DNA of 64,000 nt. Source: Leadbettera azotonutricia ZAS-9 (lineage in GTDB: Bacteria; Spirochaetota; Spirochaetia; Treponematales; Breznakiellaceae). A model generated the notes under the pieces. That model did no database searches, was not told the origin of the DNA, and saw only the letters and a list, made by a program, of their open reading frames with translations. The stretch is taken from the NCBI RefSeq assembly GCF_000214355.1, contig NC_015577.1, forward strand, positions 3,029,389 to 3,093,388, read 5' to 3'. Position numbers and translations under genes: made by a program. Shown here in pieces: positions 1 through 64,000 of this stretch. The first letter of the stretch is position 1; every line of letters begins with the position of its first letter.

Positions 1-257
1 ACGATTTCCGCAACGCCATTGAGCGATATCGGAGATAGTTCGGCAGTCAAGGTTGCGCTGATATTATTACCCTGAGTCAGCATTCCCTCCCCCCGAAGGA
101 ATGGGAAAGCGAAATTCCGGGAAAGCCCGATTTTGGCCTCCGGGATACTCGTAATGGTAACACTGAGATCGGTCGAGGAAGTATACCCCCCATCATCACC
201 CCACAATGGCGCCCAGAGTACCAAAAGGACAGCCGCGAAAAACAACAAACGTTTCAT
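1..257 (-). CDS. Secreted protein of unknown function, N-terminal part
   Basis: Partial gene; the 3' end lies outside the window. The visible 85 residues start MKRLLFFAAVLLVLWAPLWG, a signal peptide with two basic residues and a hydrophobic core, followed by a Ser/Thr/Gly-rich stretch of alternating polar and hydrophobic residues. This suggests an exported beta-rich protein, possibly an outer-membrane barrel, but no family is recognised. An AGGAG ribosome-binding site lies 9 nt before the ATG, and a good promoter sits upstream (300-328). That supports the start and suggests the gene is transcribed on its own rather than with the PASTA gene behind it. Confidence 0.7.
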   Translation of the reverse strand, partial: MKRLLFFAAVLLVLWAPLWGDDGGYTSSTDLSVTITSIPEAKIGLSRNFAFPFLRGEGMLTQGNNISATLTAELSPISLNGVAEI

Positions 258-299
258 TCTGTTACACTCCTATATAACCATATTAAGATTATGATGTAA

Positions 300-328
300 A
301 GATAACATTGTTATGTTAACTTTGTCAA
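300..328 (-). promoter_or_regulatory. Sigma-70-type promoter for the secreted protein gene
   Basis: On the minus strand a perfect -35 TTGACA (323-328) is followed by 17 bp and TTATCT (300-305). A second copy of TTGACAAAG lies 13 bp further upstream (core at 336-341), making a short direct repeat that could be an alternative -35 or a regulator site. The predicted leader is about 40 nt and contains the AGGAG site of the downstream gene. Confidence 0.6.
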
Positions 329-435
329 GTATCTTTGTCAAATTTTCATCAATTTAGCGGCTTTTATATACTACTGATGTGGGGGTTAGGAGTAGACTGC
401 TCTTATGCCATACAGCAAATGCCCTGGAGGATACC

Positions 436-1482
436 CTACAGCTGATCCAGCGACAGCAGATCCACCGGCGGTATCACTGTTTCGCGGTGTATCTCCCTGT
501 TCAGCATGGAAAGTATGAGCACCGTGCCGACCGGCAAATGATAGGGAACCGTGAGGGCGCCTCCTGCGTATTCTGCTGCAAGAAGCCGGCGGCGTTCGCC
601 ATTGGGAAGCTGGGCTTCGAGTCTCAGCGCCAGGGGATAGGGGTTCTTCGCCATGCTGTACTTGAAAAGACCGAAGACCTCGCCCACCGGAACTTCCGCA
701 GGGGAGAAAAGGGTGATAGCCACCCTGGTATTGGATTGAACCATGGTGTCCCCCGCTGGGTTCTGGGCCGCAACGGTTTCAGGTATGTCCCCTTCTCCCG
801 CAGGTTTCAGGGTAAAAGTAAAGTCAATGCCCGAATACCCAACCTGTTCCAAAGCGTCGTTTAGGGGAAGGCCCGTAAGGTTCGGTACACGGAGAAGAGA
901 ATCCTCGGGTCCCCGGCTTACAACAAACTCCAGAACCGTGGGGCCTGAAATGCCGGAACCGGGCTCGGGCTTCTGCTGCAGGATAGTTCCCGGATCTTCG
1001 GCGGAGTATTCGTACATGAGGGGTTCTTTAAGGGTTACCAGCGGAATTGCGCTGCCTTCCGATGCAAAGAGAGTCTGGAGATCCATACGCACTTCATCAA
1101 TATTCCGGCCCAGGTAATTTTCGACCGTGTTGACCATGACGCCCTGGCTTACCACGAGGCGTATGCGGCGGCCGGCCTTGACTATGATTCCCGGGCGGGG
1201 ATCCTGCTCCAGGATGAGGCCCTTGTCGGCTGAGCTTTGGGAATAGCGGAGCTGTATGCGGGGATAGAGCTCCTTGACCTGGAGTTCCAAAAGGGCTGCG
1301 GTCAGATCCTGGCCCACTATGTCGGGGACCATGGTCTGTTCGGCCCCTCTTACGGAGATAAAAAAAACCGAGACCGCAATGATCCCCACAAAGACCAGAA
1401 GGCCCACAGCCATGGAGATAAAGAGCCGCAAATGGTTGGCTACATAGCCTTCTATTGCGTCAAGGTCAAAATTGATAGCCAT
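436..1482 (-). CDS. Membrane-anchored PASTA-domain protein
   Basis: The 348-residue protein has a short cytoplasmic N terminus, one membrane helix (about residues 19-43) and an extracytoplasmic part with about three PASTA-type repeats (roughly 50-113, 120-190 and 196-258). PASTA domains bind cell-wall fragments or beta-lactams in Ser/Thr kinases and penicillin-binding proteins, but no kinase or transpeptidase domain is present, so this is a stand-alone PASTA protein. Start: CGGAGG lies about 10 nt before the ATG. It follows fmt by 36 nt on the same strand and is probably the last gene of a def-fmt-PASTA operon. A role in sensing or organising peptidoglycan is inference. No clear terminator follows it. 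Confidence 0.8.
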   Translation of the reverse strand: MAINFDLDAIEGYVANHLRLFISMAVGLLVFVGIIAVSVFFISVRGAEQTMVPDIVGQDLTAALLELQVKELYPRIQLRYSQSSADKGLILEQDPRPGIIVKAGRRIRLVVSQGVMVNTVENYLGRNIDEVRMDLQTLFASEGSAIPLVTLKEPLMYEYSAEDPGTILQQKPEPGSGISGPTVLEFVVSRGPEDSLLRVPNLTGLPLNDALEQVGYSGIDFTFTLKPAGEGDIPETVAAQNPAGDTMVQSNTRVAITLFSPAEVPVGEVFGLFKYSMAKNPYPLALRLEAQLPNGERRRLLAAEYAGGALTVPYHLPVGTVLILSMLNREIHRETVIPPVDLLSLDQL

Positions 1483-1518
1483 TAACCAAAAACCTCCGAT
1501 ATCATCCGGGGACAGACC

Positions 1519-2538
1519 TTATCCTAAAAGAGTCCCCACAAAATCCCTGGCCCCATTCATAAAAGACTTCCAGTCCAGGGCCTTTTTTGCCTGCCACTGA
1601 AGCCGGGAAACCGCGTATACCCCGTCTCCTGTTTGTACCAGTATTCCCTTGCCCCTGTCTATGCCCAGCACTATACCCGGGGCTGCTTTTGTTTCGGTCT
1701 GCCCCCCACTGCCCGGGCCTTCAAAGGGCTGGCCTTCAAGTATATAGAGGGTTTGCCCCTCCTGTGCGGTAAAGCAAAGCGGCCAGGGCGTAAAAGCCCG
1801 AACCCTGGCGTCGATTTCCAGGGCGCTCAATTTCCAATCAATGTGACCGTCTTCCTTGCGGATAAGGGAGCAGCAGCTTGGCTCGCCTTCCTGGCTCTTG
1901 CCCTGAAACAGTGCGCTTTTTGACAAAGCCTCTTTCGGCAGGGCGGCAAATTCCCTCGTCAGCGAAGCAAGCAGCTCCGCGCTTCTTTGCGCAGCGTCTT
2001 CGCTTAAAGATGCAGTAGTCTCATTACCCGAGAGCGGAAACTTTTCCTGAGCCAAAATATCCCCTGCGTCCATCTCCAAAGCCAGCTTCTGGATGCTGAC
2101 GCCGGTCTCTTTTTCACGATTGAGTATGGCAGCCGGTATGGGCGTAGCCCCCCGGTACTTTGGAAGGAGGCTGGGGTGTATGTTTATCCCCCCCAGGGGA
2201 AAAAGTCCAAGAAATTTAGGGCCGAAAATTTTGCCATACGCAAATGATATGAGCAGATCCGGTTTGAGGGCGGCAACAGCTTCCCTTGCCGCTGCATCCA
2301 ATTTTTCAAACTTTAGCTGGGCAATGGGAGGGAAGCCTTTTTCAGCCCTTGCCGTATCAAGGCCGGAAGCAGCAACAGAAACATCGGTGGGCTCTGGTTT
2401 GCCGCTGCGGCCTTTGGGACTGTCGGCATTGGTCAATATACCTGCCAGGGCAATGCCTTCGCCAGCGAGTTCCATAGCAGAAAGGGCTTCAAGGGAAGGA
2501 ACTGCAATGCCCGGGCTTCCGGCAAAGAGTATGCGCAC
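1519..2538 (-). CDS. fmt: Methionyl-tRNA formyltransferase
   Basis: Formylates Met-tRNAfMet using 10-formyltetrahydrofolate, for initiation of translation. The N-terminal formyltransferase domain (about 1-205) has the catalytic motif NIHPSLLPKYRGATPI, with the His, and EMDAGDI, with the Asp. The C-terminal tRNA-binding domain covers about 225-335. Length 339 residues, slightly above the usual 310-330. The start codon is GTG, and its G is the last base of the def stop (TAGTG), so the genes overlap by one base and are likely translationally coupled. Pairing with def, which removes the formyl group, is the classical arrangement. Confidence 0.95.
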   Translation of the reverse strand: MRILFAGSPGIAVPSLEALSAMELAGEGIALAGILTNADSPKGRSGKPEPTDVSVAASGLDTARAEKGFPPIAQLKFEKLDAAAREAVAALKPDLLISFAYGKIFGPKFLGLFPLGGINIHPSLLPKYRGATPIPAAILNREKETGVSIQKLALEMDAGDILAQEKFPLSGNETTASLSEDAAQRSAELLASLTREFAALPKEALSKSALFQGKSQEGEPSCCSLIRKEDGHIDWKLSALEIDARVRAFTPWPLCFTAQEGQTLYILEGQPFEGPGSGGQTETKAAPGIVLGIDRGKGILVQTGDGVYAVSRLQWQAKKALDWKSFMNGARDFVGTLLG

Positions 2539-3071
2539 TAGGCTTTCCTTTCAGGAATTCCCGGAGCAGCGCTTTTATCTTTTGCCTTCGCAACAGCAGC
2601 CTTTTCCATTTTTTCAATGATCCTTTTGCGTTTGGCTTCAGAGATGTGGTCTATAAAAAGGGTGCCGTCAAGGTGATCGTATTCATGCTGTATCACCCGG
2701 GCAAGCATACCAGACGCTTCCAGGGTAAAGGGGCGGCCTTTCTCGTTCCAGGCCTGGATTTTGATGGTCTTGGGGCGCACCACATCGGCGTAGTAGCCGG
2801 GAATCGAGAGGCAGCCTTCTTCATATTTGATAGTGTCCTGGGAGGTTTCGATTATGGAAGGGTTGATAAATATCCTGGCTTCGTCCCCGTGGATATGCAC
2901 CGCGAAGATCCTTTCCATGAACCCTACCTGGGGGCCTGCAAGACCCACGCCATCGCCGTCATGAAGGGCCTGGATGAGATCAGAAGCTATTTTGATATAC
3001 CCAGGGCCTATTTTCCTGACTGTCTCCGCTTTTTGACGGAGCAATTCGTTTCCCAATAACAGAATATCCAT
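2538..3071 (-). CDS. def: Peptide deformylase
   Basis: Removes the N-formyl group from nascent proteins. At 177 residues it has all three metal and active-site motifs: GVGLAGPQVG, EEGCLSIPG (Cys ligand) and QHEYDHLDG (two His ligands and the catalytic Glu). The start was set at the ATG at 3071 because the protein then begins MDILLLGNELLR, like typical deformylases; the longer open frame upstream covers the divergent guanylyltransferase gene and is not plausible. There is no ribosome-binding site next to this ATG; a TATTAT -10-like box ends 8 nt before it, so the mRNA may have almost no leader. First gene of def-fmt-PASTA. Confidence 0.95.
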   Translation of the reverse strand: MDILLLGNELLRQKAETVRKIGPGYIKIASDLIQALHDGDGVGLAGPQVGFMERIFAVHIHGDEARIFINPSIIETSQDTIKYEEGCLSIPGYYADVVRPKTIKIQAWNEKGRPFTLEASGMLARVIQHEYDHLDGTLFIDHISEAKRKRIIEKMEKAAVAKAKDKSAAPGIPERKA

Positions 3072-3122
3072 ACATATACATAATAGCAAAAACAAGGCCT
3101 TACGGAAAGGGGCTTTTCGGGT

Positions 3123-3128
3123 TATACT
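3123..3128 (+). promoter_or_regulatory. -10 box placed directly before the guanylyltransferase start
   Basis: TATACT ends 7 nt before the ATG of the guanylyltransferase gene, where transcription would begin at or within a base of the start codon. No Shine-Dalgarno sequence lies in the 7-nt gap. The -35 region (about 3100-3105) is poor, so the promoter assignment is moderate. Confidence 0.4.
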
Positions 3129-3135
3129 GGCAGCA

Positions 3136-4320
3136 ATGTTTAATGACTGCATAATAATGGCAGGAGGATCGGGAACCAGGCTTTGGCCTGCCAGTACCTC
3201 CAAAAAGCCCAAACAGTTCCTTCCAGCCCCTCCTGACAAGAGTTTTTTTGCCTCTTCAGTGGAAAGGGCTTTGGTAGTAACCGACCCTGCCCACGGCAGG
3301 GTAATCATCATTGCGGGAAAAAGCCATGTGAACCTAATCGCCGAGGCTTGCGCGGACTTCAGCCCCCAGGAAAAAAAGCGCCTCGTGCTGATCCCAGAGC
3401 CTGCGGCAAAAAACACAGCCCCTGCCATTGCCTGCGGCATACTCTATGCGGACTGGGAAGGCGGGGGCCAGGAACGGAACATCCTGGTTCTTACCTGCGA
3501 TCATATCATAAGCCCGCTTTCGGTTTTTAAGGCAAATGCCGCCGCCGCCGCCGCATTTGCCCAGCAGGACAAACTGGTCGTCTTCGGCATACAGCCCCAC
3601 TCGCCCGATACAGGCTATGGCTACATCGAAACTTCCCAGCTCCTTTCGGGCTTCAATATCCAGGACAAGGGCCGCCGCCATTATGAGCCCGAGGTTTTCA
3701 AAGCCTCGGCCTTCAGGGAAAAGCCTGACAGAAAAACCGCAGAACGCTATGTCAAGGCAGGGAACTTCTACTGGAATTCGGGGATGTTTGCATTTTCCTC
3801 AAAATTCATGATTGACGAATTCCGCAAGAATGCTCCCGAGGTACTGGCGCCTTTCAGCAAACTCATGGCGCCCGAGGATCAGGAATACCGGAAGCTCAAG
3901 GGTCTCCGCATACTTTCCGAATGGATGGATCTCGACAAGGCATACAGCAAAACAAAAAGCATTTCCTTCGATTATGCTATTGCGGAAAAATGCAGCCAGA
4001 CGGTGATGGTCAAGGCCGATTTCAAGTGGAGGGATGTGGGCAGCTGGGACGAGTACGCCCGCATGCTTCAGACGCAAATACCGAAAAATCAAACCGCCGC
4101 CGACAAAGAGGCTGATATTTTCCGGGTTGGCTCCGAATCGACTTTCGTGGATTCGGATATCCCCGTGGCCCTTTGCGGCGCGGAAGATTTAATCGTAGTA
4201 GTGCGTTCGGGCAGGGACGGGAATCCCCCGGCGGTGCTCATTGCAAAAAAAGGCGAGACCCAAAAAGTAAAAGAAGTTGTGGAAAAAATAAAAGCATCGG
4301 GAAGGAAGGATCTGCTTTAA
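3136..4320 (+). CDS. Mannose-1-phosphate guanylyltransferase
   Basis: Makes GDP-mannose from mannose 1-phosphate and GTP for glycan synthesis. The 394-residue protein starts with the nucleotidyltransferase signature CIIMAGGSGTRLWPAS followed by KPKQFL, and has ENFYWNSGMF-type and WRDVGSWDEY motifs typical of ManC. It lacks the C-terminal phosphomannose isomerase domain of bifunctional enzymes. The ATG at 3136 gives the family-typical N terminus although no ribosome-binding site is visible. It diverges from def and is followed 15 nt later by the DJ-1 gene. Confidence 0.9.
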   Translation: MFNDCIIMAGGSGTRLWPASTSKKPKQFLPAPPDKSFFASSVERALVVTDPAHGRVIIIAGKSHVNLIAEACADFSPQEKKRLVLIPEPAAKNTAPAIACGILYADWEGGGQERNILVLTCDHIISPLSVFKANAAAAAAFAQQDKLVVFGIQPHSPDTGYGYIETSQLLSGFNIQDKGRRHYEPEVFKASAFREKPDRKTAERYVKAGNFYWNSGMFAFSSKFMIDEFRKNAPEVLAPFSKLMAPEDQEYRKLKGLRILSEWMDLDKAYSKTKSISFDYAIAEKCSQTVMVKADFKWRDVGSWDEYARMLQTQIPKNQTAADKEADIFRVGSESTFVDSDIPVALCGAEDLIVVVRSGRDGNPPAVLIAKKGETQKVKEVVEKIKASGRKDLL

Positions 4321-4335
4321 AGGAGGAAACCTATC

Positions 4336-4902
4336 ATGACAAAAAAAGCGTTAGTTTTACTGGCAGAAGGTTTTGAAGAAGTGGAGGCTATTACCCCCAT
4401 CGATTATCTCCGCCGCGCAGGAGTGGAAGTTACTATTGCTGCCATAGGCAAAAGCAAAACTGTCAAAGGCTCCAGGGGCATGGAACTGAATTCCGATGCA
4501 TTCCTGGCAGATCTGCTGCGAAAAGGGACGGCCTCTTCCTTTGACGCCCTAGTGCTTCCCGGCGGCTCCCTCGGCGCAGAGAATCTTGCGGCTTCAAAAG
4601 AGGCGGGGGATTTGCTTAAAGAAGAAGCAGCCAAAGGCAAATTGATTTGCGCCATCTGCGCTTCGCCCGTAGTGGTACTGGCGCCTTTGGGCATGCTTAA
4701 AGGCAAAAAATTCACCTGCAACCCCGGGGTAGAAAAAGAAGTCCAGGACGCCGTCTTGTCGCATGACAGGGTAGTAACAGATGGAAATATCATCACCAGT
4801 AGAGCTGCGGGAACAGCGGGGAATTTTGCGGCGGCTATAATCGCCGAACTGGTAAACAGGGCCGAGGCTGAAAAATTGGCAAAGAGCGTAATGTTGATAT
4901 GA
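4336..4902 (+). CDS. DJ-1/PfpI family protein (ThiJ-like)
   Basis: A 188-residue single-domain DJ-1 protein. The nucleophilic cysteine is Cys108 in the ICAICASP elbow, and the partner glutamate is Glu17 in EEVEAITPIDYLRRAG, matching Cys106/Glu18 of human DJ-1. Family members act as redox-sensitive chaperones, glyoxalases or protein deglycases; the substrate cannot be told from sequence. AGGAGG 9 nt before the ATG gives a very strong ribosome-binding site, and the gene is probably co-transcribed with the guanylyltransferase gene. It converges on the sugar kinase gene with only 25 bp between and no terminator visible. Confidence 0.9.
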   Translation: MTKKALVLLAEGFEEVEAITPIDYLRRAGVEVTIAAIGKSKTVKGSRGMELNSDAFLADLLRKGTASSFDALVLPGGSLGAENLAASKEAGDLLKEEAAKGKLICAICASPVVVLAPLGMLKGKKFTCNPGVEKEVQDAVLSHDRVVTDGNIITSRAAGTAGNFAAAIIAELVNRAEAEKLAKSVMLI

Positions 4903-4927
4903 CAGTTTGCGTCAATATTCTCTAATT

Positions 4928-5953
4928 CTAGCGCAATTCCTTTTCCAAATATTTTAAGGCGCTGGGATCAAGCTGGGTGCCTTTAACATCCAGCACTTCC
5001 CTGGCCGCCTTGTTCCCAATAGCTGCGCATTCGCCAAGGGATCTATCCCGTATCCAGGCTGCGAGGAAAGCTGCGCTGAACGCGTCCCCCGCGCCGGTGG
5101 TTTCAAGAGGGATCACCGGTATGGTTTCTTCACGGTACATATTGCCGCCTGCAAAAACCACAGCCCCCCGCTTTCCCAATTTTACGACAACTATGGGGAA
5201 CACATCCTGGGCGGTAAAATCCTGGAAGAGGCGCGCCATCTCAGGGCTTATTCCATTGTTCTTGTCACCCTCTCCATCAAGATCCTTTTCCTGGCTCAGG
5301 GCGCGGTAAAAAGCCCGGGACTCGTCTTCGTTCATGAAGAGTATCATGGGGTAGGCCCGGGCATAAGTTACAATTTCTACCGCCCTCTCTTCCGCAAGGC
5401 CAGTGGTGCTCGCGTCAAGGGCTACCGCGGTGCCATACTTGTACGCCAGTTCCAGGATATGGCAAACCAGCTTGCGCCTCTCCAGCATGAAGCCATCCAG
5501 CACAACCACCTTGGCCTGGCGTATGGCATCCTCGTCTATATCTTTTTCGTTAAGGTCCAGGGCTGCGGAAGGCGAGGCCGCGATCTTCACCCTGCCGTCG
5601 GGCATTTGGAGTATGAGGCAGGCACCTGTGGGCAAAGCCTTATGGGAAATCCGGGATTGCACTCCCGCGTCGCTGAGATCCTTTTCAAAAACCCGCCCGA
5701 ATTGATCGGAACCCAAGGCGCCTATGAAGCCCGCCTTGAGCCCCAGCATACTCGCAATCTTCGCCACATTGGCGGCGCCTCCGCCGGAGACGGCGGAAAA
5801 TTCGGGCAGCACCGCAAGAACTTCCCTGAGCTTGTCCATGGGGACATGCTGAACAGGCTCGATAAGACCAAAGCGGAAATCAATATCTTCTTCGCCCTGG
5901 GCAAACACATCCACCAGGGCATTGCCTATGCAAAGGAGTTCAAGCTCTTCCAA
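4928..5953 (-). CDS. PfkB-family carbohydrate/nucleoside kinase (adenosine kinase-like)
   Basis: A ribokinase-fold kinase of 341 residues. The N-terminal glycine signature is SGGGAANVAKIASMLG with GALGSDQFG, and the C-terminal PfkB signature is TTGAGDAFSAAFLAAW, whose Asp is the catalytic base. Overall it resembles the adenosine kinase-like branch, but the substrate is not determinable here. The frame opens with TTG immediately after the ackA stop (TAA-TTG, zero gap) and no strong ribosome-binding site is seen, so translation is probably coupled to ackA. An unusual insert rich in Asp, Gly and Glu lies around residues 222-236. Confidence 0.85.
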   Translation of the reverse strand: MEELELLCIGNALVDVFAQGEEDIDFRFGLIEPVQHVPMDKLREVLAVLPEFSAVSGGGAANVAKIASMLGLKAGFIGALGSDQFGRVFEKDLSDAGVQSRISHKALPTGACLILQMPDGRVKIAASPSAALDLNEKDIDEDAIRQAKVVVLDGFMLERRKLVCHILELAYKYGTAVALDASTTGLAEERAVEIVTYARAYPMILFMNEDESRAFYRALSQEKDLDGEGDKNNGISPEMARLFQDFTAQDVFPIVVVKLGKRGAVVFAGGNMYREETIPVIPLETTGAGDAFSAAFLAAWIRDRSLGECAAIGNKAAREVLDVKGTQLDPSALKYLEKELR

Positions 5954-7291
5954 TTATTTCGGTTCCGCAATAATCGATTTTAATTCAGGATGCTTTGCCA
6001 ATTCTTCCTTGAGCCCCTCGGCGCGTCCCTTGTTCACATACTCCTTTTTCTGGAACGAGTAGGCAAACTTGGTGTGCACATCGTAAGTGCCTGCCATGAG
6101 GGCATAGGCGTCCTCGGTCATCACAAGTTCCTCGTCAGTGGGGATAATGTAAATCGGGATCTTGGACTCGGGCTTACTGATGATGGTCTCGGTGTTGCGG
6201 GTATGGGCCATCTCGTTCTTCTTGGGATCGTAGACTATGCCCACGCCTTCCAGGCCCTGGAGGATTTTTTCACGCATGAAGAAGGCAAACTCTCCGACCC
6301 CTGCGGTAAAGACCAAAGCGTCAACACGGCCCAGAATGGCCTGGTAGCCGCCTATGTATTTCTTGACCCTGTGGGCTTCCATGTCCTGGGCAAGCTCGGC
6401 CCGTTTGTCCCCATCGAGCTTGGCTTTTTGTATATCCCGGCGGTCGGCGTATTTGCCGGTAATACCAAGGAGGCCCGATTTCTTGTTCAGGGCGCTTTCC
6501 ATTTCAGCGGCGCTCATGCCGGTTTTCCGCATCACGTAGAAGGGCATGGCCATATCGGCGTCACCCGAGCGGGTTCCCATGATAAGGCCCTCCAGGGGGG
6601 TGATGCCCATACTCGTATCGAAGGAGCAGCCGTCTTTGACCGCGTTGATGGAGGCGCCGTTCCCCAGGTGGGCTATGATGAGGTTGGTCTTGAAGGGATC
6701 TTTCCCCAAAAGGACTGCAGCCCTCTTGGCCACATACAGGAAGGAGGTGCTGTGGAAGCCGTACTTCCTGACCGAGTATTTCTCGTACCACTCATAGGGC
6801 ACGGCGTAGAGGAAGGAAGCGGGAGGCATGGTCTGGTGCCAGGCAGTATCCATCACGGCGCAGTGGGGTACATTGGGGAGCACTTTTTTGGCGGCTTCGA
6901 TGCCCATGATATTGGCGGGGTTGTGGAGGGGGCCCAGATCCTTCACTTCGTTGAAGGCCGCCATGGCCTTGTCGTCCACAATTACGGATTTGATAAATTT
7001 ATCGCCCCCGTGGAGCACCCGGTGGCCCACCGCCTTGATGACATTCATGTCGGAAATGACCCCTACTTTGGGGTCTGTCAGGGTTTTGATGATGAGATCC
7101 ACCGCGTCGGTATGGGTGGGGCAGTCGTGGCTAGCAGTGTACTCCTCCTTGCCTTTCACTTTATGGGAGATAAAGGAACCCCCGATGGTAACTTTTTCAA
7201 CTATCCCTACAGCCAGCACGTCTTTTGCATCCCAGTCGTAGACCTGATATTTTGCGGAAGACGAACCGCAATTTAGAGTCAGAATAACCAT
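5954..7291 (-). CDS. ackA: Acetate kinase
   Basis: Interconverts acetyl phosphate plus ADP and acetate plus ATP; in fermentative spirochaetes it is the ATP-yielding end step. The protein is 445 residues, longer than the usual 395-400. It begins [15 protein letters not shown] (phosphate-binding loop) and carries [29 protein letters not shown] and [12 protein letters not shown] motifs of the acetate/sugar kinase fold. GAGG lies 8 nt before the ATG at 7291; a longer open frame by 10 residues is less likely. No phosphotransacetylase gene is in this window. The pfkB-type kinase follows without a gap. Confidence 0.95.
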
Positions 7292-7367
7292 TATATAACC
7301 TCGCTTAAATATTTCCTGCATTCTACTATAGATAAATAATAATTATAAGACTCCAATGCCGGGGGGC

Positions 7368-7396
7368 TTGCCAGCTAGTCGGCCTTCTCCTACAAT
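7368..7396 (+). promoter_or_regulatory. Promoter of the response regulator-kinase operon
   Basis: TTGCCA (7368-7373), a 17-bp spacer and TACAAT (7391-7396) lie 33 bp upstream of the ATG at 7430. The leader carries GGGAG 6 nt before that ATG. Confidence 0.6.
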
Positions 7397-7429
7397 AGAA
7401 CAATTGCAGGGAGCGTCTAGGGAGCAATT

Positions 7430-8695
7430 ATGAAGCAGATCTTGATAATTGATGAATCACCACTCTTCCGGGAATATCTGCGGCTCAAACTCGCAGATAA
7501 CGGTATAGAAGTAAGCGTGGGCATCAATGCCATGGACGGCATTTCCAAGATGAGGAACATGGCTCCCGACCTTATCATCATGGATTACCACCTTTCCAAG
7601 CAGGGCTACATGGAAGTGCTCAAGCAGAAAAAGGCAAACCCCAATACGGTCAAAACTCCGGTCATTATCCTGGCCCAGCGCATAGATCAGAGGCGGCTCA
7701 TTGAGCTTGTGCCCTTCGGCGTAAAAAAGGTCTTTACCAAACCTGTCAAAATTGACGCCCTCTTTATCACCCTTTCCGAGCTTTTAGGCGTGCCTTTCAA
7801 TATCGACGAAAGCCCGGGCATAGTGGAAGTCCATGTTAACGATGACATCATTTTTATAGAGCTGGCCCAGGGCCTAAACCGGGACAAGCTCGACCTCCTC
7901 CGGTTCAAGATAATCGAGCTTATTGAATTATACGAGATACGGGTGCCAAAAGTGATTGTCATGCTCAGCGACATCAAACTGAGTTTTGCCGATGCCCCAA
8001 ACATGCAAAAGCTCCTCGAAACAGTGCTCCAGGCTTCCCGGGCCAAACTGCACTACATCAGGGTCCTCACCAAGGATGAATTTGCGCGCCAATTCATTGA
8101 AGGGCAAAAGGAATATTCCGGCATCGAAGTGGTTTCCAATCTCCAGTACGCCATGGACGGCCTCCTCCAGGACATTGAGCAGGGCATGGAATATGCGGAA
8201 AAGAAAGCTGAGCTTATAGGCGAAAAAGTCCTCTCCGCCGGGAACAGCACAGCCGAAGAATCCATGGCGCTCAAGTTCGACGCCGAAGCCAAGAGCTTCA
8301 CCATGGAGGATATCAAAGAATCGGTTCAGAATCTGCGCATCGCGGTTATCGACGATGACTTCATCATTCAGGAACTTATCAAAAACACCTTTCAAAAAAC
8401 CGGGGCCACGGTAACAACCTTTTCCGACGGGGGCGAGTTCATCGCTGCTGTGGATACCGAGGAATTCGACCTGGCCTTCCTGGATCTCATGATGCCCAAG
8501 GTGGACGGCTTCGAGGTGCTCAAGGCCCTGCAGTCAAGGGACATCAGATACCCGGTGATAGTCCTTTCCGCAGTGACCCAAAGAGAGACAGTCATTAAAG
8601 CCTACCAAATGGGCATTAAAAGTTATCTGGTTAAGCCCCTCAAGCCGGAGGACATTTTCAAGAAATCCATGGAAATTCTAAAGGCCAACTTCTAA
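7430..8695 (+). CDS. Two-receiver signalling protein with central STAS-like domain
   Basis: A 421-residue protein with an N-terminal receiver domain (about 1-120, phosphoacceptor Asp52 in LIIMDYHLS, Lys in FTKPVK), a middle region (about 130-250) whose alternating strand/helix pattern and ending NLQYAMDGLL resemble a STAS domain, and a C-terminal receiver (about 298-421, Asp352 in LAFLDLMMPKVDG, Lys in LVKPLK). The first receiver has DE instead of the usual DD acidic pair. There is no DNA-binding or enzymatic output domain, so the output is probably by protein contact. It lies 13 nt before the hybrid kinase, its likely phosphodonor. The STAS assignment is inference from pattern. Confidence 0.8.
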   Translation: MKQILIIDESPLFREYLRLKLADNGIEVSVGINAMDGISKMRNMAPDLIIMDYHLSKQGYMEVLKQKKANPNTVKTPVIILAQRIDQRRLIELVPFGVKKVFTKPVKIDALFITLSELLGVPFNIDESPGIVEVHVNDDIIFIELAQGLNRDKLDLLRFKIIELIELYEIRVPKVIVMLSDIKLSFADAPNMQKLLETVLQASRAKLHYIRVLTKDEFARQFIEGQKEYSGIEVVSNLQYAMDGLLQDIEQGMEYAEKKAELIGEKVLSAGNSTAEESMALKFDAEAKSFTMEDIKESVQNLRIAVIDDDFIIQELIKNTFQKTGATVTTFSDGGEFIAAVDTEEFDLAFLDLMMPKVDGFEVLKALQSRDIRYPVIVLSAVTQRETVIKAYQMGIKSYLVKPLKPEDIFKKSMEILKANF

Positions 8696-8708
8696 AAGAG
8701 AGCCTGTT

Positions 8709-11255
8709 ATGGAAGCGAAAAAATCGGCCGGGCTCTTTTCCCGGTTTTTTACAGAATCAGACGCAGCAATGGCGATCATGGACATCGAAGGTTTTGTCAT
8801 CGCCTCGAACCGGCGCCTTGAAACCCTCCTGGCATCCCTTTCAGTTTCCGCTTTACGCCAGCCTCTTTCCATTCGCGATATCCTGAGTTCCAAACAGACC
8901 TCGCTATTCTGGTCTTCCCTTTCCCGCATCGTTAAGCGCGAAACCAGGGAAGTCAATTTTGAGACGGCCCTCCATCCAAAGGATGAAGAAGAAGGGGTAT
9001 TTCATTTTTACAATATCCATGCATGGCTTCTTGAAAAGGACGGGAGCGCCCAGCCCGGGCTGCAGGGGCCTTTCATAGGCATATTGATAGAAGACAGAAC
9101 CATGGCCCGCCAGGAAGAGAAGCGCCTCCTTGAAGACAAGGAAATCGCCGAAAAAGCCATGGAAGCCAAAAGCCAGTTCCTTGCCAACATGAGCCACGAA
9201 ATCCGCACCCCCATTCAAACCATTATCGGAATGGTAGAACTGCTCCAGGATACTTCCCTGGATCATGAGCAGTCCGAATACTCAAGCCAGGTTAAATTTT
9301 CTGCCGAGGTTCTCCTCTCCCTCATCAACGACATTCTGGACTTTTCAAAAATCGAAGCGGGCAAGATGGAGCTTGAGCATATAGATTTCGATCTGGAACA
9401 GACCATTGAGCAGGCAGTGGAGATGATCTCCATGGAAGCCCATAGAAAGGGCTTGAGCATTGCTACCGATGTGCCCCTGGAAGCCTGCATCATAATCCGG
9501 GGGGATCCCAACAAGTTTCGCCAGATCCTCATCAATCTCGCCAAGAACGCAGTGAAGTTCACCAAAGAGGGGGGCGTTACCGTTACAGCGCAGCTCACAG
9601 AGCTTGGGAAGCAGGAAGCGATCAGGGTGTCGGTACACGATACGGGCATAGGCATCAGCGAAGAAGCCAGGAGCCGGCTCTTTACTACCTTCATGCAGGC
9701 TGATGCTTCCAACACCCGTCGTTTCGGCGGTACCGGCCTGGGGCTTGCCATTTCGAAAAACCTGGTGGAACTCATGGGGGGCATTATAGAAATGGTTCCC
9801 GGCGAAGAGGGGGGGTCGGTTTTCCGTTTTACCATACCCCTGGAACGTTCTGATCAAATGCCCCCTCCCCTGCCTGTCCCCGCAGGGGGCCTTGAAATCC
9901 CCATACTGGTAGTGGATGACCGCTCAAGGCCCCGGACCATTACCTGTTCTTATCTTGTGGATCTTGGATATCGCCGTATTGAACCCGCCTCTTCGGGCGA
10001 CGAAGCCCTAAAACTCATGCGGGAAGCGGCAGCCCGGGGCACGCCTTTCAAAATCTGTTTTATAGACATGATCATGCCCGTCATGGACGGCTGGCGCTTG
10101 GCAGCGGAAATTCACAACGACGAAAAAATCAACAATGCGGATCTTATACTCATGGTACCCCACGGACTGCTGGGAACCGATACCAAGATGACCCTCCTCC
10201 GGTGGTTCAAAGCTTATATCTCCAAGCCCATAAAGCGCAGGAACCTGGCGGCCACCATCAACACTGCCCTGAATAAAAACGAAGAAACCGATGAACCGGC
10301 AGAAATGGAACCTGTGTCCGAACTTGAAGCCCTCCCGGATGAAGAAGCCAAAAGGCCGCCCCCGGCACGTGCCAACGAAAACAAACCCACAGTGCTTATT
10401 GCGGAGGATCATCCTGTAAACCAGAAACTCTTTGCCATGATCATGGACAAGCTCGGCTATCCTTCCATACTGGCGGACGATGGCCAGGACGCCATGGAAA
10501 AAGCCCTGGCAAACAACATTGCACTTATCTTTATGGATATACAGATGCCCCGCATGAACGGCTACGAAGCCACGGAAAACCTCCGCAAAAAAGGTTTCAA
10601 AAAACCCATCATCGCCGTGACTGCCAGCGCCTTTGCGGACGAGCGGGAACACTGCCTCAGCATAGGCATAGACGACATACTCACCAAACCTTTTAAGCGG
10701 CCCGACATCGAAAAGATGCTCCTCAAGTGGATCAATCTGCGGCAGGAAGAACCCCCGGCCGAAGCGGACGAGCTGCCCGAGGGATTCCTGGAAGAAGCCG
10801 ATACCATACACCATTCAAAAAAAAGGGCCGAGATATTTGGATATATTGACGAGGGCTTGGAATCTCCTGAGGCGGTTAAGGAAATTCAGCTGCAGCCAAT
10901 TGCAGCAGGCACTGCGGCCGTGTTCGATTCGGCGGAGATGCTTGATACTTTCATGGGCAACTCTGAAATGGCCGTCTCCCTCCTTTCGCGTTTTATAGAA
11001 AGAACAGGAACCCAGATAGACGCCATCCCGGCACTCAGGGAATCGGGGGATATGGACACTGCGAGACGGGAAGCCCACACCATTAAAGGCGCGGCTCTCA
11101 CCATGGGGGGCAAAGAATTGGGCCATGCGGCAGCCCGCCTTGAGGCTGCCTTTAAGAACAAGGATGAGGCTGAGATGGAAGCGGGCTTCCAGCCTCTCAA
11201 GGAAGCCTTTGCCCGCTTCTGCAAAGAAGCCGGGGACTTCCTGAAAAAACAATGA
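8709..11255 (+). CDS. Hybrid sensor histidine kinase (PAS-HisKA-HATPase-REC-REC-HPt)
   Basis: 848 residues, no membrane segment visible, so probably cytoplasmic. Order: PAS-like sensor (about 10-125), HisKA with phospho-His163 in ANMSHEIRTPI, HATPase with NLAKNAVKFTKEGG and GGTGLGLAISKNLVELMGG, a receiver with Asp453 (IDMIMPVMDGW), a second receiver with Asp610 (MDIQMPRMNGYEA), and a C-terminal HPt with His790 (AREAHTIKGAALTMGG). This is a complete internal phosphorelay, like BarA but without its membrane part and with an added receiver. AGAGAG lies about 8 nt before the ATG. It is co-transcribed with the REC-STAS-like-REC protein and overlaps the next gene by 4 nt. Confidence 0.92.
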   Translation: MEAKKSAGLFSRFFTESDAAMAIMDIEGFVIASNRRLETLLASLSVSALRQPLSIRDILSSKQTSLFWSSLSRIVKRETREVNFETALHPKDEEEGVFHFYNIHAWLLEKDGSAQPGLQGPFIGILIEDRTMARQEEKRLLEDKEIAEKAMEAKSQFLANMSHEIRTPIQTIIGMVELLQDTSLDHEQSEYSSQVKFSAEVLLSLINDILDFSKIEAGKMELEHIDFDLEQTIEQAVEMISMEAHRKGLSIATDVPLEACIIIRGDPNKFRQILINLAKNAVKFTKEGGVTVTAQLTELGKQEAIRVSVHDTGIGISEEARSRLFTTFMQADASNTRRFGGTGLGLAISKNLVELMGGIIEMVPGEEGGSVFRFTIPLERSDQMPPPLPVPAGGLEIPILVVDDRSRPRTITCSYLVDLGYRRIEPASSGDEALKLMREAAARGTPFKICFIDMIMPVMDGWRLAAEIHNDEKINNADLILMVPHGLLGTDTKMTLLRWFKAYISKPIKRRNLAATINTALNKNEETDEPAEMEPVSELEALPDEEAKRPPPARANENKPTVLIAEDHPVNQKLFAMIMDKLGYPSILADDGQDAMEKALANNIALIFMDIQMPRMNGYEATENLRKKGFKKPIIAVTASAFADEREHCLSIGIDDILTKPFKRPDIEKMLLKWINLRQEEPPAEADELPEGFLEEADTIHHSKKRAEIFGYIDEGLESPEAVKEIQLQPIAAGTAAVFDSAEMLDTFMGNSEMAVSLLSRFIERTGTQIDAIPALRESGDMDTARREAHTIKGAALTMGGKELGHAAARLEAAFKNKDEAEMEAGFQPLKEAFARFCKEAGDFLKKQ

Positions 11256-12115
11256 AACTCGCCTGCATTCACACCCACACCTCATTCTGCGACGGAGAAG
11301 GCAGTGTCGAAGACTTTTGCCAGGCAGCTTACGAGAAGGGCCTCCAATCCCTGGGCTTTAGCGCCCATGCGCCGGTCTTTCGAAAAACAGGCATAAAAAC
11401 CGGCTGGAACCTGCCGGAAGAAAACCTTGAAGCCTACCTTGATGCAGTAAGGGCAGCCAAAAAACGCTGGGAAGGGAAGCTCCCAGTTTATCTGGGGCTT
11501 GAAGTTGATTTTATCCCTGGCCTCATATCGCCCGGGGACAAGGATTATAAGGAGATGGGCCTGGACTATACCATAGGCTCGGTTCACTTTATGATTCCCC
11601 CAAAGGGCGCCTTGTTCACCGTGGACGGGCCTATAGCGGAATTGGAATCGGGCATACGCGAAGGCTTTGGCGGGGACACCGAGGCACTGGTGAATGCCTA
11701 CTGGGATAACGAGGAAGCCCTTATCTCCGGCGGCGGTTTCACCGTGCTGGGCCATATTGATCTGATAAGGAAAAATAACGCCAAAAACCGCTTCTTTCGG
11801 GAAGAGGACGCGTATTACCGGCGCAGGATTGAAAAAATCGCGGCCCTTGCAGGCCAGCGCAGGATTGTCGTCGAAATCAACACCGGCGGCATGAACCGCA
11901 AGCGTATTGATTCGCCCTATCCCAGCCTGCCTTTGCTCAGACTCTTAAAGGAAAACCAGGTACCCATGGTTATCAACGCCGACGCCCACAAGCCCGGAGA
12001 CCTGGACGGCCACTACAAAGAGGCTTGCGAAGCCATGCTTCTGGCAGGCTATACCGAAACTGTGCTGTTTAGCGGTTCCGGCGTTCCTCTGCGGACTTGC
12101 AGTCTATGCACATAA
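11252..12115 (+). CDS. PHP-domain phosphatase (histidinol-phosphatase type)
   Basis: 287 residues with a PHP metallophosphoesterase fold. It starts with the metal motif CIHTHTSFCDGEGSVEDF, then GFSAHAP, an LGLEVDFIPG segment, YTIGSVHF, VLGHIDLIRK and NADAHKPGDL, together giving the His/Asp/Glu ligands for the metal centre. The family includes HisK-type histidinol phosphatase; no other histidine biosynthesis gene is nearby, so the substrate is uncertain. ATG overlaps the kinase stop (ATGA). The last 47 bp overlap the 3' end of dksA on the other strand. Confidence 0.85.
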   Translation: MKLACIHTHTSFCDGEGSVEDFCQAAYEKGLQSLGFSAHAPVFRKTGIKTGWNLPEENLEAYLDAVRAAKKRWEGKLPVYLGLEVDFIPGLISPGDKDYKEMGLDYTIGSVHFMIPPKGALFTVDGPIAELESGIREGFGGDTEALVNAYWDNEEALISGGGFTVLGHIDLIRKNNAKNRFFREEDAYYRRRIEKIAALAGQRRIVVEINTGGMNRKRIDSPYPSLPLLRLLKENQVPMVINADAHKPGDLDGHYKEACEAMLLAGYTETVLFSGSGVPLRTCSLCT

Positions 12116-12425
12116 GGGCATAAGGGATGGCTTCGAGCCGAGGCTGGGGGATCTTTTTGCCGCACTTCATGCAGAGGCCGTACTTGCCCTGTTCAATGCG
12201 GGTCAATGCCGCATCAATGAGCTTGAGCCTTTTGATGTCTTGGGAGCCAATGGCCTCTATCATCTTGCGATCGATATCGTCAGAAGCTATGTCAGCCAAA
12301 TCCTTGGGGTCCATGCCTTCCACAATTTCTTTGAAATCTTTGTTGTTAGCTACAAGGTTGGAAATAATCTCTGTTTTTAGTTTTATCAGGGATTCCTTCA
12401 TCTTATCTACAAAATCTTGTTCCAT
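12069..12425 (-). CDS. dksA: DksA/TraR-type zinc-finger RNA polymerase regulator
   Basis: 118 residues: an N-terminal helical region, then the zinc finger CMKCGKKIP...LMCIDCKS (C-x2-C-x17-C-x2-C). DksA-type proteins enter the RNA polymerase secondary channel and modulate rRNA and stress promoters with ppGpp. It is shorter than E. coli DksA (151 residues), so the coiled-coil may be reduced. AGAGGG lies 4 nt before the ATG. It has its own promoter (12468-12496) and converges with the PHP gene, overlapping it by 47 bp. Confidence 0.88.
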   Translation of the reverse strand: MEQDFVDKMKESLIKLKTEIISNLVANNKDFKEIVEGMDPKDLADIASDDIDRKMIEAIGSQDIKRLKLIDAALTRIEQGKYGLCMKCGKKIPQPRLEAIPYALMCIDCKSAEERRNR

Positions 12426-12467
12426 TCAACCCTCTCTGTTATTTTATGTATGTTTTTCAATCTGGGT

Positions 12468-12496
12468 ACAATGCCCTAATCAGAGGATTTTGTCAA
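12468..12496 (-). promoter_or_regulatory. Promoter of dksA
   Basis: Minus-strand TTGACA (12491-12496), 17 bp, CATTGT (12468-12473), with a leader of about 36 nt before the ATG. The -35 is perfect and the -10 weak. Confidence 0.45.
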
Positions 12497-12533
12497 TAGG
12501 TGAAAGCTGGTGAAAGCAAAAAAGTTTCATTCG

Positions 12534-12558
12534 AAAAAACGCCTGGCTGTACCAGGCG
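12534..12558 (-). terminator. Intrinsic terminator after tRNA-Met
   Basis: On the minus strand the hairpin CGCCTGG-TACAG-CCAGGCG (12540-12558) is followed by six T residues (12534-12539), a few bases after the 3' end of the tRNA. Confidence 0.85.
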
Positions 12559-12562
12559 CGTT

Positions 12563-12635
12563 TAGCGGCAATAGGGATCGGACCTATGACACTACGGATA
12601 TGAGCCGTATGCTCTACCAACTGAGCTATGCCGCC
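12563..12635 (-). tRNA. tRNA-Met (anticodon CAT)
   Basis: 73 nt without encoded CCA. Acceptor GGCGGCA pairs with TGCCGCT (first pair G-U), D arm GCTC...GAGC with AGTTGGTA loop, anticodon stem TACGG/CCGTA around loop CTCATAT, variable loop GTGTC, T stem ATAGG/CCTAT. The paired first acceptor position argues for elongator Met rather than initiator; tRNA-Ile with lysidine cannot be fully excluded. The T loop is TCCGATC, with C at the position normally U55. Confidence 0.92.
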
Positions 12636-12654
12636 GTTATAATGAACGCTCGTC

Positions 12655-12683
12655 AAAATATCAAAAATTATCGTTTTTGTCAA
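12655..12683 (-). promoter_or_regulatory. Promoter of tRNA-Met
   Basis: Minus-strand TTGACA (12678-12683), 17-bp spacer, TATTTT (12655-12660), 19 nt before the mature 5' end of the tRNA. Confidence 0.65.
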
Positions 12684-12687
12684 TCCA

Positions 12688-12715
12688 AAGGCCGGGAATT
12701 CTCGTTCCCGGCCTT
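12688..12715 (-). terminator. Hairpin terminator after the Gfo/Idh gene
   Basis: A perfect 11-bp stem (AAGGCCGGGAA / TTCCCGGCCTT) with a 6-nt loop, 6 bp after the stop of the oxidoreductase. It is followed by only a short T run, so termination may be partial. The stem separates this gene from the tRNA promoter. Confidence 0.7.
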
Positions 12716-12720
12716 AAGCC

Positions 12721-13860
12721 TTAAACAGCCAGCCCCGATTCGGCATTTCCGCCGTAAGAAGAACCGAGGTAGCCTCTGGGTATGGGATTAGGCCGCTGGA
12801 AGGTGCTGGTCATCTGGTAGAACTGTTTGGTTTCGCAGCTCTTGTAAAGGCCAAGGAGGAGCTCCAGGCCGTGGAAGGCCATTTCCTTGCTGGTACGGGG
12901 TTTCCTTCCCTTCCGCAGGGACCAGGCAAGCTCGGCAGGGCCTATGCCTCGATGGCTCTCGGAGAAGGTATGGGTGGGCTGAAGGGTGACTGGTTCAGTC
13001 TGGCCCTTAAGTATCACCTTGACTTCCCCGCCAAAACGGTTGGGGTCGGGCATATAAAGTATGCCGTCGGTACCGTACATCACAATCTGAGGTTTTTCGT
13101 TCCCTATGCTGCATGAATTGAACATGAGGGAGCCATAAACGCCACTGGCGAACTCAAAGCTGCCCGCCACGAGATTTTCCGCCTGGAGACAGAATTTCTC
13201 GCCGAAGTTTTCTTTATTGGGGAGGTAGTGGGTCCTTTCGGGGTTGCGGGTCTGCACAAAGCCCGATACCTGCTTTACAGGCCCTAAAATGCTCAGCATG
13301 GCGGTTACATAATACACGCCTACGTCCAGGCCTATACCTCCGCCCGGCCCGGCAGTGAAGGGGTAGAGTTCAGCCAAAAGGCCTGCGTCCCGGTTCAGCA
13401 CCGCTGTCACGGAAGTGATATCCCCGATAAGCCCTGAATCCAGGTAAAAACGGGCAGTCTGGATGGCCTCCCCCATAAAGGTGTCAGGTGCATTGCCATA
13501 AAGCAAGCCCTTCTTGTCTGCCAGCTGTACCAGCTCTCTTGCAGCTTCTATGGAAAGGTCAATGGGCTTTTCAGAATAGAGGTTCTTTCCGGCGTTCAAC
13601 ACCTGGGAACTCACCAGGTGATGGTTCACCGGGTCTGTGATATTCAGCACCAGCTCTATGCTTTTATCATTGAGGATTTCATCAATGGTCATTTGCCTGA
13701 TGTTAAACTGGTTAGCCCGCTTTTCCACCCTTTCCTTGATGATGTCACAGCAGCCTACGACATCAAGAATCTCAAAGAACTTGGTCATGTTTGTAAGATA
13801 GGTCTCGCTAATTACCCCGCAGCCTACTACTGCGACTTTTACTTTCGGAATTCCTGCCAT
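12721..13860 (-). CDS. Gfo/Idh/MocA family NAD(P)-dependent oxidoreductase
   Basis: 379 residues. N-terminal Rossmann domain begins KVKVAVVGCGVISETYLTNM (GxGxxx dinucleotide loop), and the family EKP motif appears as YSEKPIDLS (catalytic-region Lys). The C-terminal alpha/beta domain includes GGGIGLDVGVYYVTAM and FNSCSIGNEKPQIVMYGTDG. Members oxidise or reduce sugars, inositols and their derivatives; the substrate is not determinable. AGGGG precedes the ATG by 7 nt. It lies 39 bp downstream of the 907-residue gene on the same strand. Confidence 0.88.
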   Translation of the reverse strand: MAGIPKVKVAVVGCGVISETYLTNMTKFFEILDVVGCCDIIKERVEKRANQFNIRQMTIDEILNDKSIELVLNITDPVNHHLVSSQVLNAGKNLYSEKPIDLSIEAARELVQLADKKGLLYGNAPDTFMGEAIQTARFYLDSGLIGDITSVTAVLNRDAGLLAELYPFTAGPGGGIGLDVGVYYVTAMLSILGPVKQVSGFVQTRNPERTHYLPNKENFGEKFCLQAENLVAGSFEFASGVYGSLMFNSCSIGNEKPQIVMYGTDGILYMPDPNRFGGEVKVILKGQTEPVTLQPTHTFSESHRGIGPAELAWSLRKGRKPRTSKEMAFHGLELLLGLYKSCETKQFYQMTSTFQRPNPIPRGYLGSSYGGNAESGLAV

Positions 13861-13899
13861 AATTTACCCCTTGTATGAAAATTAATTGTACAAAAAACT

Positions 13900-16623
13900 T
13901 CAAATAAGTTTGAATTCTTTAGCCGCAAGGGTCAAGGCCCCATTCCAATAATTATTGGAAACATAGGCAGAACGGATCTCTGCGCTGTCAATGCGGCTTG
14001 CCCGGCGCTGGAGCCGCTTAAAGGCTATGCTCACGGCTGTCCCCAAATCCACCTGGGGGGCGCCCGTGCTTTGGAGTATGCTGTACCATGCATAATAGTA
14101 AAAAGCATCGTTGGGATCGCCATCGGCAGGGATCTCTTCCCGTATAAGGCGCTGCATTTCGTTTCGCAGTTCTGCGCTTAATTCTTCCGACGGCAAAAGC
14201 CTGCTTTGCGCCAGTGCCTTGTATACGCGGGCGAATCTGGCCCTCAAGGCTCCGGGGGGGATGAACATACCCTCGCATTGGGCAAAACCGCTGCTCCAGT
14301 CAGGGCTTTCGGTAAAGAAGAAGCTTTCATTCCCTGCATCCTGCAATTCAAGGGCTATAATGCTTTCCGCCAGTGCCAGGGCTTCCCTGTATTCGCCGGC
14401 AAGGAAGGCAGCTTCCGCGGCAAAAAGCAAGGCGTCAGAATTCCGCCCCGCAGAAGGTCCGGGCACAGAAGCCGTTTTCTCCCGAGAGGCGCCTGTGACG
14501 TTTAAGAAAACCCTGGTTCTGAATGCCCAGGCTTCGACAGCCCCCTGGGGCATCGTTCCAATTAAAGATTCAAAAAGTTCCAGGGCTTCCTTATAATTCC
14601 CGGCCTCAAAAAGCAGCCTCCCCCGCAGGAACAATGCACGGCCCCCCCATTCTGAACAGCCCAGCAGGGCGGCTGTTTCTTCTGCTTTTGCCGCGAACCT
14701 TTGAGCCATTGCCAGGTTGCCGTAGAGGAAATAAATTCCCGAGGCAAAATAAGAAGAGCGCAAAATTTCTTCAGGGGCTTCTGATTTTTCAGCCTGCTCT
14801 ACGGCAAAGGAGATATATTCCAGAGCGTCAGAAAAGCGCTGCTTGAAAACATTCTCCAGGGAAAAAAGCCTGAAAGCAGGGATTGCGCCGTCTTTTAATC
14901 CCTGGTTTATGCGCAGGGCTGCTTTTGCGCATTCCGAAGCCTGCTCCTTTTCCCTTGCCCCAAGATAGAATGCCGTGAGATTGGCCTGGATCTGAGCTTT
15001 GAATCCGACAAAAGATTTCTCAGGAAGCTCCGGGACAGGAACTGCAAAAGCCACCCGTATTTCCTGCTCTGTCCCATGAACCAGCATCCGGAGGGTGTCA
15101 AAGATCCAGATTAGGGCCTGGGCGTTTTCTTCGCCCACGAGGGGCCCGAAGCTTTTATCGGCAATGGCGTTCTCTATGCCTTTAAAAGCGCTGCTGCACA
15201 CATCGGAGCGTATAGCAGCAAGAATCAGGGCATCCCCTGCCCTGCCCCCCAAATCAGAAAGTATTTTGAGCAGCCTGAAGCAGGGACTGAGCCTGTGCGA
15301 ATTTACCCAATCGAGGATGCGGCCCCTTGCCATCTCCTTAATTGTCTCTTTGCGTTCCCCAAGGGCTTTTTCCGCCCTGGCAATAAAACCTGAAATGCGG
15401 GGCTGGGGCTTATTGTCTTCAACGAGCCCCTCGGCGCCCAGCAATTCCATAGCCTTCATGGGCAAAGCCTTGTTAAGGCCGGCTTCATCAAAAAGCTGGG
15501 GGAAAAGCCATGCCGGAAAATAGCGCCCCAAAAGCGCAAGGGCATAGGCTGGCTCCAGAATTGCCTGGGGTATATCAAGCTTATTCTTCCCGGGCATATC
15601 ATCAGCGGTAAATTTCAATATTCTGGGGAAAAGGCTCCCGTATTCCCTGAACCCCTCGTCAGGAGGGATACTGTTAATCCCAAAAACAAGGAAGCTGTCC
15701 CTGTTTTCAAGGCTGTTCCAAACCTCCCTGAAGACAAGCATGCCTTCGGCTTCAAGGGGGTTTTCCAAAAAGATTATAGCCTGGGGGAGGCGGGGACTTA
15801 AAGTTTCCATATAAGAGAGGAGGAGGAGCTTAAGGAAACGGCGCAATGCAAAACCAGCATAGGGCGAAAGCTCTTCCCTAATGCGTTCCTTAAAAATGAG
15901 ACTTTGAAGGGAATCAAGTTCCTCAAGCCTATCCTTATTAATGGAAGCTGCAAGAAAAGCCCTCAGTCCGGGGTTCAATGCGTCGGCAAAACAGGACGGG
16001 CTATTATCGCCGGGGGTAAACTGTATGGAAAGAAGAGGGGCGCCGCCCAAAAGACTTTGGCAGTAATGGTACAGCCCGTCCCGCTTCCCCATAAATTCAG
16101 GCCCTATGAGGAGAGTGTTTTTGCCACCCCCCTGGGCCAGGGCGCGTTCTATCCTGTCCCGATAAGGGTAGAGGCTCAGGGGCTCCTGTGCCCGAGGGGG
16201 GCTGACATTTTTCAATTCGCAGTAGGAATTGAAAGGCTTGTTGAAGGTCCCAAAGGTTTCAAGCTCCCCCGCGATTTCCCTGGAACACCAGATACCGGTA
16301 AATTCCCCTCCTGACAGCTCCCGGGCCAGGTGTTCGGCTTCGCCTTCGGGTATATCCCTGCCCAGAATCAGGGCATAGCCCGAAAGCTCCCTGCGGGCTT
16401 CTGCAAATTTTTTGTTGAGGTTTTCGAGGGCTATAGCAATATCGAGCGTGAAGCCTATACGGCTATCATCAAAAGAGGCGGAAAGCATGCGCCTGGCCGA
16501 AACAAATTTGCCCCCTGCGGCCTTTGCAGCCCCTGCGAAAACCTCTTCCAGATCGGCAATCAAATCCGGCCTGGTTCGGCGGAGCTGGGAACGGAAGCGG
16601 AGGAAAAAAAGCATCTGTACCAT
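13900..16623 (-). CDS. STAND-like/TPR-repeat protein with degenerate P-loop
   Basis: 907 residues, not recognised as a named family. The N terminus (about 20-140) ends in a segment (YALILGRDIPEGEAEHLARE) that is vaguely like a worn nucleotide-cyclase domain. A P-loop-like segment follows around residue 173, GPEFMGKRD, where the Ser/Thr after GK is Arg, and a Walker B-like AIIFLENP around 285. The second half is helical with TPR-type repeats (SYFASGIYFLYGNLAMAQRFA, GGRALFLRGRLLFEAGNYKEALELF, ALLFAAEAAFLAGEYREAL). The layout is that of STAND signal ATPases, but nucleotide hydrolysis looks lost. TATAGT ends 7 nt before the ATG. It diverges from argF. Confidence 0.75.
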   Translation of the reverse strand: MVQMLFFLRFRSQLRRTRPDLIADLEEVFAGAAKAAGGKFVSARRMLSASFDDSRIGFTLDIAIALENLNKKFAEARRELSGYALILGRDIPEGEAEHLARELSGGEFTGIWCSREIAGELETFGTFNKPFNSYCELKNVSPPRAQEPLSLYPYRDRIERALAQGGGKNTLLIGPEFMGKRDGLYHYCQSLLGGAPLLSIQFTPGDNSPSCFADALNPGLRAFLAASINKDRLEELDSLQSLIFKERIREELSPYAGFALRRFLKLLLLSYMETLSPRLPQAIIFLENPLEAEGMLVFREVWNSLENRDSFLVFGINSIPPDEGFREYGSLFPRILKFTADDMPGKNKLDIPQAILEPAYALALLGRYFPAWLFPQLFDEAGLNKALPMKAMELLGAEGLVEDNKPQPRISGFIARAEKALGERKETIKEMARGRILDWVNSHRLSPCFRLLKILSDLGGRAGDALILAAIRSDVCSSAFKGIENAIADKSFGPLVGEENAQALIWIFDTLRMLVHGTEQEIRVAFAVPVPELPEKSFVGFKAQIQANLTAFYLGAREKEQASECAKAALRINQGLKDGAIPAFRLFSLENVFKQRFSDALEYISFAVEQAEKSEAPEEILRSSYFASGIYFLYGNLAMAQRFAAKAEETAALLGCSEWGGRALFLRGRLLFEAGNYKEALELFESLIGTMPQGAVEAWAFRTRVFLNVTGASREKTASVPGPSAGRNSDALLFAAEAAFLAGEYREALALAESIIALELQDAGNESFFFTESPDWSSGFAQCEGMFIPPGALRARFARVYKALAQSRLLPSEELSAELRNEMQRLIREEIPADGDPNDAFYYYAWYSILQSTGAPQVDLGTAVSIAFKRLQRRASRIDSAEIRSAYVSNNYWNGALTLAAKEFKLI

Positions 16624-16698
16624 TACCCTTACTATACCAGCATGCGGTGTTGAAATAAAAGCTCTTAACGATTAACGTAATAGCAAGGAAGGATACGC

Positions 16699-17654
16699 AT
16701 GGATACCGCGCAATTTAAGGGAAGGTCATTGCTGACCTGGCTGGATTATGAAGCGGACGAGATCCGCCATCTATTGGAACTTTCAAAAAAAGTAAAAAGG
16801 TCAAAAACAGCGGGGGGAAGGTCCACCTCCGTTTTACAGGCAAGACCCTTGCCCTGCTCTTTGAAAAGCGTTCCACCAGGACCCGCTGCGCCTTTGAGAC
16901 CGCCTTTGGCGAAGAAGGGGGCCACCCTGTGTTCCTCTCCACCCAGGACATACAGCTGGGGGTCAAGGAATCACTGGAAGATACTGCCCGGGTATTGGGC
17001 AGGATGTTCACCGCCATACAGTTCCGGGGCTTTAAGCAATCCGCTGTGGAAACCCTGGCCAAATATTCAGGAATCCCCGTTTTCAACGGCCTCACCGACG
17101 ATTACCATCCCACCCAGGTCTTGGCCGACATCCAGACCCTGGAAGAAAACTTTGGCGATTCCTGGGGCAAAAAGCTTTGTTTTGTAGGGGATGGCAGGAA
17201 CAATGTGGCCCGCTCCCTCATGGTCATCTGTTCCAAGCTGGGGATTAACTTCTCAGTCATTACCCCGGGGAGCCTCAACCCCGACAAGGTTCTTTTGGAC
17301 AAATGCAAGCCCTTTGCCGAAGCCACGGGGGCAAAGATCACGGTCACTTCGGATTTGGCCGAGGTAAAGGGCGCCGACGCCCTCTACACCGATGTATGGG
17401 CCTCCATGGGCGAAGAGGCCAAGAAGGAAGAGCGGGCAAGACTCCTCAAACCTTTCCAGGTGAACCAGGCCCTGATGGACAAAACAGGCAGGAAAGACTG
17501 CATATTCCTCCACTGCCTCCCTGCGGTCAAAGGGGAAGAAGTCACAAAGGATGTCATAGATGGCCCCCAAAGCCGGGCCTGGGACGAGGCGGAGAATCGC
17601 AAGCACACCATAAAGGCCATTATGCTTGCCGCCATCAATGGAACAGCCGATTAG
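16699..17654 (+). pseudogene. argF: Ornithine carbamoyltransferase, reading frame broken near residue 40
   Basis: Makes citrulline from ornithine and carbamoyl phosphate (or the reverse in arginine catabolism). The frame from ATG 16699 (AAGGAAGGA about 6 nt upstream) encodes FKGRSLLTWLDYEADEIRHL and then leaves the family sequence at six G residues (16812-16817). From 16818 the -1 frame continues the protein with all motifs: EKRSTRTRCAFE (carbamoyl phosphate), DDYHPTQVLADI, and IFLHCLPA. Joined by a -1 shift, it is 318 residues, normal for the family. Either one G was lost (mutation or sequencing error) or the ribosome shifts on the slippery heptamer. Everything apart from this point looks intact, so the break is recent or programmed. 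No other arginine gene is close. Confidence 0.85.
16812..16818 (+). other. G-GGG-GGA heptamer at the argF frame break
   Basis: In the reading phase of the argF start the bases fall as G GGG GGA, which fits the canonical X XXY YYZ pattern for -1 ribosomal frameshifting. A -1 slip here gives exactly the frame that encodes the remaining enzyme (next codon AAG at 16818). A lost G in the homopolymer would look the same. Confidence 0.5.
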
Positions 17655-17681
17655 GCTGGTCTGAAGGCTGGCCCTGAGGCC

Positions 17682-17710
17682 TTGTGGAGTGGGCCTTTTA
17701 GAATTATAAT
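17682..17710 (+). promoter_or_regulatory. Promoter of the secreted protein-peptidase-nrnA run
   Basis: TTGTGG (17682-17687), 17 bp, perfect TATAAT (17705-17710). The transcript would have a leader of about 80 nt, which begins with the perfect 12-bp palindrome AACAAATTTGTT (17722-17733), a possible operator. Confidence 0.6.
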
Positions 17711-17796
17711 GAAGGTCTGGAAACAAATTTGTTCCGATAATGAAGGAGCAAAATTTAACGGCAGGCAGCCGATGTGAATATCAAGGAGGATATATG

Positions 17797-18219
17797 ATGA
17801 AAAAAGCGCTTTTTGCAGTGCTGATTGGGCTGGTTTTGGGCATAGGGCCTACGCTTTTTGCCCAGGAAAAGTCGCAGCGCAAGGAATCCGAGTTTTATTA
17901 TTTCAGTGTGCCTATCGAAAAGATCTATTCATACCGTTCAGGCTATGTGGTCACCTACAGGAAAGGGATAAACAAAATGACCCGCACCTATATACCCCAT
18001 TCCTGGTTCGAAGGTCCCAACGGGAAAGCCGAAGAGATTGGCCTGGGTTCAGGCAAAGCCTGGCCTTCCCTGACCGTGTACTACAAGAACGGCGAATTTA
18101 GCCATGTGCGTCTCTATGTGCGCAGAGAAAGGTCCCACGAATCCTGGGGCATAGTCCCCCTCAATGTCAATATTGATCAGTATTTTGAGGGTGTAGAAGA
18201 AATCAAACTGGAATTCTGA
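17797..18219 (+). CDS. Small exported protein of unknown function
   Basis: 140 residues, starting MKKALFAVLIGLVLGIGPTL and likely cleaved by signal peptidase after FA (before QEKS). The mature part is basic, with many Tyr and Arg (YYFSVPIEKIYSYRSGYVVTYRKG). It resembles small conserved periplasmic proteins of treponemes, but I cannot name it. Two ATGs in tandem (17794, 17797) follow AGGAGG at 17784-17789; the second has the better 7-nt spacing and gives a normal signal peptide. The longer frame from 17740 is unlikely. TGATG overlap couples it to the M24 peptidase gene. Confidence 0.75.
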   Translation: MKKALFAVLIGLVLGIGPTLFAQEKSQRKESEFYYFSVPIEKIYSYRSGYVVTYRKGINKMTRTYIPHSWFEGPNGKAEEIGLGSGKAWPSLTVYYKNGEFSHVRLYVRRERSHESWGIVPLNVNIDQYFEGVEEIKLEF

Positions 18220-19391
18220 TGTCCCCTGAGGAACTGGGAACCATCCAGGAAGCTATCCGCGGCGAAGGCCTCGACGGATGGCTTTTTTGCAACTTCCGCC
18301 ACAGGGATAAGCTCTCGGACGATATACTGGGGCTTTCCCATGACACTACCAACTCGCGGCTCTGGTTCTATGCTGTCCCGGCCAATGGCAGCCCTCTCAA
18401 AATAATCCATGCTGTCGAGCCTCAGGCCCTGGATGTCCTGCCCGGCACAGGGGTTTTCTACATAGCCAGGGAAGATCTCCTCGCCGCGTTAAAACCCCTC
18501 AGCGGGAAACGTTGGGGTGTGCACTCGTCGGAGACCATATTGGCTCTTTCCTATCTCGACGCAGGGACAGCGGCTGTCCTGGAAAGGGCGGGCCTTAAGC
18601 TGGTTTCAGCGGCCCCTCTCATCCAGCGCTTCCGGGGCCTTCTCGGCGCGGAAGCCATAGCTTCCCATGAGCGTGCCGCAGTTCATCTTTATGAAATCGT
18701 GGGCTTGGCCTGGGATCTGGTAAAGGAAGCCCATAAGAACAGAAAACCCATTTACGAGGGCGATGTCCGTTCCCTCATGCTCTCTGAGATGGAAAAACGG
18801 AAACTCTTCCCCGATCACCCTCCCATTGTGGCCGCAGGGCCTAATGCGGGGAATCCCCATTATGATTTTGAAAACAAAGGCGCTCTTTTTAAGGAAGATG
18901 ATGCCGTACAATTTGACCTTTGGGCCAAAGAAGAACTGCCCGGGGCCGTGTTTGCCGATATATCCTGGATTGGGGTCTTTGCAGAAAAGGCTTCCTCAAG
19001 AATCGAGAAAACTTTTATCGATCTTATAGCTGCCAGGGACAGGGCATTCTCGTTCATCGAAGAAAAACTTGCCAGCGGGCAAAGACCCAGCGGGGCTATG
19101 GTAGACAAAGCTGCCAGGGAGATGCTCATCGGAAAAGGTTATGAAAAGGCTATTAAGCACAGGACAGGCCATGGCATAGATACGGAGATCCACGGGTCAG
19201 GGGCGAATATGGATTCGGTGGAATTCCCCGATTCGCGGCTTCTTTTGGACGGTGCCTGTTTCTCCATAGAGCCGGGCCTCTACTTTGAGGATTTTGGGCT
19301 TAGGACTGAAATTGACGTGTATATACAGTCCGGGAAGGCTTTTATTTCGGGTAAGCCCCATTCAAGGCAGTCCGACCTCCTCCTCTGCTAG
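18219..19391 (+). CDS. M24 family metallopeptidase (Xaa-Pro aminopeptidase-like)
   Basis: 390 residues: a creatinase-type N-terminal domain (about 1-140) and a C-terminal pita-bread domain. The five dimetal ligands are visible: two Asp (VQFDLW, FADISW), His in RTGHGIDTEIHGSG, and two Glu (SIEPGLY, RTEIDVY). This is the set of aminopeptidase P and prolidases, which cut before or after proline. The ATG shares a base with the previous stop (TGATG). Cytoplasmic, no signal peptide. nrnA follows after 10 nt. Confidence 0.85.
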   Translation: MSPEELGTIQEAIRGEGLDGWLFCNFRHRDKLSDDILGLSHDTTNSRLWFYAVPANGSPLKIIHAVEPQALDVLPGTGVFYIAREDLLAALKPLSGKRWGVHSSETILALSYLDAGTAAVLERAGLKLVSAAPLIQRFRGLLGAEAIASHERAAVHLYEIVGLAWDLVKEAHKNRKPIYEGDVRSLMLSEMEKRKLFPDHPPIVAAGPNAGNPHYDFENKGALFKEDDAVQFDLWAKEELPGAVFADISWIGVFAEKASSRIEKTFIDLIAARDRAFSFIEEKLASGQRPSGAMVDKAAREMLIGKGYEKAIKHRTGHGIDTEIHGSGANMDSVEFPDSRLLLDGACFSIEPGLYFEDFGLRTEIDVYIQSGKAFISGKPHSRQSDLLLC

Positions 19392-19401
19392 AAGTTTATT
19401 G

Positions 19402-20379
19402 ATGAAAGAAATTCCCGCTGAGCTAATCGATTTTATAACAAGAGGAAATAAATTCATAATCGCCGGGCATCTGGAGCCCGATGGCGATTGCGTGGGAAGC
19501 CAGCTAGCCCTGGCCTCAGCTTTGAAGCGGCTTGGGAAAAAGGCCATTCCCTGTTCCGCCGGGCCTTTCAAGCGCACAGAAGTCAAACCTTACGAGAAAT
19601 TTTTTACCCCTTCCCCCTCTGAAGCTGATCTCAAAGATGCCAGGGTGATTATCGCTGACTGCGGCGCACTGGAACGCACCGGGAAACTGGCACCCCTGCT
19701 GGAAAGCTTGCCCCTGGCGATCATCGATCACCATGCAGGGGGGCAATACGCCGAGGGCGGGCAGAGCGCAGGACCGGTATTCATAGACGGAAATGCGCCT
19801 TCTGCCACTTTATTAGTATTGCATTTAATCGAGGCATTAGGGCTTAGCCTTGCACCGGAAGAGGCGGAACTCCTTCTCTTTGGCCTCTGCACCGATACAG
19901 GCTTTTTCCGCCATGTGGACGAAAAAGGGGCTGAAAGCTTCGAGGCTGCGGCTGCTATGATACGCGCAGGGGCAAGCCCCAAAAAAGCCTTCCAGGATAT
20001 ACACGGCGGCAAGAGCCTCGATTCCCGCATACTCATGGGCCATATACTCTCCAGGGCAGAATCTCATTTCAACGGAAGACTCATACTTTCAACTGAAGAA
20101 TACGAAGAAACCCAGCGTTTCGGCCTGGAAGGCAGGGATTCTGACGCAGTCTACCAGATGCTCCAATCCATTGGCGGCATGGAAGCCATAGTCATCATAC
20201 GCCAGGAAAAACCCGACAACTGCACTGTGGGCTTCCGTTCGAGAGACAAAGTGGATGTTGCGGCAGTGGCTAAATCTTTCGGCGGCGGCGGGCACAAAAA
20301 CGCTGCGGGCCTGAGCATTGCGGGCACCATTGACGAACTGAAGCCGCGCATACTTGCGGCCTTTCAAAACATCCTATAA
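19402..20379 (+). CDS. nrnA: DHH/DHHA1 oligoribonuclease/pAp phosphatase (NrnA-like)
   Basis: 325 residues. The DHH domain has GHLEPDGDCVGSQLAL, IADCGALERTG, and the motif IIDHHAGG; the C-terminal DHHA1 substrate domain has the glycine-rich GGGGHKNAAG. NrnA-type enzymes degrade short oligoribonucleotides (including pGpG from c-di-GMP turnover) and pAp, using two metals. The ATG at 19402 gives a family-like N terminus (MKEIPAELIDFI); the longer frame would lie inside the peptidase gene. The ribosome-binding site is weak, so translation is probably coupled to the peptidase gene 10 nt upstream. Confidence 0.88.
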   Translation: MKEIPAELIDFITRGNKFIIAGHLEPDGDCVGSQLALASALKRLGKKAIPCSAGPFKRTEVKPYEKFFTPSPSEADLKDARVIIADCGALERTGKLAPLLESLPLAIIDHHAGGQYAEGGQSAGPVFIDGNAPSATLLVLHLIEALGLSLAPEEAELLLFGLCTDTGFFRHVDEKGAESFEAAAAMIRAGASPKKAFQDIHGGKSLDSRILMGHILSRAESHFNGRLILSTEEYEETQRFGLEGRDSDAVYQMLQSIGGMEAIVIIRQEKPDNCTVGFRSRDKVDVAAVAKSFGGGGHKNAAGLSIAGTIDELKPRILAAFQNIL

Positions 20380-20445
20380 ATACTTTCATAAAGAAATTTG
20401 ATTACATTTGTCACTTTATTAATGCGAAATTGATGTTCTGCCCCA

Positions 20446-20451
20446 TATAAT
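20446..20451 (+). promoter_or_regulatory. Perfect TATAAT -10 box upstream of the sigma-like gene
   Basis: TATAAT 16 nt before the ATG at 20468, with AAGGAG between. The expected -35 position has no good match, so the promoter may depend on an activator. Confidence 0.4.
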
Positions 20452-20467
20452 AGGCAAGGAGCAGCTT

Positions 20468-21331
20468 ATGCGGGACACAGTATCATTATCAGTATTGCAG
20501 CAGCAATATCGCTTGGGAAGATTGAGCAAAAAAGAGCTTGAAGGCATTATCTTCCAATACCTGATTGATAATTTTGAATACTACCATGTATTCGACGGAA
20601 ACCAGGAAAGGTGGGTTGATTTTCTAAGCTGGCTTTATCCCAGGCTGTCCAGGGCGGTGGACAGCTACAGGGACAAGGGTTCATCCTTCGACGCCTATAT
20701 CAATGCCGTAGTACAATGGGGCAGCAGGGAATACCGCATGAAGGAAGCGGATCATTCTGCAACAGAGTACGCCTGCTGGAGAGCCAGGGCAGAGGAAATG
20801 GCCCTTCATGATACTGAACCCGAATATGGCGGCATGGCAACAGAAACGCTGTTGTCCCCGGAGGAATTCTCAGACCGGCAGATCCTCATCCTCTTCCTTA
20901 AATCCTATTATTTTGTTTCTGATGATTTTCTCGGCAAGGTAGCAAAATTTTTGGCCATGGAAAAGCAGGAGCTAAAAACATTAGTAGAAGAACTGCGAAT
21001 TCTCAGGGACAAGAGGGAAAAGGCAATCGCGAAGCTCAAGGACAATGTTCATAGCCAATACTACCGCTGCCTGACATTTCAAAAGAAACTCTTGACCATT
21101 TCGCCAGAAAGCAACTGTTATGAAAAACTGCAAAACCGTTTTGAAAGGGCCCACGCGCACTTCATATCCATGCAGAAACGCCTTGCAGGGGCAAGGCTGG
21201 ATGCATCCAACAGGCAAATTGCGAAAGTCCTTCATATCCCGAAGGGGACTGTCGATTCAATCCTATACACTATACGGGAGAAAGCAAAACTTTCGGGATT
21301 CGACGGTATTGGATGGGTCAGCAAGAACTAG
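20468..21331 (+). CDS. Unknown protein with sigma factor-like ends
   Basis: 287 residues, not a named family. The first 100 residues (WVDFLSWLYPRLSRAVDSY, then GSSFDAYINAVVQWGSREYR) resemble sigma-70 region 2 in the way helices and aromatic residues are placed. The C-terminal ASNRQIAKVLHIPKGTVDSIL reads as a helix-turn-helix like region 4. The middle (about 140-240) is helical and basic. A divergent sigma factor or nucleic-acid-binding regulator is my inference; it could be only an HTH protein. AAGGAG lies 7 nt before the ATG. rlmJ follows 31 nt later. Confidence 0.7.
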   Translation: MRDTVSLSVLQQQYRLGRLSKKELEGIIFQYLIDNFEYYHVFDGNQERWVDFLSWLYPRLSRAVDSYRDKGSSFDAYINAVVQWGSREYRMKEADHSATEYACWRARAEEMALHDTEPEYGGMATETLLSPEEFSDRQILILFLKSYYFVSDDFLGKVAKFLAMEKQELKTLVEELRILRDKREKAIAKLKDNVHSQYYRCLTFQKKLLTISPESNCYEKLQNRFERAHAHFISMQKRLAGARLDASNRQIAKVLHIPKGTVDSILYTIREKAKLSGFDGIGWVSKN

Positions 21332-21362
21332 GAGAAACCAGGAAGGCCGGGTATTATGGCTC

Positions 21363-22205
21363 ATGCTCAGTTACCGACATTCATTCCATGCAGGGAATGC
21401 GGCCGATGTGCTTAAGCACACGATCCTCATCTTCTGCCTCGACTACCTGGGGCAGAAGGAGAAGCCCCTGCTCTGCGTAGACACCCATGGCGGGGCAGGT
21501 TCCTACAGCTTTGCCAATCGTGAATGGGAGGCAGGGTATGGCGCCCTGGCAAAAGCCGGAGCAGCGGAAGCCCTGCCCTCCATGGCGCGGCGTTATCTGG
21601 AAATAATCAACGCCGGGGGAAAGGATTATCCGGGGTCGCCCCTTATTATGGCAAGGCTGCTCCGCCATCTGGACCGCCTGGTTTGTTTCGAGCTTCACCC
21701 CGAAGATTTTGAAACCCTGAAAAATTGTTTGGATAATTTCAGGCATGTCGAAGTCCGCAAAGAAGACGGCCCAGGAAGCCTCAAAGGTCTGTTGCCTCCG
21801 CCTTCAAGGCGGGGCCTCATCCTCATTGATCCCGCCTGGGAAGAGCTGTCCGAATACGAAATGATTCCGCAAATACTGGCAAGCGCGCTAAAACGTTTCC
21901 CGGAAGGGACTTACCTTGTATGGTATCCTCTCCTGCTCCATCCTAAAGCTGCTGCGGAAAATGCGGATTCGGAAACACTGCGCGAAAACCTCTTCGCTAT
22001 CCATGCGGGAAGGCGCTGCTTCGTGGAACTCCACACATCATCCAAAGACCATGCCCCGGCAAATTCGCCCCGGGGCATGTACGGCTCAGGACTTGTGATC
22101 ATCAATCCTCCCTATACGCTCAAGCCTGCATTGGAAGATGCGTTGCCTGTATTGGTACAAGCCATGAACGCCGAGGGGGGCTGGAAACTTGAATGGAAAG
22201 AATGA
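21363..22205 (+). CDS. rlmJ: 23S rRNA (adenine2030-N6)-methyltransferase
   Basis: 280 residues, the same length as E. coli RlmJ. Typical N terminus MLSYRHSFHAGNAADVLKH, SAM-binding DTHGGAGSY, and the catalytic tetrad region appears as DPAWEE where E. coli has DPPYE; the second Pro is Ala and the aromatic is Trp. The end RGMYGSGLVIINPPY also matches. It methylates N6 of A2030 in 23S rRNA. The start is the ATG at 21363, with only a weak distant GAAGG upstream; the longer open frame runs into the preceding gene. Confidence 0.9.
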   Translation: MLSYRHSFHAGNAADVLKHTILIFCLDYLGQKEKPLLCVDTHGGAGSYSFANREWEAGYGALAKAGAAEALPSMARRYLEIINAGGKDYPGSPLIMARLLRHLDRLVCFELHPEDFETLKNCLDNFRHVEVRKEDGPGSLKGLLPPPSRRGLILIDPAWEELSEYEMIPQILASALKRFPEGTYLVWYPLLLHPKAAAENADSETLRENLFAIHAGRRCFVELHTSSKDHAPANSPRGMYGSGLVIINPPYTLKPALEDALPVLVQAMNAEGGWKLEWKE

Positions 22206-22215
22206 ACAATACACC

Positions 22216-22896
22216 ATGAGCGCACCAAAAGCAACACAGGCAATACCGAGCCCCCTCCCCTTTCAAACCCCGGGGGAAGAAATCGCCAATTCCATACTCC
22301 ATGGAATCGGCATACTCCTGGCTATTGCGGGCCTTGTGCTTCTGGCTTTGAGAAATTCCGGCCGCCTGGGGGGACGCTATGCAGGGGCAGGCGCTATTGC
22401 CTGTTATGTCATTTTTTCCGCCACCATGATCTCCATGTTTCTGGCTTCCACCCTCTACCATGCCATACAGCACGAAGGCGCCAAACGGATCTTTCAGATA
22501 CTGGACCATTCGGCAGTTTACCTCCTCATTGCAGGAACCTATACACCTCTTTCCATACTGGGGCTCAAAGGCGTCTGGGGCTGGACCTACTTCGGCATTG
22601 AATGGGCCTTGGCCATCGCGGGCATAGTCCTCTATGCAATTAATTGGAAATTCCTCCGCAGGGCAGAGCTCACTGTTTATATACTCATGGGCTGGGCTAT
22701 TGCCATAGCTACATGGAAGCTCTACCAGCAGCTGCCACTCCCCAGCTTTGTGCTTCTTTTTGCAGGAGGCATAGCCTATACAATGGGAACTTTCTGGTAC
22801 AGGCGGAGGCACCGCAGGGTCTCCCATGTAATCTGGCACATCCACGTAATCACCGGGGCTGTGTGTCACTGGCTTTCTTTGTGGTTTTTGAGTTAG
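22216..22896 (+). CDS. Hemolysin III family membrane protein (PAQR fold)
   Basis: 226 residues with seven predicted membrane helices. Conserved family features are present: LASTLYHAI, LDHSAVYLLIAGTYTP and the C-terminal WHIHVITGAVCHW, giving the three His plus Ser/Asp that bind zinc in PAQR proteins. Bacterial members are named hemolysin III, but their physiological role is unclear and hydrolase activity is suspected. Start: ATG 22216 is used; a TTG at 22189 with GAGGGGGG before it is an alternative that would overlap rlmJ by 17 nt. Confidence 0.85.
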   Translation: MSAPKATQAIPSPLPFQTPGEEIANSILHGIGILLAIAGLVLLALRNSGRLGGRYAGAGAIACYVIFSATMISMFLASTLYHAIQHEGAKRIFQILDHSAVYLLIAGTYTPLSILGLKGVWGWTYFGIEWALAIAGIVLYAINWKFLRRAELTVYILMGWAIAIATWKLYQQLPLPSFVLLFAGGIAYTMGTFWYRRRHRRVSHVIWHIHVITGAVCHWLSLWFLS

Positions 22897-22904
22897 AATA
22901 AGAC

Positions 22905-24593
22905 ATGCCCACAGTAGACGACAAGAAAATAATTTACTCCATGTACCGGGTTTCCAGAAAGCACGGAACCAAGCAGGTACTCAAAGACATAAGCCTCTCC
23001 TATTTTTACGGCGCCAAGATAGGCGTCCTGGGGCTCAACGGATCAGGCAAGTCGAGTCTCCTCAAGATTCTCGCCGGAGTGGATACTGAATTCGCAGGCG
23101 AAACATCCGTTAGCCCCGGCTACACCATCGGCTTCCTTGAACAGGAGCCTTACCTTGAACCAGGGAAGACTGTCAAAGAGATAGTCTCCGAGGGGGTTCA
23201 GGGTCTGGTGGATCTCCTGGCGGAATTCGACAAAGTGAGCGAAGCCTTTGGCGATCCTGACGCTGACTATGACAAACTCGGGGCCAAGCAGGCTGAGCTC
23301 CAGGAAAAGATAGAAACAGCCGATGGCTGGAACCTGGACAGCCGCCTGGAACTTGCCATGAATGCCCTCCGCTGCCCTTCGGGGGATCAGATAGTTGACA
23401 ATCTTTCGGGGGGCGAAAAACGCCGGGTTGCCCTGTGCAGGCTGCTCCTTAAAAAACCGGACATACTTCTCCTGGACGAACCTACAAACCATTTGGACGC
23501 GGAAACTGTTGCCTGGCTCGAAAGGCATCTCAGGGAATACTCAGGGACTGTCATTGCCGTTACCCACGACCGCTACTTCCTGGACAATGTGGCCGGATGG
23601 ATACTCGAGCTTGACAGGGGAGAGGGCATACCATGGAAGGGCAACTATTCCAGCTGGCTTGAGCAGAAGGAGCAGCGCCTTGCCCTTGAAGAAAAGGGCG
23701 AAAGCGAGCGCCGCAAAACCCTGCAGCGGGAACTTGAATGGATACATCTTAACCCCAAAGGCCGTCATGCCAAGAGCAAGGCCCGCATAACCCAATACGA
23801 AAAATTGTTTCAGGATGGCGAGCGGGAAAAGATAAAGGACAATAAAATCACCATACCCCCGGGCCCAAGGCTGGGGCAGCTTGTTATCCAGGCCCAGGGC
23901 CTCACCAAGTCCTATGGCGAAAAACTGCTCTTTGAAAATCTGGAATTTTCTGTTCCCCCCGGGGCCTGCGTGGGCATCATAGGGCCAAACGGCGCGGGCA
24001 AAACCACCCTCTTCAAGATCATCTCGGGCCGCGAGAAGGCCGATAATGGAAGCATCAAGCTGGGGGACAGCGTGGCCCTTGCCTGGGCAGACCAGATGAG
24101 GGAAAACCTGGACAACGAAAAGACAGTCTGGGAACAGCTTTCGGGCGGCCTTGACCTTGTCAAACTTGGTTCTGGCCAGGGCGCCAAGGAAGTCAATTCC
24201 CGGGCTTACTGCGCATGGTACAATTTCTCCGGCGGGGACCAGCAGAAAAAGGTGGGGGTCCTTTCAGGGGGCGAGAGAAATAGGCTTAACCTTGCCCTCA
24301 TGCTCAAGGAAGGGGCCAATGTGCTGCTATTGGACGAACCGACCAACGACCTGGACGTGAACACCCTCCGGGCCCTGGAAGAAGCCATCGATAGCTTTGC
24401 GGGCGCCAGCCTTGTGATAAGCCACGACCGCTGGTTTCTGGACCGCATAGCCACCCATATCCTGGCCTTTGAAGACGGCGAAGTTATCTGGTATGATGGC
24501 AACTGGTCGGAATACGCCGAATGGCGGAAGCAGAAGCTGGGAGCCCAGGCCGACAGCCCCCACCGTTATATTTACCGTAAACTGGAGCGTTGA
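22905..24593 (+). CDS. ettA: ABC-F translation factor EttA
   Basis: 562 residues, two ATPase domains and no membrane part. Walker A motifs GLNGSGKSS and GPNGAGKTT, signatures LSGGEKRR and LSGGERNR, Walker B LLLDEPTNHLD and LLLDEPTNDLD. The N terminus DKKIIYSMYRVSRKHGTKQ is specific for EttA, which binds the ribosomal E site and gates the first peptide bond according to ATP level. The linker arm includes LEWIHLNPKGRHAKSKARI. TAGAAT ends 5 nt before the ATG and no ribosome-binding site is seen. The STAS gene follows by 4 nt. Confidence 0.93.
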   Translation: MPTVDDKKIIYSMYRVSRKHGTKQVLKDISLSYFYGAKIGVLGLNGSGKSSLLKILAGVDTEFAGETSVSPGYTIGFLEQEPYLEPGKTVKEIVSEGVQGLVDLLAEFDKVSEAFGDPDADYDKLGAKQAELQEKIETADGWNLDSRLELAMNALRCPSGDQIVDNLSGGEKRRVALCRLLLKKPDILLLDEPTNHLDAETVAWLERHLREYSGTVIAVTHDRYFLDNVAGWILELDRGEGIPWKGNYSSWLEQKEQRLALEEKGESERRKTLQRELEWIHLNPKGRHAKSKARITQYEKLFQDGEREKIKDNKITIPPGPRLGQLVIQAQGLTKSYGEKLLFENLEFSVPPGACVGIIGPNGAGKTTLFKIISGREKADNGSIKLGDSVALAWADQMRENLDNEKTVWEQLSGGLDLVKLGSGQGAKEVNSRAYCAWYNFSGGDQQKKVGVLSGGERNRLNLALMLKEGANVLLLDEPTNDLDVNTLRALEEAIDSFAGASLVISHDRWFLDRIATHILAFEDGEVIWYDGNWSEYAEWRKQKLGAQADSPHRYIYRKLER

Positions 24594-24597
24594 TTTT

Positions 24598-24951
24598 ATG
24601 GCGATTAAAGTTCTTAAAAACGATGAAAATATCTACATCGTAGAGCTGCAGAACGAACTGGATCTCTTTAGCTCCAATATGCTCAAAGAACTGGTCATGA
24701 AAATGGTTGAGAAAAAAATCGAACGCTTCATTATAGATTTAAAAAAAACAGAGACCATTACTTCGGCGGGCCTGGGCGCCCTGGTCTATGTTTCTTCCAC
24801 TGCAAAAAAAATGGACTTTGCCCTGGCCTTTACCAACATCAACGAAGCCGTAAAAAAAGCCATAGATATAACGAAGCTTACAGGTTATTTCCCCATAACC
24901 CCCACATTAAAAGAAGCAGTAGAATTAGTGCGCAGCCAGCCCCGGACTTGA
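24598..24951 (+). CDS. STAS-domain protein (anti-sigma factor antagonist type)
   Basis: 117 residues forming one STAS domain. The pattern FIIDLKKTETITSAGLGALVYVSS matches the SpoIIAA loop, where a Ser (here in ITSAGLG) is phosphorylated by a partner kinase. Such proteins release sigma factors or act in partner switching; no partner kinase or anti-sigma gene is adjacent. GGAG about 10 nt before the ATG, and only 4 nt after ettA, so the two are probably one transcript. It meets the PilZ gene tail to tail with a 1-nt gap. Confidence 0.85.
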   Translation: MAIKVLKNDENIYIVELQNELDLFSSNMLKELVMKMVEKKIERFIIDLKKTETITSAGLGALVYVSSTAKKMDFALAFTNINEAVKKAIDITKLTGYFPITPTLKEAVELVRSQPRT

Positions 24952-24952
24952 A

Positions 24953-26194
24953 TTAAACCTGGCCTGAGAGGAAGGTTGCGTCCGTATCGGTGAAGGGTTT
25001 CCCGTAAATATACTCAAAAAGAAAACGCAGATCTTCAGGCTCCATGTCCAGAAAACGGCAGCCGAAATAGCCCTGGGAATTGTCTTTATAGCGCCGCACA
25101 ATACGGGCATTGGCGTTCACTACACGCCTGGGCGCAGTAAGCTTTACAGAGAGCTCGCTGTCCGGCAGCAATGCTGTGGACAGGGGCGAATTGGGGTAGG
25201 CAAAGAGCAGGCCCGAAGCGCTGATGTCTATGACCTTGCCCTCGAAAGACTCGTTCTTGAGTTTTCCTGTTTCAAAATAGCCGTTCGTTTTTAGCGAGAA
25301 GGCCAGGATTTTTGCAAACTGGTGGAGAGTGTCTATGACCTCGTAATCAAAGGGGAGCTTCCCGTCTTTATTGATCCAAATGTGGATATATCCAACTACA
25401 TATTCCTGGAAAAGCACCGGCACCCAGGCGTCCGAGAAAATCCCTGAATCAAATTTGTTTTTTATAAACCTCGTGCAGGCATCATCCACAAACTGGAGAT
25501 CCACCCCTGTGCTTTCAAGGTAACGCTTGAACATATCTTCGGTAATGAGCCGTTTTTTGGGATATGGATCGGTCCTGGGAAAAGAAGCCAATGTCGAAGG
25601 AAGGTAGAAGGTCTTCCCTGTTTCAGCGATGATGCGTTCCTCGGGGGCTGCGGGCTTCACATCCTTAAAAATTACGAGCTTATAGCCATTGGCATAACCT
25701 TTGATCCATGCAGCCATCTGGTCAATGAGGCCGCTCAAATTCCTGGGGTCCAGACTTTGGATAAAATCGTTGCCCAGGCCTACAGGGCTGTTTTCATAGT
25801 CCGGCGCTTTGGGATAGGTAAGGGAATAGCGATCCCCCAGAAAGGTAAACTGCACCTGGAGATCCTGGGGGGTGTTAACCCGCGAAAAAGAGCGGTCAAG
25901 ATTTTTATAGAGGAATTCCGGGGCATCCGCAACCAGGTGATCATCCTTTATGGAAGTTACTTCCACTGCAAAAATAATCACCTGACCCCGGTAATCAAAC
26001 ATGAGGTCCAGCTTCTTGCGTATCTTGAGGCCGGCCACTGGCCTGTCGGTTTTAAAAAATATCTGGCCTTTGGTGGGCTTTTCTATAGTGAGTATATACT
26101 GGGTACGGTTTTTTAAGTACATGATGGGGATCTGCTCATCATAGAGAACCTTGAGGAGAAAATCCTTTTCTATGCGCTTAATCGGGGTGGCCAT
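24953..26194 (-). CDS. PilZ-domain protein with a long internal insertion
   Basis: 413 residues. An N-terminal beta-rich domain (about 1-100) is followed by RSFSR at 101-105, the RxxxR motif that normally opens a PilZ domain. The second PilZ motif, DISASG (D323-S325-G328), comes only about 215 residues later rather than the usual 25-30. Between them lies a region (about 215-305) that looks like a GAF fold (FVDDACTRFIKNKF, VPVLFQEYVVGYIHIW). The C-terminal end VNANARIVRRYK, YFGCRFLD completes the PilZ barrel. c-di-GMP binding is plausible but unproven. The exported-protein gene lies 16 bp upstream and is probably co-transcribed. Confidence 0.8.
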   Translation of the reverse strand: MATPIKRIEKDFLLKVLYDEQIPIMYLKNRTQYILTIEKPTKGQIFFKTDRPVAGLKIRKKLDLMFDYRGQVIIFAVEVTSIKDDHLVADAPEFLYKNLDRSFSRVNTPQDLQVQFTFLGDRYSLTYPKAPDYENSPVGLGNDFIQSLDPRNLSGLIDQMAAWIKGYANGYKLVIFKDVKPAAPEERIIAETGKTFYLPSTLASFPRTDPYPKKRLITEDMFKRYLESTGVDLQFVDDACTRFIKNKFDSGIFSDAWVPVLFQEYVVGYIHIWINKDGKLPFDYEVIDTLHQFAKILAFSLKTNGYFETGKLKNESFEGKVIDISASGLLFAYPNSPLSTALLPDSELSVKLTAPRRVVNANARIVRRYKDNSQGYFGCRFLDMEPEDLRFLFEYIYGKPFTDTDATFLSGQV

Positions 26195-26210
26195 CTTCTA
26201 ACAGAACCTT

Positions 26211-26831
26211 TTAATAAAACCTTTCGTAAGGGGTGAAATCGTAACGGTACTCTTCCCGCAAATCCGCTAAATCCCTGGCGGGTTCCAAAACGAGATCATC
26301 CAGAAACCAGTGCCCGGAACTTATCACCAAAGCCGGTGGCTGAGGTTCCCCTCCGGAACTTGCCGCAGCGTCTTCTTCATCAGCCTCTGCTGCTTCTTCG
26401 CGTCTCAGGTAAAGCTCTCCGGACATGCTCTGCTCTTTGCCCAAAAAGCGGATGAGAAATGAAACAGCCCCGTCGGCCTCAACACGGCCGCCCCCCAAAC
26501 GGTATTTTTCAGGCCCCAGGCTTTCAAGGCCTGCCAAAAGCCCGTCAACCAATGCCGCCCCGGATTGGGCCAAAACCGGCGCTTCCTTATTCCCCTGAAC
26601 CAGGGCAGCCAAAACTGTCTGCGCAAAACGCCAGGCGTCTTCGGGCGCAGTACCCTTCCCCAGCTCGCCTATCACCGTATCGCTGGGATAACGGGGCGCC
26701 TCCCCCCTCTGGGGACGGCGCAGGGATTCGGGGACGGTGGCTGAATCCAACGGCTCCACGTCCTGGGAGAAAACCCCTGCCTGAAACAGACACAGGAGCA
26801 AAAACACCCCCAAACAGCGGATTTTTATCAT
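26211..26831 (-). CDS. Exported protein of unknown function
   Basis: 206 residues with an N-terminal signal peptide (MIKIRCLGVFLLLCLFQAG, probable cleavage after VFS). The mature part has a Glu/Ala-rich stretch around 146-158 and ends with LREEYRYDFTPYERFY. No family recognised. The -10-like TATTAT ends 9 nt upstream of the ATG, and its opposite strand reads TATAAT (26840-26845) toward the HD gene, so this is a shared promoter region. Co-transcribed with the PilZ gene. Confidence 0.7.
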   Translation of the reverse strand: MIKIRCLGVFLLLCLFQAGVFSQDVEPLDSATVPESLRRPQRGEAPRYPSDTVIGELGKGTAPEDAWRFAQTVLAALVQGNKEAPVLAQSGAALVDGLLAGLESLGPEKYRLGGGRVEADGAVSFLIRFLGKEQSMSGELYLRREEAAEADEEDAAASSGGEPQPPALVISSGHWFLDDLVLEPARDLADLREEYRYDFTPYERFY

Positions 26832-26882
26832 ACTTAGGATATAATAGTAGGTCTGGGAAGAAAGATCAAATGCCTGTATACT

Positions 26883-28157
26883 ATGGAAATGAATATCCTG
26901 TCATGCCTGCAATCGGGTTTCACCGAACCCATCAGGGATAACCTTTGGGGCCATGTGTACCTTACGCCGGCCCTCAAAGCCCTGACCGAGTCCAGCCCCT
27001 TTATGCGCCTCCACCGCATCATGCAGCTGGGGCCGGCTTTCAGGGTATATCCGGGGGCGACCCATTCCAGGGCCGGCCATTCCATAGGCGTGTACCACCT
27101 TGCCCGGCGCCTCCTCGTCTGCCTTGCCGAACAGGGGGCGGATGCCTGGCTTACAAGGGAGGGCGTCTTCTCCTTCCTCTGCGCCGGCCTCCTCCACGAT
27201 CTGGGCCATTTCCCCTATACCCACTCCCTCAAGGAGCTTCCCCTGGAGGATCATGAGGCCCTTACCGCCAAAAGCATACAGGCTGAACCTTTGAGGCGCC
27301 TTGTCGCAGCTGCGGGCGCCGACCCCGATTTTACCGCCGCAATCGTAGATACTGGCATGGAAGAACAGGGAAAAGAACTCCATTTTTACCGCAAGCTCCT
27401 TTCCGGCGTGCTGGACCCCGACAAGCTGGACTACCTGAACCGCGACGCCCTGTATTGCGGCGTGCCCTATGGCGCCCAGGATGTGGATTTTATCTTTTCC
27501 CGCCTCCGGCCCCATGAAGAGAGGGGTGTGGACATAGACTCCAGGGGCATTCCCTCGGTGGAATCCATTCTTTTTTCAAAGTACCTCATGTACCGGGCTG
27601 TCTATTGGCACCGCTCGGTACGTTCCGCCACAGCCATGATCAAAAAAGCCCTCCTGAGCTGCCTCGAATCGGGCCTTATCGCAGGGGAAGAACTCTACCA
27701 TCTGGATGATCAGGGCCTCTTTTCACTCATGGAAAAGCGCACGGACGGCAAAGCCCTCTTTTCCCTTGCCCAAATGGTCAGGGACGGCAAACTCTACGAA
27801 ACAGCCGCTGAAATTCCTTTCGACCCCCTTCTCCATAAGGCTCTCGGAAAGATTCAGGACCGGTCAGGTTTAGAAAAAAGCCTGTCATCCGCCCTATCCC
27901 AGGGCCTTGGCAGGCTCGTTTCTCCGGAAAAGCTTATAATCGATGTCCCCGAGCCTATTTCGTTTGAATCGGGCCTTTTTGTAGCTGACGAGGGCAAATT
28001 TTTCGGCCAGAGCTCCAGCGCCTTCAGACCCGAAATGGTGGATGCTTTTATAAAATCATTGAGGGTTATACGGGTTTTCACAGACCCGGAAATCCTTGCA
28101 GGAATAGAGGCTCCAGGTATCTTGCAAATTACAAAAAAATGGGTACAGTTAACATAA
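26883..28157 (+). CDS. HD-superfamily phosphohydrolase
   Basis: 424 residues. RDNLWGHVYLTPALKAL, FMRLHRIMQLGPAFRVYPGATHSRAGHSIGVYHLA and LLHDLGHFPYTHSLKE are the motifs of the SAMHD1/dGTPase-like HD group, with the metal His and Asp residues in place (TH, GHS, HD, H, and DPDKLDYLNRDA). Such proteins hydrolyse dNTPs or related nucleotides; activity here is not proven. The start may be 26883 (MEMNIL) or the second ATG at 26889, since TATACT lies immediately upstream. It runs into comFB 21 nt later. Confidence 0.87.
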   Translation: MEMNILSCLQSGFTEPIRDNLWGHVYLTPALKALTESSPFMRLHRIMQLGPAFRVYPGATHSRAGHSIGVYHLARRLLVCLAEQGADAWLTREGVFSFLCAGLLHDLGHFPYTHSLKELPLEDHEALTAKSIQAEPLRRLVAAAGADPDFTAAIVDTGMEEQGKELHFYRKLLSGVLDPDKLDYLNRDALYCGVPYGAQDVDFIFSRLRPHEERGVDIDSRGIPSVESILFSKYLMYRAVYWHRSVRSATAMIKKALLSCLESGLIAGEELYHLDDQGLFSLMEKRTDGKALFSLAQMVRDGKLYETAAEIPFDPLLHKALGKIQDRSGLEKSLSSALSQGLGRLVSPEKLIIDVPEPISFESGLFVADEGKFFGQSSSAFRPEMVDAFIKSLRVIRVFTDPEILAGIEAPGILQITKKWVQLT

Positions 28158-28178
28158 GAGTGGGAAGGGAGAAAAAAA

Positions 28179-28910
28179 ATGGAACTGCATAACACAATGG
28201 AAGACAAAATCCTCGCCAAAGTTGAAGATATCTTCAATACTATAAGCAAGGATGGGAATCCCGACAATTTCTGCACCTGCAGCCAGTGCCGCATGGACAC
28301 GGCCTGCTATGTGCTTAACCGGACCGTGCCCCGTTACATTGTCTCCAACAGGGGGGCAGCCCGGGTTCAGCAGGAGACTATAGACCAGCAGCAAAAAGAC
28401 GCGGACATCGCAGCCCTTATCTACGAGGGCCTTAAACGGGTCAACCACAACCAGAGGCCCAATTTCAAGCATGCCTCGGTTTCCGGGGATGCTGCGGCAG
28501 CCTCGGGCAACCCGGTTTTCAATGTCCCCACTATAGTGGGCCGCCTTTTCGACGGCAACAATTTTGCCCCCCTTTCGGGAGTCAAAGTTGAGCTCCTCCA
28601 CAACGGGGAACTGGTGGCCATGAAGGACGCCAACTGGCAGAACCCCTACACCATGGTTCCCAACACAGACGGCACCTTCACCTTCTGGCCCGTCCCCATA
28701 CCCGCCGACACAGCGGACGACCGCAAAACCTTTGAGTACTCTTTAAAGGTTGAAGCCCCCGAGTTTGAGACTTTGATTCATTACTTCAAGATTCCGGTAA
28801 TCAGCGAAGTGCTTACAGCTGCTTCCTTTACCCTGGGCCGCACCTTCAAACTTCCCGACCTCTACATGTTCCCTCCTGGGGAAGCTGAGAAGAACGGGTA
28901 TCTGGATTAA
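28179..28910 (+). CDS. ComFB-domain protein with C-terminal beta domain
   Basis: 243 residues. The N-terminal 105 residues match ComFB: NTMEDKILAKVEDIFN, Cys32, Cys34, Cys37 in FCTCSQCRMD, Cys43, and LNRTVPRYIVS. ComFB proteins have been reported as receptors for c-di-GMP in cyanobacteria and other bacteria. Residues about 115-243 form an additional beta-rich domain (TIVGRLFDGNNFAPLSGVKVEL, NTDGTFTFWPVPIP) resembling carboxypeptidase-regulatory-like folds, not usual in ComFB. GGAAGGGAG precedes the ATG by 8 nt. A terminator overlaps its stop codon. Confidence 0.85.
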   Translation: MELHNTMEDKILAKVEDIFNTISKDGNPDNFCTCSQCRMDTACYVLNRTVPRYIVSNRGAARVQQETIDQQQKDADIAALIYEGLKRVNHNQRPNFKHASVSGDAAAASGNPVFNVPTIVGRLFDGNNFAPLSGVKVELLHNGELVAMKDANWQNPYTMVPNTDGTFTFWPVPIPADTADDRKTFEYSLKVEAPEFETLIHYFKIPVISEVLTAASFTLGRTFKLPDLYMFPPGEAEKNGYLD

Positions 28911-28920
28911 GATACTTTTT
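28898..28920 (+). terminator. Short intrinsic terminator of the comFB gene
   Basis: GTATCT-GGATTA-AGATAC hairpin (28898-28915) followed by TTTTT (28916-28920). It contains the stop codon of the ComFB gene and ends at the 3' end of tRNA-Pro. The 6-bp stem is weak. Confidence 0.5.
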
Positions 28921-28992
28921 CGGCGGGGGGGGATTTGAACCCCCGACATCGAGTTCCCAAAACTCGTGGCTTAACCACTGGCCTACCCGCCG
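28920..28992 (-). tRNA. tRNA-Pro (anticodon TGG)
   Basis: 73 nt, no encoded CCA. Acceptor CGGCGGG pairs fully with CCCGCCG, anticodon stem CGAGT/ACTCG encloses TTTGGGA (anticodon TGG), T stem GGGGG/CCCCC with loop TTCAAAT. Confidence 0.95.
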
Positions 28993-29005
28993 TGAACGGC
29001 TTTAT

Positions 29006-29034
29006 ATCTTAAATTTTCTACCCTTCCTCGTCAA
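29006..29034 (-). promoter_or_regulatory. Promoter of tRNA-Pro
   Basis: Minus-strand TTGACG (29029-29034), 17 bp, TAAGAT (29006-29011), 13 bp before the mature 5' end. Confidence 0.6.
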
Positions 29035-29041
29035 TGCTTAG

Positions 29042-29071
29042 GGAAACATGAAAATCACTTTCTGTGTTTCC
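29042..29071 (-). terminator. Possible hairpin after the second Gfo/Idh gene
   Basis: Inverted repeat GGAAACA/TGTTTCC with a 16-nt loop just after the stop. No T tract follows, so it is at best a weak terminator or mRNA-end structure. Confidence 0.25.
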
Positions 29072-29073
29072 AT

Positions 29074-30084
29074 TTATGATCGGCTATTGCTCCAGGGTAT
29101 TACAGAATGCAAATATTCTATCGCCTTTAACCCGTTAATTGCCCCTGATCGGGGCTGCCGCGCTGGATCATGGAAACAGGCAGCAGCGTCAGCCACCATA
29201 TTGGCAAAAAAGCCTGTGGGGCCTTCAAAGGCTTCACCGGATAGTTTAAGGGATCGAAATTTTTCCGCATAAGGGCTTTCATCGCTTTTCCAGACTTCAA
29301 AGACACCATTGCCTATGCGGAGCCTGCCCTGGGTGCAGGAAAATTCCAGTTCGAAAACCAGATGATCCCTCCCCGCTCCTGCCTCCATAACGAAGGGAAT
29401 AGCGTCGCGAGCCCTTGTCGGTTTTTTGAGGATACCTGCAAGCCATGCTGTACCTTCCCGTGCGTTCAGTTTTGCACCCCAATGCTTTTTATGCGCTAAA
29501 ATTGAATCCGTCAGAAACATGACAGCATCAGCCAGATGGGTGCCATCATGCCAGAACACATCCGCAAGCCGCCGGGTCTTCCCCATATAGAGCACAGCCC
29601 TTGCGCTGAGAAGGGGGCCAAGGCTGCCGGAATCCAATATTGCTTTAGCCTTGATATAGTCGGCTGAATAGCGCCGTTCATGATTGACAATTATTCGGGT
29701 GTTTCCATTCCTGGCGAGTGCTGCAATTGCTTTGGCTTTGTTCAGTGTATCTGCCAGGGGCTTCTCGCATATTACTACCGGGATATTGTGGGCAACGGCA
29801 AGTTTGCAGTAATAATAATGGCTGTCGGGATGGGTGGCGATTGCCATTATACCGGGGCGGTGCTTAGCCATCATTGTTTCTGCATCTTCATAAACCGGAA
29901 CCTTCCAGCGTCCGGCAAAAAGATCGCGGCGTTCCGCGTCTATGTCGCAGCCAGCAGCAAGGATACAGTCGGGGTTGTTTGAGACTGCCCCTGCATGGGT
30001 GCAGGGCTTTTCCCTCTTTTCATCTTCTTCAAGGAGGCTGGCAATTCGGCCAAGACCTATAATTGCTACGGGTATCTTTTCCAT
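29074..30084 (-). CDS. Gfo/Idh/MocA family oxidoreductase
   Basis: 336 residues. Rossmann loop EKIPVAIIGLGRIASLLEED, family motif ICEKPLADTLNKA, and HDGTHLADAVMFL with the probable catalytic His. The substrate is unknown; it is only distantly like the oxidoreductase at 12721-13860. The ATG at 30084 is supported by the Rossmann start; AAAGG overlaps the stop of the RND gene, which is 13 nt upstream on the same strand, so it rides on the efflux operon transcript. Confidence 0.85.
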   Translation of the reverse strand: MEKIPVAIIGLGRIASLLEEDEKREKPCTHAGAVSNNPDCILAAGCDIDAERRDLFAGRWKVPVYEDAETMMAKHRPGIMAIATHPDSHYYYCKLAVAHNIPVVICEKPLADTLNKAKAIAALARNGNTRIIVNHERRYSADYIKAKAILDSGSLGPLLSARAVLYMGKTRRLADVFWHDGTHLADAVMFLTDSILAHKKHWGAKLNAREGTAWLAGILKKPTRARDAIPFVMEAGAGRDHLVFELEFSCTQGRLRIGNGVFEVWKSDESPYAEKFRSLKLSGEAFEGPTGFFANMVADAAACFHDPARQPRSGAINGLKAIEYLHSVIPWSNSRS

Positions 30085-30097
30085 TTTTACGAAACCT

Positions 30098-33000
30098 TTA
30101 TGTGTCTTTCCTGACAAGTTCCACCTTTATATTCTTCGCCTTTATCTCGTCCACTTCTTCCAGTTGATTCATAAGCGATTCGGGATCGTTGAAGCGTTTT
30201 TCACGCCGTTTGTTGAACAGGGAATACAAAATCGGCGACACGAAGAGGGTCATAAACGCGCCGGAAAGCAGGCCGCCTACTATGGTCATGCAAATGGGCT
30301 GCATGGATTCCGCGCCTTCTCCAGGAAAAAACGCAATAGGCACCATGCCGAGCACAGTAGTCAGGGTTGTCATCAAAATCGGCTGCAAGCGGTTCCGCCC
30401 TGCTTCGACGCAGGCTTCGAAGACCGGAGTTTTCCGTTCCACAAGCTGGTTGGTAAAATCCACCAGCACGATGCCGTTGTTGACCACAATGCCGACCAGA
30501 GCGACAATGCCGACCAGGGAATAAAGGCTGATGGTTTGCCCTGTGAGCTGGTACACTGCCATTACACCTATGGCAAGGAGCGGAATCGACGCAAAAATGA
30601 TAAAGGGATCTACAAGGGACTCAAACTGCGCCGCCATCACGCAGAACACCAAAAAGGCAGCCAGTAAAATGACGACCAGGAAGGCGCCTCCGAAACGCCT
30701 GATATCCCGTGCGTCCCCCTGGTATTCCAGCTTGACTGTTTCGGGCAGCACGATGTTTTCGTTTACAAGCTTTTCGACCTGGGCCTGAACTTCGGTAGCT
30801 ATAGCTCCCGGCGCAAGACTCGCTGTTACCCGGTTGACGCGCACCCCTTCTTCCCGCTGGATCTGCTGGGGCGATATGCCCTCCTGGTATGTAATAAAAT
30901 TGTCCAAAGCCATTAGTCCGTTGGCTGTCTGAATGGTAATTGCACCCAGATCAGCAGGCGCAGCCAGATCCGATTCGGCAAGGGACACGATGATGCTCAC
31001 ATCATCGCCGCCTATATGGTAGGTCGTAGCCGTCGAGCCGGTTATTGCCGTTTTAAGCAGGGCGGAAATCGTGTTGACGTTGACTCCGGCCGCGGACGCC
31101 GCGTCAGTGTCTATACGCACTTCGTACCGGGGGCTGCCCGAGTCAAGGGCGCTTGCGGGATTGAGCGCCCTGGGCACATTTGCTTTAAGCAGGGCAACAA
31201 TTTCGTTGGAAACCAAAGTCATGGATTCGGTGTCATCGGAAATAACTTTGATATTTACGCCTCCGCTGCCCCCGCCGGGCCCGCGGCCCGATGAAAAGGT
31301 AATCCGCACATCGCTCCAAAGGGTTGTAAAAGGCGTTAGTTTGCTTTGAATTTCCCGGGCGCTTATCTTTTGATCTTTTAGTTTAGGCAGGTTAATCTGT
31401 ACCGAACCGGAATTGCTGCCGCCGGTATTGATAACAATAGTGTTGTACGCATCACGGGGGAACTCCCTGACGATAATTTCCTGAAAATCGAACAAGTACT
31501 GCTGGACAAGACCGGCGGTAGTGCCAACGGGCAGCGAAATATTGATATTCACCTGGTCATCCGACTGGGATGACGGCGTAAGGTTCATGCCGGTCGATGT
31601 GAGCCGCTGCATTGACAGAATCAGTATGGCAAACACCATTACCAGGACAATCAAGCGATTTTTCAGGCAGAACCTCAAGCTTGCCGCATAGCCGTCTTCA
31701 AGGCCCTTGATCAGCTTTGCGAAGATATCATCGAGTATTATAAAAGGTTTAAACCGCAGGGGCTTTTGGGTCCGGGTGTAAATCTTGATGATACTGCCGG
31801 CCAAAGCAGGAACCAGGGTCACCGACACAATCAGGGACACAATCAGGGACACTACCACAGTCAGTATCAATTCCTGAAACATCATGCCGTACATTTCAAG
31901 TTCAGCGCGGTAGAGCAGCACCGGCACAAATACGCATACTGTCGTTGCCGTAGACGCAATAATCGCCAATACCATATTCCGGCTGCCAAAAATAGCGGCC
32001 ACCGCAGATTTTTCGCCCCAGCTCCGCCGTTTGTTGATATTTTCCAGAATGACAATCGACGAGTCCACGGTCATACCCATGCCCAGGATCAGACCCGACA
32101 TGGTCATCATATTGATAGTCAGATCCATGACTGCCATAACCATCAATGTGATAACAATCGAAATCGGAATGGACATGCCAATGATAATGGAGCTGCGGAA
32201 GTTGCGCAAAAATAAAAAAATGATCAACATGGCGAGGACCGCGCCCTGAATGCCGGACGAATACACCTCGTTCATTGTTGAATCAATGAGGGATGTATCG
32301 TCACTTAGTACCGATACGCTTACCCCCTTGGGGAGATTGTCCGCGATTTCAGGAAGTATCGCATGCACACCTTTTGAAATAGTCGAAGGATTTGTGCCCG
32401 ACTCGTTGGTAATGCTGATATAGATACCCGGCTCGCCGTTGATATAGACCCGCCGTCCGGTGTTGTCCGTGGCCTCGTACACTTCTGCCACATCGTCAAG
32501 GCGTGTGCCCGCCGAAATCACCGTATTGCGTATATCGTCCAGGGATTTAAAATATTCGTCCGTGATAATTTCGTAGTCCGTTATGCCGTGGGTCAAGGTG
32601 CCGTTGGAGACTTGAACATTGCGGGCCGCCAGGGCGCTGGTAATGCTTTGCAGGGTCAGGCCATAGGCTTCGAGGCGGTTGTTGTTCACGTCAACATGAA
32701 TTTCGCGGTTAACCCCGCCGTTGATTTCAGCGGACGCGACACCTGAGACCCGCTCAAGCAGTGGCTGCACGGTTTCTTCAGAAATTACCCTGAGTTCATC
32801 GAGGCTCATATCGCCCATTACCGCCATCCGCATAATCGGCATGGCGCTCATGCTGAAACGCATAATAGTGGGAGCGCCGCAGCCATCGGGCAGGGAATTT
32901 GTTATCCGCGCCAGCGCGGCGGTAACGTCAGCAACCGCCTCGTCCATATCCTTGCTGTAGCCGAATTCAAGCTGTACCCGGCTGCGCCCGCTGGACGAAT

Positions 33001-33247
33001 TGGATGTAATCGACTTGACATCGGCAATACGCCTGAGGGAATTAAAAATCGGCTTTGTTACGGTTTTATCAATTTCTTCGGGGCCTACATTGCTGTAGCT
33101 GGTCATCACATTCACATAGGGAGGGCTGACACTTGGATACAACGCAATGCCGAGCCTGGGGATAAACACCGCGGCGATAACGCACACGAGTATATACAGC
33201 ATCGTAACCGTAACAGGTTTACGTACCGAAATTTCAGAAATGTCCAT
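30098..33247 (-). CDS. RND-family efflux pump, inner-membrane transporter
   Basis: 1049 residues, AcrB/MexB-like with 12 membrane helices and two large periplasmic loops. N terminus ISEISVRKPVTVTMLYIL and LGIALYPSVSPPYVNV are typical of the hydrophobe/amphiphile class. In the proton relay, helix 4 reads GMTVDSSIVILENI (one Asp, the second is Ser) and helix 10 reads VGIVVNNGIVLVDF (Asn where AcrB has Lys940). This single-Asp/Asn form occurs in other spirochaete and Gram-positive-like RND proteins. AGGGG 8 nt before the ATG; 9 nt after the adaptor gene. Confidence 0.92.
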   Translation of the reverse strand: MDISEISVRKPVTVTMLYILVCVIAAVFIPRLGIALYPSVSPPYVNVMTSYSNVGPEEIDKTVTKPIFNSLRRIADVKSITSNSSSGRSRVQLEFGYSKDMDEAVADVTAALARITNSLPDGCGAPTIMRFSMSAMPIMRMAVMGDMSLDELRVISEETVQPLLERVSGVASAEINGGVNREIHVDVNNNRLEAYGLTLQSITSALAARNVQVSNGTLTHGITDYEIITDEYFKSLDDIRNTVISAGTRLDDVAEVYEATDNTGRRVYINGEPGIYISITNESGTNPSTISKGVHAILPEIADNLPKGVSVSVLSDDTSLIDSTMNEVYSSGIQGAVLAMLIIFLFLRNFRSSIIIGMSIPISIVITLMVMAVMDLTINMMTMSGLILGMGMTVDSSIVILENINKRRSWGEKSAVAAIFGSRNMVLAIIASTATTVCVFVPVLLYRAELEMYGMMFQELILTVVVSLIVSLIVSVTLVPALAGSIIKIYTRTQKPLRFKPFIILDDIFAKLIKGLEDGYAASLRFCLKNRLIVLVMVFAILILSMQRLTSTGMNLTPSSQSDDQVNINISLPVGTTAGLVQQYLFDFQEIIVREFPRDAYNTIVINTGGSNSGSVQINLPKLKDQKISAREIQSKLTPFTTLWSDVRITFSSGRGPGGGSGGVNIKVISDDTESMTLVSNEIVALLKANVPRALNPASALDSGSPRYEVRIDTDAASAAGVNVNTISALLKTAITGSTATTYHIGGDDVSIIVSLAESDLAAPADLGAITIQTANGLMALDNFITYQEGISPQQIQREEGVRVNRVTASLAPGAIATEVQAQVEKLVNENIVLPETVKLEYQGDARDIRRFGGAFLVVILLAAFLVFCVMAAQFESLVDPFIIFASIPLLAIGVMAVYQLTGQTISLYSLVGIVALVGIVVNNGIVLVDFTNQLVERKTPVFEACVEAGRNRLQPILMTTLTTVLGMVPIAFFPGEGAESMQPICMTIVGGLLSGAFMTLFVSPILYSLFNKRREKRFNDPESLMNQLEEVDEIKAKNIKVELVRKDT

Positions 33248-33256
33248 ATCGATCCC

Positions 33257-34225
33257 CTAATTTGAATCTAAGGAAAGGCCCGCCGCGACAATCCGCACCG
33301 GTGAACCATCGGTAACCGAACCGGCCGTAATAATGCGGTCGCCCTCTTTTAGCCCTGAAATAATCTGTACGTCCGAATCGTTGGTCAAACCCAGAGTGAT
33401 GGGAATGCGGCGGGCAATGCTGTTTTCATCCATTACATATACTGTCGGATCGCCATTGTAGTTTTTTATTGCACCCCGGGGGATAACCAAAGCGCGATTT
33501 TCCTCGCGTATAACCAAATACACAGACGCAAACATCCCCTGTTTAATGCGCCCGTCACGCTTTGCGAGGAGCAGCGTTGTTTCGATGGTACGGTTTTTGT
33601 TGTTGACCACAGGGCTGATGGCCGATACGGATGCGGCGAATTCCTCGCCGGGGGCGGAAGCAAAGGAAACAATAGCCGGGAGCCCCCTCCGCAGATAGGC
33701 ACTGTATTTTTCTGCGACATAAATCGTAATTTTCAGATTGTCCAGGGAACCGATAACCGCAATCACGGTGGCCGACGAAACAGTGCCGCCTGTAGTAACG
33801 GGCAGGCTGGTAATCGTACCCCCTACCGGGGACGTAACCGGATTCTCCGAATAGGATTGCCCCGCCCGGGACGGATCGATATAGGCGATAATTTCGCCCT
33901 GCTGTACTGTATCGCCCAGGTTTTTTACAATCCGGGTTATTTTACCCGATGTATCGGGCATTACATTGACTTCCGACTGGGAAGACACATCGCCGTTAAG
34001 CTTGACGACCTGCCTGATGGTTTCCGGCTGCAGTGTTTTTGCCGACACTGTAATGGCGTTGGCAGCAGGCCGGCCCGATGAATTCCCGGCTGGCTGCATG
34101 CCCGCCGGTGGGCCGCCCGCAGCAGGCGAAGCCTTCGGCGCGAGCATATTAAACGCCGCAACACCTAAAAATACCGCAATTAGTATAATTACAATTACTT
34201 TTGCGATCATATCACCTTTAATCAT
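33257..34225 (-). CDS. RND membrane fusion (adaptor) protein without helical hairpin
   Basis: 322 residues: N-terminal membrane anchor (about 7-29), a Pro/Ala/Gly linker, then lipoyl and beta-barrel domains. The two lipoyl halves (GKITRIVKNLGDTVQQGEIIAYID and PVTSPVGGTITSLPVTTGGTV) are joined by only about 12 residues, so the long alpha-helical hairpin of AcrA is missing. The C-terminal part has RALVIPRGAIKNYNGDPTVYVMD. Borrelia BesA is also known to lack the hairpin. It links the pump to the OM channel. The start codon overlaps the stop of the TolC-like gene by 4 nt (ATGA). Confidence 0.9.
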   Translation of the reverse strand: MIKGDMIAKVIVIILIAVFLGVAAFNMLAPKASPAAGGPPAGMQPAGNSSGRPAANAITVSAKTLQPETIRQVVKLNGDVSSQSEVNVMPDTSGKITRIVKNLGDTVQQGEIIAYIDPSRAGQSYSENPVTSPVGGTITSLPVTTGGTVSSATVIAVIGSLDNLKITIYVAEKYSAYLRRGLPAIVSFASAPGEEFAASVSAISPVVNNKNRTIETTLLLAKRDGRIKQGMFASVYLVIREENRALVIPRGAIKNYNGDPTVYVMDENSIARRIPITLGLTNDSDVQIISGLKEGDRIITAGSVTDGSPVRIVAAGLSLDSN

Positions 34226-35532
34226 ATGCTCCCCTGCGCGTATAATGTATAGACTTCCGCAATATCAAGCCGCAAGGCCGCAGCCAAATTGTACACTGCA
34301 GCTAAATAACCGGCATTCGTGGTAAGGAGCGTCTGCTTTGCGTTTACCATGTTTTTATTGGCATTCTGCAAATCAGTTTGGCTCACCAGGCCCCCGCGAT
34401 ACCCCTGCTCCGAAAGTTCGTATGCCCTGGAAGTAATTCTCAAATTGAGGGCGGCGGACTCCATGTTCTCACGAATCCGATTGATCTCATCCGCTTTTTT
34501 TTGAATATCCTGGGCCGCGTTTTTCCGTACTGTATCCAGGGATAATTCTGTTTGGGCTGCGTTTTCTTTCAGGGTCTTTGCATTCAGCGACTGAGTCGAT
34601 CCGGGTATCCAGGATGAAATGGGAATTGAAACAGAAACAGAAAACCTGCCCGATGAGGTCGGATCGTCAAAGGAGAACCCTGCATTTTGCGGCGGGCTTA
34701 AACTTATGCTTTCGGAAAAATTGATGCTTGGCGCCCTGGTCAACGATCCGACCTGCGCGTTGAGCTTTGCCTGTTCAATGGCAACGGCCTGGGCGCGCAC
34801 ATCATAACGGTTGTCGCAGTACCTCGCGGCCAGCTCCCCCGCTCGGGGAAGATCGAGGAGCATTACCTCAATCTCGCCTTCGAGTTCCGCAGCGCCTGCG
34901 GCATCGAGCCCGATTAACAATAAAAAAGCGGCGCGGTTTTGTTCGAATTTGACAGCAGCATCGTTCAGCGCCGGACCTGCAATTTGATATGAATACAGGG
35001 CATTGAGCATTTCAAGCTCCGAGGCCAAGCCGCTTTGGTAATTTTTGCTTGTCTGCTCGTATTGCTGCTTTTTAAGCTCCAAATCTGTACGCAGGATTTC
35101 GATATTCTGGTTCTCCGCAAGAAGGGCATAAAAATTGGTGGACACCTGGGTGACAAGGGTCCGTCTCGCATTATCATAGGCTTCTTCCGCAGCCTGAGCC
35201 TTGAAACCAAGAAGTTTTGCATTCGCCGGCATTGCCGCAGAAAGCTGCAAGCTTACCGACGCGCTGGCACTCCACGAGTTGGATGGATCTCCCTCGGGCC
35301 GGATCGGATGGGTATTTGCAACCCCCAGGGATGCCGTCATGGAGGGCAAAAACATGTTCCATGTATTGTTCTTCTCACGCAGGGCCTGATATGCGGCAAG
35401 TTCGCTTTTTTTCAAATCCGCGTTGTTTTTAAGAGCCGCGTCCAGCGCCTTTTCGAGGGTTAACGATTCCGCGATTAAAACACCGCAACCCACCAGGGCG
35501 AAAAACGCAACGCCAGCGACTATCCGCTTCAA
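34222..35532 (-). CDS. TolC-like outer membrane efflux protein
   Basis: 436 residues, two outer membrane efflux repeats with long helices (SLTLEKALDAALKNNADLKKSELAAYQALREKNN). The N-terminal signal has LVGC at residues 13-16, a fit to a lipobox, so it may be lipidated like OprM. The start codon is TTG, preceded by AGGAG with 7-nt spacing; no ATG alternative matches the signal peptide. First gene of the tolC-adaptor-RND-oxidoreductase operon. A TATAAT (35559-35564) lies about 27 nt upstream of the start. Confidence 0.88.
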   Translation of the reverse strand: MKRIVAGVAFFALVGCGVLIAESLTLEKALDAALKNNADLKKSELAAYQALREKNNTWNMFLPSMTASLGVANTHPIRPEGDPSNSWSASASVSLQLSAAMPANAKLLGFKAQAAEEAYDNARRTLVTQVSTNFYALLAENQNIEILRTDLELKKQQYEQTSKNYQSGLASELEMLNALYSYQIAGPALNDAAVKFEQNRAAFLLLIGLDAAGAAELEGEIEVMLLDLPRAGELAARYCDNRYDVRAQAVAIEQAKLNAQVGSLTRAPSINFSESISLSPPQNAGFSFDDPTSSGRFSVSVSIPISSWIPGSTQSLNAKTLKENAAQTELSLDTVRKNAAQDIQKKADEINRIRENMESAALNLRITSRAYELSEQGYRGGLVSQTDLQNANKNMVNAKQTLLTTNAGYLAAVYNLAAALRLDIAEVYTLYAQGSI

Positions 35533-35793
35533 TATAAACTCCTGTTTAGCAAGGCATCATTATATATCTTCTTTCCCTACATTACTATTCCTATGATTCT
35601 GATAAATTATTCTAGCAATAACCGTGCCAAGATAATAAAAATGATGATAAAAAGCAGAATAAACATGATATACATGAAAACAAGGGCTTTGCGGAGTAAA
35701 ACTGCTGCCCAGAGCACATGCACTGGCGGCTTTTTCAGCCTGATATCGCTTTAAAAACTGCGTAAAAATGCAACAGCAGTAATTTTTACGCAC
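35533..35793 (-). promoter_or_regulatory. Upstream region of the efflux operon
   Basis: 261 bp, AT-rich, between the DNA-repair gene at 35794 and the efflux operon. It holds the TATAAT (35559-35564) for the TolC-like gene; no good -35 is seen at the matching distance. An open frame of 77 codons from GTG at 35793 has no ribosome-binding site, is Cys/His/Tyr-rich and looks accidental. An imperfect hairpin at about 35694-35735 could end transcription from the gene before it. Confidence 0.5.
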
Positions 35794-36543
35794 TTATACC
35801 TTGGCATTTGCTTCAGGAAGATATTTCCAGTAACGCACGGGCATGAGCTGGCGTTGCAGCCCAAGGTTTTTGCGGTTCTCGATATTCACCGAACGGTGGT
35901 AGAGACGCCACAAATTTTCCCATGCGTCCCCTGATGCCGCGCCAAAGGGAGGCATCTGCAATTTAACGGGCCGCACGATTTCTGAATCGAGACTTTCCAT
36001 GCGGGCCTCTTCCCCCGCAAAGCGTATGAGGCAGAGCCCCCGCTTCTCGTCGATGATCGCCCAAGGTATATCCCCAAAACGCAGCGTGAAATGTTCAGCC
36101 AACGCAGGAAGCACAAAACAGTCGGGGGCGCAGCGGGCAACATAGAAGCCGCCATCAATGGGGCTAAACCTGAGAAGTCCCAGAAGGCGCTCAATCTCGC
36201 GGCTTGTTTTATATGCGGCGTTCAGTACAGCCAGTACCGAAGGGGCTCCGCGATCCAGGCAGGCCTTGCCAGCGGCTGTGCGGGCTTCAGGAGAGGCAAG
36301 ATCATTGCCGCCTGCTGCAATGACTTTTTCGATGAACTGCGCGATGTCCCTCTCCACGGGCAATTCGCTCATGCATGCATGAAGGGCTGCTGTATAGGCT
36401 TCGAGGGAAAGGCTCTTTAATGTTTCGAGATCGAAATCCTCAAGGTTAAGAAACGAATGATCTGAACCGCTTTTCTGTGATGGCCGTGATTGAATTTCGA
36501 AAAGATCTGCCTGCCCTTGATCTGCTTCTTCGCTTTTCCTCAA
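35794..36543 (-). CDS. Putative DNA repair protein (DUF4130 family, radical-SAM linked)
   Basis: 249 residues. The C-terminal part matches the DUF4130/TIGR03915 family: DAWENLWRLYHRSVNIENRKNLGLQRQLMPVRYWKYLPE, with FYVARCAPDCFVLPALAEHFTLRFG before it. Family members normally sit next to a radical-SAM protein (TIGR03916) and are sometimes fused to uracil-DNA glycosylase-like domains; a DNA repair or modification role is assumed. Here the radical-SAM partner is at 49924, 14 kb away. The start is TTG with AGGGGG 9 nt upstream. An operator palindrome overlaps its -10 box, as at the partner gene. The first 30 residues are polar and poorly conserved. Confidence 0.85.
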   Translation of the reverse strand: MRKSEEADQGQADLFEIQSRPSQKSGSDHSFLNLEDFDLETLKSLSLEAYTAALHACMSELPVERDIAQFIEKVIAAGGNDLASPEARTAAGKACLDRGAPSVLAVLNAAYKTSREIERLLGLLRFSPIDGGFYVARCAPDCFVLPALAEHFTLRFGDIPWAIIDEKRGLCLIRFAGEEARMESLDSEIVRPVKLQMPPFGAASGDAWENLWRLYHRSVNIENRKNLGLQRQLMPVRYWKYLPEANAKV

Positions 36544-36563
36544 AATAACACCCCCTGCAATAT

Positions 36564-36592
36564 ACTATACCTATGTATAGATATTATTGCAA
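36564..36592 (-). promoter_or_regulatory. Promoter with CTATAC-N4-GTATAG operator (DUF4130 gene)
   Basis: Minus strand: TTGCAA (36587-36592), 17 bp, TATAGT (36564-36569). The 16-bp palindrome CTATAC-CTAT-GTATAG (36565-36580, plus-strand reading) covers the -10 and part of the spacer, a position for a repressor. Predicted start of transcription is about 36557, giving a 14-nt leader with AGGGGG before the TTG start. Confidence 0.75.
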
Positions 36593-36622
36593 GAGGCATT
36601 GGGGAGGGAAATTCCAAACCGT

Positions 36623-38410
<1,788 letters not shown>

Positions 38411-38424
<14 letters not shown>

Positions 38425-39895
38425 GGGTTACAACCGATTTAGGGGGCAGCTTTACTGTCACTCCGCCTTGAGCCATGGACGCGCCCGAGAAAGGCGCTAT
38501 CTTAACTGTATCACCTTTTTCAAAAGTGTTATGATCCTGAATATTAGTCGATGTGATTATAGTACCGGAAACATTCTTAAACGGAAAGCCCCTCAATTCC
38601 AGGGTAACGGTTTTTTCTTCCTTAACATCAATATTGGTCAGGGAAACATGGGCTTTTTCCTGTTCATCCACAGAAGCGCTTGCGGTGACAGCAGGGATAG
38701 ACCCAAAGCCCAGACTTACATTTTCACTTTCCACATAGACAGGAAGCCGTACCGCATCCTGATGCACCTTGTACATATCGAAGACATGATAGGTTGGGGT
38801 CAGTGTCATTTTTGCACCTTCTGTCAGAATCACCGACTGCAATACATTTATGGTCTGGGCAATATTAGCCATATGTACCCGATCAGCATTATTATTGAAG
38901 ATATTAAAGTGTATTCCTGCTACCAATGCATCACGGAGGGAATTCTGCTGATAAAGAAAACCGGGGTTAGTTCCTGGCTCCACATCAAACCATGTACCCC
39001 ATTCATCTACCACTAACCCAACTTTCTTTTTAGGATCGTATTGATCCATGATAGCACTGTGCTTAGAAAGCAGCTCTTCCATATAGTAGGCTTTTCTCAT
39101 GGTGATAAGCCACTCGTTCTCGGTAAATTCCGTGGCAGAGCCTTTATAAGCCCATTCGCCGGGAACTGTGTAATAATGGAGGGAAAGGCCATCAAGCAGG
39201 GGACCCCTATCGCCGCAGGTTTTCTCCATCAACACTTTAGTCCAGTTGTAATCGTCCGTATTGGGACCACACGCAATTTTGTAGAGGGGCTTACCGTAAC
39301 TGCGGGCATAGACCGCATAGCGGCGGTAATTATCAGCGTAGAATTCAGGGGTCATGTTTCCACCGCAGCCCCAGCTCTCATTCCCTATTCCCCAGAACTT
39401 TACCTGCCAGGGCTCCTTCCGGCCATTTTTGCCCCGGAGATCCGCCATAGGGCTGACACCGTCAAAATTGCAGTATTCCACCCATTGTGAAAGTTCCTGC
39501 ACAGTCCCTGACCCTACGTTCCCACAGATATAGGGTTCGCACTCAAGCTGTTTACAGAGGTCAAGAAATTCATGAGTTCCAAAACTGTTATCTTCGGTAA
39601 CACCACCCCAGTGGGTGTTGATCATTTTAGGCCTTGCCGATTTTGTGCCAATACCGTCCATCCAGTGGTATTCATCGGCAAAACACCCGCCGGGCCAGCG
39701 AAGATTGGGAATTTTAATTTTCCTGAGGGCTGCCACAACATCCTTTCTTATTCCCCTCACATTCGGTATGGGTGAATCTTCACCTACCCAATACCCGCCA
39801 TAAATGCAGCGGCCAAGGTGTTCTGAAAAATGACCATAGATATGGCGGTTAATTCTTACCCCTGCTTCGGCGGCGTTAATTGCAACTCTGTTCAT
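38411..39895 (-). CDS. GH51 alpha-L-arabinofuranosidase (second)
   Basis: 494 residues. [44 protein letters not shown], acid/base Glu in [12 protein letters not shown], nucleophile Glu in VVDEWGTWF, a different GH51 subgroup from the gene at 36623. No signal peptide. GGAG is placed 7 nt before the ATG at 39895, whose ATGA overlaps the stop of the ATPase gene; the longer frame is unlikely. Confidence 0.93.
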
Positions 39896-40878
39896 GATGC
39901 GCTCCCATATAAATAGCATTTTACAGTCCGGCCCTCAGCTTCTACATCAGGCGGATCAGCCTCGCGGCATTTATCACTAACCTTGGGACAGCGGCTTGCA
40001 AACTTGCAGCCCTTCTGTCCGTATTCTTTTACTTCCTGTGTGGAAAGGCCTATGCGTTTTGCCCATGCTTCCTTGTCCACAGGATCAGGAGCGGGAACGC
40101 TTTCTTTGAGGAGCTGGGTGTAGGGATGAAGGGGATTTCCAAGCACCGCTTCCACAGGCCCCATCTCCACCACATAACCGCGCAGCATAATGGCGATACG
40201 GTTGCTAATGTAATAAGCAGTTGCCAAATCGTGAGTGATATAAATGACGCTCACCCCTTCCTCGTCACGTAGCTTCTTAAAAAGATTTACAATTGCCATA
40301 CGCAGGCTGGCGTCTACCATGGACACCGGCTCATCCGCCAATATCAGACTGGGGTGGGAAATGAGGGAACGAGCCACCGAGATACGCTGGATCTGGCCTC
40401 CCGAAAGTTCATGGGGATAGCGGCGCGAAAGTTCTTCGAGAGAAAGACCCACAGAATGCAGAGCCTTGTCCACAACTTCAACTGCACTTTTTCTGTCCTT
40501 TGCGATGCCGAAGTTGACAGCAGTATCAAAAAGATACTCCTCCACCCGCCTCAGAGGATTGAAAGTTTCAAAGGGATTCTGAAATACCGGCTGCACGGTT
40601 TTCATAAAAGCCGCAAAATCAGCGCGCTTCCTTATGGTAGTAACGCTTTTGCCTTCAAAAAGCACATCCCCTGAACTCGGTTCAAGATCCCTAAGCAGCA
40701 TTCTGGTAAGGGTAGTCTTACCGCTTCCTGATTCACCGGCAATGGTAAAAATTTCAGGTCTGTCTTTTTCTATAGTGAAGCTTACATCATTTACTGCTAC
40801 AAGTTTGGAACCGTTAATGAGTCCCCCAACCTGAAAAACTTTGCTGGCATGCTTTACTTCCAAAAGATGTGCACTCAT
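39892..40878 (-). CDS. Oligosaccharide/peptide-type ABC transporter ATPase (OppF-like)
   Basis: 328 residues. Walker [11 protein letters not shown], signature LSGGQIQRI, Walker [15 protein letters not shown], and the C-terminal [14 protein letters not shown] cysteine motif of Opp/Dpp ATPases. Start ATG 40878 with GGGAGGG 5 nt upstream, overlapping the previous stop by 4 nt. Partner of the ATPase at 40875. By context it drives uptake of arabinose-containing oligosaccharides, as peptide-family ABC transporters in hyperthermophiles do for sugars. Confidence 0.9.
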
Positions 40879-41867
40879 TGCCGCCCTCCCTGTAACAGAT
40901 GGCAGGCAGCCCTGTGGCCGCCACCAAAATCTTTCATTGCCGGAACTTCGCTCCTGCATATTGGCAGGGCTTTAGGACAGCGAGGATGAAACCTGCAACC
41001 TTCGGGAGGATTGGCAAGATTGGGGGGGGTACCCTCAAGGCTCGATTTGCCGGTTTTATCTCCAATAACCGGCAGAGAGTTGATAAGATGCTGGGTATAA
41101 GGATGTTCGGGCCTTTTAAATATAAGCTCAGTGGGGCCTTCTTCAGCGAGCCTTCCCGCATACATGATACCCACCTTGTTAGCCACATTTGCGTGAACCG
41201 CCATATCATGGGTAACAAGGAGTACTGTATTTTGAGACACCGATTGTATTTCTTTAAGAAGCTGCAAGACCCCGCGCTGTACCACTACATCCAAAGCGGT
41301 GGTAGGCTCGTCGGCAATGATAAGACTCGGCTTAAAGACCGTTGCAAGGGCAATGGCTACCCGCTGCTTCATACCCCCCGAAAGTTCATGGGGGTAAGAG
41401 TTTAGCACATCCGGGGGAAGTCCAAGTTTTTTGACATGATCTTCAATGCGTTCCCTGAATAGAGCGCGATCTTTTATTCCCTCATGAGTAGCAATAATAT
41501 CTTCAAATGTCTTTATCACCCTGCGCACAGGATTCAAAACGCTCATGGAACCTTGCATAACATAGGAAATTTCTTTCCATCTGATATTTTTGCGAAGTTC
41601 CTCTTCAGTAACTGTGGACATATCCACATCACCGTATTTAAAATTATATTTAACGCTGCCCCCTTCCACACGGAGGGGCGGCTTAATCGTCCCTGACAGT
41701 ACTTTGATCAGGGTGGTCTTACCGCAGCTTGATTCCCCTGCGACCCCATAGATTTCATTGGGCTCAAGCGTTATTGTAACATCATCGACTGCACGAACCT
41801 GACGCGAGACGCCATACATCTCTGTTCTATAATAGGCCCGCAGATTTTCTACCTGTAATAAGGCCAT
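40875..41867 (-). CDS. Oligosaccharide/peptide-type ABC transporter ATPase (OppD-like)
   Basis: 330 residues. Walker [11 protein letters not shown] (Cys in place of the usual Gly), signature LSGGMKQRV, Walker [15 protein letters not shown], and [14 protein letters not shown] at the end, which may hold a [4Fe-4S] cluster or structural metal as in other Opp/Dpp ATPases. GGGAG lies 6 nt before ATG 41867; the much longer frame runs through the permease gene. It follows the permease stop by 1 nt. Confidence 0.9.
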
Positions 41868-41868
41868 A

Positions 41869-42726
41869 TTAAGCTCCCATCCGGCGGAGCCGGGTCCGCG
41901 GATCGATATACTCGTTAACACTGGAGAATACAAGGTAGAGTCCCAGGAAGAGCACGACAGAAACAACAATCGGAGCGGCAAGCCACCACCATATACCGGC
42001 AATCAACGCCTGATGCGAGTTTGCCCAATAAATTGTTGAACCGATGGTCGGCGTTGTAATACTTGAAAGACCGAGTACACCAAGCGTTACTTCCATGCCG
42101 ATCGACCAGATCATGTTGTTTATCGTTGTCGCAAAAACCACAGGGAGTACAAAAGGCAGATGTTCAGTCATGGTTATTCTAAAAGACCTGGTTCCTGAGT
42201 ACAAAGCTGTTTTTGTAAACGATCTTTCTTTTAAACTTAAGACCTGCGATCGGATAAGACGCGCATCCCATGACCAGCCGAAGATGCCGAGAAAAACCGC
42301 AAGAATGGTAATGCTCATATGCTCTCGAACCAGAAAACTTACCAATATCAAAATAGGCAGAACAGGTATTACGACAAAGCTATCATTTATTGACATGAGT
42401 GCCTTATCTATAAGACCGCCGTTATAGCCTGCTGTAAGTCCAACAATAATGGCAATCACACGGGACACAACTGCAGTAACGATGCCCAAGTACAAAGAAT
42501 TACGGACGGCAAAAGTCATCCAGTAAAAAACGTCCTGACCGCGCGTATTAGTGCCAAAGATGTATTTGAGTGAAGGCGGCTTATCCATACCCACCTGAAA
42601 AGTCTTACCCATATCATAAGGTGAAAACCAGGACAATATGAGCATCACCAAAATGAGCAAGAGAAAAATAAATCCTGCACGGAAACGACCGTCAAAACGC
42701 AATAAATCGCGAATTACTTTTATCAT
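41869..42726 (-). CDS. ABC transporter permease (DppC/OppC-like)
   Basis: 285 residues, N-terminal membrane helix then the five-helix permease core. [27 protein letters not shown] is the EAA-type coupling loop that contacts the ATPase. [21 protein letters not shown] is typical of OppC. AGGAGG 7 nt before the ATG. Confidence 0.9.
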
Positions 42727-42737
42727 TCCAGGGCCTC

Positions 42738-43748
42738 CTATTGAATCCTGACCCGTGGATCGAAAAGCGGGTAAACAAGATCGAGGATAAGCGCCGCGGT
42801 TGCAACACCTATAATTGAAAAAATCGTTATCCCCATGATCAGAGTATAGTCTGTAGAAAGAATCGCTTGATAGGCGAGCAAACCAATACCAGGATATGTA
42901 AAAATAACTTCGAGAATCATTGCACCGTTGAAGATCATACCGAGGTTTAAGGCAAGGCCGGTGATCTGCGGCAGCATGGCATTGCGTATCACATAACCGA
43001 AAAGAATTTTATTCTGTTTCAACCCTGCGGTTTCTGCATAGACAACATAATCTTCGCTGATAATATTTGAAGTTAGAGACTTCATACCGATAAACCAGCC
43101 GCCCACGCCGCCTACAATAAGGCTAAAGGCAGGAAGAACTGAATGGTACAAAACTGTAGTAACAAACTTCCACGTATAGGAAGGCCGCATTCCCATCGGA
43201 TACGCGCCGCGTATCGGAAATATGGGCCAGATATATGCAAAGAAAATAACCAATAGCAATGCTAATATATAGTACGGAATAGGACGAACTGCCTGGCTTA
43301 TGACATCAATACTGCCGAGCAATTTACTTTTTGGATAATAGCTGGAAAAACCACCCAAAAGATTTCCGACAATCCATGAAATAATTGTAGCAGTTAAAAG
43401 CAGCCCCAATGTCCAGGGCATAGAACGTCCGATAAGTTCTGTTACCGGCGTCGGGAACGAAGAAAGGGACCTTCCAAGATCTCCACGGAAAAGCCTTCCC
43501 CAGAATTCCAGATACTGTTCCCAATTACTTCCTTCAAGACCGTAAAGTGCCGTGAGCGATGCCCTAAAATCGTCAAGCATATCCGGAGTATAGTTGACAC
43601 CGCTCGTCATTGTCCGGTTTATTTGCGCCTGCACAGGATCGCTCGGTGACAAACGGGGAATAATAAAGGTAACGGTTACACCAACAAAAATAACCATAAT
43701 GTACTGGCCGATTCGAGGCAGCACATAGTTCAATAAAAACTTTTTCAT
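42738..43748 (-). CDS. ABC transporter permease (DppB/OppB-like)
   Basis: 336 residues with about six helices. N-terminal [13 protein letters not shown]-like segment ([13 protein letters not shown]), coupling loop [28 protein letters not shown], and C-terminal [23 protein letters not shown] are standard for OppB. GAGGGTG 4 nt before the ATG. It follows the binding-protein gene after a 77-nt gap holding a hairpin. Confidence 0.92.
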
Positions 43749-43776
43749 TTATCACCCTCATTCATTCAATGATGAA

Positions 43777-43811
43777 TGGGGAGCCATAACTCATAAAGTT
43801 AAAACTCCCCA
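43777..43811 (-). other. Intercistronic hairpin between binding protein and permease genes
   Basis: TGGGGAG/CTCCCCA stem (43777-43783 and 43805-43811) with a 21-nt loop and no T tract. Such structures after solute-binding protein genes usually stabilise the upstream mRNA or reduce read-through, giving more binding protein than permease. Confidence 0.45.
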
Positions 43812-43825
43812 CCCGCATTACTTCA

Positions 43826-45784
43826 TCATTTTCCTGTTGACCTGAGTTTTGCAAACATGTAACGGGAGTTCGTCCAGTTTGGCACAGGATCGGTATAAGG
43901 ATCGTCTATACTCGGATAACCTGTCCAATATGTATCATCCATTACGGTGAACACGTTGTAAGAGCACACTGCGATTTCAAACATCTCGTCTACGGCAAGT
44001 TTTATCCATTCCTTGCCATATTCAACAACCTGGGGATCATCCATGTCGAGTTTCTGACAAGCTTCGATGATTTCGTCCATTCTCTTGTTCTTCCACCGGC
44101 TGACATTGCGGGCGGCATTTTCACCAATGCCCCTATACTGATTGGAATGGAATGAGTCAAGGAAGAAGGACAGGTCAGGATGGCCGCCCCATGTTTCAAT
44201 GTTCCAGTAGAACTCGCCGTCAAAATCACCCGTGCCTGCCAGAGTACCAAAGTCACTACGTACATCGAGGGTGATATCAATACCAAATTCTTTCCAGCAT
44301 TCAACAACCATTGCAGCGGCGCGGTTCTGGCTCGGTTCGTTATCGGTCTGGCCCATGAATACCATCTTGAAGGGTTTACCATCGTTGAATTCCCATACGC
44401 CCCGGGAATTCTTGCGAAGTCCTGCTTTCTGCATAAGCTTTGCGGCGGCATTAACATCATACTTCCACCAGCCTTCGCCCATGTAGCGTTTGATCGCCGT
44501 AGGATCGGTCGGAACTATATCGCCTAAATCGTCCCTGGCTTTTGCAGCAATCTCTACGGCTGCATTGGAATTATAAGGCTTGAAGGTCGTGCCATCTCCG
44601 AGATCGAGGGTATAATCAGAGAGCCACTGTTGTAATGGGGTATGATAATATTCAGGGTACATACCGGTAGGCGGTACAGGGATCGGAGAGATCGTCATGG
44701 CGCCGCGGTAAGAGGCAATTGCAAGCCGGTTAATGTCAAGGGCCAAAGCAAGGGCCCAACGGACATCTTTATTATTAAGACCGGGCTTCTCAAGATTGAG
44801 AATACAGGCAACAAGTGTCGGATCCGGATGCCCCCAGGGGAAACCGGGGAACCATGTCTTGAAAGATTTGTTTGCTTTCGTCAGCCTGATAACGCCTTCA
44901 ACCGCCATATCGTGAATCACGTCAAGCTGATGGGCTTGCGCGCTCATAACTTTGACATCGCTGGTACCACCGTTAATATACATTGCATACTTCGGCGCAG
45001 CGCCTACATCCCCCATGCGCGCCAAAGTAGTCCGCTGGTAGTCAGGACGTTTTTCCCACAAGTACCAGTTGCCCTGGGGATCGAAATCTTTAAGCGTATA
45101 CGGGCCCAGAGTTACAGGGGGATTAAATTTATAGGTAGTGACATCTTCAACTTTTTCGAAGATATGCTTAGGCATCATAAAACATGCATTCCAGCGCACA
45201 AGAAAGTTTGCATGGAAGCGTGAATTCGGCTGTTTAAGAAATATCTTTACTTCAAAGTCACTGATCTTTTGAATACGATCCACATAGGCGTTGAAGCGGC
45301 TGGTATAGTCCATACCCGGATTTTTCATCTGGATTTCAATCGTATAAATCAGATCATCGGCGGTAAACTGAACACCGTCGCTCCAATAAATACCTTCCCG
45401 AAGTTTAATCGTCATCTCGGTAAAATCTTTGTTGTAAATAGGATGTTCTGAGGCAAGAGCATTTTCCCATACACCGTCAATACCGGCATCCGGATCTATA
45501 AACCAAAGGGAATCAAGGCCGAGCTGCTGCAGGCCGCCCATAAAACTGGTGTTCCAGCCATTCCAGCGGTTAAAGTAATCCGGGGGATTTGCCCGTCCGC
45601 CCGGATTTTCCAGAATGATTGTTTCATTGCGCGGGACATTGGCGCCTTCAATCATCTGAACGTTGGCAGAACTTGCCGTTCCTCCGGCGGCTCCATCCGC
45701 CTTTTTTTGACAGCCTGTCAGCGCCAGAGCCGTAACCAACAGTACGGTCAGCACAGGAAACAGGATGCTTTTTAGTTTTTTCAT
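43826..45784 (-). CDS. Extracellular solute-binding lipoprotein (family 5)
   Basis: 652 residues, peptide/nickel/oligosaccharide binding (SBP_bac_5). Signal peptide with lipobox LTGC (Cys25), then the family-5 region IKLREGIYWSDGVQFTADDLIYTIE. It is longer than typical dipeptide-binding proteins (about 500-550), like forms that bind oligosaccharides. AGGAGG 5 nt before the ATG. Strong own promoter with an upstream palindrome. Confidence 0.92.
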   Translation of the reverse strand: MKKLKSILFPVLTVLLVTALALTGCQKKADGAAGGTASSANVQMIEGANVPRNETIILENPGGRANPPDYFNRWNGWNTSFMGGLQQLGLDSLWFIDPDAGIDGVWENALASEHPIYNKDFTEMTIKLREGIYWSDGVQFTADDLIYTIEIQMKNPGMDYTSRFNAYVDRIQKISDFEVKIFLKQPNSRFHANFLVRWNACFMMPKHIFEKVEDVTTYKFNPPVTLGPYTLKDFDPQGNWYLWEKRPDYQRTTLARMGDVGAAPKYAMYINGGTSDVKVMSAQAHQLDVIHDMAVEGVIRLTKANKSFKTWFPGFPWGHPDPTLVACILNLEKPGLNNKDVRWALALALDINRLAIASYRGAMTISPIPVPPTGMYPEYYHTPLQQWLSDYTLDLGDGTTFKPYNSNAAVEIAAKARDDLGDIVPTDPTAIKRYMGEGWWKYDVNAAAKLMQKAGLRKNSRGVWEFNDGKPFKMVFMGQTDNEPSQNRAAAMVVECWKEFGIDITLDVRSDFGTLAGTGDFDGEFYWNIETWGGHPDLSFFLDSFHSNQYRGIGENAARNVSRWKNKRMDEIIEACQKLDMDDPQVVEYGKEWIKLAVDEMFEIAVCSYNVFTVMDDTYWTGYPSIDDPYTDPVPNWTNSRYMFAKLRSTGK

Positions 45785-45830
45785 GTTTTCCTCCTGTAAA
45801 AATTAAGTGGGTTTATACAAACCACATTTT

Positions 45831-45859
45831 ATTATCACCTGGTTTTTATAGCCTGTCAA
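45831..45859 (-). promoter_or_regulatory. Promoter of the ABC transporter-GH51 operon
   Basis: Minus-strand TTGACA (45854-45859), exactly 17 bp, GATAAT (45831-45836). The leader of about 40 nt carries AGGAGG. Confidence 0.75.
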
Positions 45860-45872
45860 TAAAAATAATATA

Positions 45873-45889
45873 TATCAATAATATTGATA
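45873..45889 (-). promoter_or_regulatory. 17-bp palindrome upstream of the binding-protein promoter
   Basis: TATCAATA-A-TATTGATA, perfect 8-bp arms around one base, 13 bp upstream of the -35 box. This places its centre at about -57, a usual activator position. A related site has the same spacing at the GH51 gene (47458-47474). Confidence 0.7.
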
Positions 45890-45915
45890 AGTTAGATTTT
45901 GGACAACGCAAAACC

Positions 45916-47409
45916 TTATTTGGCAAATTTTATGACATTCACCGAGTGTGGCGGCAATTTAATGCTATCCGGTGCCTTATAGCCCGCTTTTGTAGGCATC
46001 AAGGGCACTGCGTCATCATGGCCTGCATCATTATACGATTCGGTGCTCGTTCCCGACAGGGTATGGATGGAATACCCCGATGGGGAAGGAGAACTGCCCC
46101 AATCAATGGTAAAATCCTGGGCCTTGGCGGGGTCTTTATTGATCGCCGCCAAAACGACATTACCTTGAGCGTCCAGTGTGGCAAGCAGATCCAGGGCAGG
46201 GGTTTCGGTAGCTTTGCCCTGTTTGTCGGTAAGGGAAAGCTTTTGGCCTGCTTCTGCATAGGTGTCCAGGACAGTATCGCCCAGCTCATTCACATACATG
46301 TCAAACACATGGTAGGTGGGGCGAAGCACTATCCCCTTTGGATAGGTATAAATGCAGCCCCGGGTGTTTACCACAGGCGCATAATTTGCCATGCCCACAA
46401 TATCGCAATTCCTGTTGACCATGCTGAGGAAACAGGCAGTGAACACCGCATCGGCCATGGTGTAGCGCTGGTTTTCATCGTTAAGGTCCCGGGGTTTGAT
46501 GTATTCATCGAGACTAAGGCCTGCATCCACATTTGGGTGGTACCAACCCCGGAGGTTCCACTCGTCAAAGGCGATGCGTATGCGATTCCCAAAATCCATG
46601 GCGGCCAAAAGCCCCCGTACCTTGGCAACCTGGCTGTCCAGGGTGTTTGTGTAAACCATGGACTGCTCATAATTAGCATAATCATTGGTTTGGTTGATCC
46701 CATCCCAATAGCCGTGCAGGGAGATCCATGAAAGGTTTTTGCCGCTCCCCTTTAACAGATTTATATTCCAATCAAGATCTGCAAGGGCGGCGGCTGAAAG
46801 CTCTATGGACGGATCAACCCGCTTCATCATTTTTGCAGATTCTGTTACCAGACGGCCCCATTCCTCAGCCGATTTCGCCCCCATTTCCCAGGAACCATAG
46901 TTCTCATTCCCTATGCTCCAGTACTTAACCTTAAAGGGATCTTTATGGCCGTTATCAGCCCGCAGCTTTGCCCAGGGGCCTTCGTTCGGCAGATTGCAGT
47001 ATTCCACCCAATCGCTCATTTCTTCGGCACTACCGGTACCCGCATTGGTGCAGATATAAGGCGCGCAGCCCACCTTGCGGCAGAAGGCGATGTATTCGTC
47101 AGTGCCAAAGGTATTGGGCTCTTCCACACGCCAGGCTTTGTCAAAATGGGGGCGCCTTTCCTTGCCTACCCCGTCTTTCCAGTGGGAAGCAGACACATAA
47201 CAGCCCCCCGGCCAGCGAAGCACTGGGGTTTTGATACGCTGCATGGCCTTGATTACATCGATCCTGAAGCCTTCGGCATCGGACAGCGGGTTCCCGGGAT
47301 CATAAATGCCGCCATAAATCTGGCGGTGAAAATGCTCGATAAAGTGGCCGTAGATCATTGGGTCCCGTTTTCCAACAGTCCGGCTGGGATCAATGTGAAG
47401 CAGTACCAT
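45916..47409 (-). CDS. GH51 alpha-L-arabinofuranosidase (third)
   Basis: 497 residues. [43 protein letters not shown], acid/base Glu in WSIGNENYGSW and nucleophile Glu in IAFDEWNLRGWY. No signal peptide, cytoplasmic. There is only one possible start, ATG 47409: an in-frame stop lies shortly upstream and the protein begins as family members do. A TTGACA-17-GATACT promoter ends just 6 nt before this ATG, so the mRNA must be leaderless or nearly so. Confidence 0.93.
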   Translation of the reverse strand: MVLLHIDPSRTVGKRDPMIYGHFIEHFHRQIYGGIYDPGNPLSDAEGFRIDVIKAMQRIKTPVLRWPGGCYVSASHWKDGVGKERRPHFDKAWRVEEPNTFGTDEYIAFCRKVGCAPYICTNAGTGSAEEMSDWVEYCNLPNEGPWAKLRADNGHKDPFKVKYWSIGNENYGSWEMGAKSAEEWGRLVTESAKMMKRVDPSIELSAAALADLDWNINLLKGSGKNLSWISLHGYWDGINQTNDYANYEQSMVYTNTLDSQVAKVRGLLAAMDFGNRIRIAFDEWNLRGWYHPNVDAGLSLDEYIKPRDLNDENQRYTMADAVFTACFLSMVNRNCDIVGMANYAPVVNTRGCIYTYPKGIVLRPTYHVFDMYVNELGDTVLDTYAEAGQKLSLTDKQGKATETPALDLLATLDAQGNVVLAAINKDPAKAQDFTIDWGSSPSPSGYSIHTLSGTSTESYNDAGHDDAVPLMPTKAGYKAPDSIKLPPHSVNVIKFAK

Positions 47410-47415
47410 AAAAAT

Positions 47416-47444
47416 AGTATCACTGGGATTTATTTATCTGTCAA
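47416..47444 (-). promoter_or_regulatory. Promoter of the third GH51 gene, leaderless type
   Basis: Minus-strand TTGACA (47439-47444), 17 bp, GATACT (47416-47421), then ATTTTT and the ATG. There is no ribosome-binding site in the six bases. Confidence 0.75.
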
Positions 47445-47457
47445 GAAAAATGTTGTT

Positions 47458-47474
47458 TATCAAATATTATGATA
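47458..47474 (-). promoter_or_regulatory. 17-bp imperfect palindrome upstream of the GH51 promoter
   Basis: TATCAAATATTATGATA (plus strand), identical at 13 of 17 positions to the site at 45873-45889, including TATCAA and TTGATA/TGATA ends, and also 13 bp upstream of its -35. Confidence 0.65.
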
Positions 47475-47486
47475 TATAATTCTTTC

Positions 47487-48434
47487 TTAGGATTTTTCGC
47501 CGGCATAAAGCTTCAGAATAATATCCTGATCGTAGTCACCGAAGCCTTTGCCGAAAATGTTGATGCCCCCCGCGTGCTTGGCCCGCGCGGAAATGCCTAT
47601 GCGTACCTTCACCGAATGATGGTCTGCTATATGAAGGTCATCAAGAGTAATAGTTGATACCTGAAGTCGGTCAATAAAGGTCCCTTCATTGGTCACCTCC
47701 CAGGTGGTAAGAAGCCCGTACTGGGAACCTTCAAGCTTCCAGAACGAGGGGGTATACTTCCCTCTGCGGTCACCGAAATCGCCCGGGGATGTCCATGTAC
47801 CGATGAACATCTCGTTGATCCAAACCGAAATATCCGAAGGCCACTTCTTATTGGTGCCTGGCACCTCGCTGGACATCTCCATGGAAAGCTCAATGCGCTT
47901 GAGAGATTTTTTGCCTGAAGAGAAGGTGTTGTTGGGAAACTTGTATTCCACATAACCTTTCTCGAACCAGACCAGAGCAGCCTTAGCCCGGTCGGGGGAA
48001 AAGAAGGTGGCGGGTACATCAAGGTAGCCGATTATTCCATCCCTGCTGCAAAGCCCGCAGGGAGCGGACACCTCGTAGGAGGTAAACAGACCCACAGGCA
48101 TTTCGACCTCGATGGCTTCCGCATCATTCTGGGGAGCTGCGCTGGGGTTAAAGTTAATGAGAAATTCTTTATACCGTGAACTGCAGATCTTTTGCCCGCC
48201 CTTAACACCATTTGCAGTATGGCTGTCTATGAGGCCCGCATCCTCAAGAATGAGGACAGAGGTAGTTGCGGTTGATTGGGGGATAGCAAGCCTGCGGGCA
48301 ATTTCGGTGATATTGAGTTCCTGGTTCTGGAGAAGCTCCAGTATGCGCACCCTCACCTCCGAGGCAAGGGCTTTGAGGGCCTTGGTATCGCGGGATGAAT
48401 CAATGACAAGGGCCTGCTGTCCGGCTTTTCGCAT
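47487..48434 (-). CDS. ArsR-type transcriptional regulator with C-terminal sensor domain
   Basis: 315 residues. Winged-helix N terminus ALKALASEVRVRILELLQ and ITEIARRLAIPQSTATTSVLILEDAGLI (recognition helix), followed by a long beta-rich C-terminal domain (about 110-315; Cys pair in PCGLC, many Trp, jelly-roll-like), which probably binds a sugar signal. It precedes the arabinan genes on the same strand and is the natural candidate to read the 17-bp palindromes. The start at ATG 48434 is fixed by its promoter, because the longer frame begins inside the -35 box. Confidence 0.85.
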   Translation of the reverse strand: MRKAGQQALVIDSSRDTKALKALASEVRVRILELLQNQELNITEIARRLAIPQSTATTSVLILEDAGLIDSHTANGVKGGQKICSSRYKEFLINFNPSAAPQNDAEAIEVEMPVGLFTSYEVSAPCGLCSRDGIIGYLDVPATFFSPDRAKAALVWFEKGYVEYKFPNNTFSSGKKSLKRIELSMEMSSEVPGTNKKWPSDISVWINEMFIGTWTSPGDFGDRRGKYTPSFWKLEGSQYGLLTTWEVTNEGTFIDRLQVSTITLDDLHIADHHSVKVRIGISARAKHAGGINIFGKGFGDYDQDIILKLYAGEKS

Positions 48435-48440
48435 TTTTCC

Positions 48441-48470
48441 AGTATGTTGGGCAGGGGGGAAATTTGTCAA
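48441..48470 (-). promoter_or_regulatory. Promoter of the ArsR-type regulator, leaderless type
   Basis: Minus-strand TTGACA (48465-48470), 18 bp, CATACT (48441-48446), 6 nt (GGAAAA), ATG. Transcription should start at or next to the A of ATG. Confidence 0.7.
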
Positions 48471-48479
48471 GGGAAGCAG

Positions 48480-49787
48480 CTATATATCCCTAATGGAAAA
48501 CCCCGCCAATTCCACACGGTAGTCCTGAAACTTTCCCCGCAGATTGACAGCCTTGGCTTCAAGCTCCCCAAGGCGAAATTCCTTTGGGTTAAGCTTTACT
48601 TCGCCTAAAAGCATACGCCTTTTGCCCTCATTGACCGCGATGATATCTATCTCGTTGGCATTGCCCCTCTCCCAGTAAGTACCAATGGCAGAATAATCTC
48701 CGGAAAGGATCAGCTTCTCGCGGAAATATTTTTCCAGCATGTGTCCGGCATAGCTGCGGTAGTCGCGTTCCAAAATGTCCCGGACATAGGCAAGATTGGA
48801 AATTTCTACGGCACTGCGGTACTTATAAATAAAGCGGAACCAGAAGTTAAGAAAGTTATCGTCTATGGCATAGCGTATTTGCCGCGAACCGGGTTTTGAA
48901 AACAGAGGCGTTACCCGCCTTACCAGGCTGAATTCTTTTTCCAGTCTGTCGAGATAAGGGCCAACCGACTGGCCCAGAGTTCCCTCAATATCAGGACGAG
49001 AGGTCTTGGAAGAGGCAATAAGGGAAAGGATGGAAAAGTACGTGGTGTAATCCCTGCCGAATTCTTCCACCAGGAGATTCTTCCCCTCATCAAGGAAGAA
49101 TGAATTTTCCATGAGCAGGGCGTCAAAAATTTTCTTTTGCGTAAAGGCCTTTTCTCCGACAAGCAGTTCCAGATACCGGGGTACTCCCCCGCCCGCTATA
49201 TAGAATGCAAGGAGATCCTCCCCTGAGTATTTCGAATAGTGATCCGAGAGGATAGTGCGCTGAACCGCCACAGAGAAAGGCTTAAGGTGAATACGATGGC
49301 TGGCCCGCTGAAAAAGAGGTTCCCTTGAATCCTCAAAAATTTTCTTCATCATGGAATACACAGAACCGCAGAGAATAAGGTGAAGCTTGCTTTTACCCTT
49401 GTATGTATCCCAAAGGTTCTGCATTTCGCTGTAAACAGCGCTATTGATGTAATAAAACTCCTGAAATTCATCTATTACAAGGGAAATATGCCTGTGCTGC
49501 GCCTCTAGCAGAAGGTACTTAAAAACATCCTGAAATGTTTTTAATTCCCCGGGTATGTCAGCTTTGAGTTTTTCTTTGATGATACCAACATACTCATCGC
49601 AAAGAAAATTTTCATTCTTTTTAGTTACAAAAAAATAGATTGAAGAAGAACCCAATGACTGCCGTATCAGGGAGGTTTTACCTATGCGTCTTCTCCCCAT
49701 TACCACCGTCATCTGGGCCGATTCATGGGACTGCTTTTCCCAGGCCCTGATCTGCTTTATCTCTGTTTCCCTTCCGTAAAATTCCAT
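48480..49787 (-). CDS. AAA ATPase with C-terminal PD-(D/E)XK-like domain (DUF234 type)
   Basis: 435 residues. Walker A GRRRIGKTSL, Walker B LVIDEFQEF, sensor region LILCGSVYSMM, then a winged-helix segment and a C-terminal domain with NEIDIIAVNEGKRRMLLGEVKL, the Asp-x(n)-Glu-x-Lys pattern of PD-(D/E)XK nucleases. Such archaeal-type ATPases occur in many copies in spirochaetes, archaea and Bacteroidetes; the function is not known. AGGAT is 7 nt before the ATG. It sits between the regulator and the radical-SAM gene and does not clearly belong to either. Confidence 0.8.
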   Translation of the reverse strand: MEFYGRETEIKQIRAWEKQSHESAQMTVVMGRRRIGKTSLIRQSLGSSSIYFFVTKKNENFLCDEYVGIIKEKLKADIPGELKTFQDVFKYLLLEAQHRHISLVIDEFQEFYYINSAVYSEMQNLWDTYKGKSKLHLILCGSVYSMMKKIFEDSREPLFQRASHRIHLKPFSVAVQRTILSDHYSKYSGEDLLAFYIAGGGVPRYLELLVGEKAFTQKKIFDALLMENSFFLDEGKNLLVEEFGRDYTTYFSILSLIASSKTSRPDIEGTLGQSVGPYLDRLEKEFSLVRRVTPLFSKPGSRQIRYAIDDNFLNFWFRFIYKYRSAVEISNLAYVRDILERDYRSYAGHMLEKYFREKLILSGDYSAIGTYWERGNANEIDIIAVNEGKRRMLLGEVKLNPKEFRLGELEAKAVNLRGKFQDYRVELAGFSIRDI

Positions 49788-49810
49788 TTGTATATCCTAT
49801 TGTATCTAAT

Positions 49811-49836
49811 ATTACTGTAATTTAAATTACTGTAAT
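49811..49836. repeat. Tandem ATTACTGTAAT repeats upstream of the ATPase
   Basis: ATTACTGTAAT occurs twice (49811-49821 and 49826-49836) separated by TTAA, followed by the related ATTACAATAT. Each copy is nearly self-complementary. Together with CAACTT...AAGTTG further up, the 136-bp stretch before the ATPase is unusually rich in inverted repeats and probably holds its promoter and an operator. Confidence 0.5.
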
Positions 49837-49923
49837 AAATATTACAATATTTCTAAAATAGTTGCAATATCAAACGACAACTTTTTTAAGCAAGTTGCCA
49901 TATTGTATTACAACTTTGTCCTT

Positions 49924-51225
49924 CTAAAATTCAAACAAGGGCAGCTGTAAACCCGCGCCATCGGCATCCGAAAGCAGGCGGCGTATGCGCCTGGGATCTT
50001 CGGCCCTGTCGATAAAGGTCCCGGAAGCGGTAATAAAGTAGCGAGCCCGTTTCAATACCACCCCAAGGCGGCGGAGGCCGTCGAAGCTGAGTGAACGGGA
50101 ACGGCGGGTTTCGATGATGCGGCGCCCTGTTTTGGCCCCTATGCCCGGAACGCGGAGCAGGGTTTCATAGTCGGCGCGGTTCACTTCCACAGGGAAAAAT
50201 TCCAGGTGGCGCAGGGCCCAGGCGGTTTTGGGATCGATGTGGGGGTCGAGGAAGGAATTCTTGTCATCCAGGATTTCGCCGGGAGTAAAATGGTAGAACC
50301 TGAGGAGCCAGTCGGCCTGGTAGAGCCGGTGTTCCCGCACCAGAGGCGGGCCGGGTATATCGGGAAGGCGTGGATCGGATATACCGCCCCTGCCCTGTGT
50401 ACCCACGGGAATGAAGGCCGAATAGTAAACCCGCCTTAAGGCGTACTTTTTGTAGAGGGCCCCGGAAAGGCCGATGATGGTTTTGTCATCCTCAGGGCTG
50501 GCCCCGACTATGAGCTGGGTACTCTGGCCTGCAGGGGCAAAGACAGGGGCCTGGAATTTGCCCTGGGGCAGGAATTTGATACGCCGCCTATCTTCTTCAT
50601 TTTCGGCCCCAGCCTCGAAGGTTTCTTTTATAGCGCCCAGTATCACCTTGCCCGATTTTTGGGGGGCCAGATTTTGGAGGCTTTTGTCTGTAGGAAGTTC
50701 AATGTTGGCCGATAGCCTGTCGGCCCAAAGGCCTGCCTCGCGTATGAGCTTTTCGCCGGTGCCGGGGATTATTTTAAGGTGAATGTAGCCATTGTAGCCC
50801 GCCTGGGTGCGGAGGGTTTTGGCGGTTTCGATGAGTTTTTCCATGACTATGTCAGGGTCGGCGAAGATTCCGGATGAGAGGAAAAGGCCCTCGATATAGT
50901 TGCGGCGGTAAAATTCGCAGGTAAGGTCAACCAGTTCTTTGACGGTAAAGGAGCTGCGCTTGGTATCGGCTGAGGCGCGGTTCACGCAGTAAGCGCAGTC
51001 GAAACGGCAGACATTGGAATAGAGCACTTTGAGGAGGGACACGCAGCGGCCATCCTCGGTCCAGGAATGGCAGACCCCGTTGAGCAACGCAGCTCCAAGA
51101 CCCCCCGAACGGAAAGACCCTCCCCTAGCCCCAGGACCGCTGCCAGACGAAGCGCAGGACGCATCGTATTTGGCTGCCCCGGTGAGGACGGAAATCTTTT
51201 CTTCCAGATCCAGCAACGCCTGCAC
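49924..51225 (-). CDS. Radical-SAM DNA repair/modification protein (TIGR03916 type)
   Basis: 433 residues. Early KYDASCASSG, then GVCHSWTEDGRCVSLLKVLYSNVCRFDCAYC; the CxxxCxxC is the [4Fe-4S] site of radical-SAM enzymes. The C-terminal LLRVPGIGAKTGRRIIETRR is a helix-hairpin-helix, fitting DNA binding. Family TIGR03916 is paired with the DUF4130 family, usually in neighbouring genes; the partner here is at 35794. Start: GTG 51225, because SD GGAAGGGAG is 5 nt upstream and the predicted transcription start (about 51238) is downstream of the alternative GTG at 51240. Confidence 0.9.
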   Translation of the reverse strand: MQALLDLEEKISVLTGAAKYDASCASSGSGPGARGGSFRSGGLGAALLNGVCHSWTEDGRCVSLLKVLYSNVCRFDCAYCVNRASADTKRSSFTVKELVDLTCEFYRRNYIEGLFLSSGIFADPDIVMEKLIETAKTLRTQAGYNGYIHLKIIPGTGEKLIREAGLWADRLSANIELPTDKSLQNLAPQKSGKVILGAIKETFEAGAENEEDRRRIKFLPQGKFQAPVFAPAGQSTQLIVGASPEDDKTIIGLSGALYKKYALRRVYYSAFIPVGTQGRGGISDPRLPDIPGPPLVREHRLYQADWLLRFYHFTPGEILDDKNSFLDPHIDPKTAWALRHLEFFPVEVNRADYETLLRVPGIGAKTGRRIIETRRSRSLSFDGLRRLGVVLKRARYFITASGTFIDRAEDPRRIRRLLSDADGAGLQLPLFEF

Positions 51226-51244
51226 TATGCTCCCTTCCACTTAT

Positions 51245-51273
51245 ACTATACACTTGTATAGAATAGATGGCAA
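51245..51273 (-). promoter_or_regulatory. Promoter with CTATAC-N4-GTATAG operator (radical-SAM gene)
   Basis: Minus strand: TTGCCA (51268-51273), 17 bp, TATAGT (51245-51250). The palindrome CTATAC-ACTT-GTATAG (51246-51261) covers the -10 and spacer in the same position as at the DUF4130 gene (36564-36592), with the same phase relative to the -10. Confidence 0.75.
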
Positions 51274-51293
51274 GGGGCATGGCGCTGTTTTTT

Positions 51294-52343
51294 TTATTTC
51301 CCTATCCTGATCACCGATTTGACGATTTCCGCCTTGTTATGAATGCTTTCGGTCATGCCCTTTTGGATATCGTCAAATTCAAAAACATTGGTCACGATAT
51401 TCTTGATGTCCACAAGGCCCCTGCTTACCGCATCTATGGCCAGGGGATAGATATGGCGGTAGCGGAATATGGTCTTCATGGTCAACTCCTTGTCCAGGGC
51501 AGAGCCTATGGCGAGATTCATCATGCCGCTCTTGCTGTAACCCACAAACACCAGGGTCCCGCCTTTTTTGAGGGCCGCAATGCCCTGATTGGCTGCGATT
51601 TCTGTACCGGAGGTTTCGATGACCAGATCAACGCCTGCGCCGCCTGTAAGCTGGGCGACGGTTTTGACTACATCTTTGTCCGCGCCGTTGATTATCTCGG
51701 TCGCTCCAAGGGACTTGGCCTTTTGGAGGCGTTTATCCACCACATCGCTCACAAAAACACGGGAAACGCCAAGGGCCTTGGCCGACATCATGGAAACCAG
51801 GCCTATGCAGCCCGATCCAGTGATCAGGGCGGTTTGGCCAAGATGGGCGCCGCCTGTTTGGGCTGCATGGAAACCTACTGCCAGGGGCTCGATGAGGGCC
51901 GCTTCCATGGTATCCATTTCGTCAGGAATTTTGAAGCAAAGATCCGCTTCGTGGGCCACATATTCCTGAAAAACCCCGTCCACCGGGGGAGTGGCAAAGA
52001 AAATCACATCCGGACAGAGATTATATCGGCCTGTACGGCAGAATTCGCAGTGCCCGCAGGTTTTTCCGGGCTCCAAGGCAACTTTGTCCCCTGCTTTGAG
52101 GTGCTTTACATCGGCTCCGACCTCAACAACCACCCCGCCGGCCTCATGGCCAAGCACAAAAGGGGGTTTTACGATGAAATCACTGATGCGTCCATTCTCA
52201 AAATAATGAAGATCCGAGCCGCAAACCCCTATATATTCCAATTTTACCAGGGCTTCGTTGGATCTGGGCTGGGGTATATCCTTCTGGACAAAGCCCATCT
52301 TCATTATATCTGTCATTACAGCAACTTTCATTTTTCCTTGCAT
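51294..52343 (-). CDS. Zinc-dependent polyol (sorbitol/xylitol) dehydrogenase
   Basis: 349 residues, medium-chain dehydrogenase. Catalytic zinc: Cys in YIGVCGSDLH, GHEAGGVV (His-Glu); structural zinc loop CGHCEFCRTGRYNLC with four Cys; NAD loop ITGSGCIGLVSMM. Closest to sorbitol/xylitol dehydrogenase, oxidising a polyol to a ketose. AAGGAG 6 nt before the ATG (or second ATG four codons later). It diverges from fructokinase, which would phosphorylate the fructose it makes. Confidence 0.88.
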   Translation of the reverse strand: MQGKMKVAVMTDIMKMGFVQKDIPQPRSNEALVKLEYIGVCGSDLHYFENGRISDFIVKPPFVLGHEAGGVVVEVGADVKHLKAGDKVALEPGKTCGHCEFCRTGRYNLCPDVIFFATPPVDGVFQEYVAHEADLCFKIPDEMDTMEAALIEPLAVGFHAAQTGGAHLGQTALITGSGCIGLVSMMSAKALGVSRVFVSDVVDKRLQKAKSLGATEIINGADKDVVKTVAQLTGGAGVDLVIETSGTEIAANQGIAALKKGGTLVFVGYSKSGMMNLAIGSALDKELTMKTIFRYRHIYPLAIDAVSRGLVDIKNIVTNVFEFDDIQKGMTESIHNKAEIVKSVIRIGK

Positions 52344-52358
52344 TTCCTTCTCCTTAAC

Positions 52359-52387
52359 TTGTCAATGACTTCATATTATATTATTAT
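52359..52387 (+). promoter_or_regulatory. Promoter of the fructokinase-aroC operon
   Basis: TTGTCA (52359-52364), 17 bp, TATTAT (52382-52387). The opposite strand has TTGCCA-17-TAATAT toward the dehydrogenase, so the two promoters overlap. Confidence 0.5.
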
Positions 52388-52427
52388 AGTATAGCTGGCA
52401 AGCAATAAGGAAGGAGAAGAGCTAACC

Positions 52428-53603
52428 ATGATAATATGCTGCGGAGAAGCCCTGATTGATATGGTTCGCGCCGAAATACCCGGCAGAGGCGAGGGTTTTT
52501 TGCCTCTCCCTGGGGGAAGCCCCTTCAATACTGCCATAGCAATAGGCAGGCTGGGTGCCCCGGTCAGCTTTTTGGGGCGGTTTTCCACCGATTTCTTCGG
52601 GGAAGTCCTGATGAAACGACTTAAGGCAAGCCGTGTAAGCCCTGATCTAATGATCCGCTCAGCCCAGAACTCCACCCTGGCCTTTGTGAAACTCGAAAAA
52701 AACAAAGAACCCCGGTATGTGTTCTATACCGAAGGGGCCGCGGACCGTTCCCTGACGGTAGAGGATCTGCCCAAAAAGCTGCCTTCAGAAACCCATTGCA
52801 TAGTTTTCGGCTCCATTGCCATGACCATGGAGCCTGTTTCCACCGCTATAGAAACCCTGGTTCTCAGGGAAAATGCCCTTCAGGGTCAGGGCAAGGAAGC
52901 CCCGATCATTTCATTTGATCCCAATATCAGGCCCTTCATGATCGCCGACAAGAAAGCCTATGTAAAACGCCTGGAAAAATGGATTGCTGCATCTACCATA
53001 GCCAAGATTTCTGCGGAAGATTTTAAATTTATCTACCCGGAGCTTGATCTTGAAAAAGCCCTTCAGAAAATTTTGGCCATGGGCCCCCGGCTGGCTATAA
53101 CCACCCTGGGCCCCAAAGGCGCCATCGCCCTGCTCCGCCGCAATGACGGCACTATCACGAGGGTAAGCGCCCCGGTGGTAGACCTGCCGGTGGCTGATAC
53201 CATAGGCGCAGGGGACACCTTCCACGGCGCTTTTCTTGCCTGGCTCGAACGCAAGGGCAAGATGTCCCGCCCGGCCTTGGCAGCATTGACCGAAGCTGAA
53301 CTTTACAATGCTCTCTTCTTTGCCAATAAAGCTGCCTCTATAGTCTGCTCCCGGCAGGGGGCGGAGCCGCCCACCCTTAGGGAAGTGGAATCCCTCAAAC
53401 CGGGAAACGCCAAGGCAGAGGAGAAAAAACCGGCAGCCCCGGCAAAGGCGGCGTCCAAAGCTCCAGCGAAGGCTGAGCCTAAGGTTCAAGCTGCCCCGGC
53501 GGGGAAAAAAGCTCCTGCCTCTGCGAAACCTGTCCCTGCGAAACCTGCTGCTTCGAAGGCAACGGCAGAAAAGAAGCCACCTGTCCCTGCAAAAAAGAAA
53601 TAG
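52428..53603 (+). CDS. Fructokinase-like PfkB kinase with Ala/Lys/Pro-rich tail
   Basis: 391 residues. The kinase part (1-322) begins ICCGEALIDMV, with GGSPFNTAIAIGRLG and DTIGAGDTFHGAFLAW, typical of bacterial fructokinases. A tail of about 65 residues (325-391) follows, made almost only of Ala, Lys, Pro and Glu (KAPAKAEPKVQ and similar blocks); such tails resemble histone H1-like or HU-like extensions. It is not found in usual fructokinases. AAGGAAGGAG lies 7-15 nt before the ATG. aroC begins 1 nt after the stop. Confidence 0.87.
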   Translation: MIICCGEALIDMVRAEIPGRGEGFLPLPGGSPFNTAIAIGRLGAPVSFLGRFSTDFFGEVLMKRLKASRVSPDLMIRSAQNSTLAFVKLEKNKEPRYVFYTEGAADRSLTVEDLPKKLPSETHCIVFGSIAMTMEPVSTAIETLVLRENALQGQGKEAPIISFDPNIRPFMIADKKAYVKRLEKWIAASTIAKISAEDFKFIYPELDLEKALQKILAMGPRLAITTLGPKGAIALLRRNDGTITRVSAPVVDLPVADTIGAGDTFHGAFLAWLERKGKMSRPALAALTEAELYNALFFANKAASIVCSRQGAEPPTLREVESLKPGNAKAEEKKPAAPAKAASKAPAKAEPKVQAAPAGKKAPASAKPVPAKPAASKATAEKKPPVPAKKK

Positions 53604-53604
53604 C

Positions 53605-54717
53605 ATGGGGGGCAGCAGCTTTGGCGTTCTCTTTAAAGCAGCCACTTTTGGGGAATCCCACGGGCCTGCCTCAGGCTGTGTAGTAGACGGCTGCCCTGCG
53701 GGCCTGGCCCTGGATATTGAAGACATACGCCACGACCTTGCCAGAAGGCGCCCCGGAGGGGGCGGCCCTGCCACAAGCCGCAGCGAAGCTGACGAGCCTG
53801 AAATACTTTCCGGGGTGTTCGAAGGCAAAACCTTGGGAAGCCCTATCGCCATACTGGTACGGAACAAAAATCAACGTCCATCGGACTATGACAATCTCAA
53901 GGATCTCTACAGGCCAGGCCATGCAGACTGGCCCTGGGAAGCCAAGTACGGCTTTCGGGATCACCGGGGCGGCGGCCGCAGCTCTGCCAGGGAAACCCTG
54001 GGCAGGGTGGCTGCCGGGGCTATAGCCCGGGTTTTTCTTTCAAGCCTCAATATCGAGATTATAGCCTGGACTTCCTCCGCTGCCGGGATAGACGGCCCTG
54101 GCCCGGGAGATCCTTCCTTTAATTGGGACGAAATCGAAAACAACCCCCTGCGTATGGGCGGAAAAGCCGCTGCTGCACAGGCTATGGAAAAAATCGAAGC
54201 TTTAAGGCAAGCGGGCGACAGTTCCGGCTGCGCAGTGTCCTGTGTTGCGCGCAATCTTCCCCCGGGGCTGGGAGAGCCCGTGTTTGACAAGCTGGACGCC
54301 AGGATTGCAGCAGCCATGCTCTCCCTGGGGGCTGCAAAGGCTGTGGAATTCGGCGCGGGGTCTTCTGCCGCAAAAAGCCAAGGTTCGGTTCTGAATGACC
54401 GGCCCATGCCTGCTCCGGGGCTGTTTCCGGATCTGCCCGGCGGAGTTCCTTCGGTTTCCTGGAAAACCAACAACGCGGGCGGGGTGCTTGGCGGTCTTTC
54501 TACGGGCATGGATCTGTGTTTTACCGTGAGCTTTAAGCCCATTTCTTCTATTTTGCAAAAACAGGAAACCGTGAACCGCCAGGGCAAGGCTGCCGAACTC
54601 CTCATCCAGGGGAGGCACGACATCTGCGTAGGCCCCAGGGCTGTCCCGGTGGTGGAGGCCATGACCGCCCTGGTACTGGCGGATCTCATTTTGCTGCAGC
54701 GCTGCGCTCTTGTATAA
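53605..54717 (+). CDS. aroC: Chorismate synthase
   Basis: 370 residues. Converts EPSP to chorismate, last step of the shikimate pathway, with reduced FMN. Signature GESHGPASGCVVDGCPAG, RRRPGGGGPATSRSEADEPE, RPGHADWPWEAKYGFRDHRGGGRSSARET and GGVLGGLSTGMDLCFTVSFKP. Start ATG 53605, 1 nt after the fructokinase stop and with no ribosome-binding site, so translation depends on coupling. No other aro gene is nearby. Confidence 0.95.
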   Translation: MGGSSFGVLFKAATFGESHGPASGCVVDGCPAGLALDIEDIRHDLARRRPGGGGPATSRSEADEPEILSGVFEGKTLGSPIAILVRNKNQRPSDYDNLKDLYRPGHADWPWEAKYGFRDHRGGGRSSARETLGRVAAGAIARVFLSSLNIEIIAWTSSAAGIDGPGPGDPSFNWDEIENNPLRMGGKAAAAQAMEKIEALRQAGDSSGCAVSCVARNLPPGLGEPVFDKLDARIAAAMLSLGAAKAVEFGAGSSAAKSQGSVLNDRPMPAPGLFPDLPGGVPSVSWKTNNAGGVLGGLSTGMDLCFTVSFKPISSILQKQETVNRQGKAAELLIQGRHDICVGPRAVPVVEAMTALVLADLILLQRCALV

Positions 54718-54735
54718 CGCGCGGATTCAAAAGGC

Positions 54736-55122
54736 TTATCCCTTCCGTATATAAAGGGGAATCGAAGTAACTTCCTTATCGTCAATATAGAGAATAAAAC
54801 TTATTACCCCTGAATTTTTAAAGTGCAGATTGGTAATGGTAAATACCAGGTGGGATACTGCGGTAGCGTTGCCCACACCCTTTACCTCCAAATTGCCCCG
54901 CACCGGGTCTATAGTCATCTGGCTGTCGAGATCGCGGGTCTCAATCCTGAAGCTGTGGTTGGCGAATTCCCAGAGATCGAAGCGGAGGCGTATGACCACT
55001 GAAAGCTGGGGATGGACGCAGGGGAAATTGCGGGAGATGATGGTGTCAAAAGTCCCCACAATGGTAAGCTTGCCTCCGTTTTCCTGGGCAAAATCGCAGA
55101 AGGTAAAAAGCTCGGTCTTCAT
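54736..55122 (-). CDS. DUF6941-like protein
   Basis: 128 residues. FCDFAQENGGKLTIVGTFDTI and FPCVHPQLSVVIRLRF match the DUF6941 pattern (beta-rich, unknown role). Starts inside the GGDEF stop (ATGA) with AAGGAAGAG upstream. Probably co-transcribed with the V4R and GGDEF genes, but nothing shows how it would act in signalling. Confidence 0.75.
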   Translation of the reverse strand: MKTELFTFCDFAQENGGKLTIVGTFDTIISRNFPCVHPQLSVVIRLRFDLWEFANHSFRIETRDLDSQMTIDPVRGNLEVKGVGNATAVSHLVFTITNLHFKNSGVISFILYIDDKEVTSIPLYIRKG

Positions 55123-56126
55123 GGCTCTTCCTTTTTCCTATTGAAGAGAACCACTCTGTTCCGGCCTTCTTCCTTTGCCTTGTAGAGGGCGGTGTCGGCA
55201 TTGTTGATAAGGGCTTCAATATAATTGTCCGGCCTGGGTTTCCCCGGGTTTTCGGTTGTATCTGCCAGAGCTACGCCGAAGCTTGCGGTAATGGATACAG
55301 GGCCCGATTCGAGCAGGACGGGGCTTTTTTCGATAGCTTCCCTGACGCGTTGCGCGATTGCCATACCCGTGGCTTCATCAGCCTGGCTGAAAAGAAAGAC
55401 AAATTCCTCGCCGCCGTAACGGCCAAGAAAGTCGTGTTTGCGCAGAAGGGAAGTTATGACCCGCACGGTATTCCTGAGGGCTTCGTCCCCCGCAAGGTGG
55501 CCGTAGGTGTCATTGAAGGTTTTAAAAAAATCAATGTCCATCATGACTACGCCGCAAGGTATGCCCAGAAGGGCAGCGTTGCTCAGTTCCATGGCAGCCC
55601 TCTCCATGAAGGAGCGGCGATTCATTGCCCCTGTGAGGGGATCATGGCTTGCAAGGTATTTGAACTGGGACTCGCTTTTCTGAAGAGCTTCCATTGCAGA
55701 ATTTCGCCGATCCACTTCTGTGCGGAGGCTTTCTGCCAGGGCAGAGAGGGTTTGTTCCCTTAGCTTCAGGGCCTTTAAGGTGTTGTCAAGCTGGGTTGTC
55801 ATGCGGTTAAAAGCTTCAGAAAATTCGCCCAGGAATTCTATCTTCTGGGTAAAGTCCCCCTGCTCTACCATCTTCACCTGCCAAATGAGGTGCTGAAGCC
55901 GGGACTGGAGGGCTTTCATGCAGCCCGGGATTATGCCCCTCACGGTGACAGGGGGAGAAAAGTCCCCCGAAGAAAAAGAGAGCATGATCTCCCTGATGGT
56001 TTTGAGATCGTTATGGATATCATTCAAGACAGGAATCTCTGCCATATCCCCTTCAAGCGGGGGTATGGAATTTTCCTTGAGGAGTTTCCAAATATGTTCC
56101 AGAGCCTTGCTTTCTTTTTCTTCCAT
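55119..56126 (-). CDS. Diguanylate cyclase (GGDEF) with HAMP-like region
   Basis: 335 residues, no membrane segment. An N-terminal helical part has VEQGDFTQKIEFLGEFSEAFNRM, like a HAMP/signalling helix, then coiled coil (about 125-165) and a GGDEF domain with YGGEEF active-site loop. RKHD, five residues before it, fits the RxxD inhibitory site, so product inhibition is likely. It makes c-di-GMP. ATG 56126 was preferred over 56132 because CAGGA has the right spacing. It lies 16 nt after the V4R gene. Confidence 0.9.
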   Translation of the reverse strand: MEEKESKALEHIWKLLKENSIPPLEGDMAEIPVLNDIHNDLKTIREIMLSFSSGDFSPPVTVRGIIPGCMKALQSRLQHLIWQVKMVEQGDFTQKIEFLGEFSEAFNRMTTQLDNTLKALKLREQTLSALAESLRTEVDRRNSAMEALQKSESQFKYLASHDPLTGAMNRRSFMERAAMELSNAALLGIPCGVVMMDIDFFKTFNDTYGHLAGDEALRNTVRVITSLLRKHDFLGRYGGEEFVFLFSQADEATGMAIAQRVREAIEKSPVLLESGPVSITASFGVALADTTENPGKPRPDNYIEALINNADTALYKAKEEGRNRVVLFNRKKEEP

Positions 56127-56142
56127 TAACATTCCTGGCTGG

Positions 56143-56673
56143 CTAGGATGCTTTGGCCTTGGCCTCAAAACGGCAAGTTCGCGAACCGGTGCACCAGCAA
56201 TCTATCTCCTTTACGCTAAAGCCCTTGCCGCTGAAGGATTCAAGCACACCCTGGATAAAGCCTTCATCATAAACGCAGATCACATCTGAGGTGTCGGGCA
56301 AGCCGGAGCAGTCAAGATCCTCGTCCACAGTAAAAATAAAATGGCCGCCGCCGGCATCGGCATTTTCCACCCTGAATATCCCTATGCCAAGATCGTGAAA
56401 GGATTGCTGCACTGCCGCCGCCAGGGACGATACATCCTTTGAAGAGCTCAAGAATTTGTCAAAAAAGGCTTTGCCAGCCACAACCCCGGCTTCCCTGAAA
56501 AGATCATCCGCAGCGTCAGCGCCATAATGCTGTTCCAGGATATCCCTTAGGGTAAACTGGAAAAGGCGGTAGACCTCTACCCTGGTGGAAGGCCCCAGGT
56601 TCGGCCGGGCGTCTTTCATGTCGGCCCCAACAGTGTCTTCCCACTTGAATTCATACTTTCTGGTTTTGGACAT
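56143..56673 (-). CDS. V4R-domain sensor protein
   Basis: 176 residues. V4R (4-vinyl reductase-like) domain with Cys-rich end IDCWCTGSRTCRFEA (Cys159, Cys161, Cys167) and Cys122, Cys133. V4R domains bind small hydrophobic ligands or metals and often switch partner proteins. The adjacent, co-transcribed diguanylate cyclase makes it a likely input module for c-di-GMP synthesis. AGGAG 7 nt before ATG 56673. Diverges from dnaE. Confidence 0.85.
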   Translation of the reverse strand: MSKTRKYEFKWEDTVGADMKDARPNLGPSTRVEVYRLFQFTLRDILEQHYGADAADDLFREAGVVAGKAFFDKFLSSSKDVSSLAAAVQQSFHDLGIGIFRVENADAGGGHFIFTVDEDLDCSGLPDTSDVICVYDEGFIQGVLESFSGKGFSVKEIDCWCTGSRTCRFEAKAKAS

Positions 56674-56771
56674 ACTTGATCTCCTGGATATTTGATATGC
56701 TTTTTCATAATACAATGAAATAGCTGTTTAGTATAGTAATTTGTGAAGAAATTGAGGTATGATACTGGATT

Positions 56772-59700
56772 ATGACAGATTTTGTTCATCTGCATGTCCA
56801 TTCTGACTTTTCCCTCCTGGACGGCGCCGCCTCGGTAGAAGGCCTGGCGAAAAAGGCCGCATCCCTGGAGATGAAGCACCTTGCCATTACCGACCACGGC
56901 AATATGTTCGGGGTGCTGAAATTCGTGAACGCATGCCTTGGCGACAAGGATCACCCCCTTAAAAACCGGGAAGCGGTGCATCCCATCATAGGCTGCGAAT
57001 TCTACATGGCCCCAGGCTCCCGGCACGAGCGCAAGGGCAGCGAAAACGGCAACAAATACTACCATCTGGTGCTCCTCTCGACCTGCGAAGAGGGTTACCG
57101 GAATTTAATGAAGCTTTCTTCCCTTTCCTATACCGAAGGTTTCTATTATAAGCCCCGGATAGACAGGGAGCTATTGGAGAAATACCATAAGGGGCTCATC
57201 TGCCTTTCAGCCTGCCTGGCAGGGGAAATTCCCAGCCTGATTATGAACGGGCAGCTTAAGGAGGCGGAAAAAAGCGCCCGCTGGTTCGCATCCCTTATGG
57301 GGGAGGACAATTTTTATCTGGAACTCCAGGATCACGGGATTGAGGCCCAGCGCCAGGTGAACCCCATAGTCGCCGGTATTGCCCGGCGCACCGGCATACC
57401 CCTGGTGGCAACCAACGACATCCACTATCTGGAACGGGCGGATTCAGTGGTTCAGGACATACTCCTCTGCATTGGCACCAACTCAAAAAGGGGCGATGAA
57501 AGGCGCATGCGCTTTGAAGGGGAAGAGTTTTACTTCAAAACCGGAGACGAAATGGCCGCCCTGTTCCCCGAATACCCCGAGGCCATCGCCAACACGGTGC
57601 GGATCGCCGAACGGTGCAAGACCGAGATCCCCACCCCAGGCCCCCTGCTCCCGGATTTCGAAATCCCCGCCGGGTTTTCAAACGCTGATGAATACCTGCG
57701 GCATCTCACCATGGACGGGCTGGAAAAACGCTATCCCGGCCGGATGGCAGAGGTTATCGAGCGGGCTGAATACGAGCTTGGGGTAATTATCAAAATGGGT
57801 TTCCCCGGCTACTTCCTCATTGTGGCCGACTTTATCAATTGGGCCAAGGAACGCAATATCCCGGTAGGGCCGGGGCGAGGATCCGGCGCAGGGTCCATCG
57901 TGGCATATGCCCTGCGGATCACCAACAACGATCCCCTCAAGTACAACCTGCTTTTTGAGCGCTTCCTCAATCCCGAGCGGATCTCCATGCCCGACTTTGA
58001 TGTGGACTTTACCAGCGAAGGCCGGGCAGATGTAATCGAGTATGTAACCCAAAAATACGGCAAGGAAAAGGTGGGGCAGATTATCACCTTTGGAACCCTC
58101 AAAGCCAAGGCAGCCATCAAGGATGTTGCCCGGGCGCTGGATATCAGCATTGACGAATCCAACATGATAACCAAGCTTATCCCGGATAAAAACCCTGAAG
58201 ATCCCCAAAAGGATGTTACCCTTAAAGTTGCCTTTGCCTACGAACCCAGATTGAGGGAGCTGGAACAGGATCCGCGATACCAGGAACTTTTCGCCATGGC
58301 CCGCAAGCTTGAGGGGAAAAACCGCAATTCCAGCATTCACGCATCAGGGGTGGTCATTGGCAAAACTGATTTGACCGACTATGTGCCCCTTTATATGGAT
58401 AAAGACGGCGCCGTGGCGAGCCAGTACACCATGGATCTGATTGAACCGCAGGGCTTGGTCAAAATGGATTTTCTGGGGCTAAAAACCCTGGACCTTATAG
58501 ACCATTCGGTGAAGCTCATCCACCGCCGGGGCGGGAAGGACGCAGCCTTCGACATTGAAAAAATCTCCGAGACCGGAACAGCAGAATCTGACGCGGTCTT
58601 TAAGATGCTGGGGGAAGGAAGAAGCTATGGGATATTCCAGTTTGAATCCGAGGGGATGCAAAAGACCCTGAAGGACGCAAAGCCTGCCAGTATCAAAGAG
58701 CTTACTGCCCTCAATGCCCTCTATAGGCCGGGTCCTATGGAGTATATTCAACAGTTCATCGCCGCGAAATGGGGCCGCACGCCCATTGTGTACCCGGATC
58801 CAAGCCTGGAGAGCATCCTGAAGGAAACCTATGGTGTCATAGTCTACCAGGAACAGGTAATGAAGGTAGCCCAGATCATCGCAGGGTACACCCTGGGGCA
58901 GGCGGATATACTCCGCAAAGCCATGGGGAAAAAGAAGCGGGACATTCTGGACAGGGAAAAAGTGCCCTTTATTGCCGGGGCTGTAAAACAGGGTTTTACA
59001 GAAGCAGACGCGGATCGTATCTTTGAAATCATGGCGCCCTTCGCCGGTTACGGCTTCAACAAAAGCCATGCCGCGGCCTATGCGGTGCTTGCCTACCAGA
59101 CAGCCTACCTTAAGGCTAATTTCCCGGTGGAATTCATGGCAGCCAACATGACCAATGAAATTTCCAGCACCGACAAACTCCCCCTGTATATCGACGAAGC
59201 CCGGCGGATGGGCATCACCATTGACCCCCCTGACATCAACCGTTCGGACCGGCTGTTTTCCGTGGTAGAAGGCCGCATAGTGTATGGCTTTTTGGGCATC
59301 AAGGGCCTGGGAGTGCCTTCTGCCGAAGAAATTATCAGTTGCCGGAAAAATGGCCCATACAAGAATTTTATGGACTTCCTCAGCCGGGTTGATATTAAAA
59401 CTGTGGGCAAAAAAAATATTGAAATCCTCATTCAAACCGGCGCTTTTGACTGTTTTGGGGTTGGCAGAGCCACACTCCTGGGCAACCTCGAAAAAACAGT
59501 TGAATATACCCAAAGCATCAAGGATGATAAAAAATTCGGCCAGGTAAGCCTTTTTGGGGAAACCGGGGAAAAAGATTACCCTGATTTTACATTCGAAGTT
59601 TTCCCGGAAATGAGCGGCGGCGACAAGCTTAAAACAGAAAAAGAACTAATCGGCTTTTATTTTTCCGGCCACCCCATGGATGAATATAAAGAAGTATGGA

Positions 59701-60797
59701 AACGCATTGTTAAAGTCGATCTTGGAAAACCCGAAAGCCTTCCCGCCGGAAACTGTACCCTGGTGGGGCTAATAAAAAACATTAAGCCCATTACTACTTC
59801 CAAAGGCGCCAAGATGGCCTTTGCATCTATCGCTGACTACAATGGAGAAATTGAAATTACCTTCTTCGCGGACGCATGGGAAAAATGCAGAGACAAGATT
59901 GCTGCGGATCAGGTAGCAATACTGCGGGGAAAGATAGAATACCAGAAAGACAAGGATCGCCACAGCTTTTTAGCCGAGGATACCATAGATCCCCTGAACG
60001 CCGAGGCCGCTGCCAAACAGGAAGAAACCCAGAGCCTCAAATGGAACAAGTACCGGAACATTTGGAAATATGCAAAAGAACTGGACTTGAAAATCCTCGA
60101 CACCCGGAGTGCCCTTAAAGCAACAAAGGGGAATTACACCATTATAGGGTCTCTTAAATCCCTCAGGACCCATACAGACAAAAAAGGCAATGAGATGGCC
60201 TTTGGAACCCTCCAGGATGAGCGAGGAGAAATTGATTTGGTCTTCTTTGCCCGGGACTGGAAGAACTGCAAACCCCTGGCCGCAGTGGATGAAATAGCTG
60301 CCCTTAACGGAGGTATGGACCCCGCAGCTGACAGGGACCCTGCAAAACCCAGCTTCAAAGTTACCAGTTTTCAGGATATCAACAAGCTCGTAAGGGCGGC
60401 CGCAAAAAAGGCGGCCGCGGACAATACAATGAAAAATGAAAACACCATAACAACCCAGGAAGATGCGGATCAGGATGGCCGATCTTTCCTGGACAGCGAA
60501 AGCGAAGGCACAACCGAGACTGATTCTGCTGCATCTGATTCAGCTGTAATTGCCCGCAGCGCATTTTCAATACGGGAGGTGCACGTGCGGCTCCGAGGTT
60601 CTGCTGCCGAAAAGGAGGAAGCCCTCTACCCCCTCCTCAATTATGTGAAAGAAAACCCCGGTAGCTGCACGCTCCTTATCCATGTCCCAGCGGCAGAAGG
60701 GGAGACAGTGATACGCACTGCCACGGGGATCGTTGCTTCCGCTTCGATGGATGTCCTGGCACATTGCAGTGCAGTTGCCGAAGCATGGAGCGTATAA
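56772..60797 (+). CDS. dnaE: DNA polymerase III alpha subunit with two OB folds
   Basis: 1341 residues against about 1160 in E. coli. N-terminal PHP domain HLHVHSDFSLLDGAASVEG, HPIIGCEFYMA and NDIHYL has the metal ligands. The catalytic Asp pair is in MPDFDVDF (around 406 and 408). An internal clamp-binding motif QVSLF is at 924-928. Two similar OB folds follow (about 993-1080: TLVGLIKNIKPITTSKGAKM; about 1120-1210: TIIGSLKSLRTHTDKKGNEM), then an acidic/Ser linker and a C-terminal domain like the tau-binding region. GATACT ends 5 nt before the ATG, with no ribosome-binding site. Confidence 0.95.
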   Translation: MTDFVHLHVHSDFSLLDGAASVEGLAKKAASLEMKHLAITDHGNMFGVLKFVNACLGDKDHPLKNREAVHPIIGCEFYMAPGSRHERKGSENGNKYYHLVLLSTCEEGYRNLMKLSSLSYTEGFYYKPRIDRELLEKYHKGLICLSACLAGEIPSLIMNGQLKEAEKSARWFASLMGEDNFYLELQDHGIEAQRQVNPIVAGIARRTGIPLVATNDIHYLERADSVVQDILLCIGTNSKRGDERRMRFEGEEFYFKTGDEMAALFPEYPEAIANTVRIAERCKTEIPTPGPLLPDFEIPAGFSNADEYLRHLTMDGLEKRYPGRMAEVIERAEYELGVIIKMGFPGYFLIVADFINWAKERNIPVGPGRGSGAGSIVAYALRITNNDPLKYNLLFERFLNPERISMPDFDVDFTSEGRADVIEYVTQKYGKEKVGQIITFGTLKAKAAIKDVARALDISIDESNMITKLIPDKNPEDPQKDVTLKVAFAYEPRLRELEQDPRYQELFAMARKLEGKNRNSSIHASGVVIGKTDLTDYVPLYMDKDGAVASQYTMDLIEPQGLVKMDFLGLKTLDLIDHSVKLIHRRGGKDAAFDIEKISETGTAESDAVFKMLGEGRSYGIFQFESEGMQKTLKDAKPASIKELTALNALYRPGPMEYIQQFIAAKWGRTPIVYPDPSLESILKETYGVIVYQEQVMKVAQIIAGYTLGQADILRKAMGKKKRDILDREKVPFIAGAVKQGFTEADADRIFEIMAPFAGYGFNKSHAAAYAVLAYQTAYLKANFPVEFMAANMTNEISSTDKLPLYIDEARRMGITIDPPDINRSDRLFSVVEGRIVYGFLGIKGLGVPSAEEIISCRKNGPYKNFMDFLSRVDIKTVGKKNIEILIQTGAFDCFGVGRATLLGNLEKTVEYTQSIKDDKKFGQVSLFGETGEKDYPDFTFEVFPEMSGGDKLKTEKELIGFYFSGHPMDEYKEVWKRIVKVDLGKPESLPAGNCTLVGLIKNIKPITTSKGAKMAFASIADYNGEIEITFFADAWEKCRDKIAADQVAILRGKIEYQKDKDRHSFLAEDTIDPLNAEAAAKQEETQSLKWNKYRNIWKYAKELDLKILDTRSALKATKGNYTIIGSLKSLRTHTDKKGNEMAFGTLQDERGEIDLVFFARDWKNCKPLAAVDEIAALNGGMDPAADRDPAKPSFKVTSFQDINKLVRAAAKKAAADNTMKNENTITTQEDADQDGRSFLDSESEGTTETDSAASDSAVIARSAFSIREVHVRLRGSAAEKEEALYPLLNYVKENPGSCTLLIHVPAAEGETVIRTATGIVASASMDVLAHCSAVAEAWSV

Positions 60798-60812
60798 AAC
60801 AGGAGCAAAACA

Positions 60813-61397
60813 ATGAAAATCATATTAACTATTTTAAGTACCTGTACTTCTATTTACATGCTGATAGTTTTTGTCCGCATACTCCTCACCTGGTTCAGCG
60901 GTTCCGGCTATTCAAGGCCCATAGCCGTTTTAAGCCGTGTTACCGATCCCTATCTGAACTGGTTTCGCCGTTTCCCCCTGCGGATCGGGCACCTGGATCT
61001 TTCACCCATTGTGGCTTTGGCAGCGCTTTCCCTTGTCAACCGCATCTTCAGCACCATGGCTGCTTACGGAAGGATCTCCCTGGGGATCATTTTGGCTATG
61101 AGCCTGCAAGCTATATGGTCAGCGGCTTCCTTCCTCCTGGGTTTTTCCATAATCATCCTGATACTGAGGCTCATTGCCGATCTTGCAAACAGCAACATCC
61201 ACAGCCCTTTTTGGAGCATTATTGATGCCATATCCCAGCCCCTGCTCTACAGGATAAATCGCATATTTTTTGGAAACAGAATAGCGCATTACCGCAAAGG
61301 GCTATTAATTGCCATAGGGGCTTTAATAGTTGTTAGCATTGCTGCGAACTTTATTATACGTTTATTTTCTGTATTCCTTGCAAGGCTGCCGATATAA
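60813..61397 (+). CDS. YggT family membrane protein
   Basis: 194 residues, four to six membrane helices in two YggT units: LIVFVRILLTWFSGSGYSRP with DPYLNWFRRF, and LIADLANSNIHSPFWSIIDAISQPLLYRINRIF. Role poorly known (linked to osmotic stress and division-site proteins in other bacteria). AGGAG 8 nt before ATG, 15 nt after dnaE and 1 nt before recG, so a dnaE-yggT-recG operon. Confidence 0.85.
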   Translation: MKIILTILSTCTSIYMLIVFVRILLTWFSGSGYSRPIAVLSRVTDPYLNWFRRFPLRIGHLDLSPIVALAALSLVNRIFSTMAAYGRISLGIILAMSLQAIWSAASFLLGFSIIILILRLIADLANSNIHSPFWSIIDAISQPLLYRINRIFFGNRIAHYRKGLLIAIGALIVVSIAANFIIRLFSVFLARLPI

Positions 61398-61398
61398 A

Positions 61399-63561
61399 AT
61401 GTTTCTCAGGGAACTTGACGCTGCCCTCGATCATGTAAAACCGAAAAGAACCGGGGAAAAAACCTTCGAAGCCCTGGCAAGACTGGGCATTGTGGATGTA
61501 GGGACCTTGCTCTGCCATTATCCCCGGAAATGGGAAGATCGTTCCGAGGAACTACCTCTTAACTGTTTTAATCTCGGAAATGTCTACACTACTGTAACAG
61601 TTTTGTCCCATGGCTGGTTCTACGCAAACCATAGAAGGACCCTTAAAATCATTGTGGAAGACGATACTGCCAAAGCTTCGCTTGTTTGCTATAACCGTTC
61701 TTTTTGGGAGCATCAGCTTCTGGTTGGCATGAAGGTTAAAATATACGGGGAATTCAAATATGAATATGGAGAGCTTCAATCCAAAGCCTTTGAAATAGTC
61801 AATCCCAATGATGAAGGTTTAGGCAAGATACTGCCCATTTATCCACTCACCGAAGGCCTCAGCCAGAACATACTCCGCAGGTTCATGCGCCGGGCACTGG
61901 ACATCTACACATCCAACCTTGAAAATGAACTCCCTGAGGAAATTATCAAGCGGGACGATCTGTATTCAAAACCCCAGGCCCTCCAGGCTATCCACTTCCC
62001 TTCTTCCTATGAAGCGCGGGATAGGGCAGAAAAGACCATTGTTTATGAGGAGCTTTTCTACCTTGAAATGATAGTCGGGAAGCGGGCTATGGAAAGGCGG
62101 GCTGCGCCTGCTTCGGGCAAAAGGGCAATTACAACTGGCAGCGGCTTCTCCCCTCTACAGAAACGCCTTATCGAAAGGCTGCCGTTTTCCCTCACTCCGG
62201 GGCAGATCGAAACCGCAGGGGAAATAAACCGCGATATGGACGGACCCTACCCCATGGCACGCCTTCTTCAGGGCGATGTGGGATCGGGTAAGACCCTCGT
62301 CTCATTTCTTGCCTGCCTCAGGGCAGTGGAAGAGGCGGAAGGGCAAAGGGGCCAGGCAGCGCTCATGGCGCCAACAGAATTACTGGCAAGGCAGCATGCG
62401 GAAAACGCAGCAAAACTGTTGGAGCCTTTAGGCTTGCGCATCGCTTTCCTCACGGGGAATATAAAAGCTGCGGGGCGCGCACAGCTTCTAAAAGCCCTGG
62501 CGGCAGGGGAAATAGACATTGTTGCAGGAACACATGCGCTCTTTTCGCGGGACACTATCTACAGCAATCTGCGTCTTGTGGTGATAGATGAGCAGCATCG
62601 TTTCGGCGTGACCCAGCGCCAGGCTGTCATGGCAAAGGGGCAGTCTTCCCTAAAGGCTCAGGGTACTCCCGATCTTCTCATGATGAGCGCCACTCCCATA
62701 CCCCGCACCCTGGCCCTGACAGTATTTGGCGACCTGGATGTATCGGTGATTCGGGACATGCCCCCGGGGCGCAAACCTATCAAGACCCATCTGGTAAAGG
62801 AATCGAATGAGAACAAGGTGTACGATTTTGCAAGGAAGGAACTTGCAGCGGGACATCAGGCGTATTTTGTCTATCCCCTCATCGGCGAAGGCGAGCCGGG
62901 CAGCAGGGCTGAAAACTTAAAAGATGTTACCACCATGGCAGAAAAACTGGCAAAAACCATCTTCCCCAAATACCCTGTTGCATTGATACACTCCAGGCTT
63001 GATGAAGAAGAAAAACAGAAGGCTATGGAGGCATTCCGCCGGGGAGAAGTCAAAGTGCTGGCGGCCACCAGCGTAGTGGAAGTGGGTGTGGATGTCCCCA
63101 ATGCTACCTGCATGGTCATAGAGCACGCAGAACGCTTCGGCCTTTCAGCCCTGCATCAGCTTCGGGGCAGGGTCGGCAGAGGCGAAGCCCAGTCCTACTG
63201 CATCCTAATTTATTCGGATCAGGAGATCCCGCCTGAACTTGTAGGGGTAAATCCTGAAATCTTAAGCGAGGATGAGCGCAGCAAGGAAGGGAAGCGCCTT
63301 ATGGTGATGCTTAAAAGCAGCGACGGCTTTGAAATTGCCGAAAAAGACCTCATCCTCAGGGGGCCGGGCCAGATCGCGGGCATTGAGCAGTCCGGCTACC
63401 TCGCCCTGGGCCTGGCAGATCCGGTGAGGGACGCAGACAAGCTTGCCAGGGCAAGGGCCGATGCCTTCGCCATACTGGAAAAAGATCCGGGCCTCCTTCA
63501 GCCGGAGAACCGCCGTATGGCAGCCGTACTGGAAAGAGCGCCGCCTTTCGGTTTAGTATAA
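61399..63561 (+). CDS. recG: ATP-dependent DNA helicase RecG
   Basis: 720 residues. Wedge domain at the N terminus (FNLGNVYTTVTVLSHGW), Walker A QGDVGSGKT, Walker B VVIDEQHRFGV, MSATPIPRTLALTVFGD and the RVGRG motif of superfamily 2. RecG reverses stalled forks. ATG 61399 is one base after the yggT stop, without a ribosome-binding site; the longer frame lies in yggT. Its stop codon is inside the TATAAT of the next gene. Confidence 0.93.
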   Translation: MFLRELDAALDHVKPKRTGEKTFEALARLGIVDVGTLLCHYPRKWEDRSEELPLNCFNLGNVYTTVTVLSHGWFYANHRRTLKIIVEDDTAKASLVCYNRSFWEHQLLVGMKVKIYGEFKYEYGELQSKAFEIVNPNDEGLGKILPIYPLTEGLSQNILRRFMRRALDIYTSNLENELPEEIIKRDDLYSKPQALQAIHFPSSYEARDRAEKTIVYEELFYLEMIVGKRAMERRAAPASGKRAITTGSGFSPLQKRLIERLPFSLTPGQIETAGEINRDMDGPYPMARLLQGDVGSGKTLVSFLACLRAVEEAEGQRGQAALMAPTELLARQHAENAAKLLEPLGLRIAFLTGNIKAAGRAQLLKALAAGEIDIVAGTHALFSRDTIYSNLRLVVIDEQHRFGVTQRQAVMAKGQSSLKAQGTPDLLMMSATPIPRTLALTVFGDLDVSVIRDMPPGRKPIKTHLVKESNENKVYDFARKELAAGHQAYFVYPLIGEGEPGSRAENLKDVTTMAEKLAKTIFPKYPVALIHSRLDEEEKQKAMEAFRRGEVKVLAATSVVEVGVDVPNATCMVIEHAERFGLSALHQLRGRVGRGEAQSYCILIYSDQEIPPELVGVNPEILSEDERSKEGKRLMVMLKSSDGFEIAEKDLILRGPGQIAGIEQSGYLALGLADPVRDADKLARARADAFAILEKDPGLLQPENRRMAAVLERAPPFGLV

Positions 63562-63562
63562 T
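63557..63562 (+). promoter_or_regulatory. TATAAT -10 box overlapping the recG stop
   Basis: A perfect TATAAT contains the recG TAA stop, and the first ATG of the sensor gene is 4 nt later (the second, 63576, 13 nt later). Confidence 0.4.
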
Positions 63563-63566
63563 AGCA

Positions 63567-64000
63567 ATGTTGTCCATGAGAATAAAAATAATGCTTATCA
63601 TCAGTTCCATAGTGCTGGTGATCACCGCCTCCAGCCTGGTGTTAAGCCTCTCATTCAGCCAGGGCCGTTTCTGGGAAACAGTGCGCAACGATTTAACCGT
63701 AAGCGCCGAATTGGCTTCCCGCATGGTTTCGCGCGAACTGGAAGTCCTTAAACGGGATGTGCAGATTATAGGAACCCAACTGGCATTCACCGGGGAAGCC
63801 GAGACAACCGAAAGGCTGCGTTACCACACAAGCCATGGCCCATACCTCTCCCTGGCGGTCTTTGATTCCCAGGGCTGGGTGGATTTCTACGGCAGGGCAG
63901 CCCCGTCGAATTCGTATCTCGAAAACGAGTATATGAAGCGCGCCTTCTCAGGCGAAACCTGCATCTCCCCTCCCGAATGGGAAAGCGGGGGCGATCTGGT
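63567..64000 (+). CDS. Membrane sensor protein, N-terminal part
   Basis: Cut by the window end. The visible 144 residues have a short N terminus, one membrane helix (IMLIISSIVLVITASSLVLS) and an extracytoplasmic part (from about residue 30) with AELASRMVSRELEVLKRDVQIIGTQLAF and SLAVFDSQGWVDFYG, like a Cache-type sensor. The output domain (kinase, methyl-accepting or GGDEF) lies outside. ATG 63567 (MLSMRIK) or 63576 (MRIKIM) could be the start; the latter would leave a short leader after TATAAT. Confidence 0.7.
   Translation, partial: MLSMRIKIMLIISSIVLVITASSLVLSLSFSQGRFWETVRNDLTVSAELASRMVSRELEVLKRDVQIIGTQLAFTGEAETTERLRYHTSHGPYLSLAVFDSQGWVDFYGRAAPSNSYLENEYMKRAFSGETCISPPEWESGGDL

Follow-up and report, generated by a model that had tools for sequence, protein, structure and literature searches.

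Palindromes at a fixed distance from two sugar-gene promoters of Leadbettera azotonutricia as putative operators of an ArsR-type regulator with a predicted CBM-like domain

In Leadbettera azotonutricia ZAS-9, the promoter of a GH51-type alpha-L-arabinofuranosidase gene and that of a neighbouring transporter operon carry similar palindromes at exactly the same distance, which raises the question of which protein reads them and whether it activates or represses transcription from there. The window analysed is a stretch of 64,000 nucleotides (contig NC_015577.1, positions 3,029,389 to 3,093,388), and the features concerned are collected in Table 1. Both promoters lie on the minus strand, with the order palindrome, 13 bp, TTGACA, 17 bp and -10 box. 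The core of operator 1, TATCAATAATATTGATA, has perfect arms of 8 bp, that of operator 2, TATCAAATATTATGATA, is paired at 6 of 8 arm positions, and the two are identical at 13 of 17 positions. All these elements, from the palindrome positions and their degree of identity to the gaps, the TTGACA boxes, the 17-bp spacers and the GATAAT and GATACT hexamers, had been described in a first-pass annotation of the window and were confirmed. Operator 1 scored 28.5 and operator 2 27.3, against 27–37 across the 16 seed sites. In the 3,855,671-bp source genome, TATCA-N7-TGATA occurs at 8 places, compared with 3 for the reversed control pattern. Palindromes followed by TTGACA at 0–30 bp are limited, over the whole genome, to the two sites of the window, and a relaxed pattern of 20 positions, tolerating as many as 3 mismatches, returned the same two sites only.

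Table 1. Coordinates, within the window, of the genes, putative operators and promoter elements considered here
Feature	Position	Strand	Basis
ArsR-type regulator, 315 aa, likely reader of the operators	47487..48434	-	Pfam HTH_5, E 2e-8
Operator 2, 25-bp element before the GH51 promoter	47454..47478 (17-bp core 47458-47474)	-	palindrome by inspection
GH51 promoter, -35 box TTGACA	47439..47444	-	
GH51 promoter, -10 box GATACT	47416..47421	-	predicted; ATG 6 nt further on
GH51-type alpha-L-arabinofuranosidase, target gene	45916..47409	-	Pfam Alpha-L-AF_C, E 9e-28
Operator 1, 25-bp element before the SBP operon promoter	45869..45893 (17-bp core 45873-45889)	-	palindrome by inspection
SBP operon promoter, -35 box TTGACA	45854..45859	-	
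SBP operon promoter, -10 box GATAAT	45831..45836	-	
Oligopeptide-type solute-binding lipoprotein (SBP_bac_5), heads the target transporter operon	43826..45784	-	Pfam SBP_bac_5, E 2e-41

When upstream regions were compared, sites and exact spacing were found to be conserved in related genomes, before unrelated genes. Alignment of 26 places gave the module TATATATCAAN5TTGATATATA, 13 bp, TTGACA, 16–18 bp and a -10 box, in which conservation of the operator extends beyond the 17-bp core and also takes in the sequence of the gap, about TATATTATTTTT. Twenty-four of these places are loci of treponemes whose regulators, where tested, are at least 67% identical to that of the window. The 13-bp gap is constant in the aligned modules, with a spacer of 16–18 bp between the -35 and -10 boxes and a widely variable distance from the -10 box to the start codon; the modules were, however, gathered on the condition of a 13-bp gap and are not mutually independent, and therefore only unbiased scans speak for the spacing. 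In such a scan of 200 genomes of the family, the exact palindrome followed by TTGACA at gaps of 0–30 bp gave 46 matches over the 31 gaps, 16 of them at gap 13 and 4 at gap 14, while the 30 gaps besides 13 averaged 1.0 match each; the corresponding binomial p of about 5e-13 is too small a figure, because related genomes are not independent. Scanning for the palindrome alone, near regulators at least 67% identical, placed TTGACA at 13 bp from nearly all strong palindromes, and at 24 bp (13 + 11, about one helical turn more) in one lineage. Further modules emerged from a family-wide scan with one mismatch allowed, including those of three genomes (G137, G104 and G075) of the genus with the most similar regulators. 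In L045 and L046 a single operon is preceded by two tandem modules.

Some individual loci deserve comment. L022 was kept among the 26 aligned rows despite a second, better promoter with the palindrome at 17 bp, and its gap-13 match may be due to chance, while L049 is ambiguous as a gap-13 module, a better palindrome overlying its -35 box. The gap-14 matches in three genomes of genus g11 (TATCAATTTTAATGATATCC-) had no obvious target gene. On the GH51 side of L022, L026 and L027, where the regulators are 54–56% identical, the palindrome stands 17 bp before TTGACA. At L010:2860 and L038:3696 the same promoter is found with a decayed palindrome, the T-tract, TTGACA and GATACT being retained, which is a natural case for loss of control by the regulator. 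The T-tract was also considered as a mark of regulation in itself, an idea weakened by its presence at the palindrome-free promoters L151 and L163.

The first genes after the modules are not all homologous and include those of an oligopeptide-type solute-binding protein, several SBP_bac_1/8 lipoproteins and GH51, as well as that of a protein of 562 aa that matches no Pfam family. GH10, GH43 and further GH51 genes are among those linked to modules, and the window itself contains two GH51-type genes. The promoters had initially been termed arabinan promoters, and arabinan remains allowed; nevertheless, since the linked GH10, GH43 and GH51 genes also allow arabinoxylan oligosaccharides, the label is too narrow. 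The linked genes fit arabinoxylan or arabinan oligosaccharides as the likely substrates.

The gene adjoining operator 2 encodes a protein composed of a winged helix at about residues 12–93 and a predicted beta-sandwich at about 107–310. Its HTH_5 match of 34.3 bits, against a cut-off of 22, identifies an ArsR-type winged helix, and the NCBIfam metalloregulator model NF033788 was not passed (44.5 bits, cut-off 55); it is therefore filed as an ArsR-type domain and not as a metalloregulator. The AlphaFold2 model has a mean pLDDT of 90.7. Residues 107–310, which the first-pass annotation had taken for a beta-rich sugar-sensing domain, have no Pfam match; in the predicted model they resemble carbohydrate-binding modules, with VIA Z scores of 10.2 for CBM6, 9.9 for CBM36 and 9.5 for CBM35, over alignments of 116–132 residues with 8–15% identity, and Foldseek matched them to CBM36 with xylotriose at E 8e-5. 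The domain is thus predicted, with high confidence, to be a CBM6/35/36-like beta-sandwich, differing from those modules in being fused to a DNA-binding domain, and fold and gene context would fit the sensing of a sugar. Many aromatic and acidic residues of the regulator are invariant. Orthologues occur in many treponemes at 67–83% identity, and homologues at 54–59% in other spirochaetes and at 33–50% elsewhere, chiefly in Firmicutes. In this full-length family of Spirochaetota and Firmicutes, often encoded beside hemicellulose genes, the ArsR-type head is combined with the CBM-like domain. In four genomes of Firmicutes type (G201, G228, G272 and G425) there are 5–7 family copies per genome, some adjoining GH51 genes, and the family therefore seems to be a large, little-studied group of sugar regulators. 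The source genome also holds a paralogue at 38% identity (L173, G000:C1:3226232-3227110), with no matching palindrome in the stretch directly upstream of it.

ArsR proteins are classically metal- and redox-responsive repressors. The winged-helix DNA-binding domain is shared with the repressors CzrA, CadC and SmtB of the ArsR/SmtB group (VIA Z up to 11.6, the value for CzrA over 78 residues), whereas the extra CBM-like C-terminal domain of about 200 residues, the sugar-gene context and target operators lying upstream of the -35 box set the treponeme regulator apart from them. HlyU of Vibrio has a similar ArsR-type domain (phmmer E 2e-4) and is an ArsR-family positive regulator, best described as displacing H-NS (PMC10509353), but it is devoid of the CBM-like domain predicted in the treponeme protein. 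Another close comparison is ArbA of Caldicellulosiruptor, an ArsR-family regulator of abfA and predicted repressor, presented as the first member of the ArsR family with a part in carbohydrate use (PMC8579813). In both systems an ArsR-family regulator is associated with an arabinofuranosidase gene; nevertheless, the sites described for ArbA overlap promoter elements or fall within the 5' UTR (PMC8579813), whereas both sites of the window stand further upstream, at 13 bp from the -35 box. Four full-length homologues of the regulator (L123–L126) share 37–38% identity with it, and two of these, L125 and L126, with a divergent GH51 gene, are probably ArbA itself. The palindrome beside L123, L124 and L126 is CTTGTAC-like, in contrast with the treponeme operator ATATCAN7TGATAT, and a dyad scan of the Firmicutes homologues gave no common palindrome except the Caldicellulosiruptor-like CTTGTACATATACAAG. 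Precedents exist separately, HlyU for positive regulation within the ArsR family and ArbA for a sugar regulator of that family. In the open-licence papers searched, no work on this regulator in treponemes was found, a search for ArsR-family proteins as class I activators gave only a Zur paper, and no instance was found of an ArsR head combined with both a CBM-like sensor and a fixed upstream operator.

As to the protein that reads the palindromes, 150 genomes were searched for both module and regulator, and exact gap-13 modules were present in 10 of the 22 that have a close orthologue of the regulator, as against none of the 128 that lack one. In addition, 10 of 12 homologues at 54–59% identity carry TATCA-N7/8-TGATA at most 70 bp upstream of their own ATG; among 121 other genes 5 do so, and one of them is itself a family regulator. 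In most of these homologues TGATA leads straight into a -10 (TGATATAAT, TGATATACT), a repressor position from which, judging by the sequence, the bound protein should repress. The co-occurrence and the palindromes at the homologues' own starts therefore make the regulator family the likely reader, as had been suggested at the outset for the gene next door, and it very probably does read them; that the palindromes are putative operators of the adjoining ArsR-type regulator, with its CBM-like sensor domain, is well supported by these comparisons. Most close orthologues, including the regulator of the window, have no palindrome at their own start, and some palindrome sites lie on contigs other than that of the regulator gene, as might be expected if another transcription factor read the palindromes and the adjoining regulator were a bystander; given the co-occurrence of exact modules with the orthologue and the palindromes at the starts of homologous regulators, such an arrangement is improbable. 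Still harder to credit is that the palindromes arose by chance or as copied DNA, without a regulatory role. AT-rich palindromes do arise easily next to good promoters, and there are the eight core matches in the genome, but the peak of spacing at 13 bp, the invariance of this gap beside a variable core spacer and the conservation of modules over many genera before unrelated genes all argue strongly against it.

If the regulator is the reader, its mode of action has to be considered. Activation of the targets, already suggested by the first-pass annotation, together with an ancestral self-repression is favoured, with an even chance of being correct. According to this proposal, a regulator dimer would bind at about -57 and touch RNA polymerase, most likely through the C-terminal domain of the alpha subunit, across the conserved T-rich stretch of 13 bp; sugar bound in the C-terminal domain would then switch on the uptake and cleavage of arabinose-containing oligosaccharides. 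In related species, a palindrome over the regulator's own -10 would repress the regulator gene, and the family would therefore probably combine self-repression with activation of targets. The more specific statement, that an ArsR-type regulator with a CBM-derived sensor is a class-I-like activator from a fixed site at -57 and that its relatives self-repress over the -10, falls a little short of an even chance and is put forward tentatively. Activation is made plausible by the fixed distance upstream of the -35 box, by the helical-turn variant and by the contrast with the relatives' self-repression sites. As regards the helical phase expected for class I, gaps of 13 bp and, in one lineage, 24 bp were found, together with 17 bp in the group of L022, L026 and L027; the helical-turn variant was found in one lineage only.

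The main alternative, which is quite possible though somewhat against the balance of probability, is that the same regulator represses, the dimer on the strong upstream site aiding the binding of a second dimer to a weak site over the -35 box, 19 bp further on, or, in a variant, contacting polymerase and blocking it, with sugar releasing the dimers. The -35 boxes of the target promoters are perfect consensus, and TTGACA-17-GATACT has the same hexamers as pL, a strong promoter of phage lambda; an activator is therefore not obviously needed. Moreover, a weak copy of the operator, TA[TA]TA-N7-TGACA, overlies the -35 box: TTGACA equals the half-site TTGATA at 5 of 6 positions, TA[TA]TA is correctly placed before it, and L049 (TATCAAATAATTTGACA) and L171 (TATCAATTTTTATTGACA) have good versions of both halves. 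The homologues' palindromes on their own -10, a similar palindrome downstream of the GH51 -10 in L029 and the predicted repressor role of ArbA, a probable relative (PMC8579813), point in the same direction. Nevertheless, the real half-site has an invariant C (26 of 26) where 22 of 26 weak copies have T, and the T-tract within the weak copy shows higher conservation than does the interior of the real operator. Furthermore, in the treponeme modules the strong site never lies on the promoter itself, and one lineage keeps it a helical turn further off, which is more in keeping with activation of the targets. The module thus bears on whether an ArsR-type protein can activate through direct contact with RNA polymerase; if true, a fold of metal sensors would have become an oligosaccharide-responsive dual switch in spirochaetes. 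An operator at a fixed distance also amounts to a precise prediction of how these treponemes control oligosaccharide uptake, and the operator model permits regulon prediction in uncultured species.

Finally, some observations concern transcript ends. The palindrome 12 bp past the regulator's stop codon was considered as a terminator, a reading rejected because the site consists almost entirely of A and T and because the same palindrome precedes divergent SBP genes in L013 and L039. A promoter-like TTGACA-18-CATACT stands directly before the ATG of the window regulator. The -10-like hexamers GATACT and CATACT lie just 6 nt before the ATGs of the GH51 and regulator genes (47407-47421 and 48432-48446), and the two mRNAs may therefore be leaderless; the SBP gene, by contrast, has an AGGAGG leader.
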